Part shown: piece by piece, positions 1 through 64,000 of the stretch
Layout of the letters: each line of letters begins with the position of its first letter
Position numbering within the stretch: the stretch's first letter is position 1
NCBI RefSeq assembly: GCF_031458235.1
Contig: NZ_JAVDYB010000001.1
Location: 4,423,001-4,487,000 of the forward strand
Length of the DNA stretch: 64,000 nt
Direction: 5' to 3'
Source of the DNA: Catenuloplanes atrovinosus
Lineage (GTDB): Bacteria; Actinomycetota; Actinomycetes; Mycobacteriales; Micromonosporaceae
Notes under the pieces: model-generated
The model's database searches: none
What the model was told of the DNA's origin: nothing
The model's input: the letters and a program-made list of their open reading frames with translations, nothing else
Translations under genes and position numbers: made by a program

Positions 1-995
1 ACGCCACGCTGCGCGCCGCCGAGGCGCGCAGCTGGCACGACAGTGCACTGCTCGGGCTGACCGGCGTGTTCCTCGCCGCCGTGGCACTCATCGGCGGCAG
101 GCTGGCCGCCGCACACCAGATCACGGTCGGCGAGTTGGTCGCGGCGGTGGGCCTGGCACAGTTCCTGCTCGGCCCGCTCGCCCTGATCGCCTGGGCGAAC
201 GGCGAGTTCGCGCAGGCGCGCGCGTCCGCCACCCGGATCGCCGACGTGCTGGCCACCCCGCCGCGCACCGCGGGCGGTGACGAGACCCTGCCCGATCGGG
301 TCACCGGGCACCTGAGCCTCACCGCGGTGGACGCCGGCCCGTTGCGCGGCCTCGACCTGGACGTGGCCCCCGGTGAGCTGGTCGGCATCGTCACCGCGGA
401 CCAGGTGGCGGCGAGCACCCTCACCGCGCTGCTCGGCAGGTTCCAGGACCCGGAGGCCGGTGTCGTCGCGCTGGACCACCGCCCGCTGCACACCCTCGAT
501 CCGGAGTCGGTGCGCGCCGCCGTCCTGGTCGCCGACCACGACGCCGACCTCTTCGAGGGAACCCTGATCGGCAACGTCGCCCTGGACCGCGCGACGGACG
601 GAGCCGTCGAGGCCGCGTTGGCGGCGTCGACCGTGGACGAGGTCGCCGGCACGATGCCGGACGGCACGAACGGCGCGGTCGCCGAGCGCGGCCGCTCCCT
701 CTCCGGCGGTCAACGGCAACGGGTGGCGCTGGCCCGGGCGCTGGCCGCGGACGCGCCGGTGCTGGTGCTGCACGATCCGACCACGGCCGTCGACGCCGTC
801 ACCGAGCAGCGGATCGCCGCCGGCATCCGGCACCTGCGCCGCGGGCGGACCACCGTCCTGGTGACGACCAGCCCGGGCCTGCTCGCGGTGACCGACCGCG
901 TCGTCTTCCTGGCCGACGGCACGGTGCGGGCCACCGGTACCCATGCCGTCCTGGCCCGCACCGACGACCGGTACCGGTCGGCCGTACTCGCCTGA
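1..995 (+). CDS. ABC exporter half-transporter with degenerate ATPase domain (5' end outside window)
   Basis: C-terminal part of a type-IV (ABCB-like) exporter half. The frame is open at the left edge, so the true start and most membrane helices lie outside the window. A short stretch of membrane domain precedes a nucleotide-binding domain from about nt 300. The signature motif is intact (LSGGQRQR, about nt 697-720). The other ATP-handling motifs are eroded: the Walker A position reads TADQVAAST without lysine, Walker B ends LVLHDPTTAVD without the catalytic acid, the Q-loop glutamine is missing and the switch histidine is replaced by TTS. The next gene begins 29 nt downstream and has the complementary set of intact motifs, so the two should form a heterodimer with one working ATP site. 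The substrate is unknown; siderophore export is an inference from the NRPS cluster nearby. Confidence 0.88.
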   Translation, partial: ATLRAAEARSWHDSALLGLTGVFLAAVALIGGRLAAAHQITVGELVAAVGLAQFLLGPLALIAWANGEFAQARASATRIADVLATPPRTAGGDETLPDRVTGHLSLTAVDAGPLRGLDLDVAPGELVGIVTADQVAASTLTALLGRFQDPEAGVVALDHRPLHTLDPESVRAAVLVADHDADLFEGTLIGNVALDRATDGAVEAALAASTVDEVAGTMPDGTNGAVAERGRSLSGGQRQRVALARALAADAPVLVLHDPTTAVDAVTEQRIAAGIRHLRRGRTTVLVTTSPGLLAVTDRVVFLADGTVRATGTHAVLARTDDRYRSAVLA

Positions 996-1024
996 CCGAC
1001 CGCGACGAGATTGAGGTACCGACG

Positions 1025-2797
1025 TTGAGCGACATGACCGCCGGGCGTGCGCTGCTGCCCACCGCGACCGGCGCGCAGGCGTGGACGGCGGTGCGCCGGC
1101 TGCTGCGGCCCCGGTGGCGGTCCGCGGCCCTGGCCGTGGCCACGCTCGCCGCGGGAACCGCGATCGGGCTGGTCACCGTCCGGCTGCTCGGTCACATCGT
1201 CGACCTGGTCGCCGCCGGCCGGCCGGCCGGCGCGATCACCGCGCCGGTCGCCGCGCTCGTACTGATCGCCGCCGGCCAGACCCTGGCCGCCGGCTGGGGC
1301 CTGACCATGGTCGCCCGGCTCGGCGAGGGCATGCTCGCCGAGCTGCGGGAACAGTTCATGGACCGAGTGCTCGCGCTGCCGCAGGACCGCATCGAGCAGG
1401 CCGGAACCGGCGATCTGACCTCCCGGGTCACCAACGACGTCACCGCGATCGCCGACGCGGTCCGCACCGCGCTGCCCGAGCTGGTCCGCTCGGTGCTCGC
1501 CATCGCGCTCACCGCGCTCGGCCTGGCGGTCCTCGACTGGCGGTTCCTCGCCGCCGCGCTGCTGGCCGTGCCGATCCAGGCCTGGACCGTGCGGTGGTAC
1601 GCGGGCCGGGCCCTGCCGATCTACGCCGCGCAGCGGGTGTCGGTCGGCGCGTTGCAGCACCAGTTGCAGGAGACCGTCGCCGGGGCCGATACGGTCCGGG
1701 CGCTGCGGTTGCAGGACCGGCACCGGGAACTGGTCCGCGGCCGCTCACGCGACTCCGTCGACGCGACGATGCGCGGGGTGCGGGTGCTGACCCGGTTCTA
1801 CGCCCGCCTGAACCTGGCCGAGTTCGTCGGGCTGGGCGCGATCCTGGTCACCGGCTTCCTGTCGGTCCGCGCCGGAACCGCGACGATCGGCACGGCCACC
1901 GCCGCGGCACTGTACTTCCACAGCCTCTTCGTGCCGATCAACACCGCGCTCGGCCTGGTCGACGACGCGCAGGCCGCGGCGGCCAGTCTGGTGCGGCTGG
2001 TCGGCGTGACCACGCTCCCGGCGCGCCCGGAACCGGCCGGGCGGGCGAGCACGGCGGCCACCGTCACCGTGGAGACGGTCGACCACGCGTACCGGCCGGA
2101 CCGGCCCGTGCTGTGCCAGGTCAGTCTCGAGGTGGCCGCGGCGGAGCGGGTGGCGCTGGTCGGGTCGAGCGGCGCCGGCAAGACCACCCTGGCCGGGCTG
2201 ATCGCCGGGGTGCGCCGGCCGACGGCCGGCGTGGTCCGGCTGGGCGGCGTCGACGTGGCGGACCTCGATCCGGCCGAGGTACGGCGCTCGGTCGTCATCG
2301 TCACCCAGGAGGTGCACGTGTTCGCCGGCCCGCTCGCCGACGATCTCCGGCTGGCCCGGCCCGCCGCCACCGACGACGACCTGCGGGCGGCACTGCTGCG
2401 GGTCGGCGCCCGGGACTGGCTCGACGCGCTGCCGGACGGGCTGGCCACGGTGGTCGGCGAGGGCGGCCACCGGCTCACCGTCACCCAGGCACAGCAGTTG
2501 GCGCTGGCCCGGCTGGTGCTGGCCGACCCGCCGATCGCCGTCCTCGACGAGGCGACCGCCGAGGCCGGCAGCGCCGGGGCCCGCCTGCTCGAGGAGGCCG
2601 TCGCGCGGGCCCTGGACGGGCGCACCGGCATCGTGGTCGCGCACCGGCTCACCCAGGCCGCAACGGCCGACCGGATCGTGCTGCTGGACTCCGGGCGGGT
2701 GCTGGAGACCGGCACCCACACCGAGCTGTCGAAGCGTCCGGACGGCCACTATGCCGCGCTCTGGCGCGCCTGGTCGGACCACCGGGCCGAGGACTAG
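1025..2797 (+). CDS. ABC exporter half-transporter with catalytic ATPase domain
   Basis: Full-length fused membrane plus ATPase exporter half of 590 residues. Six membrane helices occupy roughly residues 30-310. The ATPase domain has an intact Walker A (GSSGAGKTT, K386), a Q-loop (VTQE), Walker B with catalytic glutamate (VLDEAT, about residues 506-511) and a switch histidine (AHRL, H540). Its signature motif is degenerate (LTVTQAQQ, near residue 483) where LSGGQ is expected. This mirrors the upstream gene exactly: its Walker A/B pairs with the partner's intact signature to make the one competent site. The TTG start at 1025 is chosen for the GAGG about 8 nt upstream; ATG at 1034 is the alternative. 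It probably forms an operon with the upstream half. By analogy with coelichelin-type loci it could export the siderophore, but that is inferred. Confidence 0.93.
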   Translation: MSDMTAGRALLPTATGAQAWTAVRRLLRPRWRSAALAVATLAAGTAIGLVTVRLLGHIVDLVAAGRPAGAITAPVAALVLIAAGQTLAAGWGLTMVARLGEGMLAELREQFMDRVLALPQDRIEQAGTGDLTSRVTNDVTAIADAVRTALPELVRSVLAIALTALGLAVLDWRFLAAALLAVPIQAWTVRWYAGRALPIYAAQRVSVGALQHQLQETVAGADTVRALRLQDRHRELVRGRSRDSVDATMRGVRVLTRFYARLNLAEFVGLGAILVTGFLSVRAGTATIGTATAAALYFHSLFVPINTALGLVDDAQAAAASLVRLVGVTTLPARPEPAGRASTAATVTVETVDHAYRPDRPVLCQVSLEVAAAERVALVGSSGAGKTTLAGLIAGVRRPTAGVVRLGGVDVADLDPAEVRRSVVIVTQEVHVFAGPLADDLRLARPAATDDDLRAALLRVGARDWLDALPDGLATVVGEGGHRLTVTQAQQLALARLVLADPPIAVLDEATAEAGSAGARLLEEAVARALDGRTGIVVAHRLTQAATADRIVLLDSGRVLETGTHTELSKRPDGHYAALWRAWSDHRAED

Positions 2798-3336
2798 GGT
2801 CCTGAGTCTTTCTAGCGCCGGCAGCCATGCCCGTCGCGCTGCCCGGTCGCGGTCCGGCCAGTCCGCACCTCTCTGCAGTTGCCCACCGAGGCAGGGATGG
2901 CGGGTGGATGCGCGCTCATGCCGAAGAGCGCGCACGCGATCTTGCTAATAGGCCGATATGGCCTGGCCCGTTAGAGACTTGTATTCCGGGTGCGGTCCTG
3001 TTTCAGTGATTGCGCGTGTCGATGCCGATCAGCGCGGTCTGTGGTGGTGGAGGTCCGCGCTGGATCTACCGGATAATGGTCATGTCCGCGATTTGTCGTG
3101 GACTCCGCCTGGGGCATGTGTGGATCTAAGTATCGGCTGGTGGGGCGATTTGCTGTGACCGCTGGCGGCGCGGTCAGACTTATTCGACGTCGACTCATGT
3201 CGGTGATCTGACATGTGAATTGATGGGTTTCGGCGTGGCGGGTGCGGTTTGGGTGGGCAGTCGAGAGTCCAATTTGGCGCCGGGTGTCGATGGACGTAGC
3301 GGTTTCCTATTGATCTTTTGGTGGTGTGGGGGTTCG
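2798..3336. other. non-coding spacer upstream of the conflict cassette
   Basis: No convincing gene. Base composition from about 2900 to 3330 is visibly less GC-rich than the neighbouring genes, and the short open frames in both directions lack ribosome sites and recognisable protein sequence. It separates the ABC exporter operon from the Trypco1/CHAT cassette and must hold the cassette promoter, but no clear -35/-10 pair was picked out by eye. Confidence 0.5.
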
Positions 3337-3603
3337 GTGGCGCAGACGGTTCCGGTGCGTGTGGGTGCGGTCGAGGTCCTGCTGGAGGCGGTTTCGGTGC
3401 CGGGTTCGCAGCAGACGTCGGCAGGGGGCCGGGTGGCGGATTACGCCGCGGGTGCGTTCGAGCGGGCTCAGGTGGTGTTGGAGGAGGTCGCGGTGTCGAT
3501 GGGGCGGATCGTGGGCCGGGTCGGTAGCCCTGAGTTGGTGAAGGAAGAGTTCGGGGTGAAGGAGTCGGTGCCGGCTGTGGGGCGGGTGGAGGCGGCTTCG
3601 TGA
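3337..3603 (+). CDS. Trypco1-like (trypsin-co-occurring) small protein
   Basis: Small protein of 88 residues from the GTG at 3337. An in-frame ATG exists at 3220, but the extra residues look non-protein-like and the region is spacer-like. The sequence starts with a strand-rich stretch (VPVRVGAVEVLLEAV), then a helix (AFERAQVVLEEVAVSM) and ends with the VKEEFGVKES motif. This resembles the Trypco1 (CU044_2847-type) proteins found next to trypsin/CHAT/STAND genes in predicted bacterial conflict systems. Its stop overlaps the start of the next gene by 4 nt (GTGA), so the two are translationally coupled. It is probably a regulator, adaptor or substrate of the downstream protease-NLR. The family call is from remembered motif shape, not a search. 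Confidence 0.7.
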   Translation: MAQTVPVRVGAVEVLLEAVSVPGSQQTSAGGRVADYAAGAFERAQVVLEEVAVSMGRIVGRVGSPELVKEEFGVKESVPAVGRVEAAS

Positions 3604-6600
3604 CCGATGATGTGACGGTGTCCGGCCTGGGTTTTCTTGGCTGGGTGGCCGACGCTGATGACACGGCGGTGGGGACCTGTTTCCAGGTGGAGGCGGGTGT
3701 CTTGGTCACGGCGCGTCACGTGCTGGCCGATGCCGGTGCGGCTGGGGTGGGTGATGCCGTCCGGGTGGCGCCGATCGGTGGTGGCCCGGGGCGGGAAGCC
3801 GTGGTGGTGCGGGTGGACGAGGTTCATGATCTCGCGGTGCTGACGACCGGAATCCCGTTGCCCGACTCGTGTGTGCGGCTGATCGTGTCGGATGCGGTGC
3901 GTGATGACGAGCCGGTGTCTATTGCCGGGTATCCCACGGTGGAGGACGCGGGCATCTCGTACGAGTTGTTGACGTCGGGTGGCCGGTGGCGGGGTGCGGT
4001 GCTGCGGGACAGGGTGTTGTGGTCGCGGTTGCAGGCCGATGCGGTGATGCCGGGTATGAGTGGTGCACCGGTGCTGCGGGCCGCTGATCGGGCGGTGGTG
4101 GGTGTGGTGTCCGGCCGGTACAACTCGGTGGACGGGTGGCTGGCCGGCGCGGTGTGGGTGGCGCGGGTGGAGGATCTGCGGCCGCTGCTGGACGGCGTGG
4201 CTCGTGTGGAGATTGAGGACGACCTGCCGCCGGGGGCGCGGCTGGATGTGGTGCTGGAGGTGTCGGACTCGCGGGTGCGGCTGTCCGGGGCCGGTGAGGA
4301 TGTGACCGCCGCGCATCGGGGGGTGTCGCCGGGTCTGGTGAATGCGCTGCATGATGTCCGGCGGGAACGCGGGCGTCCTCGTGCGGTGGTGCGGGACGAC
4401 CTCGGCGTGGTGCAGAGTGCGCCGGGTGTGGTGTCGCTGCGCCGTGCGGGTGAGCTGCTCGCGGAGTCGTTTCTGCCGGTTGCGGTGGCGCAGGCTCTGG
4501 CCCGGCTGCTGCACCGGGCGCAGCGGGCGCATGTTCCCGTGCGGGTGGGTGTGGAGGCGCCAGGGCGTTGGGCGTTGCCGTGGGAGGCGCTGCCGGATCC
4601 GGTGACCGGTCGCCCGTTGGTGCTTCATGATCTGGTGTCGGTGTATCGGCGGGTGCCGGCGGCGGGTTCCCGGTCGGCGCCGGTGGCGGGTCCGTTGCGG
4701 ATCGTGGTGGCCATCGCGTCGCCGGAGATCGGTGGCGGACCGTTGCTGGATTATGAGCGGGAGCTGGGCGCGGTGCTGGACGCCGTGCATTCGGCGCATC
4801 GCAGCCGGGCGGTGGTGCGGATCGTGCCGTTCGCGACGACCACGGCGATTCGTGCGGTGCTGTCCGAGGACACCACTCATGTGCTGCACCTGTCGGCGCA
4901 CGGGGCTCCTGGGCTGTTGCATCTGGAGGATGAGCAGGGCAGCGCGCGGGGGGTCGACGCGGCCACGTTCGTGCGGGAGGCGGTCCCGGAGGGCCGGATG
5001 CCGCGGGTGATCTCTCTGGCCGCCTGCTACACCGACGCCGAGGGTGAGGACGGCGCGCAGTCCTTCGCCGCGCAACTGGCCCAGCACGGTGCCGGGGCGG
5101 TGATCGCGACACAGACGTCGGTGACGGATGTGTATGCCACCCGCCTGTTCGCCCGGGTGTATGCGGAACTTGCCGGGTCCGGGTCGCCGGATGTCGTCGC
5201 CGCCGTCGCGCAGGCCCGCCGGGCGGTGCAGCATGGCTTCGCCACCGGCGCGGACGCCGTGGCGCAGGCGGTGGCGGGGATGGACGAGTGGAGTGTGGTC
5301 AGCGTGCTGGCCGGCGCCCCCACGGTGAGCGTGGTGGACGGTACGGCTTCTGCTGTCCGGCGGGTGGAGACGGTTCCGGATCTGAAAGGTCTGCTGGCGC
5401 GGCCGGTGGGCCAGTTCGTCGGCCGCCGGCACGCCCAGCGGATGCTGCCGGGCCTGCTGCGTGGTGACGGCGCAGCGGGGGTGTTGCTGTATGGGATCGG
5501 TGGGATCGGGAAGACCACTCTGGCCGCGGAGCTGATCCGCCGACTGCTGGACACGACGCAAGACTGGCAGTTGGTCACCGTGACCGGGCCGGTCACGGTG
5601 GACGGTGTGCTAACCGCGGTGGCCGGCGCGGCGCGCCGGGACCTGCTGCGCCGCGAGGAGCTGTTCGGGGCCGCGGTGGTCGCGGTGCAGGCGGCGAGCC
5701 GGGCGGACCTGCCGTGGCAGGACCGCCTCGGCCTGCTCCGGGAGGACGTGCTGTCCGACACGGCGATCCTGCTGGTGCTGGACAACTTCGAGGACAACCT
5801 GGCCCCCGGCACCGGGCGGGACTGGTCGATCACGGACCCGAACCTGGAAGGGCTGCTGACCGCGTGGCTTGGCAGCCCCGGCCGCAGCCGGCTGCTGATC
5901 ACCAGCCGGCACCCGTTTGCTCCCGATGCCGCGGCTACCGGCCGGCTGCACGCCTATCAGGTGCCGCCGCTGAGCCTGGCCGAGACCCGGAAGCTGATGT
6001 GGTCGCTGCCCCGCCTCGACCGGCACGCCACAGACCCGCCCGCCCGGGAACGGGTCTGGCGCACCGTCGGCGGGCACCCCCGGGCGCTGGAGTACCTGGA
6101 CGCGCTGCTGCCCGGCGAACAACCCGCCACGGCGGGTCAGGCGCGTTTCGCCGACATCACCCAACGGCTGCACAACGCGGTCCAGGACCGTCTCGGCCCT
6201 ACCGAGTCCACCACGTGGCTACAGCAGAAGCGGACCCTCGACGCCGCGCTCGCCGATACCGTCACCCTCGCCGCCGACGACGTCCTGCTCACCGAACACC
6301 TGACCCGGCTCACCCCCATCGAAGACGCCGTCACCACCCTGGCCGCGCTCAGCGTCTACCGCGAGCCCGTCGACACCAGCGCACTGCTGTTCCACATCGG
6401 TGTCCCCGACCCGGAACGGGCCGACACACCCGACCGCGCCGAGACCATGGCGCAGGTGCGTGACCTGCTCTCCCGCTACCGGCTCGACCTCAACCAGATC
6501 GACGAAGCAGCAGGTCCGGACAGCCCGTTGACACCGCAGGACCGCACGCTGCTGGCCCGGCTCGCCGATGAGGCCTCCCGGCCGCCTCATCCGCCGTTCA

Positions 6601-8099
6601 CCGCCCCGGCCGGACTCGGCGGCCTGATCCGGCAACTGTCCGCGACCAGCCTGATCACCACCCTCGACGACGGCCGGGTGGTGATGCACCGGTGGACCGC
6701 CACCGAACTGCACCACCGCTGGAACAGCCCAGCCGGGCACCACCACCAACCGGCACTCGTCACGACCGCCCACCACGCAGCCGCCGCCTACTGGCGATGG
6801 CGCGTGAACGCCTGGCCGCAAGACCGCGCCGTCGACCTCCACGACCTCGAGGAGGCCCGCCACCACCTGCTCGCCGCCGGAGACCCGGACACCGCCGGCA
6901 CCATCACCGAGTACATCTGCTCCCAGCTCCACGACTGGGGCGCATGGGACCACGAGACCAGCCTCATCCACGACACGCTCCGCTGGCTCCCCGCCGACTC
7001 ACCCCGCCGCCCCGCCTGGTACCACCAGCTCGGCATCCTCGCCCAGGACCGGGGCGACTACCCCGAAGCCGAACGCCGCTACCAGCAATCCCTCACCATC
7101 GACGAGGAACTCGGCAACCGGGCCGACATGGCCACCAGCTACCACCAGCTCGGCATCCTCGCCCAGGACCGGGGCGACTACCCCGAAGCCGAACGCCGCT
7201 ACCAGCAATCCCTCACCATCAAGGAGGAACTCGGCAACCGAGCCGGCGCCGCCACCAGCTACCACCAGCTCGGCATCCTCGCCCAGGACCGGGGCGACTA
7301 CCCCGAAGCCGAACGCCGCTACCAGCAATCCCTCACCATCTTCGAGGAGCTCGGCAACCGGGCCGGCGCCGCCACCAGCTACCACCAACTCGGCAACCTC
7401 GCCTACCTCGCCGGTGACTACCCGGAAGCCGAACGCCGCTACCAGCAATCCCTCACCGTCAAAGAGGAACTCGGCAACCGAGCCGGCGCCGCCAACAGCT
7501 ACCACCAGCTCGGCATCCTCGCCCAGGACCGGGGCGACTACCCCGAAGCCGAACGCCGCTACCAGCAATCCCTCACCATCTTCGAGGAGCTCGGCAACCG
7601 GGCCGGCGCCGCCAACAGCTACCACCAGCTCGGCATCCTCGCCCAGGCCCGGGGCGACTACCCCGAAGCCGAACGCCGCTACCAGCAATCCCTCACCATC
7701 TTCGAGGAACTCGGCAACCGGGCCGGCATGGCCGGCAGCTACCACCAGCTCGGCATCCTCGCCCAGGCCCGGGGCGACTACCCCGAAGCCGAACGCCGCT
7801 ACCAGCAATCCCTCACCCTCTTCGAGGAACTCGGCAACCAGCCCAGTATTGCCACCACGATCAGCCAACTCGGGAATCTACGAGCCGACATGAACGACCT
7901 CGCCGGAGCGGTACCACTTCACTGCCAAGCACTGGCGATACGGCTGTCCATCGGCGTACCGCAAGCCGAAAACAACATCGCCCGCCTCCGAGACCTCCGC
8001 ACGAAGCTTGGCGACACAAATTTCTCCGTAGCGGCCAGGACCGTCTTCGACGAACGGTCCTTTATGACCTTGATCGCCATACTCGACCAAACAGGCTAG
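3600..8099 (+). CDS. Trypsin-CHAT-STAND NTPase-TPR protein (NLR-like predicted conflict effector)
   Basis: A 1499-residue multidomain protein. Residues ~1-200 are a trypsin-like serine protease with a visible triad: H40 (TARHV), D77 (HDLAVL) and S154 (PGMSGAPV). Residues ~220-580 hold a CHAT caspase-like protease with H434 (HLSAHG) and C476 (SLAACYTD). Residues ~605-900 form a STAND/NB-ARC NTPase with Walker A GIGGIGKTT (K638), Walker B LLVLDNFED (D728), an arginine-containing sensor strand (LLITSR) and a GxP-type motif (GGHPRAL). A winged-helix-like region follows, then 40-residue TPR repeats (~1140-1420) and a degenerate C-terminal repeat. The architecture is that of an NTP-dependent sensor-effector: TPRs sense, STAND oligomerises, the proteases act. 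It starts at GTG 3600 inside the Trypco1 stop. The target and trigger are unknown. Codon use changes within the gene: G/T-rich third positions early, C-rich after about 6 kb. Confidence 0.93.
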   Translation: MTDDVTVSGLGFLGWVADADDTAVGTCFQVEAGVLVTARHVLADAGAAGVGDAVRVAPIGGGPGREAVVVRVDEVHDLAVLTTGIPLPDSCVRLIVSDAVRDDEPVSIAGYPTVEDAGISYELLTSGGRWRGAVLRDRVLWSRLQADAVMPGMSGAPVLRAADRAVVGVVSGRYNSVDGWLAGAVWVARVEDLRPLLDGVARVEIEDDLPPGARLDVVLEVSDSRVRLSGAGEDVTAAHRGVSPGLVNALHDVRRERGRPRAVVRDDLGVVQSAPGVVSLRRAGELLAESFLPVAVAQALARLLHRAQRAHVPVRVGVEAPGRWALPWEALPDPVTGRPLVLHDLVSVYRRVPAAGSRSAPVAGPLRIVVAIASPEIGGGPLLDYERELGAVLDAVHSAHRSRAVVRIVPFATTTAIRAVLSEDTTHVLHLSAHGAPGLLHLEDEQGSARGVDAATFVREAVPEGRMPRVISLAACYTDAEGEDGAQSFAAQLAQHGAGAVIATQTSVTDVYATRLFARVYAELAGSGSPDVVAAVAQARRAVQHGFATGADAVAQAVAGMDEWSVVSVLAGAPTVSVVDGTASAVRRVETVPDLKGLLARPVGQFVGRRHAQRMLPGLLRGDGAAGVLLYGIGGIGKTTLAAELIRRLLDTTQDWQLVTVTGPVTVDGVLTAVAGAARRDLLRREELFGAAVVAVQAASRADLPWQDRLGLLREDVLSDTAILLVLDNFEDNLAPGTGRDWSITDPNLEGLLTAWLGSPGRSRLLITSRHPFAPDAAATGRLHAYQVPPLSLAETRKLMWSLPRLDRHATDPPARERVWRTVGGHPRALEYLDALLPGEQPATAGQARFADITQRLHNAVQDRLGPTESTTWLQQKRTLDAALADTVTLAADDVLLTEHLTRLTPIEDAVTTLAALSVYREPVDTSALLFHIGVPDPERADTPDRAETMAQVRDLLSRYRLDLNQIDEAAGPDSPLTPQDRTLLARLADEASRPPHPPFTAPAGLGGLIRQLSATSLITTLDDGRVVMHRWTATELHHRWNSPAGHHHQPALVTTAHHAAAAYWRWRVNAWPQDRAVDLHDLEEARHHLLAAGDPDTAGTITEYICSQLHDWGAWDHETSLIHDTLRWLPADSPRRPAWYHQLGILAQDRGDYPEAERRYQQSLTIDEELGNRADMATSYHQLGILAQDRGDYPEAERRYQQSLTIKEELGNRAGAATSYHQLGILAQDRGDYPEAERRYQQSLTIFEELGNRAGAATSYHQLGNLAYLAGDYPEAERRYQQSLTVKEELGNRAGAANSYHQLGILAQDRGDYPEAERRYQQSLTIFEELGNRAGAANSYHQLGILAQARGDYPEAERRYQQSLTIFEELGNRAGMAGSYHQLGILAQARGDYPEAERRYQQSLTLFEELGNQPSIATTISQLGNLRADMNDLAGAVPLHCQALAIRLSIGVPQAENNIARLRDLRTKLGDTNFSVAARTVFDERSFMTLIAILDQTG
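7018..7857 (+). repeat. seven near-identical 120-bp tandem repeats encoding TPR units
   Basis: Exact 120-bp periodicity, seven units, each encoding a 40-residue TPR built on YHQLGILAQDRGDYPEAERR and YQQSLTI-EELGNRA. The first 60 bp of units 1, 2, 3 and 5 are identical by eye; units 6 and 7 differ from them at the Q-D/A-R codon; unit 4 is the most diverged. Differences cluster at the residue after LTI/LTV/LTL (D, K, F, K, F, F, F) and at the three or four residues before the next YHQ. This is a recently amplified or gene-converted array that can change copy number by recombination. Confidence 0.95.
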
Positions 8100-8402
8100 T
8101 CCCAATAAGGATGGGCATAGCACACGCCTTATCGGCGAAGCGGTCGGGAGGCCTCGCATTCCGCTTCAGTTCCCATACTCCACGGCAAAATGGGCAGAAA
8201 AACAGACAAGCCCGTGTAGTACGTAAACGCCAAGATCACGTATCCGCTCATGCCGCAGAGAACGCGCGATCTGCCCTGAGCCAGCCGTCACCATGCGTGA
8301 TGAGTCCACCACAAGCGAGCGAGAAGTCCCGGAGGGACCGGTGTGCGCTTCTCCCTATGAGCGCCTACCAAGTGTGGCTCTTTCGATGTGAGTACAAGCA
8401 GG
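8100..8402. other. non-coding spacer after the conflict cassette
   Basis: About 300 bp without a supportable gene, lower in GC than the surroundings, between the end of the CHAT-STAND-TPR gene (+) and the end of the VOC gene (-). The two genes converge here, but no strong terminator hairpin was recognised. Together with the AT-richer stretch at 2.9-3.3 kb it brackets the cassette, which fits an insertion, though no flanking direct repeat was found by eye. Confidence 0.45.
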
Positions 8403-8774
8403 TCAGGCCACCGAGTCCGGTGTGAAGGGTGTCAGGCAGAACGGATGGCCGGCCGGATCAAGCAGTACCCGCCACCGGGGGTCGGGCTGATCCGGCAGCG
8501 TGGCCCCGAGCGCTACCGCTCGCTCCACAGCCGTCCCGAGATCGTCTGCGGTGAGGTCGAGGTGCACGATCGCCGTTCCCGGCCAGACAGGAGGGGCGTA
8601 ACAGTCGACTTGTTGCGCTACCAGCACAGCCCCGTGCACCTCGATTCCGACACTGGTTTCCTTCGCCCACAACTGGCGACCTCCAAGCAGCGCCCGGTAG
8701 AAGTCGGCGAGCTGCTGCGGGTCGGGACAGTCCAAGGAGATGGCTACAAGCCTTATCGGGCGGAGCTCGGTCAC
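8403..8774 (-). CDS. VOC (glyoxalase-like) family protein
   Basis: A 123-residue protein with the vicinal-oxygen-chelate fold pattern: an N-terminal strand followed by CPDPQQLADFYRALLG, a middle strand pair around VHLDLTADD, and a C-terminal WRVLLDPAGHPFCL, where the final strand carries the 'DPxGHPFCL' ending typical of glyoxalase-like proteins in actinobacteria. The length fits a single-domain VOC protein. The start is GTG at 8774. Substrate cannot be told; such proteins include dioxygenases, antibiotic-binding proteins and uncharacterised enzymes. It is not obviously part of either neighbouring cluster. Confidence 0.85.
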   Translation of the reverse strand: MTELRPIRLVAISLDCPDPQQLADFYRALLGGRQLWAKETSVGIEVHGAVLVAQQVDCYAPPVWPGTAIVHLDLTADDLGTAVERAVALGATLPDQPDPRWRVLLDPAGHPFCLTPFTPDSVA

Positions 8775-8783
8775 AGTGGCACC

Positions 8784-9306
8784 CTACGGCCTCTGACGCA
8801 TGTGCTGGCCCTCGGACATCCGGATCTGCCGCTGCGCAGGCACGGCGCCCGCCGCCGCCGTCGTCACGCGCGGTATCTCTACTCGTCGACCCGGGCGACA
8901 GCCACGTGGCGTAGTCCATTTCGGCTTGTCCGCGTGAGGGTGGTAGGTGCTCGTCGCGGTTAGAACGTGGCGGCCGTAGCGTTGAGCCACCCGGTAGGTG
9001 TGCTTGCCCGACCAGGCGACCACGGGCTGGTCGCACCGGGACGCGTCGCGCACGTAGTCGACGATCGTGGCCGGGTTGATGGCGAACGGTATGGCGCACG
9101 GTGTCACCGCCCGGCCGTTGAAGATGAACACCTCATCGCGGAAGAGGTCGACGTACCAGAGCCGGTTCTCGGCCCGTTGCACGAGTAGTCGGGTTGCCGG
9201 GTGGCGTTGCGCGGTGACCCAGGCAACGAGGGCGACTTCACGCTCGCCGAGATCGGTGGCCGGTCCGTAGTGGTCCTCGGGGTGACTCGGCGACGGAGAT
9301 GGAAAC
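8784..9306 (-). pseudogene. N-terminally truncated hypothetical protein (probable remnant)
   Basis: On the minus strand the frame from the stop at 8784 is protein-like (NRLWYVDLFRDEVFIFNGR, then PFAINPATIVDYVRDASR and WSGKHTYRVAQRYGRHV). A GTG at 9182 could start a 132-residue product. However, the same frame stays open and protein-like upstream (VALVAWVTAQRHPATRLLV) to a stop near 9304-9306 with no start codon. It therefore reads as the 3' part of a larger gene that lost its beginning. The last ~40 residues are arginine-rich and may be out of frame. I do not recognise the family. No functional role can be given. Confidence 0.45.
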
Positions 9307-9576
9307 TATTCGACGCAGCCGGAGAATACCGTCACGCAATGTCTCCTCCGCACCGCCCGCGGTGCACTCTGATGCCGCAGATGATGCGCAGCCGCCCCCT
9401 CGTCCGGCAGGCCCTCAACCCGGACGGCCGCGAAGCGATTACGGCAGCTTGTCACCGCGGGAAGCGATACCCCGGCAGGCCGGCGATCTGGCCGTCGGCC
9501 TGCCCGGGATCCGCCACGCACGCCGACACGGTCGGCGACCACAACTGCAGACGATGGGGAATGAAGACGTACGACC

Positions 9577-9788
9577 CTAGGAGGCCATGCGCTCCCGCAG
9601 TGACCGGGGGCGCAGGTCGGTCCAGGTGCGCTCCACGTAGTCGAGGCAGGCGGCCCGTGACTCCTCGCCGAAGGCGACCGTCCAGCCGGCGGGCACGTCG
9701 ACGAAGGAGGGCCACAGCGAGTGCTGGTCCTCGTCGTTGACCAGCACCAGGTACCGGCCGTCGGGGTCCTCGAAGGGGTTGGTCGTCA

Positions 9789-9789
<1 letters not shown>
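9577..9789 (-). CDS. mbtH: MbtH-like protein
   Basis: A 70-residue MbtH-family protein, the small chaperone or activator that binds NRPS adenylation domains. The family core is present: [33 protein letters not shown] and the C-terminal [14 protein letters not shown]. The conserved tryptophans are visible and the length is usual. Its ATG overlaps the NRPS stop by one base (TGATG), so the two are translationally coupled. It should be required for adenylation by some or all four A domains of the upstream NRPS. Confidence 0.95.
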
Positions 9790-26123
<16,334 letters not shown>

Positions 26124-26183
26124 AGCGAAGTACCGCCCCTCGAAGGTGACGTCGGTGAGAAGTGGAGAGCTTGCGGCCGGTTC

Positions 26184-27224
26184 CTACTTGGTCAGCAGGG
26201 GCACGAGCTGGTCGAGGGCGTACGGGATGCTCAGCACCGTGCTGAACGACAGCGCGGCGCCCAGCGGGGGCTCCTCGTACGGCAGGAACACCGCCCGGTT
26301 CTCCTGGGCGACCTTCAGCGTGCTGTAGACCTTGTCGGCCTTGACCGTGGTCTCGGTGCCGGCGTCGGCGGTGAGGAAGATCAGCTTGTCCACGTCGACC
26401 AGCGAGAGCTGCTCGGAGCCGATCTCGGCGGCGTACTCCTGGCCGGCCGCGTCCACGATGGCCTGCGGGGTGACGAAGCCGAGCTTGGTCAGCAGTACGA
26501 CCTTGGGGTCGCTGGGCGCGAAGATCGCGTACTTGCCCGGCTCGTACGGCTCGACGACCGCCACGGTCTTACCCGCGAAGCCCGGGTTCTTGCTCGCGAG
26601 GTCGGCCAGGCGGGCATCGATGCCGGCGATCAGCGCTTCGGCCTCGGCCGTCTTGCCCAGGGCTTTGCCGGCCAGCCTGGTCATGTCCTGCCAGGGCGCC
26701 GTGTAGTCGTCGAATCCGACGGGCTGGGCCACGGTCGGCGCGATCTGGGAGAGCTTGCCGTACTGGTCCTCGGTCATGCCCGAGTAGAGCCCGATGATCA
26801 GGTCGGGCTTGAGGGCGGCGATCTTCTCCAGGTTGTAGTCGTCGCGCTCACCGACGATCTCCGGCGTCTTGCCGGCCCACAGCGGCTGGGCCCACGGCCA
26901 CTTGCCGTACGGCCGCTCGAGGAACCAGTCGATGGAGCCGACCGGGACGACGCCCAGCGCGAGCACCGGGTCCTGGTCGCTGAGGCCGAGCGTGACCACC
27001 CGGGCCGGGGCCGCCTTGATCTCGGTGGTGCCGTACTTGTGGTCCACGCTGACCGGGAACCCGGCGGCGGACGAGCTGGACCGCGGTGCGGATTCGCCGC
27101 CGTCGGTGCCCGCGCAGCCGGTCAGGACCAGGGCCGCCACGGCGAGCGCCGCGGTGAGTCGCCCGGCGATCGCCCGGCTCCTGCGGCGGACGGGGGAAAC
27201 GGTGGACCTCGGCGACGTATGCAA
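26184..27224 (-). CDS. Siderophore-binding lipoprotein (ABC receptor)
   Basis: A 346-residue periplasmic-binding-type receptor for the ferric siderophore. An arginine-rich n-region and hydrophobic helix (LTAALAVAALVLTGC) end in a lipobox cysteine. The mature part shows the FepB/BtuF-type pattern: PARVVTLGLSDQDPVLALG, the LKPDLIIGLYSGMTE segment and a C-terminal ALDQLVPLLTK. A TTG start at 27224 is supported by GGAGGG about 9 nt upstream. It lies directly upstream of the NRPS on the same strand and diverges from the FecCD permease operon, with iron boxes in between, so it should be expressed under iron limitation together with the synthetase. Confidence 0.93.
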   Translation of the reverse strand: MHTSPRSTVSPVRRRSRAIAGRLTAALAVAALVLTGCAGTDGGESAPRSSSSAAGFPVSVDHKYGTTEIKAAPARVVTLGLSDQDPVLALGVVPVGSIDWFLERPYGKWPWAQPLWAGKTPEIVGERDDYNLEKIAALKPDLIIGLYSGMTEDQYGKLSQIAPTVAQPVGFDDYTAPWQDMTRLAGKALGKTAEAEALIAGIDARLADLASKNPGFAGKTVAVVEPYEPGKYAIFAPSDPKVVLLTKLGFVTPQAIVDAAGQEYAAEIGSEQLSLVDVDKLIFLTADAGTETTVKADKVYSTLKVAQENRAVFLPYEEPPLGAALSFSTVLSIPYALDQLVPLLTK

Positions 27225-27263
27225 CGGATTCCCTCCGACATGGAGACATGGTCGCCGTCATAG

Positions 27264-27282
27264 TAAGGTCAGCCTAACCTAA
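27264..27282. promoter_or_regulatory. iron box (DmdR/IdeR-type) upstream of the receptor-NRPS operon
   Basis: The sequence TAAGGTCAGCCTAACCTAA matches the actinobacterial iron-box consensus TTAGGTTAGGCTAACCTAA at 16 of 19 positions by hand count. It lies about 40 nt upstream of the receptor start in the divergent promoter region. Confidence 0.8.
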
Positions 27283-27313
27283 TAACAAGACACCCCTGCC
27301 GGACCCGTGATGG

Positions 27314-27332
27314 TTAGGTAACCCTTAGCATA
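27314..27332. promoter_or_regulatory. second, weaker iron-box candidate facing the permease operon
   Basis: TTAGGTAACCCTTAGCATA keeps the left half-site TTAGGT but matches the 19-bp consensus at only about 12 positions. It is about 40 nt upstream of the first FecCD permease start, so it may give separate iron control of the rightward operon, or be a half-site only. Confidence 0.45.
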
Positions 27333-27372
27333 GTCGTCGTGTCTCGGGTGGATGGAGCATCGTGGAGGCGGG

Positions 27373-28410
27373 ATGAGCACAGCGGCCCCGGTCCGGTCGG
27401 CCGCGGCGGCGCGGACGGGGTTGATGATCACCGCGATCGCGCTTCTCGCCATCCTCTCCGTGATCTCGCTGGCGGTCGGCAGTAAGACGGTGCCGCCCGG
27501 CGAGGTGCTCCAGGCGCTGCTGGACCGGCCGGCCGCCCGGCTGGCCAGCCCGCAGGCCGAGGCGATCGTCTGGGGGGTACGGGTACCGCGGACCGTCTGC
27601 GCCGTCCTGGTCGGACTCGCGCTCGGCCTGGCCGGCGCCCTGATGCAGGGCCTCACCCGCAATCCGCTGGCCGATCCCGGGCTGCTCGGCGTGAGCGCCG
27701 GCGCCTCCCTCGCCATCGTCGTCGCGGTGGCCGCGCTCGGGGTGACCGCCGCCTCCGGATACGTCTGGTTCGCCCTCGCCGGGTCGTTCGCCGGCGCGGT
27801 CGCCGTGCAGGTGCTGGGCAGTCTCGGCCAGGGCGGCGCCACCCCGGTGAAGATCGCCCTGGCCGGCATCGCGCTCACCTTCCTGCTGGGCTCGTGCACC
27901 AGCGCGATCGTGCTCCGGCAGCCCGAGGCGCTCGACCGGTTCCGCTTCTGGTCGGCCGGCTCACTCACCGGCGCGGACCCGGCCCTGCTGTGGCGGATGG
28001 CACCGTTCCTGGCCGTCGGCGTCGCGCTCGCGATGACGGCCGGGCCGGCACTCAACAGCCTCGCGCTCGGCGAGGACACCGCGATCGCCCTGGGCCGCCG
28101 GGTCGGCGCCATCCGGTTCCAGGCGGTGCTGGCGGTGACGCTGCTGGCCGGCACGGCGGTCGCGATCGCCGGGCCGATCGTCTTCATCGGACTCGTGGTG
28201 CCGCACGTGGCCCGCCTGGTCACCGGCCCCGACCATCGCTGGCTACTGCCCGCGACGGCGCTGCTCGCGCCCTGCCTGCTGCTGTTCGCCGACATCGTCG
28301 GCCGGGTGATCGCCCGCCCGGAGGAGGTGCAGGCCGGCATCGTGGTCGCGTTCATCGGCGGCCCGTTCTTCATCGCCCTGGTCCGCCGGCACCGGGCGGT
28401 GGAGCTCTGA
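27373..28410 (+). CDS. FecCD-family siderophore ABC permease 1
   Basis: A 345-residue inner-membrane permease of the FecCD/BtuC family, with about nine to ten predicted helices. Family marks include RVPRTVCAVLVGLALGLAGA, the MQGLTRNPLADPGLLGVSAG segment and GPIVFIGLVVPHVARL near the C-terminus, which contacts the ATPase. The ATG at 27373 is chosen because GGAGG lies 5-9 nt upstream; a frame extension to 27352 exists. It is the first gene of a tight permease-permease-ATPase operon under the iron-box region, importing ferric siderophore delivered by the divergently encoded lipoprotein. Confidence 0.95.
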   Translation: MSTAAPVRSAAAARTGLMITAIALLAILSVISLAVGSKTVPPGEVLQALLDRPAARLASPQAEAIVWGVRVPRTVCAVLVGLALGLAGALMQGLTRNPLADPGLLGVSAGASLAIVVAVAALGVTAASGYVWFALAGSFAGAVAVQVLGSLGQGGATPVKIALAGIALTFLLGSCTSAIVLRQPEALDRFRFWSAGSLTGADPALLWRMAPFLAVGVALAMTAGPALNSLALGEDTAIALGRRVGAIRFQAVLAVTLLAGTAVAIAGPIVFIGLVVPHVARLVTGPDHRWLLPATALLAPCLLLFADIVGRVIARPEEVQAGIVVAFIGGPFFIALVRRHRAVEL

Positions 28411-29465
28411 TGACGGTCCGCGACGCCGCTCCCCGGGGTGCGTTCCGGCTGGCGTACCCGCCGGTCTCCGGGGTGCTGCCACCCCGTACCGTGGCGGTCT
28501 TTCTGGCATTGGGCGTGGCGACGTTCGCGGTGCTGTGCGTCAGCCTGTCCATCGGCGACTACCCGGTCAGCCTGCCGGACGTGCTGCGCGCCCTAGCCGG
28601 CTCCGACGATCCCGGCCCGGCCTTCGTGATCCGTGAGCTGCGCCTGCCGCGGGCGCTGACCGGCCTGCTCGCCGGCGCCGCCTTCGCGGTGTCCGGCGCC
28701 GTCTTCCAGACGATCACCCGCAACCCCCTCGCCAGCCCGGACATGATCGGTATCAACGCCGGGGCGACGACCGCGGTCGTCGGCGGGATCGTGCTCGGCG
28801 CGGGCGGCATGTCCAACTCGATGCTCGGCGTGCTGGGCGCGCTCGCCACGGCCGTCCTCATCTACCTGCTGGCCTGGCGCGGCGGCGCCACCGGGTACCG
28901 CATCGTGCTGGTCGGCATCGGAGTCTCCTGGATGTGCACCAGCGCCACCGACTACCTGCTCACCCACGCCCGGCTGCACGAGGCCCAGGCCGCACTCGGC
29001 TGGCTGGTCGGCAGCATCAACGGCCGCGGCTGGGAGACCGTGCTGCCGCTGGCCGGCGCGGTCGGCGTGCTGCTGCCGGTGACCCTGCTGCTGACCCGGT
29101 GGAGCCGCACCCTGTCCCTCGGCGACGACGTGGCCCGCGGCCTGGGCACGCCCGTCCAGCACGCCCGGGTCGGCCTGCTGCTGGCCGGCGTCGGGCTGGT
29201 CGCGTTCGCCACCGCGGCCGCCGGACCGGTGCTGTTCGTCGCCCTCGCCGCGCCGCAGGTGGCCCAGCGGCTGGCCGGGCAGCCCTCCCCGCCCCCGCTC
29301 ATCTCGGCCCTGACCGGGGCGTTCATGGTGCTGGTGAGCGACCTGCTCGCCCGATATCTGCTCCCGGACGCCGACCTGCCGGTCGGCGTCGTCACCGGCG
29401 CGTTGGGCGCGGCCTTCCTGCTGTGGCTGCTCGCACGCGCCAACCGAGCCGGCTCTGGAGGCTGA
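28410..29465 (+). CDS. FecCD-family siderophore ABC permease 2
   Basis: A 351-residue second permease of the same family, partner of the preceding gene. It shows [20 protein letters not shown], then [17 protein letters not shown], and [19 protein letters not shown] as the coupling region. Its ATG overlaps the previous stop by one base (TGATG), so translation is coupled. The N-terminal ~40 residues before the first helix are longer than usual. Two different permeases are standard for FepDG-type hydroxamate or catecholate importers. Confidence 0.95.
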
Positions 29466-29467
29466 CG

Positions 29468-30274
<807 letters not shown>

Positions 30275-30282
30275 CCGGCCCG

Positions 30283-31629
30283 TTACCGGCCGATCAGGGA
30301 CATGCCGGCCTCCGCGTTCTCCACGACCGCGTTGAGGATCTCGGCGGACCGGATCGACGTGTTGGACAGCAGCGAGGACGAGATCCCGTGCGTGTGCTCG
30401 GTGCCGCCCTGCAGGTAGACGCCGGCCCGGACGCGCGGGGTCGTCTCGATGCGGTAGTCACGCCGGACCGCGACCCGGCCGGCCTCGTCGCGCAGGCACT
30501 CGGCGGCCAGGTCACCCAGCAGCGCGGTCGGGTCGGGCTGCCGGTAGCCGGTGGCGAACACCACGGCGTCGGCGTCCAGCACCTGGCGCTCGCCGCTGAT
30601 CAGCGACTCGACCACCGTGTGCACCCGGTCGCCCATCCGGACGGCCTCGGTCACCCGGGACACGTTGAGCAGGCGGAGCCGCTCCTCGCCGCGCACCTTC
30701 TCCTGGTAGACCCGGCGCGAGAGGTCCTCGATCAGGTCCTGGTCGACCACCGAGTAATTGGTGTTGCCGTGATAGGCGAGCATCAGCTGCTTCACCTGGT
30801 CCGGCGCGGCGAAGTAGTCGTTCACCGCCGCCGGGTCGAAGATCCGGTTGGCGAAGGCGCTGTCATCGGCCGGGCTGTAGCCGTAGCGGGTGATCACCGC
30901 GTTCACCTCGGCGTGCGGGAACTCCCGGTGCAGGTAATCGACGGCCTCGGCGGCGCTCTGCCCGGCGCCCACCACGACGAACCGCTTCGAGGACGGCGCC
31001 TCCCGCTTCAGGCGCTCGGCGTTGGGCAGCAGGTCGCGGCTGTGCCAGATCCGGTCGTCGGCGGTCACGCCCTCGGGCAGCCGCGGCGTCAGGCCGGTGC
31101 CCAGCACCAGATTGCGGGCCCGCTGCACCAGCGGCTCGGCGACCCCGGCCACGTCGGCCGAGACCACGTCGAAGGAGACCACCTCGTCACCGTGCCGCAC
31201 CGGACGGATCTCGACCACCTCGCGGCCGTACGAGACGTCCCCGTCGACGAGCGCGGCCGCCCACTGCAGGTAGTCGTGGAACTCCACCCGGGACGGGAAG
31301 AAGTTCTTCTGATTGATGAAGTCGACCAGCCGGTTCCGGCTCTGCAGGTAGCACAGGAAGCTGAAGTCGCTCTGCGGATTGCGCAGGGTCACCAGGTCCT
31401 TGAGGAACGAGACCTGCATGGTCGCGTCCTCCAGCAGCATCCCCCGGTGCCAGCCGAACCCTCGTTGCCGCTCCACGAACGCCGCGGTCACTCCTCGCGC
31501 GCCGGGCGTGCGCCGCACGCCCGCGTTGTGCTCGGCGATCGCGATCGCGAGAGCCAGATTGGACGGACCGAACCCGACGCCGATCAGGTCGTGAACCGAC
31601 CGCTCGCCGCCGAAAGGCTCCTCTGCCAT
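30283..31629 (-). CDS. L-ornithine N5-monooxygenase
   Basis: A flavin monooxygenase of 448 residues that hydroxylates the side-chain amine of ornithine (CchB/PvdA/SidA family), using FAD and NADPH. The FAD-binding motif GVGFGPSNLALA is at the start, the NADPH-binding motif VVVGAGQSAAEAV lies mid-protein and the C-terminal FATGY motif is present. WHRGMLLEDATMQVSFLKDL is the family's substrate-binding segment. The ATG at 31629 (MAEEPFGG) is chosen over a longer start at 31695 because family members begin close to the FAD motif and GGGA precedes it. Transcribed from the iron-box region shared with the formyltransferase. It provides N5-hydroxyornithine for NRPS modules 1, 3 and 4. Confidence 0.96.
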   Translation of the reverse strand: MAEEPFGGERSVHDLIGVGFGPSNLALAIAIAEHNAGVRRTPGARGVTAAFVERQRGFGWHRGMLLEDATMQVSFLKDLVTLRNPQSDFSFLCYLQSRNRLVDFINQKNFFPSRVEFHDYLQWAAALVDGDVSYGREVVEIRPVRHGDEVVSFDVVSADVAGVAEPLVQRARNLVLGTGLTPRLPEGVTADDRIWHSRDLLPNAERLKREAPSSKRFVVVGAGQSAAEAVDYLHREFPHAEVNAVITRYGYSPADDSAFANRIFDPAAVNDYFAAPDQVKQLMLAYHGNTNYSVVDQDLIEDLSRRVYQEKVRGEERLRLLNVSRVTEAVRMGDRVHTVVESLISGERQVLDADAVVFATGYRQPDPTALLGDLAAECLRDEAGRVAVRRDYRIETTPRVRAGVYLQGGTEHTHGISSSLLSNTSIRSAEILNAVVENAEAGMSLIGR

Positions 31630-31721
31630 ACATGTCCCATCACGTGGCCGGGCTCGCCCGGGTACGGAAACGGAGAACACCTGTGCGGGATGCAAGCACG
31701 TGAAACCCCGCGAGGCCTTAG

Positions 31722-31740
31722 TTAGGCTAGGCTAACTATA
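31722..31740. promoter_or_regulatory. iron box between hydroxylase and formyltransferase
   Basis: TTAGGCTAGGCTAACTATA matches the 19-bp iron-box consensus at about 15 positions, and an overlapping TTAGTTAGGC half-site precedes it. It sits between divergent tailoring genes, about 93 nt upstream of the hydroxylase start and 90 nt upstream of the formyltransferase start, so one site can control both. Confidence 0.78.
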
Positions 31741-31829
31741 GTACGATCCGCATCTATCGTGAACACCCCGGCTCGGCCGTGCGCACCGCGCCGTCCAGGC
31801 GGAACCGCGGCACAAGGAGGACATCGCCC

Positions 31830-32777
31830 ATGCGGGTAACCATGTTCGGATACCAGACCTGGGGTCACCGCACCCTGCAGGCGCTGCTCGACTCCGAACA
31901 CGAGGTGACGCTGGTCGTCACCCACCCCAAGAGCGACCACGCCTACGAGAAGATCTGGGACGACTCGGTCGCCGACCTGGCCGAGAAGCACGACGTGCCG
32001 GTGCTGCTGCGCAACCGCCCCGACGACGACGAGCTCCTCGAGCGGCTGCGCGCCGCCGACCCCGACGTCATCGTCGCCACCAACTGGCGCACCTGGATCC
32101 CGCCGCGCATCTTCACCCTGCCCCGGCTCGGCACCCTCAACGTGCACGACTCGCTGCTGCCGGCCTACGCCGGCTTCTCACCGCTGATCTGGGCTCTGAT
32201 CAACGGCGAGAAGGAGGTCGGCGTGACCGCGCACATGATGGACGAGACCCTCGACGCCGGCGACATCGTCCTGCAGCGCTCGGTCCCGGTCGGCCCCCGC
32301 GCCACCACCACCGAGCTGTTCCACGCCACCCTCGACCTGTTCGGCCCGATCACCGTGGACGGACTGGCCCTGATCGCCTCCGGCCGCACCGACTGGGTCA
32401 AGCAGGACCGGTCCAAGGCGAGCTTCTTCCACAAGCGCGCCGACGAGGACTGCCGCATCGACTGGAACTGGCCGGCGGAGGACCTCGACCGGCTCGTCCG
32501 CGCCCAGTCGTACCCGTACCCGAGCGCCTACACCTACCACCGCGGCCGCCGGCTGGAGATCCTCTCCGCCGAAGTCTCGGCGAACATCTACGGCGGCACC
32601 CCCGGCCGCATCTTCTACCGCGAGGGCGACGGCGTCGCGATCGTCGCCGGCGCGGACGCACGATACGGACGCAACCACGCCCTGCTGATCACCCGGGTCC
32701 GCACCGACGACGGCACCGAACTGGCCGCCCACGACTACTTCACCGCCATGGGCGGATACCTGACCAACCAGCCCTGA
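31830..32777 (+). CDS. N5-hydroxyornithine formyltransferase (CchA-like)
   Basis: A 315-residue formyltransferase of the methionyl-tRNA formyltransferase fold, expected to move a formyl group from 10-formyl-tetrahydrofolate to N5-hydroxyornithine and so build the hydroxamate. Catalytic-region motifs are LNVHDSLLPAYAGFSP and the MDETLDAGDIVLQ segment. The C-terminal domain has the FMT-like DCRIDWNWPAEDLDRLVRA. ATG 31830 is preceded by AAGGAGG with 9-nt spacing, which rules out the in-frame start at 31779. It shares an iron box with the divergent hydroxylase. Its presence, with no acetyltransferase in the locus, argues for formyl rather than acetyl hydroxamates. Confidence 0.95.
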   Translation: MRVTMFGYQTWGHRTLQALLDSEHEVTLVVTHPKSDHAYEKIWDDSVADLAEKHDVPVLLRNRPDDDELLERLRAADPDVIVATNWRTWIPPRIFTLPRLGTLNVHDSLLPAYAGFSPLIWALINGEKEVGVTAHMMDETLDAGDIVLQRSVPVGPRATTTELFHATLDLFGPITVDGLALIASGRTDWVKQDRSKASFFHKRADEDCRIDWNWPAEDLDRLVRAQSYPYPSAYTYHRGRRLEILSAEVSANIYGGTPGRIFYREGDGVAIVAGADARYGRNHALLITRVRTDDGTELAAHDYFTAMGGYLTNQP

Positions 32778-32801
32778 CGCCCGCCTGCTCCCGGCCTTCC
32801 G

Positions 32802-32834
32802 CCGCCCGCCCCGCCGATCCGGCAGGGCGGGCGG
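32802..32834 (+). terminator. hairpin terminator between formyltransferase and serine hydrolase
   Basis: A perfect 10-bp stem, CCGCCCGCCC pairing with GGGCGGGCGG, with a 13-nt loop and TT after the stem. It lies in the gap where the two genes converge and could serve both strands. Confidence 0.7.
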
Positions 32835-32876
32835 TTCCGTGGGCGGACTCCGGCCGGTACACCGCCGGCCGGGTCC

Positions 32877-34031
32877 TCAGCCGCAGAGCGGCACCACGTC
32901 GGCCGGCAGCTCGTTGTCCGCCCAGTCGAAGAAGATGTTGGGCATGTAGCCGCCGAGTTCCGGCAGGTAGGTCCACCAGTCGTTGCTCAAGCCGTACTGC
33001 TCGACCAGTTCACCCCGCAGCTGGCAGGCGACGCGCACCTCCTGGTAGCTCGGCACCGTGCCGACCCGGGCGGACGACAGGGTGGGTGCGGCATACACGC
33101 CCACCTCGCTGTCCCAGGTGCCGAAGAAGATGCCCCGCTCGGGCTGCCGCGGTGGCGGCGCGAGGCGCGCGCCGGGAACGGGCAGCCGGCGTACGACGTT
33201 GGTCAGCGCGTACCCGGCCTGCGCGAAGCTGGTGCCGGGCCGGTGCGTGCTCAACGCGACCACGATCACGCGGTGGCGGGCGCCGACCGTGCCGGTGGTG
33301 TGCAGCGCGCCGCTGGAGTAGTCGATCTCCCGGGCCGGCGTGCTCGCCGCGGCCCGCGCCGAGGCGGCCGGCACGCAGGGGTTGCGGGGTGCCGAGCCGA
33401 AGAGCGTCCAGCCCTGCTTGACCGCGGTCGGGCCGGTGAAGGCCGACCGGATACCGAACGACTGGTCGAAACCGTCGACGGCGCACGTCGTCGCGGCCGA
33501 CAGGTTGCCCATGATCAGTTCACGTACGCCGGCCGGGGCGGTGTCCAGCACGTACCGGTAGACGCGCACCAGGTCCTCGGCGCTGACCCCGGTCGAGCCC
33601 CAGCCGTACCCGTCCGGAGGCGGTGTGGTGTGGCGCAGTCCGAGCCGGGAGGCCATCCGTTCGACGATGGCGCCTTCGCCGTTGCGGGTCCAGAACTCCG
33701 TGGCCGCGGCGTCGTCACTGCCGCGCAGCATCAGGTCCAGCCGGGCCCGGTCGGCCACGGTGAGCGGCCCGGCCGGTGCCCAGGTGAGGTCGAGCGCGAT
33801 CAGCAGCTTCACCAGCGACGCCGAGCGGAACGGCTTGGTCGCCTGCGCCCGGTGGGTGAACCGGCCGGTGGCCCGGTCGTAGACGGCGATTCCGGCGTCC
33901 ATCCCGGCGGGCACGCCGACCGGTGCGGCGGCGACGGCCGGGCCCGCGGTCTGCACGGCCGCCACGGCCGACAACGCGAGCGCCGCGATCGTCAGGGCCA
34001 GCGGCCGCCACGGGGTTGTTTCGAGTCTCAT
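32877..34031 (-). CDS. Secreted serine hydrolase (beta-lactamase/penicillin-binding-like) with C-terminal SH3-like region
   Basis: An exported protein of 384 residues from the ATG at 34031, which has GGAGCTG upstream; an ATG at 34052 would add seven residues. A signal peptide (PLALTIAALALSAVAAV) precedes the enzyme domain. The SxxK motif (SLVK) with the following helix, an SDD motif in LRGSDDAAATEFW and a KQGW segment where KTG is expected fit the class-A beta-lactamase/DD-peptidase fold. The last ~90 residues (SEVGVYAAPTLSSARVGTVP onward) look like a bacterial SH3 cell-wall-binding domain. Probably acts on cell-wall peptides or is a divergent relative; beta-lactamase activity is not established. 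Confidence 0.82.
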   Translation of the reverse strand: MRLETTPWRPLALTIAALALSAVAAVQTAGPAVAAAPVGVPAGMDAGIAVYDRATGRFTHRAQATKPFRSASLVKLLIALDLTWAPAGPLTVADRARLDLMLRGSDDAAATEFWTRNGEGAIVERMASRLGLRHTTPPPDGYGWGSTGVSAEDLVRVYRYVLDTAPAGVRELIMGNLSAATTCAVDGFDQSFGIRSAFTGPTAVKQGWTLFGSAPRNPCVPAASARAAASTPAREIDYSSGALHTTGTVGARHRVIVVALSTHRPGTSFAQAGYALTNVVRRLPVPGARLAPPPRQPERGIFFGTWDSEVGVYAAPTLSSARVGTVPSYQEVRVACQLRGELVEQYGLSNDWWTYLPELGGYMPNIFFDWADNELPADVVPLCG

Positions 34032-34272
34032 CGAGCAGCTCCACATCATCACCTCGGTACGTGATCTCTGTGTGATGCTCCGGACAGCCGAAAAGTTGCA
34101 CCGTCCTCTGTGTTCTTTCCGGCCCTACGGCCGACGGTGACGCAAGGTGTACCGGTAGTCGCGCGGTGGGACGCCGGCCGGGCATCCTCGTCGGCCATCA
34201 CCAGCCCGCACACAGCCGGTGGTGGTCACGCTGGCGCCCGCCGCGGCCACTACGGACGCCGAGGCTACGCAC

Positions 34273-34875
34273 TCACCCAACCGCCGTCGCGGTGCTAGGC
34301 CGGCCCCCGGCGACCCAGTCCAGCAGGTCGTCGACGAGTTCGGTCGCGTACGCGGCGGAGGCACCGTCGGCGGCGAAGAGCACCCGGTAGATGATGGGCG
34401 CCACCACCCGGTCCACGACCAGGCCGGCCGGCGGCACCGGTTCGTCGCGGCCGCGCGCCCGGGCGAGGATCTCCTCGATCTGCTCACGGGCGTAGGCCGT
34501 GCATCGGCCTCGCCGCTCGTTCCCCTCGCCGGACTCCGGCGCGCAGAGCACGTCACGCACCAGCTCCCGCCCGGGGCGGGAGGACATCTCCTCGGCGTAC
34601 TGCTGCGACCAGGCCCGCAGGTCGGCGCGGAGCGTGCCGTGGTCGGCCGGCCCGGTGTCCGGGCGAAGCCGGCGCACGGCCACGTCGGCGAGCAGGTCGT
34701 GCAGGTCACCCCAGCGGCGGTAGATGGTCGACGGGGTGACGCCGGCCCGCTGCGCGATCGCCGGCACGCTCAGCGCCTCGCGCCCGCCAGTGGCCAGAAG
34801 CTCCTCGACGGCTCGGTGAACGGACTCCTGCACGCGGGCGCTGCGGCCGCCGGGACGGGGTCGGGTGGTCACCAC
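34273..34875 (-). CDS. TetR-family transcriptional regulator
   Basis: A 200-residue TetR regulator. The N-terminal helix-turn-helix reads LSVPAIAQRAGVTPSTIYRRW, and a ligand-binding domain follows (RADLRAWSQQYAEEM onward). The start is GTG at 34875. It is divergently transcribed from an MFS efflux gene with an inverted repeat in the gap, the usual arrangement for a repressor of its own drug pump. The inducer is unknown. Confidence 0.93.
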   Translation of the reverse strand: MVTTRPRPGGRSARVQESVHRAVEELLATGGREALSVPAIAQRAGVTPSTIYRRWGDLHDLLADVAVRRLRPDTGPADHGTLRADLRAWSQQYAEEMSSRPGRELVRDVLCAPESGEGNERRGRCTAYAREQIEEILARARGRDEPVPPAGLVVDRVVAPIIYRVLFAADGASAAYATELVDDLLDWVAGGRPSTATAVG

Positions 34876-34895
34876 ACCACCTTAAAGCACAGAAG

Positions 34896-34934
34896 TTGCG
34901 TTAACGAACCGGCGTCGCTACCGTACTAACGCAA
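34896..34934. promoter_or_regulatory. TetR operator candidate (TTGCGTTA-N23-TAACGCAA)
   Basis: Two perfect 8-bp arms, TTGCGTTA at 34896 and TAACGCAA at 34927, separated by 23 nt, lie between the TetR and MFS genes. The left arm is also part of a small palindrome CGTTAACG. Confidence 0.65.
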
Positions 34935-34963
34935 AGTTTTAGCTTTTTCGTCGGAGGAGGACC

Positions 34964-36181
34964 GTGTCCACGACATCCAGCCCCACCCGGGCCACGCCCT
35001 CACCCGGCACCGACCGGCGCGCCCTCACCGGCTACGCCACCGTCGTGCTGACCTTCATGGCCGCGGCGAGCGCACCCACCCCGCTCTACGCCGAATATCA
35101 GCGCGCCTGGCACTTCGCGCCCACCACGCTGACGGCCGTCTTCGCCGCGTACGCGGCGCCTCTGCTGCTGACCCTGGTCGCCACCGGCGCGCTCTCCGAC
35201 CATCTCGGTCGCCGCGCGGTCGTGCTGGCCGCCATGGCCGTCGAAGCCGTCGCGCTGGCCACGTTCGCCGTCGCCGACGGCACCCCCGCACTGTTCGCCG
35301 CCCGGATCGTGCAGGGCCTGGCGACCGGTGCCGCCACCGGCGCACTGGCCGCCGCCATCGTCGATGCCGACCAGGTCCGCGGGGCCCTGGTCAACAGCGT
35401 CGCGCCGATCGCCGGGCTGGCCGTCGGCGCGCTCGGCACGGGTCTGCTCGTGACGTACGCCCCCGCCCCGCGCCAGTTGGTCTACCTGGTGCTGCTCGCC
35501 GTCCTGGCCGTGCAGGCCGCCGTGGTGGCCCGCACCCCCGACCGCTCGCCCCGGCGGCCCGGCGCGCTCGCCTCGCTGCGTCCCCGGTTCGCGGTGCCCG
35601 CCACGGCCCGCTCCGCGCTGCTGCGGGTGACGCCGGTCGAGGTCGCGGTCTGGGCGCTCGGCGGCTTCACGCTCTCCCTCGGCCCGTCGCTGGCCCGCGC
35701 ACTGAGCGGCCTGGACTCGCCGCTGACCGGCGGCCTGACCACCTTCGCCCTGCTCGGCGCCGGCGCGGCCGCGGTGCTCGGCCTGCACCACCAGCCGGCC
35801 GGACGCATCCTGCTGATCGGCGCGGCCGCCCTCACCGCCGGGTCCGCGATCTCGGTCGCGGCCGTGCTGACCGGCTCCTTCCCGCTGCTGCTGGCGGGCA
35901 CGATCGTCTCCGGCGCCGGCTTCGGAACCGGCTTCCTCGGCGCGGTCCGCACCATCGCCCCGCTGGCCGCCCCGGCCGAACGCGCCGGCCTGATGGCCAC
36001 CTTCTACGTCATCAGCTACCTGGCGATGAGCGTGCCGGCCGTCGGCGCCGGACTGGCCGTAGCCCGCGGCGGGCTGCTGCCCACCGCCGCCGGCTACGGC
36101 ACGGTGGTCGCGCTGCTCAGCCTGGCCGGCCTGATCTCCACGCTGCGCACCCGTACCACCCCGATCGGAGCACGCCCATGA
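34964..36181 (+). CDS. MFS transporter (efflux type)
   Basis: A 405-residue major-facilitator permease with twelve predicted helices. The loop after helix 2 carries the antiporter motif A (GALSDHLGRRAVVLA), and SAPTPLYAEYQRAW in helix 1 is typical of actinobacterial DHA-type exporters. The GTG start at 34964 has a strong GGAGGAGG 4-11 nt upstream. Regulated by the divergent TetR through the inverted repeat at 34896-34934. Substrate unknown. Its stop overlaps an ATG at 36178, but the frame beginning there closes after 23 codons. Confidence 0.93.
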   Translation: MSTTSSPTRATPSPGTDRRALTGYATVVLTFMAAASAPTPLYAEYQRAWHFAPTTLTAVFAAYAAPLLLTLVATGALSDHLGRRAVVLAAMAVEAVALATFAVADGTPALFAARIVQGLATGAATGALAAAIVDADQVRGALVNSVAPIAGLAVGALGTGLLVTYAPAPRQLVYLVLLAVLAVQAAVVARTPDRSPRRPGALASLRPRFAVPATARSALLRVTPVEVAVWALGGFTLSLGPSLARALSGLDSPLTGGLTTFALLGAGAAAVLGLHHQPAGRILLIGAAALTAGSAISVAAVLTGSFPLLLAGTIVSGAGFGTGFLGAVRTIAPLAAPAERAGLMATFYVISYLAMSVPAVGAGLAVARGGLLPTAAGYGTVVALLSLAGLISTLRTRTTPIGARP

Positions 36182-36578
36182 CAGGGATACCGCGGCCCGG
36201 CTCGCCGGTCTTCCCCTGGCGCCCGAGCGCCACGCGGTCGTCGCCGTGACCGAGCCGCTCACCGACTACCCGCTCGACCGTCCCGCGCCGGTCACGGCCG
36301 CACCGGAGGTGACCCATGCGTCCGAGCCGGCTTCGCCGAGCTGGCCGTCGAAGACAACAGTCATGCTGCACCTTATTGCAGAAGGTAGTTCCGCTCGGGC
36401 CCGCTGATCCGACGATATCCCGGCAAGCTTCCATCCGCCGTTGGCGACGTGCGGGCAATACAGCGTGGCGCCCGGGTGCAGCCCTCCTCTTCGCTGCGAG
36501 AGCGCGGTCAGCGGCGCGGCCGGCCGCAGCCACCGCGGCATCCCTGCTGAGATCCCGCGGTGGCTGCTCGCTACCGAC
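36182..36578. other. gap with a short coding-like remnant
   Basis: No intact gene. On the plus strand from 36183 a frame reads TAARLAGLPLAPERHAVVAV and then DYPLDRPAPV, resembling the start of a small protein once coupled to the MFS stop. It soon becomes non-protein-like and closes at about 36405. The rest of the gap shows nothing recognisable. Confidence 0.35.
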
Positions 36579-36968
36579 TCAGACGCAGAAGCTTCCCTGC
36601 CCCTGGACCTCCATGCATCTGCGGTAGTCCACGAATCGGGCGCCGCTGAAGACGAACGATCGAACTCCGCGGTACAACATCCACGAGCCGTTGTCGTAAA
36701 CCCTGGATCCGTTGACTTTCCAGACCAGATAAAAGCGTGCCGTGATCTCACTTCCGCCGGTCTTGTCGTACATGATGTCCGTGGATTGACCGTTGTCGAC
36801 ACCGCGGGCACACAGGTGACCGTTGCTCAGTTCAAGGCAGGTGGCCCATCCTGGGTGCGCCTGGGCCGCGGCCGGAGCGGCCACGACACCGACGGCGGAC
36901 ACGACAGCCGCCAAGAAGGCGGCGGCCAGTGACCGACTGAACGATTTCCGCATAGCTTCAACCTTCAT
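36579..36968 (-). CDS. Small secreted protein with four cysteines, unknown function
   Basis: A 129-residue exported protein. The signal peptide (SLAAAFLAAVVSAVGVVAAP) is followed by AQAHPGW. The mature part of about 90 residues has four cysteines (in ATCLEL, HLCARG, RRCMEV and SFCV), enough for two disulfides, and many aromatic residues (VWKVNGSRVYDNGSWMLYRG). The ATG at 36968 has GGGGGAGAAG just upstream; the frame extends further to 37028 without support. I do not recognise the family. It may be a secreted binding or inhibitor protein. Confidence 0.75.
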   Translation of the reverse strand: MKVEAMRKSFSRSLAAAFLAAVVSAVGVVAAPAAAQAHPGWATCLELSNGHLCARGVDNGQSTDIMYDKTGGSEITARFYLVWKVNGSRVYDNGSWMLYRGVRSFVFSGARFVDYRRCMEVQGQGSFCV

Positions 36969-37140
36969 GCTCTTCTCCCCCGGTTTGTGGTGTCGAGTGG
37001 ATGACCGGCCGGTCCTTCCGTGCCACAAGTCTCGGACCGCGCGGCGCCGTTGTCGTTAGCACCGGGCGCACAGCCCTACGCACTCCGCGCACATTGATGG
37101 GCCTGGCTACGGTGGGGGCGTGTCGAGGAGGCCGGGAGCC

Positions 37141-38097
37141 ATGCTCACTGTGTTCGACAGCGCCACGATCGCCCCGCAGGACCGCCTGGAGGCCTGGCGG
37201 GAGATCACCGCCGCCTCGCTGGCGCCGACGGCGATCGACTGTCCCGAACCCGAGGCGTTCTCCGCCCACCTCCGCGCGGTGCCGCTCGGCGGCGCGCAGA
37301 TCACCTCGCTGGCCTACACGGCGCTGGCGGCCCGGCGGACGCCGCGCGAGATCCGCCGGTCCGACCCGGAGTACTACCAGGTCGGCCTCATCCGGGCCGG
37401 CCGGCAGGGCGTCGCGCAGAACGACGCCAGCGCCCTGCTCGGCTGCGGCGACCTGGTGATCTACGACAGTTCCCGGCCGTTCGAGGCGGTGGTCAGCGCA
37501 GACTCGCGCGCGGAGTCGGTGGTGCTGCAGTTCGGCAAGCGCATGCTGCCGCTGCCCGCCAAACAGGTGGCCGGGCTCTGCGCCGTCTCGCTACCCGGCG
37601 CCGAGGGAATCGGCCGCCTGCTGGCCACATTCCTCGCCTCGATGGCCGACGGCCGCACCCGCTGCACCGAACGCGACGCCCTGCGCCTCGAGACCATCGC
37701 GGTGGACCTGACCACCGCCGTGCTGGCGCACCACCTGGAGCGGGACAACCCGCCGCTGTGCTCCCCCACCCGCACCCTCTACCTGCGCATCGTCGCCTTC
37801 ATCGAGCAGAATCTGCACGATCCGGACCTGAGCCCGGTCACCATCGCCCTAGCTCACCGGATCTCCGCGCGCTACCTGCACCGGATCTTCCAGCAGCACC
37901 ACCCGGTCAGCGTCGCCGGCCACATCCGGACCCGCCGCCTGGACCAGGCCCGCCGCGACCTGGCCGACCCGCGCCTCGGCCACCTCACCATCGCCGCCAT
38001 CGCCCGCCGCTGGGGTTTCCCCCGCCCGGCCGACTTCAGCCGCGCCTTCCACCGCCAGACCGGCGTACCACCACGCGACTACCGCAACAGCGCCTGA
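37141..38097 (+). CDS. AraC-family transcriptional regulator
   Basis: A 318-residue regulator with an N-terminal AraC-binding-like domain (EAWREITAASLAPTAIDC, later QVGLIRAGRQGVAQNDA and GDLVIYDSSRPFE) and a C-terminal double helix-turn-helix (HRISARYLHRIFQQH and ARRWGFPRPADFSRAFHRQ, ending PPRDYR). The ATG at 37141 is favoured because GAGGAGG lies about 10 nt upstream; a GTG at 37120 is in frame. No adjacent target gene is obvious: the gene upstream is a divergent secreted protein and downstream lies gene debris. Confidence 0.92.
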   Translation: MLTVFDSATIAPQDRLEAWREITAASLAPTAIDCPEPEAFSAHLRAVPLGGAQITSLAYTALAARRTPREIRRSDPEYYQVGLIRAGRQGVAQNDASALLGCGDLVIYDSSRPFEAVVSADSRAESVVLQFGKRMLPLPAKQVAGLCAVSLPGAEGIGRLLATFLASMADGRTRCTERDALRLETIAVDLTTAVLAHHLERDNPPLCSPTRTLYLRIVAFIEQNLHDPDLSPVTIALAHRISARYLHRIFQQHHPVSVAGHIRTRRLDQARRDLADPRLGHLTIAAIARRWGFPRPADFSRAFHRQTGVPPRDYRNSA

Positions 38098-38239
38098 CCT
38101 GCCGCCGGCGCGGGCACGGCAGACGTCCATGACGCGACGGGCGTCTCCGGCGACCAACGGACCGGCAAGGATCACCGGAGCCCCCAGGTCCCCTGATCTT
38201 GGATGTCCGTCCAAACGGGGCAGGCCCAGATCGGAACGG

Positions 38240-38642
38240 TCATCGTTCCGAGGCGACGCGGCGAAGGATGTCGACGAAGACCTCGGTCGACTGTGCGCCG
38301 GATATACGGTACCGGCCATCGATGACGTGAAACGGGACGGCTTTCGCACCCAGCGCGCGTGCCCGGGTCTGGTCGTGGTCCACGGCGGCGGCGCACTCAC
38401 CGCTGGTGAGCGCGTCGCCGGCCGGACCGGCGTCCAGACCCGACCCGTCCTACGTGACGGCCCTCGGCGAAGTACGCCGCGTAGAGGCGTTTGCTCATCG
38501 CGTCGCGCATCCCGACCGCCTCGGCATGATGCAACAGTTGCAGGGCCAGGTGCGAGTTGGTCGGCCGTATCCGGAACGGCTCGTAGGCCAAGCCCGCCTC
38601 GTGTCCGCCATGATGACCCTTCCGAAAAATGGGGTGGTACAC
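38240..38642 (-). pseudogene. FrnE/DsbA-family oxidoreductase, truncated and internally deleted
   Basis: The minus strand encodes two out-of-phase pieces of one FrnE-type (DsbA-family) protein. The upstream piece reads YEPFRIRPTNSHLALQLLHH and AYFAEGRHVGR; the downstream piece reads LTSGECAAAVDHDQTRARAL and VPFHVIDGRYRISGAQSTEV and ends at the stop at 38240. The N-terminal half with the redox motif is missing, and a deletion plus frameshift near 38430 removes the linker between the pieces. It cannot be functional. It faces an intact TetR gene whose operator region remains between them. Confidence 0.85.
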
Positions 38643-38668
38643 CGCTTAAGATATGGAGGGCCACCCCA
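38630..38668. promoter_or_regulatory. TetR operator candidate (TGGGGTGG-N23-CCACCCCA)
   Basis: Perfect 8-bp arms at 38630-38637 and 38661-38668 with a 23-nt spacer. A further CCCCAG/CTGGGG pair (38664-38669, 38684-38689) overlaps towards the TetR gene. It lies between the broken FrnE gene and the TetR start. Confidence 0.55.
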
Positions 38669-38724
38669 GTTGTCAACGCTAAGCTGGGGGCCTACCCCGT
38701 TCGCCGCTCGGGAGGAGTCTTGTC

Positions 38725-39303
38725 GTGTCGGTATCCGTGCCGCCCAGACGCGCCGACGCCCGGCGGAACTACGACCGGATCCTGCGTGCCGCCGAGGTCG
38801 AGGTCGCCGATCACGGGGCGGAGGCGTCGCTGGAGGAGATCGCACGCCGTGCCGGGGTGGGGTCGGCGACCCTGCACCGGCACTTCCCGTCGCGGCGCGA
38901 GCTTCTCCAGGCCGTGTTCCACGACCGGGTCGAGGCCCTGTGCGCTCGCGGACGGCTCCTGACCGAAACCGACGAAGCGCATTCCGCGCTGCGCGAATGG
39001 CTCACCGACCTCACGGTCTTCGGCGCCACCACGCGGGGCATGGCCCGCTCCCTGGTGCTGGATCCGAACCAGAGCGCGCCGAGTTCCGATGGGAGTTGCG
39101 AAACGATGCTCGCGACGGTCGGCGGCGCACTGCTGGCGAAGGCTCAGCGCACCGGCGCCGTCCGGGGCGACATTTCAATCCTCGACCTGCTCATGCTCGT
39201 CAACGCCGTGTCGCTGGTCACCGAGGGAAGCACCGATGCGGCGGACGCGGCGCGCCGCCTCCTGAATCTGGCCTTGGAGGGCATCCGATTCCCGGAGGCT
39301 TGA
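38725..39303 (+). CDS. TetR-family transcriptional regulator
   Basis: A 192-residue TetR protein with an N-terminal HTH (ASLEEIARRAGVGSATLHRHF) and a ligand domain related to the SbtR-like group (TLHRHFPSRRELLQAVFHDR). The GTG at 38725 has GGAGGAG 7 nt upstream. The divergent neighbour, probably its former target, is the decayed FrnE-like oxidoreductase, so this repressor may now be an orphan. The inducer is unknown. Confidence 0.92.
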   Translation: MSVSVPPRRADARRNYDRILRAAEVEVADHGAEASLEEIARRAGVGSATLHRHFPSRRELLQAVFHDRVEALCARGRLLTETDEAHSALREWLTDLTVFGATTRGMARSLVLDPNQSAPSSDGSCETMLATVGGALLAKAQRTGAVRGDISILDLLMLVNAVSLVTEGSTDAADAARRLLNLALEGIRFPEA

Positions 39304-39309
39304 CGGGCG

Positions 39310-39470
39310 GTTCCGGCGCTCACGCACGGGCGAGGAATCCGCGCCCGGCCTCCCGGGTGGTCGTGGAGCAGGCCGATGACGCAGGAGCCGAGTGCTCGGC
39401 CATCGCCGCTTCCATCTCGCCCGGGTAGACGTCGGCGCCACCGACGAGGATCATGTCGCGCGGCGTACGA
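39310..39470 (-). pseudogene. acyl-CoA synthetase C-terminal fragment
   Basis: The minus strand reads RDMILVGGADVYPGEMEAAM followed, after a frameshift, by GSCVIGLLHDHPGGR. This is the hinge and lid segment of acyl/fatty-acid-CoA ligases (normally RDMIxxGGxNVYPxEVE...). Only about 50 codons remain and there is no start or catalytic core. It is debris of a larger gene lost between the TetR and XRE genes. Confidence 0.75.
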
Positions 39471-39477
39471 TCGCGTC

Positions 39478-40023
39478 GTGATCGGTCCACGGCTGCGTGA
39501 GCTGCGCACGGCGGCCGGCCTGACGCTCACGTCGGCCGCGCGCTACGCGGGCATCGCACACAGCACGCTCTCCCGCCTGGAGACCGGGCGGCTGCGGCCC
39601 ACGCTGGACCAGCTCGTCCCGCTGGCCCGCCTGTACGGCGTCACGCTCGACGAGCTCGCCTCACCTTCGCCCGGGCCGGCGGACCGGCCCGGGCTGCACC
39701 GGCACGGCGCGACGTACCTGCCGCTGAACCGGCGCCCGGGCGGCATCCAGGCCTACCGGGTGACCGCGCCCGGCTTGGCCGGTCCGAACGAGCCGGCGCC
39801 GTGCGGGCACGAGGGATTCCAGTGGCTGCACGTGCTCGGCGGCACGCTCCGGCTCGTGCTCGGCGACCGCGACCTGCGGCTGCGCGACGGGGAGTCCGCG
39901 GAGTTCGACACCCGCGTGCCGCACTGGATGAGCAACGCCACCGCGGCGCCGCTGGAGATGGTCGTCCTGTTCGGACGCCAGGGCGAACGGCCGTCCATCA
40001 CGGTACGGGCCGCGCCCGCCTGA
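39478..40023 (+). CDS. XRE-family regulator with C-terminal cupin domain
   Basis: A 181-residue protein: an N-terminal XRE helix-turn-helix (LRTAAGLTLTSAARYAGI, HSTLSRLETGRLRPTLDQL) joined to a cupin sensor domain (GFQWLHVLGGTLRLVLGDR, then FDTRVPHWMSNATAAPLEM). Such HTH-cupin proteins bind small ligands and regulate nearby catabolic or resistance genes. The start is GTG at 39478. The longer frame upstream overlaps the acyl-CoA synthetase debris and is not protein-like. The target gene is unclear because the surroundings are degraded. Confidence 0.9.
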   Translation: MIGPRLRELRTAAGLTLTSAARYAGIAHSTLSRLETGRLRPTLDQLVPLARLYGVTLDELASPSPGPADRPGLHRHGATYLPLNRRPGGIQAYRVTAPGLAGPNEPAPCGHEGFQWLHVLGGTLRLVLGDRDLRLRDGESAEFDTRVPHWMSNATAAPLEMVVLFGRQGERPSITVRAAPA

Positions 40024-40087
40024 TGTGCGGATCGGGACATTCCTTGGCGTCCGCCGCACGATGCGGAAAACCTGGGGCGCGTGCAGA

Positions 40088-40286
40088 TCAACACCTGCCG
40101 GCCTTCGGGTCGGCCACAAGATTCGTAGTCGCGGGCCGGCAGGCGGTCAGCCAGGCCAGGGTCCGCTCGACCAACCACCCGCCCGGGGGGGGTGGACGGC
40201 GAAGCCACACTGATCAGTGGGGTTGCGGACGATCTCGATCGTGGTGTGCGACAAGTTCTCCGGCGAAGCCCTGGTCGGCCCGAAAA
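40088..40286 (-). mobile_element. IS5-family transposase C-terminal remnant
   Basis: The minus strand reads ADQGFAGELV, then VEIVRNP-like and GFAVHPP sequence and, in another phase, LVERTLAWLTACRP and ARDYES. These are the end of an IS5-type DDE transposase, including the region around its final catalytic glutamate (VERTLAWL). Frameshifts and the missing N-terminal two thirds show it is inactive. The rest of the 40024-40438 gap holds no gene. Confidence 0.75.
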
Positions 40287-40438
40287 CATGCCGGATCGGC
40301 GTCGCCGCGTAGACGGCGAGCGAAGTCGGCTTGCGCGCTGCGCCCGGCCGCCAGCCTCAACGAGGGGACCGCAGCCGTCGGGGGTTCCGCGAGTCTGCTT
40401 ATCCGGCGCTTATCAGCATTTCCCTACCGTGCCGGGCT

Positions 40439-41038
40439 ATGTCGATCGTGCCCTCCGGCGACGTGCCGGTGTTCAGCGAAGAGGACGTGCTGCCGCTGTT
40501 CGAGAACCGGCTCCGGCCGGTCCTCGACGTGTTCGCGGCGTCGTACGAGGTGCTCGCCGCGGATGACGGCAGCCGGGACGCCACGCCGCTCGTCCTGGAG
40601 GGGATGCGCCACCGATGGCCGCGGCTGCGGGTCGCCCGGCTCCGGCGCGACAACGGACACCCGAAGGCGCTCACCGCCGGCCCGCACCGCGCCCGCGGTG
40701 AATACGTGGCCAGCGTCGACGCCGGCCGCCAGAATCCGTCGGAGACCGTCGCCACGATGCTACGGCTCGGCCACGTGTCCGGGCGCGACGTGGTGCCCGG
40801 CATACGGGCGGACCGCAGCAGTGACACCCGGTTCAAGCGCTGGACCGGCGGGCTGTACCACCGGCTCGTCCGTCGCCTGGTCGGCGCCGGAGACTTCCGG
40901 CTGCTCGACCGCCGGGCGGTGGACGCGCTCACCGGTCCGCGGGAGCACCTGCCGGTCTACCGCCTGATCTTCACCACTCTCCAGGGCAGGACCGCGTACG
41001 TGGTCGCCTCCGGCTCGGAGATGGCGGCGAACCGGTGA
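40439..41038 (+). CDS. GT2-family glycosyltransferase, shortened
   Basis: A 199-residue glycosyltransferase of the polyprenyl-phosphate-sugar type. The nucleotide-sugar motif is intact (LAADDGSRDATP), but the second motif, usually DADLQxP, reads VDAGRQNP, and the protein stops at about 200 residues where relatives continue into two membrane helices (about 300 residues). Activity is therefore doubtful. Its end overlaps the next gene by 4 nt (GTGA), implying coupled translation with the membrane glycosyltransferase. Together they resemble a lipid-linked sugar donor and acceptor pair for surface glycosylation. ATG 40439 is used. Confidence 0.82.
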   Translation: MSIVPSGDVPVFSEEDVLPLFENRLRPVLDVFAASYEVLAADDGSRDATPLVLEGMRHRWPRLRVARLRRDNGHPKALTAGPHRARGEYVASVDAGRQNPSETVATMLRLGHVSGRDVVPGIRADRSSDTRFKRWTGGLYHRLVRRLVGAGDFRLLDRRAVDALTGPREHLPVYRLIFTTLQGRTAYVVASGSEMAANR

Positions 41039-42186
41039 CGCAACTCGCCATCGCCGTTCCCGTCGTGGACCGGGCGCCGGCCGGCGCCGGTTCGCCATGG
41101 CGGGCCGCGTTCCTCACGGCGTTCGCCGCATGGCTGGCCGCTACCGCCGTCCGTCTCGCGGTCACGGCGCTGAGCCCGACAACCGTGCTGAACTGGACCC
41201 AGTGGGACGCGCTGCATTACGTACGCATCGCCGAGGAGGGTTATCCGGCGGACGGGCCGGGCTACCCGGCTTTCTTCCCGTTGTATCCGCTGCTGATCCG
41301 GCTCGCCGACCCGTTCCTGCCGGGCGGTGTCCTGATCAGCGCATCGGTCGTCGCCAACGTCACCGCGATCGGCGCGCTGGCCTTGCTGCACCGGCTGGCC
41401 GCCCACGAGATCGACCCGGAGACAGCTCACCGGGCGGTCTGGTACCTGACCGCGTCCCCGATGGGCTTCTTCCTGTTCATCGGCTACAACGAGTCGCTGT
41501 TCCTGCTGCTGTCGATCGGCGCCCTCTACGCCGCCCGCCACGGCCACTGGTGGCTGGCCGGCAGCCTCGGCGCGTTGTCGTCCGCCACCCGGCTGTTCGG
41601 CGTCCTGCTTGTGCTGCCGCTGGCGATCGAGTATCTGCGTCAGACCGGCTGGCGACCGCGCCGGATCCGGCCGGACGTGCTGGGGATCGCGCTGGTGCCA
41701 CTGGGCGTGGCCGCCTACAGCCTGTACTGCTGGCAGGAGATGGGCAGCCCGCTGGCGTTCAGCATCGCCCAGGACGAGTGGAACCGCCGGTACACCCTCC
41801 CGGGTGGGGCGTGGCTGGTCGCGGCCGGGCAGTGGGACGGGTGGCTGGGCCCGCGGACCCTGGGCACGATCATCGACGCAGGCTCGATGCTGGTCGCCAT
41901 GGTACTGCTGGTCCTGTGCGTGATGGGCCGGTTCCGGTTCCGGCCCGACCAGTTCTATCTGGTGGCGTACTCGGCGCTGTGCCTGCTCCTGGTGCTGTCG
42001 ACGGAGGTGGGCGGCCGGGCGTTGCAGTCGGCGCCGCGATACGCGATGGAGGCGGTGGCGATCGTCCTGGTGCTGGCCCGGATGGGCACCTGGCGGCTGG
42101 TCGACCGGCTCGTGCTCACCGTCGGCATGACGCTGCACGCCGTACTACTGATGATCTTCATGACCGGCACGTACCTGATCGCCTGA
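41035..42186 (+). CDS. PIG-V-like membrane mannosyltransferase
   Basis: A 383-residue integral membrane protein with about nine to ten helices. The first periplasmic loop carries the family signature WTQWDALHYVRIAEEGY followed by AFFPLYPLLIRL, as in bacterial PIG-V/GT39-like glycosyltransferases that use polyprenyl-phosphate-linked sugars. A second conserved loop reads FLFIGYNESLF. The GTG start overlaps the preceding GT2 gene. Expected to transfer a sugar on the outer face of the membrane. The acceptor is unknown. Confidence 0.88.
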   Translation: MTQLAIAVPVVDRAPAGAGSPWRAAFLTAFAAWLAATAVRLAVTALSPTTVLNWTQWDALHYVRIAEEGYPADGPGYPAFFPLYPLLIRLADPFLPGGVLISASVVANVTAIGALALLHRLAAHEIDPETAHRAVWYLTASPMGFFLFIGYNESLFLLLSIGALYAARHGHWWLAGSLGALSSATRLFGVLLVLPLAIEYLRQTGWRPRRIRPDVLGIALVPLGVAAYSLYCWQEMGSPLAFSIAQDEWNRRYTLPGGAWLVAAGQWDGWLGPRTLGTIIDAGSMLVAMVLLVLCVMGRFRFRPDQFYLVAYSALCLLLVLSTEVGGRALQSAPRYAMEAVAIVLVLARMGTWRLVDRLVLTVGMTLHAVLLMIFMTGTYLIA

Positions 42187-42340
42187 GCCGAGTCACGGGC
42201 ATCCCGGCCGGGCGTCGACGACTCCACCAGCACCTCATCGGCTGTCGGCTGAGTGCATGGCCTCGGCGTTTGTAGTGGCTGAGTCGGGCTCGGCGCGGCC
42301 CCGACAGGCGTGAGCGGCATGAGCGTCGAACGCTCGGGCG

Positions 42341-42649
42341 CGGATCTCGGGCGCCGGCCACGACGTCCACCTGGACAGCCCGGCCGAGTGGCGCGCCGCC
42401 GTGGAGGACTTCCTGGCGCAACCAGCTCCGCGGCAAGTCCCGGACGGTCAGGCGCCGCCGCGGTAGCGGATTCCCGGCGCCCCGCTCGCGGACGTACGCG
42501 GCAGGACCGCAGGCACCTCGATGCGGTTCGTGGCCGGGACCGCCTGGTCGTGGACCAACGCGATCGGTGCGCTGGCGACCGAGGGGATGGCGATGCGCGC
42601 GCCGCAGCCGCCCGAAAAGGGCATCATGCGGTGGTATGCGCCAGGCTAG
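42341..42649 (+). pseudogene. alpha/beta-hydrolase C-terminal remnant and adjoining debris
   Basis: A frame reads SGAGHDVHLDSPAEWRAAVE to the stop at 42464-42466, the catalytic-histidine end of an alpha/beta hydrolase (GAGHxxHLDxPxxW...). After the stop the same frame continues protein-like (GTSMRFVAGTAWSWTNAIGA and EKGIMRWYAPG) to a second stop at 42647-42649, from a different unknown protein. Neither has a start. The rest of 42187-42340 shows nothing. Confidence 0.6.
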
Positions 42650-42685
42650 GTCTGACGCGTCATACCGGACCTGACGCGTCAGACC
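42649..42685. promoter_or_regulatory. strong palindromic operator: two TGACGCGTCA boxes
   Basis: A perfect 14-bp inverted repeat, GGTCTGACGCGTCA and TGACGCGTCAGACC, with a 9-nt spacer (TACCGGACC). Each arm contains the self-palindrome TGACGCGTCA. It sits 30 nt upstream of a well-formed ribosome site and start codon at 42715. It looks like a dimer-of-dimers repressor site. Confidence 0.7.
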
Positions 42686-42714
42686 AGCTGACGTGCGAAC
42701 CATGGAGGGGTCCC

Positions 42715-42765
42715 GTGACCGACCCGCTCATCCCCCGATCGGGTTGCCCGTATTTTCCAGACTAA
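42715..42765 (+). pseudogene. cytochrome P450 N-terminal stub
   Basis: A GTG start with GGAGGGG 5-11 nt upstream opens a frame of only 16 codons, MTDPLIPRSGCPYFPD, then TAA. The pattern 'MT...P-x-x-R-x-x-CPFxPP' is the common beginning of actinobacterial P450s, so this looks like the first codons of a P450 whose remainder was deleted, leaving promoter and operator intact. A functional short peptide cannot be excluded. The stretch from 42766 to 42956 is empty. Confidence 0.45.
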
Positions 42766-42956
42766 GAACAACGGTAAGCAGTTGATCTAGGGCTTTACCT
42801 GCGACGGCTTCCTCAGGGCGGCCGGCTGGCCGGTCGCCGTTTTCGTGGCTCCCGGCACGTGGGACGCAAGATCAGCGGCGGCGCCGCCGACCAGCCCGCT
42901 GATCCGGTGGGCGGCGGCACCGACCGGCGGTGCCCCCGCCGCCTGCCGGCGTGGCG

Positions 42957-43409
42957 TTATCGGCCTACGCACGGAAGACCGGTGACCAGCCTGCCGCCGT
43001 TGTTGTGGTCGTAGAGCGCGAACCGGAAGGCCGCGCTGGTCCTCGGCCCGTACCGGCCGTCCACCGACAGGCCCCCGAGCTGGCCTTGGGCGTAGCGCAC
43101 GGCTGCCTCGGTCAGGGTGCCGAATTGGCCGTCCGGGGCAAGCGACCGGCCGAAGCAGTGGTTCAGGCTCTCCTGAAGCGCCTTCACCCCGATGTTCCGG
43201 CTGCCCTTGGCCAGGACGCAGTTGAAGTTCCCGGAGCCCGACCCGAGCGACGGCACGTGCGTGTAGTAGCCGGTGCCGGCGTGGCGCAGGCTGGTGAAGC
43301 TGTCGCAGTCGATCTCGGCCGCGGCAGCCGGCGCCGCCGCCACCCCGGTCATGGCCAGCGCGAACGCCGCCACCGCGGCGGACCTGCGGATTGTTGAGCG
43401 CATCGACAT
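42957..43409 (-). CDS. Secreted peptidoglycan-binding-domain protein
   Basis: A 150-residue exported protein. The signal peptide (SAAVAAFALAMTGVAAAPA) ends near AAAAE. The mature part has a peptidoglycan-binding_1-like three-helix domain (VKALQESLNHCFGRSLAPDG, FGTLTEAAVRYAQ, LSVDGRYGPRTSAAFRFAL) and four cysteines. ATG 43409 has AGGAGAAGG just upstream. No catalytic domain is attached, so it is a stand-alone wall-binding protein. Confidence 0.85.
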   Translation of the reverse strand: MSMRSTIRRSAAVAAFALAMTGVAAAPAAAAEIDCDSFTSLRHAGTGYYTHVPSLGSGSGNFNCVLAKGSRNIGVKALQESLNHCFGRSLAPDGQFGTLTEAAVRYAQGQLGGLSVDGRYGPRTSAAFRFALYDHNNGGRLVTGLPCVGR

Positions 43410-43509
43410 TGCCTTCTCCTGACGTGGTGCGATCTCCGTGGGCTTCCGCCGGGGGTCGTCGAGCGCGGTGACACCATCGGCCACGGACGAATGCGATGGC
43501 ATCCTCTGG

Positions 43510-43656
43510 TTACCGCTCGATCCCGGTGCGATCCCATTCCCGCCATCCGGCCGGGCTGGACGCCCGTGCCCGGCTGGGGGGAACCAGGGCGACGACCACC
43601 TCGAGGACGGCCCGCAGGCCGAACGCTCCCGCGGCCCGGCGTCTGCTCCTCAGCAT
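43510..43656 (-). CDS. Small secreted peptide candidate (48 residues)
   Basis: A short frame with an unusually good ribosome site (AGAGGGGGG, about 6 nt before ATG 43656). It starts with arginine-rich MLRSRRRAAG and a hydrophobic stretch (LRAVLEVVVALVPPS), then ARASSPAGWREWDRTGIER, like a signal peptide followed by a short mature segment. It could be a genuine secreted peptide or the stub of a longer secreted protein. It lies between two secreted-protein genes on the same strand. No family recognised. Confidence 0.45.
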   Translation of the reverse strand: MLRSRRRAAGAFGLRAVLEVVVALVPPSRARASSPAGWREWDRTGIER

Positions 43657-43836
43657 GTGAGCCCCCCTCTGCTCTCGAACGCCGTCGTCGCGGTTCCTGT
43701 CTAGCGACATCCGAGTTGTCTGGGCCCTGCTCAGGGTCGTCAGACAAACAACTCCGGACAACTCTGGCGTCGCCACCACCATTACGGATCGCGGAGCACG
43801 CTTCGGCCGTAGCAGCCCGGCGGGGTGGGATCACCT

Positions 43837-43878
43837 CCGGCGACGGGCCCGGACTCATCCGTTCGGGCCCGTCGCCGG
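43837..43878 (-). terminator. strong hairpin terminator after the GH16 gene
   Basis: A perfect 15-bp stem (CCGGCGACGGGCCCG pairing with CGGGCCCGTCGCCGG) with a 12-nt loop, starting 7 nt beyond the GH16 stop on the minus strand. There is no clear U tract, as is common in high-GC actinobacteria. Confidence 0.8.
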
Positions 43879-43884
43879 GTGCGG

Positions 43885-45297
43885 TCAGAACGGGGTGCCG
43901 CCCTGGTAGATGCTGATGTCTCCGATGGTCATGGTCCGGATCGCCGCGGATCGGGCCGGGACGGCGCTGGAGGCCATCGCGACGTTGAGGACGATGAAGG
44001 CCTCGTTGCCGAACGGCCAGGTCCGGCCGGACGCGGCGGCGTCGGAGGCCCAGAAGGTCATGGTGGGCTTGCGGTCGATGTAGAAGCGGACGACGTGCTT
44101 GTCGAAGTACACGCCGTAGCGGTGGGCCTTGGAGTCGAGCGGGACGCCGAGGTCGGTGGTGCCGCCGGCGTCGCCCCAGCCGTAGGGCAGGTCGGTGTCC
44201 GGGGCGCCGATCTTGGACATGTGCATGGCGGTGTGGGCGATGGTCGGGGTGGCGCCCTTGCCCTCGAGGATGTCGAGTTCGCCGGCGGCCGGCCAGCCCA
44301 CCTGCTTGACGTTGGCGCCGAGCAGCCAGAAGGCGGGCCACACGCCGGTGCCGACCGGAGCGATGATGGCGCTCTCCACGTAGGAGCCTGGCTTGATCGT
44401 CACCTTGCCCTGGGTAGTCAGGCGGGCGCTGGTGAAGTCGCGGGTGATCCCGTCGGTGCCCTTGACGGTCTGGCGGCGGGCGGTGATCGCTAGCCGGCCG
44501 GCGCCGTCGAGGTAGGAGTTGGCGGTGCTGGTGGTGTAGGTCTGCAGTTCCCGGTTGCCCCAGCCGTTGCCGCCGGTCTCGTGGTTCCAGACCGAGGCGG
44601 ACGGGGCGGTGCCGGCCTTGCCGGCGAAGGAGATCACCCGGTCCGGCTTCGGGGCGGCCTTGGCCGGCATGGCCGCGACGTGCTCCCGCACGGTCAGGCC
44701 GGTGACCTGGAACCGGAACGCGCCCGAGGCCGGCAGGGCCAGGTAGACGGCGGTGTCGGCGTGCGCGGCGGCGGTTGCGACAAAGGTGCGGGTGATCAGG
44801 TGCCACGACGTGTCGGTGTATGTGCCGTACACGGCGGCGTCGGCGGGACGGTGCGCGTAGTTGCCGTTGGCCAGCAGAATGCCGATCGACTGGTTACTGC
44901 CGCGGGAGTCACGAACCCAAGCCTGCATCCGGTAGGTCTTGCCGACGGTGAAAAAAGAGACCGGGTTCCGCAGCGGCGCCAGCGCCAGCGCCCAACTGCC
45001 CGACCCACCGGCGCGGGAGATTTCCATGGCGGTCTTGGCGGGGAACGGGCCGCTGACGTCGGTCACCCGGCGCAGCGCGACTGTTCCGGCGGCGGAAGCC
45101 GCGGTCCAGCCGTGATTCACGCCGGCGACGGTGCCGTCCAGAACGGCCTCAACGGTGGCGGCCTGGGCGGAGGGCATCCCCGGGAGGACGAGCGTGGCGG
45201 CGACGGCGAGCGTCGCGGTCAGAGCGGCATGTCGGGCGGTCAGGGTCCGGCGGTCGCGTCGGGTCCAGCTCATCAGGGAACGCAGCGGTATCAGCAC
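43885..45297 (-). CDS. Secreted GH16 glycoside hydrolase (laminarinase-like) with N-terminal carbohydrate-binding domain
   Basis: A 470-residue exported enzyme. A signal peptide ends around PSAQAAT. Residues ~50-200 form a CBM4/9-like beta domain (VSFFTVGKTYRMQAWVRDS). Residues ~225-470 are the GH16 jelly roll with the catalytic motif ELDILE (in AAGELDILEGKG), preceded by GNGWGNRELQTYT and VWPAFWLLG, as in beta-1,3-glucanases. The GTG at 45297 is taken; ATG 45273 is possible, neither with a strong ribosome site. Upstream at 45318-45330 two AGCGCT hexamers form a partial palindrome that could be a sugar-regulator site. A single-gene unit with its own terminator. Confidence 0.92.
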   Translation of the reverse strand: MLIPLRSLMSWTRRDRRTLTARHAALTATLAVAATLVLPGMPSAQAATVEAVLDGTVAGVNHGWTAASAAGTVALRRVTDVSGPFPAKTAMEISRAGGSGSWALALAPLRNPVSFFTVGKTYRMQAWVRDSRGSNQSIGILLANGNYAHRPADAAVYGTYTDTSWHLITRTFVATAAAHADTAVYLALPASGAFRFQVTGLTVREHVAAMPAKAAPKPDRVISFAGKAGTAPSASVWNHETGGNGWGNRELQTYTTSTANSYLDGAGRLAITARRQTVKGTDGITRDFTSARLTTQGKVTIKPGSYVESAIIAPVGTGVWPAFWLLGANVKQVGWPAAGELDILEGKGATPTIAHTAMHMSKIGAPDTDLPYGWGDAGGTTDLGVPLDSKAHRYGVYFDKHVVRFYIDRKPTMTFWASDAAASGRTWPFGNEAFIVLNVAMASSAVPARSAAIRTMTIGDISIYQGGTPF

Positions 45298-45912
45298 CTT
45301 CGATAGGGAGCAACAGAAGCGCTCAGCGCTATGCAGGCCCTATCGGGGCGACTGGAGATTGTATGAGCACGGCACCGAACCGCAACGGATACACACCAAA
45401 TTTGCCTCCGCGGCCCGAATATCCGCCCATTCGTTTTCCACGGATACACGAACGTTTCCACCGCCACCTCGCGGGTGTAGAGCGTCGGCTGATCGCGGCG
45501 TACGAGCGCCTGCCATGCCCCTGTCGGCTACGTACGTGAATCGACCGCGCCGCCTGGCCACCGGCCGGCCGTAGCACCGGCATGGCGTACCAACCCAGGG
45601 CCTTGCTGACGTGCGCTGGTCCGCACCGCCGCCTGCCGTCGTAGCGGGCCGAGGTACGGCCCCACACCGACGCGGCCGGGCAGTCCCGCAGGCTCCGGCA
45701 CACGCCGGATTACCACGGCGACCTCGCAGGTCCGTGCAGGGCATCAGGTACGCGGAGGCTCTCGTCGGTGCAGTGGCTCGGGAACTCGCCAGGCACGGCT
45801 GAACTACCCACGGTCACCGCCGAAAGTACGCCAGAGTTGTTTTCTGGACAGTCCCGCGGTGTTGGCCGCTGCCGCGCAGACCGCCCGAGCCCTGCCACAC
45901 GCCGTGCAGCCT
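45298..45912. other. gap without a recognisable gene
   Basis: About 600 bp between the GH16 start and the end of the NAD(P)-binding gene, both on the minus strand. Open frames in both directions are arginine-rich and overlap one another, with no ribosome sites and no recognisable protein sequence. The GH16 promoter must lie at its left end. Confidence 0.5.
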
Positions 45913-46665
45913 TTAACGGCGGCCGCCGAATGCCTCTTTGAGGAAGGCCGCCGCTTGGCGAGGTGGGATAGCGCGGGTCAGCACTTCTATCGCGCAGCGT
46001 GAGTGCTGCGGTTGGGTGGCTTCGTTGAGCAGCACCTGGGCCAGGTCGGGCCGGGAGGTGCGCCGGCCAGGTGAGCGCTGGGCGGAGACCTGGTAGTCGT
46101 TGCTGGGCGAGTCCGCGTCGAAGAGACCGGCCGGGCGCACAATCAGCCAGTCCAAGTCACTGGAGGTGACGATGTCCTCCATGCGTGCCATGTCGTCGTA
46201 CAGGGTGCGTCCCAGCACGCGGCGCAGCAAGGGAATGACGACCTTGCGCCACATCAGTGTCTCGCCTGGCACCTGCTCGGCAGCGACGGTGGTGGAGGTG
46301 ACGCACACCAGGCGCTGAATGCCGTGGGAGGCCATTGCCCGAGTGATGATGGCGGCGCCCTCGGAGTAGACGGTGATCGGGTGCCTGCTGTAGGGAACCC
46401 CGTAGGTGGAGATCACCGCTCGCGGACCCGTTCCGAGCCCGTGAAGGACCCGGTCGACGCCGGCGGGATCGGTGACGTCGGCGACGGCCAGCGTCAGGTG
46501 CGGCGAGCTGAGCGGGTACTGATCGGGTCTACGTGTCACTGCGGTGACGCGATGACCGGCGGCCAGGGCCTGCTCGACGACGTGGCGGCCGGTGGGACCG
46601 TTGGCGCCGAAGACGGCGAGGTTCACGGTGTGCGGTGCACCGGCCGCCCGGGGCGGGCGGGTCAC
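45913..46665 (-). CDS. NAD(P)H-binding atypical SDR protein
   Basis: A 250-residue protein of the NmrA/atypical short-chain-dehydrogenase type. The dinucleotide-binding motif NLAVFGANGPTGRHVVEQAL is at the N-terminus and VISTYG and RLVCVTSTTV strands follow, with LDWLIVRPAGLFD as the family's conserved segment. Its GTG start overlaps the upstream monooxygenase stop by 4 nt, so the two form one operon opposite a MarR regulator. Probably a reductase acting with the monooxygenase on a small aromatic or quinone compound; the substrate is unknown. Confidence 0.9.
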   Translation of the reverse strand: MTRPPRAAGAPHTVNLAVFGANGPTGRHVVEQALAAGHRVTAVTRRPDQYPLSSPHLTLAVADVTDPAGVDRVLHGLGTGPRAVISTYGVPYSRHPITVYSEGAAIITRAMASHGIQRLVCVTSTTVAAEQVPGETLMWRKVVIPLLRRVLGRTLYDDMARMEDIVTSSDLDWLIVRPAGLFDADSPSNDYQVSAQRSPGRRTSRPDLAQVLLNEATQPQHSRCAIEVLTRAIPPRQAAAFLKEAFGGRR

Positions 46666-47906
46666 GCCGCCTGCCGCACTCGGTGCAGCGCGGCCGCGGC
46701 GGGCATGGCGACCCGGGCGACGCCGCCGGCCAGCGGATGCGACAGACGCCGCATCCAGCGCAGCGGCACCAGGGATTCACGGACCGCGTCGGGGGCGTAG
46801 GTGGCCATCGTCTTGTGGAAGCGCAGGGTTGCCAGGGCGATGGTGGTGGTGCCGTCGCGAGCGGCGATGAGCTCGGTGGCGAGGTGATCGGCGTCGCGGA
46901 TGGCGGTGGAGGCCGCACGGCCCGCGGTCGGTGGCATGGCGTGCACGGCGTCGCCCAGGGCGGTGACCGGCCCGGCCGGCCAGGGTGTGAGTTCGGTGTC
47001 GGGGTCGGCGGCGTTGAAGGGGTAGTAGGCCGCGCTGTCGGGGTCCGCGGCGGCGACGATGGCCCGGAGGTCCCGCGGCCAGCCGCGCAGCGCCCGCAGG
47101 GCGAGTTCGATGAGTGCGGGACCGCGCAGAGCACGAGTCGCCTCGGGGGGCATGACGGCGTCCAGGGCGATCAAGCTCCAGATCAGCGCGGGCGCCTCGG
47201 TGATGGGTGCGATTCGGTGACAGGCCGCTGGATCGACCGCGGCGCGGGTGGCCGCGTCGTGGCGGGTCATGAAGATCCCGGCGCCGTCGGGCCCGATCGC
47301 GAGGACGGCGCCGCCGTCCACGATCTTGGGCAGGCGGCGTTGAGTGGCCGCGTCCAGCGGTGTGCGGGCGGCCAGACCCCCGAAGCCGAAAGAGGCACTG
47401 GTGGCCCGCCCGGCCAGGGCGGCGGCGACGCGGGAACCGGCACCGTCGGCGCCGACCAGGACGTCGGCGACCTCACTGCTGCCGTCGGCGAAGTGCGCGA
47501 CGACGCTGCCGTCGGCGCGGATCTCGTGGCGGACGAAGGCACTGGTGAAGCGGACCCGCTCACCGAGGCCCTCGGCCAGCAGCCTGCGCAGCGGCACGCG
47601 CCCGATCAGCAGGGCCTCCTCGGTGGAGTCCCAGGTGGCTACCGACAGCGCCCGTAACCGGTGATCGGCGAAGGTGAGCCCGTGGTTGGTCTCCGAGGGC
47701 ATGGAGCTGGCCTGCAGCGCCTGGTAGTGCTCGGGAGTCAGGTGGCGGCGCAGGATGGCGCAGGCGCGGCCGTCCAACGCCAGGCGGTAGCCGCCGGTGG
47801 CGGCGTCGGTGTCCCTGTCGTGCACGGTGACGTCGATGTCTGCCCGGTGCAGAGCATGGGCGAGCACCAGACCACCCATGCCGGCACCGATAATCATCAC
47901 GCGCAT
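46662..47906 (-). CDS. FAD-dependent monooxygenase (PHBH/TetX-like)
   Basis: A 414-residue class-A flavoprotein monooxygenase. It has GxGxxG at the start (IIGAGMGGLVLAHAL), the DG motif (VLVGADGAGSRVAAAL) and the GD motif (TALGDAVHAMPP). The length fits TetX/PHBH-like enzymes that hydroxylate aromatics or inactivate antibiotics. It is the first gene of a two-gene operon with an NAD(P)H-binding protein and is divergent from a MarR gene 48 nt away. The arrangement suggests a MarR-controlled response to a phenolic compound or drug. Confidence 0.93.
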   Translation of the reverse strand: MRVMIIGAGMGGLVLAHALHRADIDVTVHDRDTDAATGGYRLALDGRACAILRRHLTPEHYQALQASSMPSETNHGLTFADHRLRALSVATWDSTEEALLIGRVPLRRLLAEGLGERVRFTSAFVRHEIRADGSVVAHFADGSSEVADVLVGADGAGSRVAAALAGRATSASFGFGGLAARTPLDAATQRRLPKIVDGGAVLAIGPDGAGIFMTRHDAATRAAVDPAACHRIAPITEAPALIWSLIALDAVMPPEATRALRGPALIELALRALRGWPRDLRAIVAAADPDSAAYYPFNAADPDTELTPWPAGPVTALGDAVHAMPPTAGRAASTAIRDADHLATELIAARDGTTTIALATLRFHKTMATYAPDAVRESLVPLRWMRRLSHPLAGGVARVAMPAAAALHRVRQAA

Positions 47907-47954
47907 CTTCGTTCCCCCTCAGTTTCGATATCAGTTGCCTGTTACTGTACTCGC

Positions 47955-48383
47955 ATGGAGGAGGAATCGCTTCCCGCGTGGAATCTTGTTCGGACAGCGC
48001 ACGTGGTGGGGTTGCGCTTCGTGGATCTGCTCGCCGCCGTCGACCTCACGCCCACGCAGTTCGCCGTCCTGATGCATCTCGAGCAAGGACAGGGATTGAG
48101 TCAGGCCGAGCTCGCCCGCCGAATCCTGGTCCGCCCGCAAAGCATGGCTCCACTCGTGTCTTCCCTGATAGAACGGGGCTACATCGTGCGTGACGGCCCC
48201 GGCGGGCGAGGTCGGCGTGCGGGCATCGCCCTCACCGACGCGGGCCGCGAGGCCATGGAACATGCCTGGCCGGCGGTCAGAGCGCTAAACACCTCGGACG
48301 CGATGGGGATCACGCCCGCCCAAGCCGCCATGCTGGACGAGATTCTTGACCGCATCCGCCATGCAATAGAAAAAGGCACCTGA
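47955..48383 (+). CDS. MarR-family transcriptional regulator
   Basis: A 142-residue MarR protein with winged-helix DNA-binding region (LSQAELARRILVRPQSMAPL, LIERGYIVRDGPGGRGRR, then ALTDAGREAMEHAWPAV). ATG 47955 is chosen over the long upstream extension that runs antisense through the monooxygenase. The 48-bp gap to the divergent monooxygenase contains the imperfect inverted sequence TATCAGTTGCCTGTTACTGTA, a plausible operator overlapping both promoters. Confidence 0.92.
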   Translation: MEEESLPAWNLVRTAHVVGLRFVDLLAAVDLTPTQFAVLMHLEQGQGLSQAELARRILVRPQSMAPLVSSLIERGYIVRDGPGGRGRRAGIALTDAGREAMEHAWPAVRALNTSDAMGITPAQAAMLDEILDRIRHAIEKGT

Positions 48384-48555
48384 TAGTCGGAACCGGCGGA
48401 CGCCTCCACTCCAGCAGCGCCGAAGCGACTTCAGTTCCCAGCACCGGGCACGCCGCCGGATGACCAAGCGCGCTGACGATCCCATCTGAGTGCGTGTTCA
48501 GCGAGGTCTGTTATGGACGGTGTGTCGGGGTGACGTCAGCGCCAGCGCTGGGCGC

Positions 48556-49240
48556 GGTGGTGCATTGTCGCAGCGCCGTGGGTACCTGTCCGACGCGCAG
48601 TGGGCGCTGATCGAGCCGCTGCTGCCGGAGCCGAGTGTGGGTGGCCGGCCGGAGAAGCATCCGGGCCGGGAGATCGTCATCGGGACGCTGTATGTGGTGC
48701 GGTCGGGGTGCTGCCTACGGATCCACCGCCGTGGCAGACGGTGTACTGGTACCTCACCGCACGGGAAGAGGCCGGTGTCACCCAGAAGCTCCTGGCCGTG
48801 TCGCTGGCCAAAGCCCGGGTGCGGGCCGGCCGGGAGCCGGAACCCACGGCGGGGATCATCGACTCGCAGCCAGTCAAAGGCGCCGACACCGTCGGCGCCG
48901 ACAGCCGCGGCCATGAGACGGGCAAGAAAGATCTACGGCCGGAAGCGGTTCATCGTCACCGACGCCCTCGGCCTACGTCGTCGTGCTCGTCGTCCTCGCG
49001 GCGAGTTGGCAGGATCGCGACGGCACGAAGCCGGCCTTGCTCGCCCCCTATGCGGCGACGCCGATCCGGCATGTCTTCGCCGATCAAGGCTTCGCCGGAA
49101 ACTCGTCGACTGGGCCGAAACCCTGAGCAGGGTGTCACGGTCGGCGCGGAACGCGGTGACCAGCCCGTTCCAGCGCGGTGCGCTCGCACTCGCGGGTTCC
49201 AGGCAACTGATGCCGGGCTCGCCGGCGGAGTCCGAGCAGA
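48556..49240 (+). mobile_element. IS5-family transposase remnant with several frameshifts
   Basis: The plus strand shows, in three alternating phases, YLSDAQWALIEPLLPEPSVG, then PPPWQTVYWYLTAREEAGVT, GIIDSQPVKGADTVGADSRG (first catalytic D), RKRFIVTDALG (second D) and RHVFADQGFAG. These are consecutive parts of one IS5-type DDE transposase. At least three frameshifts and lack of a clean C-terminus make it inactive. No terminal inverted repeats were found by eye. It resembles the remnant at 40.1-40.3 kb, which lies in the opposite orientation. Confidence 0.85.
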
Positions 49241-49447
49241 ACCGGGAGGGCCGGCCGCCCTGGGCTTGGCCGGAACCGGCTCACGGTCTTCGGCACCGAC
49301 GACGCCTGACGCCCGTCCCGTCGGCCGGCGCCGGTGGCGCCGGCCTCTCCACAACCCGATGTCCCGCTTCCGGCGTGGTCCCGTCCCGCCGCTCCCGCGG
49401 CCGCGGATCCGCGGGTGGTCCGGCAGCCCCGGGTGTGAGCGCCCCGG

Positions 49448-49837
49448 TCAGTCGGACCAGAAGACCTCGACGCGGGAAGCGTCGTCCCGGTCGATGACGC
49501 ACCGGAACTCGACGGTGCCCGCACCGACCCGCCCGGCCTCGACCGAGTTCAGCGCGTCCCGAAGGGTGGCTTCGTACCCGGTGCCGTCCGACGGCTTCAC
49601 CCGGAGCCTGAACTCGTAGACCGTGTCGTCGTTGAGGATCGATCCGGTGTCCTCGACTGACAGCACTTCCGCGGTGCACACACGGCCGTCGCGAATCTCC
49701 TCACCGCTGAGATGATCGATGCCCAACGACTTGTAGGCCAGCCAGAAGGCGCCGCCCATGCATCCGAGGAATCCGATGACGGCCACACCCAGCAGAATCG
49801 GGGCCCAATGGATTCGCCTTACTCCGGACTGCGGCAC
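49448..49837 (-). CDS. Single-pass membrane protein, unknown function
   Basis: A 129-residue protein with one N-terminal membrane helix (APILLGVAVIGFLGCMGGAF) and an extracytoplasmic beta-rich domain (RVCTAEVLSVEDTGSILNDD, then VYEFRLRVKPSDGTGYEATL and TVEFRCVIDRDD). It is reminiscent of DUF3592-like domains in which a short beta barrel follows a helix. Start GTG 49837. It stands intact among degraded genes. No function assigned. Confidence 0.75.
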   Translation of the reverse strand: MPQSGVRRIHWAPILLGVAVIGFLGCMGGAFWLAYKSLGIDHLSGEEIRDGRVCTAEVLSVEDTGSILNDDTVYEFRLRVKPSDGTGYEATLRDALNSVEAGRVGAGTVEFRCVIDRDDASRVEVFWSD

Positions 49838-49924
49838 CGATAACGCCCTTCACTCCACCACCTCAACGGCCGCAGCGTAGATGATCATCGCAATCCGAGC
49901 CACCACGACGGCACGTCCTTCCCC

Positions 49925-50190
49925 ATGCACGGCACCGCCGCGGTCACCGAACACCACATCCGCCTCACCGAAGACGCCCTCCTCAAGATCAACACCGCCG
50001 ACCAGACCGACGAGGCCGACATCCTCCACCGCCCAGCCGAAGCCCACTGGACCGGGATCCGAATCCACGACAACGAACCCGCCGCCCACCTCGACCTATG
50101 GGCTCGCCACCACCAGCGACACCCCCTTCGGCCGGCTGACGGTCGTTGTGCACGACCACGGCCAGGGGCATGCCCGCGATAACCGTCAAT
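49925..50190 (+). pseudogene. frameshifted hypothetical protein remnant
   Basis: From 49925 a frame reads AVTEHHIRLTEDALLKINTA and AEAHWTGIRIHDNEPAAHLD, and then coding continues one phase over as TTSDTPFGRLTVVVHDHGQG. The switch near 50095 suggests a frameshift in a small conserved actinobacterial protein. No ribosome site is clear. I do not recognise the family. Confidence 0.4.
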
Positions 50191-50528
50191 CAGCAGCGCG
50201 AGCGGACCACTCACGATGGAACTCGAACCGCACCTGCTGTATCCCGTACTGCTCGAACGTTCCGGCGCGCATCGCACCAACCCGCTCCAGCAGTCGGCAA
50301 GTCCGCTGGTTGGCCTGCTGCGTAGTCGCGATCAAGACATCATCGGCAGTCTGGGCGAAGAACCATCCTGCGATCAGGCCCACCGCCTCACCGGCGAATC
50401 CCTTACCCCAGTAGGCGACGCACGCGGGCATCTGTCGCCATCTCCACGAGCGCCGGCTCGTCCCCTGCGGCAGGAGGCCTGAGCAGCACGAGCCTCCCGG
50501 TCGGCGCAGGCAACAGCCATCCCGTCAT
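50186..50528 (-). pseudogene. GNAT acetyltransferase with internal deletion
   Basis: The minus strand begins at ATG 50528 with a typical RimJ/RimL start (MTGWLLPAPTGRLVLLRPP, AGDEPALVEMATDARVRR). It then jumps out of phase directly to the C-terminal half, YWGKGFAGEAVGLIAGWFF and ANQRTCRLLERVGAM. The central beta strands are missing. Both ends are well preserved, so a deletion rather than point decay inactivated it. Confidence 0.8.
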
Positions 50529-50693
50529 TGATTAAGGATTACAGAACGCATCGGTACGTACGGCCAGCACCCGCGAGCGATCACTCTGTCGAACTCGAAC
50601 GGCCGACGATGTCACCGCGATCGACCGACGGCCTCGCCGCTCGCACCCTTGAACGGATGTCCGCTTCTCGGCAGAGTCGGGCGTAGGCCATGG

Positions 50694-50996
50694 TCATGTT
50701 CCGGAGGCCATGTAGGCGGCGAGGACGTAGTCGGGGTGGCGGTCGAGGTTCCGGCGTGCTCGGTCGCAGCGCATCGTCGTGCGGGGAAGAAGACGGTCAC
50801 CACCGACAACCGGCGGGAGGCCGTCGACGGCTGGTAGCAGCCTTCGTCCTGCAGCCAGCGCACGTACCGCTCGACATCAGCGCGGACTGCACCAAGCGGG
50901 TCGAGTGTCTCGGCGGCGCACCAGCGCAAGAACACGTGCACATCCGACTCGGCATGAATCCGGATCTGGGCGCGGTAGCGACCCAGGTATCAGGCG
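50694..50996 (-). pseudogene. tyrosine recombinase/integrase with its middle deleted
   Basis: The minus strand encodes an integrase N-terminal SAM-like domain (LGRYRAQIRIHAESDVHVFL, RWCAAETLDPLGAVRADVER, YVRWLQDEGCYQPSTASRRL). Then, in another phase, it reads the very C-terminal tail NLDRHPDYVLAAYMASGT to the stop at 50694. The whole catalytic domain between them is absent. It marks a past mobile element. Confidence 0.8.
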
Positions 50997-51253
50997 ACGG
51001 CGACGCGCAGGACGAGGTGCTCGGGGAAGATCGGCGGCGCCGGTCAACGATGAGTCAGCGATACCTTACGGTCGGTCACGACAGCCGCCCAACGCCACCA
51101 CTCCGCAGCGGCAGAACAGTGCGACGCGGGCAGTACGAAGCACGGTTGGTTACTTTGCTACAGCACCGGCTGCCGCCGCGCGGAGATGCGGGCCTGGCTG
51201 AGCGCAAAGCCCGAGTTCCCGCGGCCAGCCGCGGGATGGTGCGGTAGGCGACG

Positions 51254-51277
51254 GGCCGGCCGGGGTGTCGGCCGGCC
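51254..51277 (-). terminator. hairpin terminator after the DUF3455 gene
   Basis: A perfect 9-bp stem, GGCCGGCCG with CGGCCGGCC, loop GGGTGT, starting 14 nt past the DUF3455 stop on the minus strand. Confidence 0.6.
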
Positions 51278-51291
51278 GGCGCGAACGTGTC

Positions 51292-51804
51292 TCAGTTACC
51301 CCAGAAAATGTAGTTGGCGTTGTAGGGAACGCTGGTCTTCTGGCCATCGGTGCAGGCAGCGGACGGGGCCACGCCGCCGAAGGTGTTCATCCGCTGGATG
51401 TGGGTCACCCTGCTGAGGAATCCCGTTCCGGTGCGGGTCTTCACCTCGAGCAGCAGCTCGGGGATCGCGCCGGGGACCGGTGAATTGGCCACCGGAGCGG
51501 CGGTGATCAGGGAGCCGTCCGAGGTGGACTGCCAGCTCGGGCCGCCGAAGTGGTGAATCTTGCGGTTGGCGCCGTCGTAGAGCTCGGCCTCGGGGGTCGA
51601 GGAGCCGGTGAATTTGCCGCCGGAGCAGGTGTAGGTCTGGGTGCCGTTGCCGACCACGAACTGGCCGATGATGGTGAGGCCAGCTGGTGGCTGGAGCGAC
51701 GGGCCTTCGGCGGCGGAGGCTTGGTAGGTGACCGCGGAGACGCCTGCCGCGACAACGGCGGCTGCGACGAAGGCCATCTTCCGCTTCAGTGTGCGCATGC
51801 CCAT
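51292..51804 (-). CDS. Secreted DUF3455-family protein
   Basis: A 170-residue exported protein with a short signal peptide (KMAFVAAAVVAAGVSAV) and the DUF3455 pattern: LQPPAGLTIIGQFVVGNGTQ followed by TYTC, then FGGPSWQSTSDGS, AIPELLLEVKTRTG, THIQRMNTFGGVAPSAACTD and the aromatic end YNANYIFWGN. The family is widespread but has no known activity. ATG 51804 is used (ATG 51798 is possible); the longer frame to 52014 runs into non-coding sequence. The ribosome site is weak. Confidence 0.85.
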   Translation of the reverse strand: MGMRTLKRKMAFVAAAVVAAGVSAVTYQASAAEGPSLQPPAGLTIIGQFVVGNGTQTYTCSGGKFTGSSTPEAELYDGANRKIHHFGGPSWQSTSDGSLITAAPVANSPVPGAIPELLLEVKTRTGTGFLSRVTHIQRMNTFGGVAPSAACTDGQKTSVPYNANYIFWGN

Positions 51805-51984
51805 GGGTACGCACCGCCGGCTGAGATGGATCAACCGCATGCCCCACAAAACGGCGATTTTTCGTAGAGCGTCGCCGTATCCATGGCCGGGCCGCCAGCC
51901 CGCTCGGCCGACGGGGCCTCCTCGGTGGTGCCGGAGCGCGGGCATGAACGCGGCCCGTCCGGGTACGCCACCACCCGGACCGGA

Positions 51985-52108
51985 CGCGAGGACGGGACGG
52001 TTCGGCACCGACACCCACGGCTACCAGGCCATGCTCGCCGCCGGCCGCAAGCACACCGGCCAGATCTGGGCGGTCGAGGGCTGCAGCGGCATCGGCCGGC
52101 AGCGCTGA
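51985..52108 (+). mobile_element. IS110-family transposase N-terminal fragment
   Basis: About 40 codons read RFGTDTHGYQAMLAAGRKHT and IWAVEGCSGIGR before the stop at 52108. This matches the stretch of IS110 transposases that includes the second catalytic acidic residue (WAVEGC...). The upstream start and the rest of the enzyme are missing. Confidence 0.65.
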
Positions 52109-52118
52109 ACCGGGTGCC

Positions 52119-52139
52119 CGGGCGGGCCCGTCCCGCCCG
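52119..52139. terminator. short GC hairpin in the gap before the sugar ABC operon
   Basis: CGGGCGGG pairs with CCCGCCCG across a 5-nt loop (CCCGT). It follows the IS110 fragment and could stop read-through into the ABC operon. No U tract. Confidence 0.4.
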
Positions 52140-52214
52140 AGCGACTCGGGCGACTTGGTCGCTTCCGGCCCGGATGATTCTTATTTGCCCGCCATTTTAA
52201 TTGCCATCGATACC

Positions 52215-52243
52215 TTGACGTGTTGCGGAACGGCTCGTAACTT
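52215..52243 (+). promoter_or_regulatory. promoter of the sugar ABC operon
   Basis: TTGACG at 52215-52220 and TAACTT at 52238-52243 are separated by exactly 17 nt, a good primary-sigma promoter for this GC background. It lies 56 nt upstream of the receptor ATG. Confidence 0.6.
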
Positions 52244-52298
52244 GGCGTCATCTTCCGGAAACACTCCGAAATTCTCGGTATCGAGAGGCGGGCTTTCT

Positions 52299-53585
52299 AT
52301 GGCTCCGAAGAGGACCGTCGCAGTAGCCGCCGTGATGGTGCTGGCCGCCGCCGGTCTGGCCGCATGCGGGGGCGACGACGGTGGGTCCGGGCCGGACGGC
52401 AAGGTGACGATGCAGTTCTGGCACAACGCCACGACCGGGCCCGGCACGGCGTTCTGGGAGAAGACCGTCGCCGACTTCCAGGCCACCCATCCGAATGTCA
52501 CGATCGAGATCCAGCAGGTGCAGAACGAGGACCTCGACGGCAAGCTTCAGACCGCGCTCAACTCCGGCTCGGCGCCCGACATCTTCCTGCAGCGCGGCGG
52601 CGGGAAGATGGACGCGATGGTGGAGGCGGGCCAGCTCAAGGACATCACCGGCGAGATCAGCGCCGAGACCAAGCAGGCCGTGGGGGGCGCCGCCCTGGGG
52701 ACCGGCGAGGTGGACGGCAAGGTCTACGCCGTACCCGTGTCGATCATGCCCGGGGGTTTCTGGTACAGCAAGAACCTGTTCGCCGAGGCGGGGATCACCA
52801 CGCCCCCGACCACGATCGACGAGCTGAACACCGCGGTGACCAAGCTCAAGGCGATCGGCGCCCCGATCGCTCTCGGCGGCAAGGACGCCTGGCCGGCGGC
52901 TCACTGGTACTACTTCTTCGCCTTGCGCGCGTGCGGTCAGGCCTCGCTCGACGCCGCCGCGAAGCAGAAGAACTTCAGCGATCCGTGCTGGACCAAGGCC
53001 GGCAACGACCTCAAGGCGTTCGCTGACACCAAGCCGTTCAACGACGGCTTCCTGACCACCTCCGCCCAACAGGGTGCGGGCAGCTCGGCGGGCCTGGTCG
53101 CCAACTACAAGGCCAGCATGGAGTTGATGGGCGCCTGGAATCCGGGCGTGCTCTCCTCGTTGACCAAGGATCAGAAGCCGATGCCCGATCTGGGCTTCTT
53201 CCCCTTCCCCGCGGTCCCGGGCGGTCAGGGTGACCCGGCGGCCATCATGGGTGGCGCGGGTGGCTACTCCTGCTCGGCCGAGGCGCCCAAGGAGTGCGTC
53301 CAGTTCCTCGACTACCTCGTTACCAAGAACGTGCAGGTCGAGCAGTACAAGGCCTTCAACTCGCTGCCGATCACCAAGGAGGCGCAGAGCGCCGTCACCG
53401 AGGACTATCTCAAGGCGGTGCTCGACGCCTACAACAAGGCGCCCTACGTCTCCCAGTGGCTCGACACCGTCTACGGCCAGAACGTGGGCAACGCGCTGAA
53501 TCTCGGTGTGGTGAACCTGCTGGCCGGCAAGGGAGACGTCGCCGGGATCATCACGGCCGTCAACGACGCGGCGAAGAAGGACTGA
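52299..53585 (+). CDS. Sugar ABC transporter substrate-binding lipoprotein
   Basis: A 428-residue family-1 (MalE-like) solute-binding protein. A signal sequence ends in a lipobox (LAAAGLAAC, cysteine about residue 24). The mature part has VTMQFWHNATTGPGTAFWEK, APDIFLQRGGGKMDAMVEAG and MPGGFWYSKNLFAEAG, the last being the hinge region typical of carbohydrate receptors. ATG 52299 follows GAGAGGCGGG. It heads an operon with two permeases. It should bind an oligosaccharide or glycoside; the sugar cannot be told. Confidence 0.95.
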   Translation: MAPKRTVAVAAVMVLAAAGLAACGGDDGGSGPDGKVTMQFWHNATTGPGTAFWEKTVADFQATHPNVTIEIQQVQNEDLDGKLQTALNSGSAPDIFLQRGGGKMDAMVEAGQLKDITGEISAETKQAVGGAALGTGEVDGKVYAVPVSIMPGGFWYSKNLFAEAGITTPPTTIDELNTAVTKLKAIGAPIALGGKDAWPAAHWYYFFALRACGQASLDAAAKQKNFSDPCWTKAGNDLKAFADTKPFNDGFLTTSAQQGAGSSAGLVANYKASMELMGAWNPGVLSSLTKDQKPMPDLGFFPFPAVPGGQGDPAAIMGGAGGYSCSAEAPKECVQFLDYLVTKNVQVEQYKAFNSLPITKEAQSAVTEDYLKAVLDAYNKAPYVSQWLDTVYGQNVGNALNLGVVNLLAGKGDVAGIITAVNDAAKKD

Positions 53586-53587
53586 GG

Positions 53588-54574
53588 GTGACGATCACCG
53601 AGACCGGTGGTCGCGCACGGAACAGGGGCGGCGACGTGCAGGCGCCGCCCCCGCTCCGTCCCCGCCGGCGCGGCATCGGCTGGGCGCAACGGCTGGAGAT
53701 CGTGCTGCTGTCCGGCCCGGCGATCCTGATGTTCGTCGGGTTCGTGATCTTCCCGATTCTGATGGCCGCCTACTACGGCTTCTACCGGTGGAAGGGTTTC
53801 GGGCCGCCGACCAACTTCGTCGGCCTCGACAACTACGTCACCATCCTCCAGGACACCGCGTTCCGCGAGGCGCTGTGGCACAACGGCATCATCCTCGTGC
53901 TGTCGCTGGTCCTCCAGGCGCCGGTGGCCCTCGGCTTCGCCCTGCTGCTCAACCAGAAGATCCGCGGCCAGTCGATCATCCGGGTGCTGATCTTCGTGCC
54001 GTACGTGATCGCCGAGGTCATCGTCGGCACGGCCTGGAGCCTGATGCTGCAGACCACCGGCGCGGTCAACGACGTGCTCCGCTCGATCGGGCTGGGCCGG
54101 TTCGCCGCGGATTGGCTGGCCGACCCGCGGCTGGCCATCTGGTCCCTGATGCTGATCCTCACCTGGAAATACGTCGGGTTCGCGGTGATCCTGTTCCTGG
54201 CCGGCATGCAGAACATCCCGCAGGAACTGTCGGAGGCCGCCGCGGTGGACGGCGCCTCCTACTGGCAGACCCAGTGGCGGATCACCCTGCCGCTGCTCGG
54301 GCCGACCCTGCGGATCTGGGCGTTCCTGTCGATCATCGGCTCGCTCCAGGTGTTCGACCTGGTCTACATCATCTGGGGTCAGTACGTCGCCTCGACCGCC
54401 GGCACCTCGACGATGGCGACGTACATGGTCGTCGAGGGCCGCAACGCGGGCAACTACGGGTTCGGCAACGCGGTGGCGGTCGTGCTCTTCCTCATCTCCA
54501 TGATCATCGCGCTGCTCTACCAGCGTTTCGTGCTGCGCCGGGACACCGAGGGCGCGCTTACCGAGGGGCGATAA
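53588..54574 (+). CDS. Sugar ABC transporter permease (MalF-like)
   Basis: A 328-residue permease with six helices after an arginine-rich cytoplasmic N-terminus. The EAA loop that docks the ATPase is EAAAVDGASYWQTQWRITLP, and the first periplasmic loop has NFVGLDNYVTILQD. The GTG start is 2 nt after the receptor stop, with GAGGG upstream. It pairs with the next gene in one operon. Confidence 0.95.
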   Translation: MTITETGGRARNRGGDVQAPPPLRPRRRGIGWAQRLEIVLLSGPAILMFVGFVIFPILMAAYYGFYRWKGFGPPTNFVGLDNYVTILQDTAFREALWHNGIILVLSLVLQAPVALGFALLLNQKIRGQSIIRVLIFVPYVIAEVIVGTAWSLMLQTTGAVNDVLRSIGLGRFAADWLADPRLAIWSLMLILTWKYVGFAVILFLAGMQNIPQELSEAAAVDGASYWQTQWRITLPLLGPTLRIWAFLSIIGSLQVFDLVYIIWGQYVASTAGTSTMATYMVVEGRNAGNYGFGNAVAVVLFLISMIIALLYQRFVLRRDTEGALTEGR

Positions 54575-55398
54575 TGGCGCAATCCCGCTGGGGCAACCCC
54601 ATCGTCTACGCCGCCGCGCTGATGCTGATCGGCGTCATGCTCGGGCCGGTGCTCTACATCATCATCGGCGGGTTCCGGACCAACTCGCAGATCACTACCG
54701 ACCCGGCCGGGTTTCCCGACCCGTGGGTGCTCAGCAACTACACCGACGTGCTGACCGGCGACACCTTCTGGCGCCAGGTCGGCAACTCGACGATCGCCGC
54801 GCTCGCCACCACCGTCGGCGTCGTCGTGCTCGGCGTCATGGCCAGTTACGTCCTGGCCCGGTACCGGTTCCGCGGCCGGGGAGCGATGTACGCGCTGTTC
54901 GCCGCCGGGCTGATGTTTCCCGCGACGGTCGCCATCACGCCCCTCTACATCCTGGTGAAGGACCTCGGGCTGGTGAACACGCTGCCCGGCGTCATCCTGC
55001 CGCAGATCGCCTTCGGCCTGCCCACGACGATCATCATCCTGGTCCCGTTCCTCCAGGCGATCCCGAAGGAGATCGAGGAGGCCGCCGCCATCGACCGGTG
55101 CAGCCGGCTGGGCTTCCTCTGGCGGATGGTGCTCCCGCTCTCGGTGCCCGGCCTGATCACCACCGGGATCCTCGCGTTCATCGGCAGCTGGAACAGCTAT
55201 CTCCTGCCGTTGTTCATCCTCAACGACCAGGACGGCTTCACGCTGCCGCTGGGCGTGCAGGCCTTCTCCTCGCAGTATTCCGTGGACACCGCGAAGGTGC
55301 TGGCCTTCACCTCGTTGTCGATGATCCCGGCACTGGTCTTCTTCAGCCTCTTCGAGCGCCGCATCGTCGGCGGGCTCACCGGCGCGGTCAAGGGGTGA
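54574..55398 (+). CDS. Sugar ABC transporter permease (MalG-like)
   Basis: A 274-residue permease with the EAA loop EEAAAIDRCSRLGFLWRMVL and the MalG-type end (IPALVFFSLFERRIVGGLTG). Its ATG overlaps the MalF stop by one base (TAATG). No ATPase gene follows, so the importer must use a shared ATPase encoded elsewhere (MsiK-like, as known in streptomycetes). A hairpin overlaps its stop codon. Confidence 0.95.
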   Translation: MAQSRWGNPIVYAAALMLIGVMLGPVLYIIIGGFRTNSQITTDPAGFPDPWVLSNYTDVLTGDTFWRQVGNSTIAALATTVGVVVLGVMASYVLARYRFRGRGAMYALFAAGLMFPATVAITPLYILVKDLGLVNTLPGVILPQIAFGLPTTIIILVPFLQAIPKEIEEAAAIDRCSRLGFLWRMVLPLSVPGLITTGILAFIGSWNSYLLPLFILNDQDGFTLPLGVQAFSSQYSVDTAKVLAFTSLSMIPALVFFSLFERRIVGGLTGAVKG

Positions 55399-55745
55399 GC
55401 CCGCCGGGCTGGATGGATGAGCCCGGCGGCTCGCGGGGTGAGCCCGGCGAGGATCCGGCCCGGTTCGGGTGCACCACGTCCGCCTCCAGGAGATCGGCCC
55501 GGGCGGCGGTGTCGGCGCAGAGCAGCGGGATCTCCGTACCCCATTGGCCTTGGAACGCTCCCAACGCGTCGGCCATGGTGCGCTTGGCCGGGTCGTCGAC
55601 CAGCACGATGGCGAGGAGGAACTGGTTCCAGATCAACAGGAACAGCAGGATGGCCAGCGGCCACAGGGCGGGCATCGCCAGCGGCACGTGCACCCGCCAG
55701 AAGATCTGCCAGGTCCCGGCACCGTCGATGCGCGCCGGCGATCAG
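55388..55745 (-). pseudogene. C-terminal fragment of another sugar ABC permease
   Basis: The minus strand reads ARIDGAGTWQIFWRVHVPLA (EAA-loop second half) and ALWPLAILLFLLIWNQFLLA, AKRTMADALGAFQGQWGTE. This is the last third of a MalG-type permease different from the neighbouring one. There is no N-terminal part, and the C-terminal tail after about 55515 is out of phase. It overlaps the end of the intact operon on the other strand. Confidence 0.75.
55397..55432 (+). terminator. terminator hairpin of the sugar ABC operon
   Basis: GAGCCCGCCGGGCT pairs with AGCCCGGCGGCTC (one bulged base) across a 9-nt loop, beginning at the MalG stop codon. Confidence 0.6.
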
Positions 55746-56454
55746 CGGCAGTTCTCGTGTAGTTCTCCTAGCTAGGAGCGCCGCGCCGGGTGCTGCGGCC
55801 GGCCAGTGGCCGGGGCCGGCAGGATCACGTGCGGCAGTAGATTGCGCGGTCCGCCCGCGTCGTATGCCGGTCGCGGCGAGGCCTTCGATCCCCCGGCAGC
55901 CGCCGGTCCACTGCTACGGAGGGTGGCCACGGTCGCGGAGGGCTGGTGCCTGAAATGGTGCAATGTGGTTTTGCTCACTCTTTTCCCCCGATGTCTGACG
56001 TAACCGCACGGCGTTGCTGACCGTCCTGGTTATTAGATGCTCATCGGTCTACGCCGTCGGCGTCATCGATGTCGACTGCAACGATCACTTGCAGACAGGA
56101 GTCGCTCAACCACTTCACCACCCGAAGGGAGGCAGGCGCCACGGAACAGCAGTGCAAGGCGCCGCCGCCGAGGAAGTTCGGACCATTTCCCCACGCGCTT
56201 GACATGGTTGCCTCACAAACAACACTGGCTGGTGCCGACGGGGGTCCACTTGGGACTCCAAGAAGGAGTTCCAGGGCGAGTATCGATTCTGCGATGAATT
56301 CTTCGGTGGCCCACTCGTGGCATTTACCTTCATCATTGTGCCCGCCGCAGGGCGCTGAGTCGTCGAAGCCGATACGACGTTATCTATAACGCGTCGCCAG
56401 GTGCGACGCCGACCGAAACTCGAAACAGGTCGACACTCGGAGGAGGAGAGCTTG
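55746..56454. other. gap with palindromes and a short protein-like stretch
   Basis: No intact gene. At 55765-55778 there is a perfect palindrome, CTCCTAGCTAGGAG. At about 56252-56355 (+) a frame reads TWDSKKEFQGEYRFCDEFFG and then PLVAFTF without a start, which may be a remnant of a small secreted protein. At 56378-56391 a second palindrome (CGTTATCTATAACG) lies about 65 nt before the I36-type gene and includes TATAAC, a possible -10. Confidence 0.4.
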
Positions 56455-56877
56455 ATGAGCATTGGCAAGTACGCGAGCCGGATCGCCGTTGGCGTCGCCG
56501 CGGCGACCATGGCGGTCCTTGGCCTCGCCCCGGCTCAGCCGGCCCTCGCAGGCACGGAACAGTGCAACGAGGGCTGGTTCTGCATGTGGGAGAACAACCA
56601 GTACACCGGGTATTACTACGGCCTGCTCAACGCAGATTCGCCAAACGTCGGCAATGACTTCAACGACAAGATGACTTCGTACTGGAACCGCTCACCGCAC
56701 ACCTACCTGGTATTCTTCGATACCAGCTATGGGGGTGGTTGCTCTAAACTCGGACCGGGTTGGTCGAATCCCGCGGTGAACTGGGGAATGAATGACCAGA
56801 TAACCTCGGCGCGACGGTGGAGGCCGGGCGACGAAAACACGGTCTGCAATTACCATGGTGGAGTTGACCGAGTATGA
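56455..56877 (+). CDS. Secreted peptidase-inhibitor I36-type protein
   Basis: A 140-residue exported protein. The signal peptide (RIAVGVAAATMAVLGLAPAQ) ends near ALAGT. The mature part starts with CNEGWFCMWENNQYTGYYYG, the hallmark of the I36 (SMI-like, beta/gamma-crystallin-fold) family, and continues with NDKMTSYWNRSPHTYLVFFD and a disulfide-forming GGGCSKLGPG. ATG 56455 has a strong AGGAGGAGAG. Family members inhibit metalloproteases in a few cases; most are uncharacterised. Confidence 0.9.
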   Translation: MSIGKYASRIAVGVAAATMAVLGLAPAQPALAGTEQCNEGWFCMWENNQYTGYYYGLLNADSPNVGNDFNDKMTSYWNRSPHTYLVFFDTSYGGGCSKLGPGWSNPAVNWGMNDQITSARRWRPGDENTVCNYHGGVDRV

Positions 56878-57634
56878 TCGACCTGCTCAGGAACCTGCCG
56901 GTCTGACGTTACGGCGCGGCGTGATCGATAGCGTGGGCCTCCGGTGGGCAGTTCTGCGACCGGAGACCTCAGACCCTGGTAAATAGGGGTGCACGTGGAC
57001 CCTTGGCGGGCGAGTCGTCATGGCACACTGGACCATCGCGGCGTGGTGTTGTGGGAGACGTTCGCCATCACGCACCGTCCTGCGGCAGGCAGCCGGTGCG
57101 CTCGAGGTAGCGAATCGCGTCCACGACGTCGCGGCGCCGGTAGACGGTCGGGGGTCCGCGGATCGAGCGCTGCTTCAGTCACCTTGCTCATACCGAAGGC
57201 CCTTCCTCCTCAAGGGGCGCGTCGCCACTCTCTGGGGTCGGCTGCCCTTGCCCAGCCGACCCCGCCGAGGCAATCATCACGGCCGTCCGGGGGCCTGCTC
57301 ACCGAGTGGGACGCACTCGTCAGGTCGAGGCTGCTGCGGCAACGCTCACCGGGGAACCGTACGACTCCGGTCGGCCGACGCGGCGCTAAACCCGCTGGTA
57401 GACATGCGCGCTATCTGGAGAGTGAGAAGGACCGCCGGATCCTGCTCGACGGCCTGCGCGCCGAAGCGTTCACCCATGTGGTCGCGCCGCACCAGGCCGG
57501 CGGCAGCGCCCACACCGTCCCGAACGCGATCAGGCTTCGAGCTCGCGTCCGCCGCCGGGCGTGGCTGCCAGCCCAACAGGCGGCGCGCCTTCTCCGGCCC
57601 GGCTCAGGTGGGTTTCCTCTACACAGGAGTTCGG
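56878..57634. other. degraded region with a probable IS5-type transposase scrap
   Basis: No intact gene. At about 57075-57175 on the minus strand PTVYRRRDVVDAIRYLERTG then CLPQDGA to a stop resembles the N-terminal zinc-less segment of IS5-type transposases. From 57400 to 57530 on the plus strand YLESEKDRRILLDGLRAEAF and VAPHQAGGSAHTVPNAIR look protein-like but have no start and an unknown family. Confidence 0.35.
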
Positions 57635-58726
57635 CTACCGCGGCATGCGGTTGCTGGATTCGTTCGGCCCAGAGCTCTCCCCACCGGTGCTGCGCGGCGT
57701 GGCGTCCGTGTTCCTTCTCATCAGCCGGCGGCGCAGCCACGCCGCGCGGGCCGCGATCGCGTCCCTGGAGATCGCGGCGGACGGCGCCACGACGTCGAAC
57801 CCGTGGAAACCGCCGGGCCAGACGTGCAACTCACCGCGGCCGCCCGCCTGCCACAGGCGGCTCGCGAAGGCGACGTCCTCGTCCCGGAACGTCTCGGCCG
57901 AGCCGACGTCGATGAAGGTGGGTGGCAGGCCGGACAGGTCCGCGGCGCGGGCCGGCGCGGCGTACGGGGACACATCCGGCCCTCCGCGCACGCCCTCGCC
58001 GAGAAGCGCGTTCCACCCGGTCTCGTTGGAGCGGTCGTCCCAGACGCCGATACCGCGCATCTGGCGCGCCGAGGGCGAGTCGTTGCGGTCGTCGAGCATG
58101 GGGCTCAGGAGCAGCTGTCCCGCGATCGCCGGGCCGCCACGGTCACGTGCCATGAGTGCGACACCCGCGGCCAGTCCACCGCCGGCGCTCATGCCGGCGA
58201 CGACGACGCGCGCTGGGTCGACGCCGAGCTCGTCGGCGTGCTCCGACAGCCAGCGGAGACCGGCGTAGCTGTCCTCCACCGGACCCGGGTGGGGAGTCTC
58301 CGGCGCGAGCCGGTACTCGACCGAGACCACGGCCGCGCCCAGCGGTGCAGCCAGGTCCAGCATCTCCGGGAGGCCGAACCGGTTGTCGCCGACGATCATC
58401 CCACCGCCGTGGATGAAGTAGATGGCCGGGGCCGGGGTATGCGCGTGCCGTGGCAGGCAGACGAGTAGCGCGATGTCCGGGGCCCCGGCCGGACCGGGCA
58501 CGGTCTTCTCGCGCACGAGGTAGGCGCCGTCGCGGGACAGGATGTCGTCGGTCGTGATCGGTACGCCGGGGACGGGCCGGCGCATCTCGGCGATGGTGTC
58601 CGGGCGGTACGCGTCCGGGGGGCGAATGCCGGTCAGCACCTCCAGGACGGGGGCGAGCTCTGGATCGAAGGGAGGCGGCGGCCCGACCGGCTGGGCGGGG
58701 GACGGTGCGGTGACGTGACTGGTCAT
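57635..58726 (-). CDS. Alpha/beta hydrolase (hormone-sensitive-lipase family)
   Basis: A 363-residue esterase-type hydrolase. The oxyanion motif HGGG (YFIHGGGMIVGD), the nucleophile elbow GMSAGGG (GVDPARVVVAGMSAGGGLA), the acid in VGSAETFRDED and the histidine in GGFHGFD are all in order. SVEYRLAPETPHPGPVEDSYAG is the family's conserved block. ATG 58726 has GAGGAA upstream; the frame extends to 58813 but would overlap the next gene's stop. The C-terminal ~30 residues past the domain are low-complexity. Operon with an SDR and a SnoaL-like gene. Confidence 0.93.
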   Translation of the reverse strand: MTSHVTAPSPAQPVGPPPPFDPELAPVLEVLTGIRPPDAYRPDTIAEMRRPVPGVPITTDDILSRDGAYLVREKTVPGPAGAPDIALLVCLPRHAHTPAPAIYFIHGGGMIVGDNRFGLPEMLDLAAPLGAAVVSVEYRLAPETPHPGPVEDSYAGLRWLSEHADELGVDPARVVVAGMSAGGGLAAGVALMARDRGGPAIAGQLLLSPMLDDRNDSPSARQMRGIGVWDDRSNETGWNALLGEGVRGGPDVSPYAAPARAADLSGLPPTFIDVGSAETFRDEDVAFASRLWQAGGRGELHVWPGGFHGFDVVAPSAAISRDAIAARAAWLRRRLMRRNTDATPRSTGGESSGPNESSNRMPR

Positions 58727-58809
58727 GGGGTTCCTCGTCGTCGGTGACTTATCGGGTGTTCCCGCCGGCCGGGCGGCCACGATCTGCTCGACGCCGCCCG
58801 GCCGTCGGC

Positions 58810-59598
58810 TCACACGGTCGGGACCGTGCCGCCGTCGATGACGTACTCGGCGCCCACGACGGCCGAGGCGCGGTCCGACACCAGAAACCCGACCAGGTCG
58901 GCGATCTCCTCGGGCTGGGCGAACCGCCCCAGGGGAACCCCGCCGAGGGAGTCGTAGATCGTCTGCTTGGCGGCCTCGCGGGTGAGCCCGTTGCCCTCGG
59001 CGATCCGGTCCACGAACCGCTCGTAGGCCTCGGTCTCGATGCCGCCGGGGCTGATCGCGTTGACCCGCACGCCGCGGGGTGCGAGCTCATTGGCGAGACC
59101 CTTGCTGTACGTGCGCAGCGCCGCCTTCGCCGCCGCGTACGCCAGCGACGCGTCGTACTGCGGCAGTTCCCGCTGGATCGAGGTGAAGTGCAGCACCACA
59201 CCCGACCCGGCCGCGGTCATCGCCGGCAGGAGGGCCCGATCGAGACGCACCGCACCCAGGAAGTTGAGGTTCAGTTCGGTCAGCCACTGCTCTTCGGTGA
59301 TGACCGCGAACCCACCGGACGGCGTCGAGGCGCCCCCGACGACGTGCACGACGATGTCGAGCGGGCCGGCGGCCTCGGCGACGCGGGCCGCCACCAGCTG
59401 CGCGCCCTCGACCGTCGATGTGTCTGCCTCGATGAACCGGTCGGGGCGGTCGTACCCGTCGGGCATCGTCCGGGCCGTGGTCCACACGTCGGCGCCCATC
59501 TCCCGCAGGCGGGCGACGACGGCCTTGCCCGAACCCTTCGACCCGCCCGTGACGAGCGCGCGGCGGCCGTCGAGACGGTCACGTTCCTTGCTGGACAT
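58810..59598 (-). CDS. Short-chain dehydrogenase/reductase
   Basis: A 262-residue classical SDR. The cofactor motif is [17 protein letters not shown] (TGxxxGxG), the active site has [20 protein letters not shown] (YxxxK) with an upstream serine in [10 protein letters not shown], and [16 protein letters not shown] follows. It ends with a typical DGGTVPTV tail. ATG 59598. It lies between the SnoaL-like gene (42 nt upstream) and the hydrolase and is probably co-transcribed. Acts on an unknown alcohol or ketone. Confidence 0.94.
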
Positions 59599-59640
59599 TC
59601 TTCCTCTTCCTTGTGACGGTTCGGCGGTGTGCGGTCCGGC

Positions 59641-60000
59641 TCAGGCCTGGTGGTTGGCGATGACGAGCTCGGCCACGAGGCCGCCGCGGAGCGTGAAGCG
59701 GTAGTCCAGGTCGGCGACGCCGCCGGGGAAGGTGCCCTCCAGACGCAGGGTCACCACCCAGTGGTCCTCGTCGACGCGCCGGGCCCCGATCTGCTCGGTG
59801 GTGTACTCGAACTCGGCGCCGGCGTCGCGCACGAACGCGTGCACCTCATCGCGGCCCCGGAAGGTCTCGTTCTGGTCGACCACCACGACGTCCTCGACGA
59901 GGAACGACGAGGCAGTGTCGGCGTCGTGCACGATGCTGGCCGCGAGGAAGTCGCGGACCGTGGTCGGGAGGGTGTCGGAGCGAAGGCCGGTGTGTGTCAT
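59641..60000 (-). CDS. SnoaL/NTF2-like fold protein
   Basis: A 119-residue single-domain protein with the SnoaL_2/NTF2-like pattern: an N-terminal helix pair (VRDFLAASIVHDADTASSFL), FRGRDEVHAFVRDAG and the beta sheet (WVVTLRLEGTFPGGVADLDY, FTLRGGLVAELVIAN). Such proteins act as small isomerases, cyclases or binding proteins. It is the first gene of a three-gene minus-strand operon opposite a MerR regulator. Confidence 0.88.
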   Translation of the reverse strand: MTHTGLRSDTLPTTVRDFLAASIVHDADTASSFLVEDVVVVDQNETFRGRDEVHAFVRDAGAEFEYTTEQIGARRVDEDHWVVTLRLEGTFPGGVADLDYRFTLRGGLVAELVIANHQA

Positions 60001-60047
60001 GCAGTCACCGTGCGGCCTCGCCGGGCCGGAGGGTCAAGCCCTGGACC

Positions 60048-60062
60048 CTCCCCCTGGGGGAG
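60048..60062. promoter_or_regulatory. MerR operator candidate
   Basis: CTCCCCC-T-GGGGGAG, seven-base arms around one base, lies in the 78-bp gap between the SnoaL-like gene and the MerR gene. A TTGACC -35-like element is present on the minus strand next to it. This is the usual position of a MerR-type dyad. Confidence 0.6.
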
Positions 60063-60078
60063 CCTGCACACTGAGGGG

Positions 60079-60873
60079 GTGCTGACGATCGGGGAGTTCT
60101 CGCGTGTGACCCACCTGAGCGTGCGGACCCTGCGCCGCTACCACGAGGGGGCGCTGCTCGAGCCGGCCGTCGTGGACGACGCGACCGGCTACCGCTACTA
60201 CTCCGTCGAGCAGATCCCGACCGCGCAGGTCATCAACCGGCTGCGCGAGCTCGACGTCCCCCTGAGCGACGTGCAGCGGATCCTGCGGACGCCGGACCCC
60301 GGCGCCCGGTCGGCCCTGGTCGCGGATCACCTACGGCGCCTGGAGGCCGAGCTGGAGCGCACCCGGACCGCGGTCACCGCGCTGCGCCGCCTCCTGCAGC
60401 CCGATCCTGCCCCGATCGAGGTCGAGCTACGCGCCGAGCCCGCCCGCGAGGTCGCGGCGGTCGAGGCCGTGATCGGCGATGCCGACGTCGAGGCGTGGTT
60501 CGCCGGCGCGATGGCCGAGCTGGAAGCGGCCGTGGGCCCGGCAGCGACCGGACCACCGGGAGGCACCTACGACAACTCCCTGTTCGAGGAGGGCCGCGGC
60601 CGGGTGCTGGTCTACCTGCCGACCTCCACCCCGCCGCGCACCGGACGGGTGCACCCCGTGACCCTGCCCGCGGCGGAACTGGCGGTGACCACCCACGTCG
60701 GCGAGCACGAGGGCGTGGACGTCACCTACGGCGAGCTCGGTGCGTGGGTCGTGGAGAACGCGATGTCGGTGGCCGGGCCGGTGCGGGAGGTCTACCGCGT
60801 GGGCCCCCGGGACGTGAACGATCCGGCCGCTTGGCGCACGGAGATCGGGTGGCCGGTGTTCCGCGTGACATGA
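60079..60873 (+). CDS. MerR-family regulator with GyrI-like effector domain
   Basis: A 264-residue regulator. The N-terminal winged HTH reads LTIGEFSRVTHLSVRTLRRY and GYRYYSVEQIPTAQVINRLR; a coiled coil follows (DHLRRLEAELERTRTAVTAL), then a GyrI/BmrR-like ligand-binding domain (VELRAEPAREVAAVEAVIGD to the C-terminus). GTG 60079 is chosen; the upstream extension runs antisense through the SnoaL gene. It probably activates the divergent SnoaL-SDR-hydrolase operon on binding a hydrophobic compound. Confidence 0.93.
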   Translation: MLTIGEFSRVTHLSVRTLRRYHEGALLEPAVVDDATGYRYYSVEQIPTAQVINRLRELDVPLSDVQRILRTPDPGARSALVADHLRRLEAELERTRTAVTALRRLLQPDPAPIEVELRAEPAREVAAVEAVIGDADVEAWFAGAMAELEAAVGPAATGPPGGTYDNSLFEEGRGRVLVYLPTSTPPRTGRVHPVTLPAAELAVTTHVGEHEGVDVTYGELGAWVVENAMSVAGPVREVYRVGPRDVNDPAAWRTEIGWPVFRVT

Positions 60874-61283
60874 AGACTCGCGGACCCGCCTGCCCTCGGG
60901 CTGTGCGAGCACTCCCGACGCTTCCGTCTGCGGGCGCGACCGCATCGATGTCCTGCCCGCACGGCTGTCCCGACGATCCGGGCGGCAGCCGTGCGGAACA
61001 GCGCCCGGTTGCGTCCGGACTGGCGAATACGTCCGTGCCGTCATAGAGGAGATCGCCCAAGCCCTTGCGGCCGTCACCGGTGAGGCCCCTTGGCCGTGGC
61101 TGAAGAAGGCCGCCGTCCGCGCGGAACCGACCGCCGGTCAGGCCCGCTTCTCGGACGCACGAACGCGGGCGCTGGCGTGGGCCGATGAGACGTCCGGGAC
61201 CCACGCCGACGCGTCCCGTCCACGCCAGCGGATGCGGCTCGCCGGCCAGCCGTGCCGGCGCCGTTCCGGGCCGGGTCGTGATG
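60874..61283. other. gap between convergent MerR and TetR genes
   Basis: About 400 bp with no supportable gene. Frames in both directions are short or arginine-rich. A minus-strand stretch (GLGDLLYDGTDVFASPD) looks faintly protein-like but has no start or family. No strong terminator was seen. Confidence 0.45.
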
Positions 61284-61832
61284 TCAACCCGGTAGATGTT
61301 CGGCGATCAGCGTGCGGATGAAATCGTCGCTGGCCCGGCGGCCGCGCGCGAGACAGAGGTACAGCAGCGGGCCGATGAGCGACGCCGCGACCTCCTCCGC
61401 GGGGCGCGTAGTTGTGCTTCCGGCCTGGTGCAGGACGGCGGCGAGCCGTTCCTCGAGGACACCGAAGAGCCGGTCGCGGCGGGAGTTCAGGGCGCCGTCG
61501 TCGGCGGCGTCGCGCTGGATCAGCGAGGTGGTCATCCGGGCGGCGGCCGGAGTGGTGAGCTCGTCGGCCAGCCGCCGTAGCTGACCGTGCAGCCACTGCG
61601 GCAGCGGCCGTCCCGGCCGCTCGAAGAACGGCAGCGTGAACTCGTCCATGATCTCGTCGCGCAGCGCGTCGACGGTCGCCCAGTGCCGGTAGACCGTGGC
61701 CCGGCCGACCCCGGCGCGCTGCGCGACGGCCGCGAAGGTCACTGCGGCCGGGCCCTCGCCGCGCAGAAGCTCGCGAGCCGCGGAGACGATGCGTTCCCGG
61801 CTCCGTACCGCTCGGGGGTCGTCGGCGTCCAT
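61284..61832 (-). CDS. TetR-family transcriptional regulator
   Basis: A 182-residue TetR protein with HTH VTFAAVAQRAGVGRATVYRH and a C-terminal domain of the kind with MTTSLIQRDAADD and EEVAASLIGPLLYLCLARGR. ATG 61832. Divergent from a three-gene operon (NAD(P)-binding protein, SDR, alpha/beta hydrolase), with a repeated 10-bp element in the 87-bp gap. Probably represses both directions. Confidence 0.93.
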   Translation of the reverse strand: MDADDPRAVRSRERIVSAARELLRGEGPAAVTFAAVAQRAGVGRATVYRHWATVDALRDEIMDEFTLPFFERPGRPLPQWLHGQLRRLADELTTPAAARMTTSLIQRDAADDGALNSRRDRLFGVLEERLAAVLHQAGSTTTRPAEEVAASLIGPLLYLCLARGRRASDDFIRTLIAEHLPG

Positions 61833-61840
61833 CAGTCGAT

Positions 61841-61907
61841 TCTATGAGACGACTTGACTCACAAGCGCCCGGTGGCCGATCATCTGCTCTATGAGACATG
61901 ATGTTTC
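61841..61907. promoter_or_regulatory. duplicated TetR operator candidate
   Basis: The decamer TCTATGAGAC occurs twice, at 61841-61850 and 61888-61897. The second copy continues as TGAGAC-ATGAT-GTTTCA, a near-palindrome; the first continues to a TGAG...CTCA dyad. One copy lies near each divergent start. Confidence 0.6.
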
Positions 61908-61919
61908 ACAGGTGTCGCC

Positions 61920-62558
61920 GTGAGGCTGGTCGTCGCCGGCGCGACCGGAGCCACCGGGCGCCACGTCGTCACCCGGGCGTTGCACGCCGGCCACCGGGTC
62001 ACCGCGCTGGTACGGCGCGACGGCGGCTTCCCCGCACACCCCGACCTGTCGACGACGTACGTGAACGTCGTCGACGACGACACCCGGCTGGCCGGTGTGC
62101 TCGCCGAGACCCGCGCCGACGCGATCATCTCCACGCTCGGCAACCCGCTGGCCCGCGCCCCGAAGATCCTCGGCCGGGCCCACCGCACCCTGGTCTCGGC
62201 CGCGACCCGGGCGGGCACGCCACGGATCGCCACAATGATCGCCTACGGCAGCGCGGCCACCACCGCGCCGGCGCCACCGGCGATCCGGCTGCTGGCCGCA
62301 ACCCTGCTCCGCACCGACTTCCGGGACCTCGGCCAGGTCGACGCAGCGCTCGCGGCCAGCGCCCTGAACTGGACCATCATCCACTTCGGGGCGCTCACCG
62401 ACGACCCGCCCACCGGCCGGTGGACACTGTCGAAACAGCTCACCCGCCCGTCCCGCTACCGCGTCGCCCGTGCCGACGTCGCCGACGCACTGCTGCACGC
62501 CGTCACCACCGACGAGTTCCCGCGGTGCCGGACCGTGCTCAGCGGAGCACGGCCATGA
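61920..62558 (+). CDS. NAD(P)H-binding atypical SDR protein
   Basis: A 212-residue NmrA/SDR-a5-like protein. The dinucleotide motif LVVAGATGATGRHVVTRAL is at the start, with DAIISTLGNPL and LNWTIIHFGALTDDPPTGRW as family segments. GTG 61920. Its end overlaps the next SDR by 4 nt (ATGA). It is similar in type to the protein at 45.9-46.7 kb, though not an obvious duplicate. Likely a reductase acting on a small molecule under TetR control. Confidence 0.9.
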   Translation: MRLVVAGATGATGRHVVTRALHAGHRVTALVRRDGGFPAHPDLSTTYVNVVDDDTRLAGVLAETRADAIISTLGNPLARAPKILGRAHRTLVSAATRAGTPRIATMIAYGSAATTAPAPPAIRLLAATLLRTDFRDLGQVDAALAASALNWTIIHFGALTDDPPTGRWTLSKQLTRPSRYRVARADVADALLHAVTTDEFPRCRTVLSGARP

Positions 62559-63376
62559 CCACGCCGACCGTCGTGGTCACCGGCGCCAGCTCCGGCACCG
62601 GCGCCGCCGCGGCCCGCCGGCTGCGTTCCCGCGGCGTCCGGGTGATCCTGGTCGGTCGCGACCCGCACCGCACCGCCCGCATCGGCACCGAGCTCGGCGC
62701 GCCCGCGATCACCGCCGACTACGCCGATCTGTCATCCGTACGCCTGGCGGCGGAACAGATCGTGCGGCACTCCCCCGTCATCGACGTCCTGGTGTCCAAC
62801 GCCGGCGGCGCGATCGGCGCGCCCGCGCCGACCGGTGACGGCAACGAGGCGAACTACCAGGTCAACGCGCTCGCACCGGTGCTGCTGGAGACACTGCTCC
62901 TGCCGGCACTGCGGCGCGCACGCGTACCGCGTCTGGTGTCCACGTCCTCCCGCTCGCACCGTGCCGCGACCCTTACGCCCGGGCGGGTCACCGCGCAGCT
63001 TGACGACCCGGCCGGGCTGGGAGCCCACGCGCGCTACGCCCGGGCCAAACTCGCCGGCCTGCTTCTGCACGCGGGCATGCGCCGCCGGGTGCCGGAGCTG
63101 GTGATCGTCGACGTGCATCCCGGGCTGGTCGCCACCGACTTCGGCCGCTATCTGGGGCGCACCGGCGCGGTGCTCAAGGTGCTCGCCCGGCCGGTGCTCA
63201 GTTCGCCCGAAACCGCCGCCGCCCACCTGCTGCGCCCGGCGCTGCATCCCGGCCACGACGCCGCCTACTACCACCGTGACCGGCCACGCGACCCGTCGCC
63301 GCTCGTCGCCGACCCGGAGCTGCAACGGCAGGTCTGGGCCGACGCCCGTACCCGGATCGAGGAACTTCTGCCATGA
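62555..63376 (+). CDS. Short-chain dehydrogenase/reductase (retinol-dehydrogenase-like)
   Basis: A 273-residue SDR. TVVVTGASSGTGAAAARRL is the cofactor motif, DVLVSNAGG the NNAG-equivalent, RLVSTSSRSHR holds the active-site serine and ARYARAKLAGLLL the YxxxK. VDVHPGLVATDFGR is the family's PG motif. Overlaps both neighbours by 4 nt, so the three-gene operon is translationally coupled. The substrate is unknown. Confidence 0.93.
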   Translation: MTTPTVVVTGASSGTGAAAARRLRSRGVRVILVGRDPHRTARIGTELGAPAITADYADLSSVRLAAEQIVRHSPVIDVLVSNAGGAIGAPAPTGDGNEANYQVNALAPVLLETLLLPALRRARVPRLVSTSSRSHRAATLTPGRVTAQLDDPAGLGAHARYARAKLAGLLLHAGMRRRVPELVIVDVHPGLVATDFGRYLGRTGAVLKVLARPVLSSPETAAAHLLRPALHPGHDAAYYHRDRPRDPSPLVADPELQRQVWADARTRIEELLP

Positions 63377-64000
63377 CCCCGCGTGACCGTCTCCAGTGGC
63401 TGCTGATGCACGGCGTGCTCGCCCTGCCCGCCCCGGTCAAGCGCCGGCTGGCCGGCCCGGCGGTGACCGAGGGACCAGCACCGCTCGACCTCGACGCGCA
63501 CCTGCTGATCACCATGACCGGCCGGGCCGGCTACCGGCTGGTCGTCGAGGACTCCGCGCCCGCCTCCCGCGCCGCCCTGCGCGCCGGTGCGAACGCGCTG
63601 CGCGGACGCCGTCTGCCGGTCACCGCCACCCCCATCACGGTCGACGGCATCGCCGCCCGCCTCCACACGCCGCGGGCGTCTCCGGCACCGGGACCGCTGT
63701 TGCTGTTCCTGCACGGCGGCGGCTGGGCGATCGGCGACCTGGACGTCTACGACTACCCGGCACGGTTCCTCGCCCACCATGCCGGCATCCGGGTGCTCAG
63801 CATCGACTACCGCCTCGCGCCCGAGCACCCGTACCCGGCCGGGCTGGACGACGCGGCCACCGCCTTCGACTGGGCCGTGCGCAACGCCCACACCCTCGGC
63901 GCGGACCCGCACCGCATCGCCGTCGGCGGCGACAGCGCCGGGGCCACTCTCGCCGCCGCGCTCAGCCATCGGCTCAGCGACCGTCCCGGCCCCCGGCCGG
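63373..64000 (+). CDS. Alpha/beta hydrolase (esterase/lipase), 3' end outside window
   Basis: The first ~209 residues of a hormone-sensitive-lipase-type hydrolase. It has the oxyanion motif HGGGW (LLLFLHGGGWAIGD), the block SIDYRLAPEHPYPAGLDDAA and the nucleophile elbow GGDSAGATLA. The N-terminal ~100 residues form the cap region. ATG 63373 overlaps the SDR stop by 4 nt. The catalytic acid and histidine lie beyond the window. An SDR-esterase pair suggests breakdown or detoxification of an ester- or ketone-containing compound. Confidence 0.93.
   Translation, partial: MTPRDRLQWLLMHGVLALPAPVKRRLAGPAVTEGPAPLDLDAHLLITMTGRAGYRLVVEDSAPASRAALRAGANALRGRRLPVTATPITVDGIAARLHTPRASPAPGPLLLFLHGGGWAIGDLDVYDYPARFLAHHAGIRVLSIDYRLAPEHPYPAGLDDAATAFDWAVRNAHTLGADPHRIAVGGDSAGATLAAALSHRLSDRPGPRP

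What the first reader, a model, noticed from the sequence alone, without database searches (positions are those of the whole stretch)
3337..8099. Two-gene conflict cassette: Trypco1-like protein plus a trypsin-CHAT-STAND-TPR fusion
Seen: one 1499-residue protein with two complete protease centres (H40/D77/S154 and H434/C476), a STAND NTPase with intact Walker A and B, and a TPR array, translationally coupled to an 88-residue partner. Established: trypsin, CHAT and STAND modules with Trypco-type partners occur in predicted NTP-dependent bacterial conflict systems, and CHAT proteases gated by TPRs act in some immune systems. Inference: the TPRs sense an invader product, the STAND domain oligomerises, and one protease activates or cleaves through the other or the small partner. 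A double-protease NLR in one chain is unusual and untested.
Basis: partly seen in the sequence, partly recalled or inferred. Interest (0 to 1): 0.88.

Follow-up and report, generated by a model that had tools for sequence, protein, structure and literature searches.

The report
Two-protease bacterial NLR-like sensor cassette
An actinobacterium carries a large immune-receptor-like protein that joins two different proteases to a molecular switch and a fast-changing repeat sensor; it belongs to a small family, and its usual small partner protein is cut short in this copy.

Summary
ORF 3600-8099 (1499 aa) is Trypsin_2-CHAT-STAND-TPR in one chain and overlaps a small upstream ORF by GTGA. I found Trypsin_2-CHAT-STAND in 12 loci of 10 genomes, nine of them in the window's own family; TPRs follow in the same frame in 11. 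H40/D77/S154, H434/C476 and K638 are kept in 12 of 12. The partner is Trypco1 above the Pfam cut-off in 8 of the other 11 loci, Trypco2 in 2, and missing in 1. In the window it is a truncated Trypco1: a 12-bp internal gap and loss of the C-terminal segment that 11 of 11 aligned relatives keep. Trees suggest trypsin and Trypco were swapped together onto the CHAT-STAND-TPR chassis; sister chassis carry TIR/SEFIR in the trypsin slot (4 of 5 read). Differences between the TPR repeats concentrate on positions 2, 5, 9, 12 and 13, the known ligand-facing residues, in 7 of 7 arrays tested, as described for fungal NLRs. Best reading: an NLR-like receptor in which a diversifying TPR surface senses a protein, STAND assembles, and CHAT plus an exchangeable trypsin are the proteolytic output. 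A defence role is inferred, not shown. New variant of a known kind.

The parts
3337..3603 (+). 88-aa truncated Trypco1-like protein, stop included
   Evidence: Pfam Trypco1 E 0.016, below cut-off; 72% identical to full-length Trypco1 of paralogue L032; pN/pS 0.34 over the first 74 codons against L032
3562..3600 (+). non-homologous tail in place of the C-terminal segment of Trypco1
   Evidence: 11 of 11 other aligned Trypco1 rows keep that segment; DNA gap against L032 and L030
3600..8099 (+). 1499-aa Trypsin_2-CHAT-STAND-TPR protein, GTG start overlapping the partner's stop
3672..4106 (+). Trypsin_2 domain (aa 25-169); H40 at 3717-3719, D77 at 3828-3830, S154 at 4059-4061
   Evidence: Pfam E 6.3e-14; triad identical in 12 of 12 homologues; coordinates
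4521..5237 (+). CHAT (caspase-clan) peptidase domain (aa 308-546); H434 at 4899-4901, C476 at 5025-5027
   Evidence: Pfam E 5.6e-18; dyad identical in 12 of 12; Foldseek best hit SAVED-CHAT 8tl0, E 4e-12, from a low-confidence model
5412..5792 (+). STAND/NB-ARC-like NTPase core (aa 605-731) with Walker A at 5493-5516 and Walker B at 5766-5792; LLITSR at 5892-5909 and GGHPRAL at 6069-6089 follow it
   Evidence: AAA_16 E 3.8e-6, NB-ARC E 0.007, both below their cut-offs; motifs; K638 in 12 of 12
7020..7859 (+). seven near-identical 120-bp TPR units (aa 1141-1420); the most varying positions are TPR 2, 13, 31 and 40
   Evidence: TRF period 120, 6.8 copies, 92% matches; TPR_12 E 1e-66; positional variation
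7860..7979 (+). degenerate capping TPR-like unit (aa 1421-1460)
   Evidence: unit listing

Best explanation
This is an NLR-like receptor protein with a protease output. The C-terminal TPR superhelix binds a (probably foreign) protein through its concave face. Binding switches the STAND NTPase, which assembles the chains. Assembly activates the CHAT protease, the constant output of the chassis, together with the N-terminal trypsin-like protease, which occupies an exchangeable output slot (TIR/SEFIR in sister proteins). Trypco1 or Trypco2 is a small partner that serves the trypsin domain, not CHAT or STAND. Shown here: the architecture, the conserved catalytic and nucleotide-binding residues, the Trypco linkage, different domains in the N-terminal slot, and TPR arrays with variation on ligand-facing positions. 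Inferred: sensing, oligomerisation, order of cleavage, a defence or cell-death outcome, and what Trypco does. In this copy Trypco1 is eroded, so it is either dispensable, still working as a truncated form, or replaced in trans by the intact Trypco1 of a paralogous cassette.
For: Domains and motifs. Twelve loci with Trypsin_2-CHAT-STAND (CHAT of L033), TPRs in the same frame in 11; both protease centres and the Walker lysine invariant in 12 of 12. Purifying selection between window and paralogue L032: pN/pS 0.24 trypsin, 0.17 CHAT, 0.38 STAND. Partners of the 11 other loci: 8 Trypco1 and 2 Trypco2 above curated cut-offs, 1 missing. The CHAT tree places the Trypco2 members L036/L074 beside L035 (support 0.98), whereas their trypsin sits on a branch of length about 3, so trypsin and Trypco seem to have changed together. 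Sister chassis carry TIR or SEFIR in front of CHAT in 4 of 5 examined, with CHAT His and Cys motifs present in 5 of 5. Trypco1-trypsin also occurs on an nSTAND1-WD40 chassis and others. TPR unit differences are enriched at positions 2, 5, 9, 12, 13 in 7 of 7 arrays tested (7 of the 12 loci), permutation p 0.0005 to 0.016; these are among the variable concave positions named in PMC1261162. Three cassettes of this kind in one genome.
Against: No experiment, and no defence genes among the window neighbours scanned: an ABC exporter pair and an NRPS. PADLOC gave only domain-level hits, no described system. Trypco1 is truncated in this copy and missing beside L070. In L073 the open frame carries no TPR match although a 138-bp repeat array lies within its coordinates, so that copy may be interrupted. 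The own-genome trypsin-STAND protein L034 has no Trypco1 match within its 16-kb locus and the genome has no Trypco2 match at E 0.01. L031 groups loosely with the TIR-type proteins in the CHAT tree (support 0.62), so a single origin of trypsin-CHAT is not shown. Positions 2, 5, 9, 12 and 13 are among the most variable in TPRs generally, so the pattern may partly be generic tolerance: N excess over S at those same codons is not significant (p 0.28). The comparison that is significant (ratio 1.82, p 1.5e-4) uses synonymous changes from all positions and pools non-independent units. Structure models are low confidence.
Confidence: 0.5

Rival explanations
1. It is a signalling regulator of development or secondary metabolism, like the AfsR-type SARP-NOD-TPR proteins, in which protease activity processes a regulator and is not an invader response.
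For: The window copy lies between an ABC exporter pair and a large NRPS gene; its TPRs match AfsR and HaaT models partially (scores far below cut-offs).
Against: The flanking ORFs picked by codon composition in the other loci look different in size and order (not annotated); TIR/SEFIR in the same slot of sister proteins and ligand-face TPR variation fit conflict better; no DNA-binding family among the Pfam hits shown (best 25 of 35).
Confidence: 0.15
2. It is an allorecognition or kin-discrimination receptor, as in fungal heterokaryon incompatibility, in which the TPR surface reads a self or neighbour protein.
For: Several TPR arrays are homogenised and vary on the concave face, as reported for fungal NLR TPRs (PMC4986451, passages); PMC10907252 raises this role for bacterial systems (passage). 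A filamentous host is my inference from the family.
Against: Nothing here separates self from phage ligands; the cassette is sporadic (at least 9 of 354 family genomes).
Confidence: 0.15
3. Trypco1 is the inhibitor (antitoxin-like) of the trypsin domain, and the whole works as a guarded toxin.
For: Tight linkage and translational overlap; Trypco type follows trypsin type.
Against: The window and L070 keep intact triads although their Trypco1 is truncated or missing. Not decisive, since both genomes hold other Trypco1 genes: five above cut-off in the own genome and three in G684.
Confidence: 0.15
4. The window cassette is decaying and no longer works.
For: Truncated Trypco1.
Against: Main ORF intact with all catalytic residues; substitutions on the window branch in the trypsin region are 21 synonymous to 6 non-synonymous; Trypco1 first 74 codons still at pN/pS 0.34.
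Confidence: 0.1

Closest known systems
Trypco-trypsin modules of NTP-dependent conflict systems (Kaur et al. 2020, PMC7159879; passages read)
   Same: Small Trypco1 or Trypco2 gene next to a trypsin-like peptidase, one or the other; peptidase fused N-terminally to a larger protein.
   Different: No VMAP domain among the Pfam hits shown for the protein and no MoxR or vWA among the neighbours scanned. That paper describes trypsin and caspase pairings as mutually exclusive in VMAP systems, while here trypsin and a caspase-clan CHAT share one chain.
Bacterial NLR-related STAND proteins (Avs, bNACHT)
   Same: N-terminal effector, STAND NTPase, C-terminal repeats.
   Different: Two peptidase domains before the STAND core; AAA_16/NB-ARC-like rather than NACHT; Trypco partner. 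Avs and bNACHT features are recalled or from search listings, not aligned here.
Craspase Csx29 (TPR-CHAT) and SAVED-CHAT
   Same: CHAT protease controlled by a sensor module; among the best structure-search hits (8tl0, 8eex, 7y8t).
   Different: No SAVED domain or CRISPR effector was seen in the protein or the neighbours scanned; an in-chain STAND NTPase and a second protease are fused.
Fungal NLRs with homogenised TPR repeats (Dyrka et al. 2014, PMC4986451; passages read)
   Same: Near-identical repeats with variation on the concave TPR face.
   Different: Bacterial; effector domains are proteases; positive selection is not demonstrated here.
Trypsin-activated pro-nuclease pairs and canu (PMC12799240; passages read)
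   Same: Trypsin-like or caspase-like protease as output of a defence protein, AVAST included.
   Different: No nuclease among the neighbouring ORFs scanned.

Membership tests
Trypco1 (PF19493) | profile match above the curated cut-off | tested here: not met
   window copy 16.2 bits against 24.6; 8 homologous partners pass
Trypco1 (PF19493) | gene adjacent to a trypsin-like peptidase gene | tested here: met
   GTGA overlap at 3600-3603
Trypsin_2 (PF13365) | profile match and His-Asp-Ser triad | tested here: met
   E 6.3e-14; triad in 12 of 12
CHAT (PF12770) | profile match and His-Cys dyad | tested here: met
   E 5.6e-18; dyad in 12 of 12
CHAT (PF12770) | proteolytic activity | not testable with these tools
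   needs purified protein
STAND NTPase / bacterial NLR-like | Walker A and B, sensor-like and GxP motifs before C-terminal repeats | tested here: met
   AAA_16 and NB-ARC profile scores of the window protein are below their cut-offs
STAND NTPase / bacterial NLR-like | ligand-driven oligomerisation | not testable with these tools
   needs biochemistry
VMAP ternary system | VMAP domain with MoxR and vWA genes | tested here: not met
   not among the best 25 of 35 Pfam hits of the protein nor in the nine neighbour stretches given to Pfam; other ORFs of the window were not scanned
Known anti-phage system in PADLOC-DB 2.0.0 | match to a described system's proteins | tested here: not met
   seven domain-level hits for the large protein, none for the small one

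The most novel reading that the evidence does not exclude
A bacterial NLR whose TPR receptor diversifies by turnover of near-identical repeats, with change focused on ligand-contacting residues and no retroelement needed, and which drives an in-chain two-protease relay: CHAT acts first, and the exchangeable trypsin (or TIR) executes under the control of a trypsin-specific partner.
Probability: 0.3. Interest if true: 0.82.

Novelty: new variant of a known kind. Interest (0 to 1): 0.57.

Why it matters
I know of no assigned function for Trypco1; only two papers of the held library use the word. Here its type changes together with the trypsin, and it is eroded in two members of one subclade, so its role can be tested by comparing natural copies. 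A double-protease chain would also test whether bacteria run a caspase-like initiator and a trypsin executor inside one receptor. The TPR arrays point to a way of diversifying a bacterial receptor that parallels fungal NLRs.

Tried and rejected
Structure prediction of aa 1-620 and of Trypco1, each from 3-row alignments, gave mean pLDDT 44.7 and 45.5. Only the CHAT fold search is used, as weak support; folds of the trypsin part and of Trypco1 are not claimed. Viral contigs: no relative. Phage records: one partial CHAT-region match of 21% coverage. Plasmid records: two partial matches. An empty-site comparison failed: in the 4 congeners the best-scoring matches to the exporter side are at 66-67% identity, and those to the other side lie in its NRPS part. 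Promoter and terminator scan of 2800-3700: none. Trypco1 against solved structures: nothing credible. A defence-island claim was rejected because the scanned neighbours are an exporter and an NRPS. Positive selection on the TPRs was considered and left unproven. The CHAT profile is not listed for L033 in hmmscan at E 0.001, though the genome search scores it 48.4 bits. Literature: a trypsin-CHAT-STAND fusion was not seen in the passages read of PMC7159879, PMC8195603 and PMC10907252, nor in the listings; supplementary tables could not be read, so a listing there is possible.

Full report
What is there. The two ORFs are real and overlap as GTGA. The 1499-aa protein holds Trypsin_2, CHAT, a STAND/NB-ARC-like NTPase and a TPR array, with Walker A, Walker B, LLITSR and GGHPRAL motifs in order.

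Relatives. In the own genome a search with aa 1-600 found two paralogues, at 84% (L032) and 48% (L033) identity over most of the query, and a trypsin-STAND protein without CHAT (L034). A sample of 298 genomes of the order gave 8 with any match at E 1e-10, 396 of the phylum gave 6, and the 354 genomes searched for the family gave 49 at E 1e-20. Most of these matches cover only the trypsin or only the CHAT part. I fetched and read the likeliest ones, not all. Pfam and alignment show Trypsin_2-CHAT-STAND in 12 loci: window, L032, L033, L070, L030 (Micromonospora chaiyaphumensis), L071, L072, L073, L031 (a metagenome-assembled actinomycete), L035, L036, L074 (CHAT of L033). They lie in 10 genomes: three are in the own genome, and L021/L030 and L041/L031 are the same DNA. 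Nine of the 10 genomes are in the window's family, so at least 9 of 354. The family name Micromonosporaceae is my inference from Micromonospora being in it. TPRs follow in the same frame in 11 of 12; in L030 only the first part is seen before the contig ends. In L073 the open frame has no TPR match although a 138-bp repeat array lies within its coordinates, so its frame may be interrupted. The genome-contig scan returned two of these loci.

Both proteases are under constraint. H40, D77, S154, H434, C476 and K638 are identical in 12 of 12. Between the window and L032 pN/pS is 0.24 in trypsin, 0.17 in CHAT, 0.38 in STAND and 0.56 after it. Against the more distant L071 the ratios are 0.52 to 0.63, probably because synonymous sites are near saturation. 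The five sister proteins without trypsin that I read keep the CHAT His and Cys motifs.

The partner. Pfam calls Trypco1 above cut-off in 8 partner proteins and Trypco2 in 2. In L032 and L033 the partner also overlaps the large gene (read by eye). L070 has no Trypco1 beside the gene: about five codons of a Trypco1-like start (VAQTV) run in frame into the trypsin start, and the three Trypco1 genes of that genome lie elsewhere. The window copy lacks 12 bp inside and the C-terminal segment, which 11 of 11 other aligned rows keep (three of these rows, L076, L037 and L078, come from other chassis). Its first 74 codons still show pN/pS 0.34 against L032, like L032 against L030 (0.35), so the truncation is either recent or tolerated. 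The own genome has five Trypco1 genes above cut-off and no Trypco2 match. Two of the five belong to L032 and L033; two others sit directly before ORFs whose starts look like trypsin domains (L098, L099; by eye, not scanned); the fifth follows a large unscanned ORF (L097).

Modules. In the CHAT tree L036 and L074 join L035 (support 0.98), but their trypsin lies far from all others, and they carry Trypco2. Trypsin and Trypco therefore seem to have been replaced as a unit, one event in this sample. L031 groups loosely (0.62) with the TIR-type proteins, so a single origin of trypsin-CHAT is not shown. Four of five examined sister proteins have TIR or SEFIR before CHAT, followed by a P-loop and TPRs; the fifth (L079) has no recognised domain there. 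Trypco1-trypsin also sits on an nSTAND1-WD40 protein (L037; domains, trypsin and Trypco1 by sequence) and its relative L038, on a short protein with hydrophobic segments (L076, by eye), and on L078.

TPR arrays. Several arrays are nearly identical at DNA level: 92% matches in the window, 93% in L033, 94% in L071, 96% in L074; others such as L070 and L072 are not. In the 7 arrays tested, of 12 loci, amino-acid differences between units are enriched at TPR positions 2, 5, 9, 12 and 13 in 7 of 7 (p 0.0005 to 0.016). PMC1261162 names 2, 5, 9, 12, 13, 33 and 34 as the most variable, concave positions (passages); I fixed the register by the LG at 7-8 and had looked at the unit listing before the test. 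Position 31 also varies strongly and is not on that list. Non-synonymous to synonymous rates are 1.21 at the five positions and 0.42 at the rest, Fisher p 3e-6; N excess at the five positions alone is not significant (p 0.28). Against the synonymous rate of all positions the ratio is 1.82, p 1.5e-4. Units are related by duplication, so these p values are optimistic. Fungal NLR TPRs show the concave pattern with positive selection (PMC4986451, passages).

Fold. The CHAT part of a low-confidence model matches SAVED-CHAT, Csx29, separase and caspases. Sequence search agrees for CHAT (8tl0, E 3e-6) and gives Spl and HtrA2 serine proteases for the trypsin part.

Mechanism and standing. The anatomy fits a STAND receptor with proteolytic output. 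I think CHAT is the constant output and trypsin the exchangeable one, with Trypco acting on trypsin. The order of cleavage, the trigger and the outcome are inference. Defence against phage is plausible by class and is not shown. The architecture is a new variant within known conflict and NLR-like systems. I found no description of this fusion in the papers searched, but could not read supplementary tables.

Noticed in passing
L077, L080, L039, L040: Sister architecture TIR or SEFIR-CHAT-STAND-TPR in genomes of the same family, with CHAT His and Cys motifs kept; L040 shows a P-loop but no STAND profile at the threshold used.
   Followed up: partly
L070:4710: Trypco1 missing; about five codons of its start (VAQTV) are fused in frame to the trypsin-CHAT protein, a second erosion of the partner in the same subclade.
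   Followed up: yes
L073:5651-8983: Trypsin_2-CHAT-STAND frame without a TPR match, although a 138-bp repeat array lies within its coordinates; possibly an interrupted frame.
   Followed up: partly
L034:6715-10269: Own-genome trypsin-NB-ARC protein with no Trypco1 match in its 16-kb locus and no Trypco2 match in the genome, an exception to the Trypco-trypsin linkage.
   Followed up: partly
window 9792-26123 (-): Very long ORF; the 2000 residues scanned hold NRPS condensation, adenylation, methyltransferase and carrier domains, and an MbtH-like domain is seen in the ORF 9577-11655 on the same strand.
   Followed up: no
L037:5694-9947, L038: Trypco1 next to a trypsin-like-nSTAND1-WD40 protein; nSTAND1 and WD40 were scanned in L037, the rest is by sequence similarity.
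   Followed up: no
TPR position 31 in the seven tested arrays: A helix-B position that varies strongly (F, K, D in the window; also E elsewhere) and lies outside the published concave list.
   Followed up: partly
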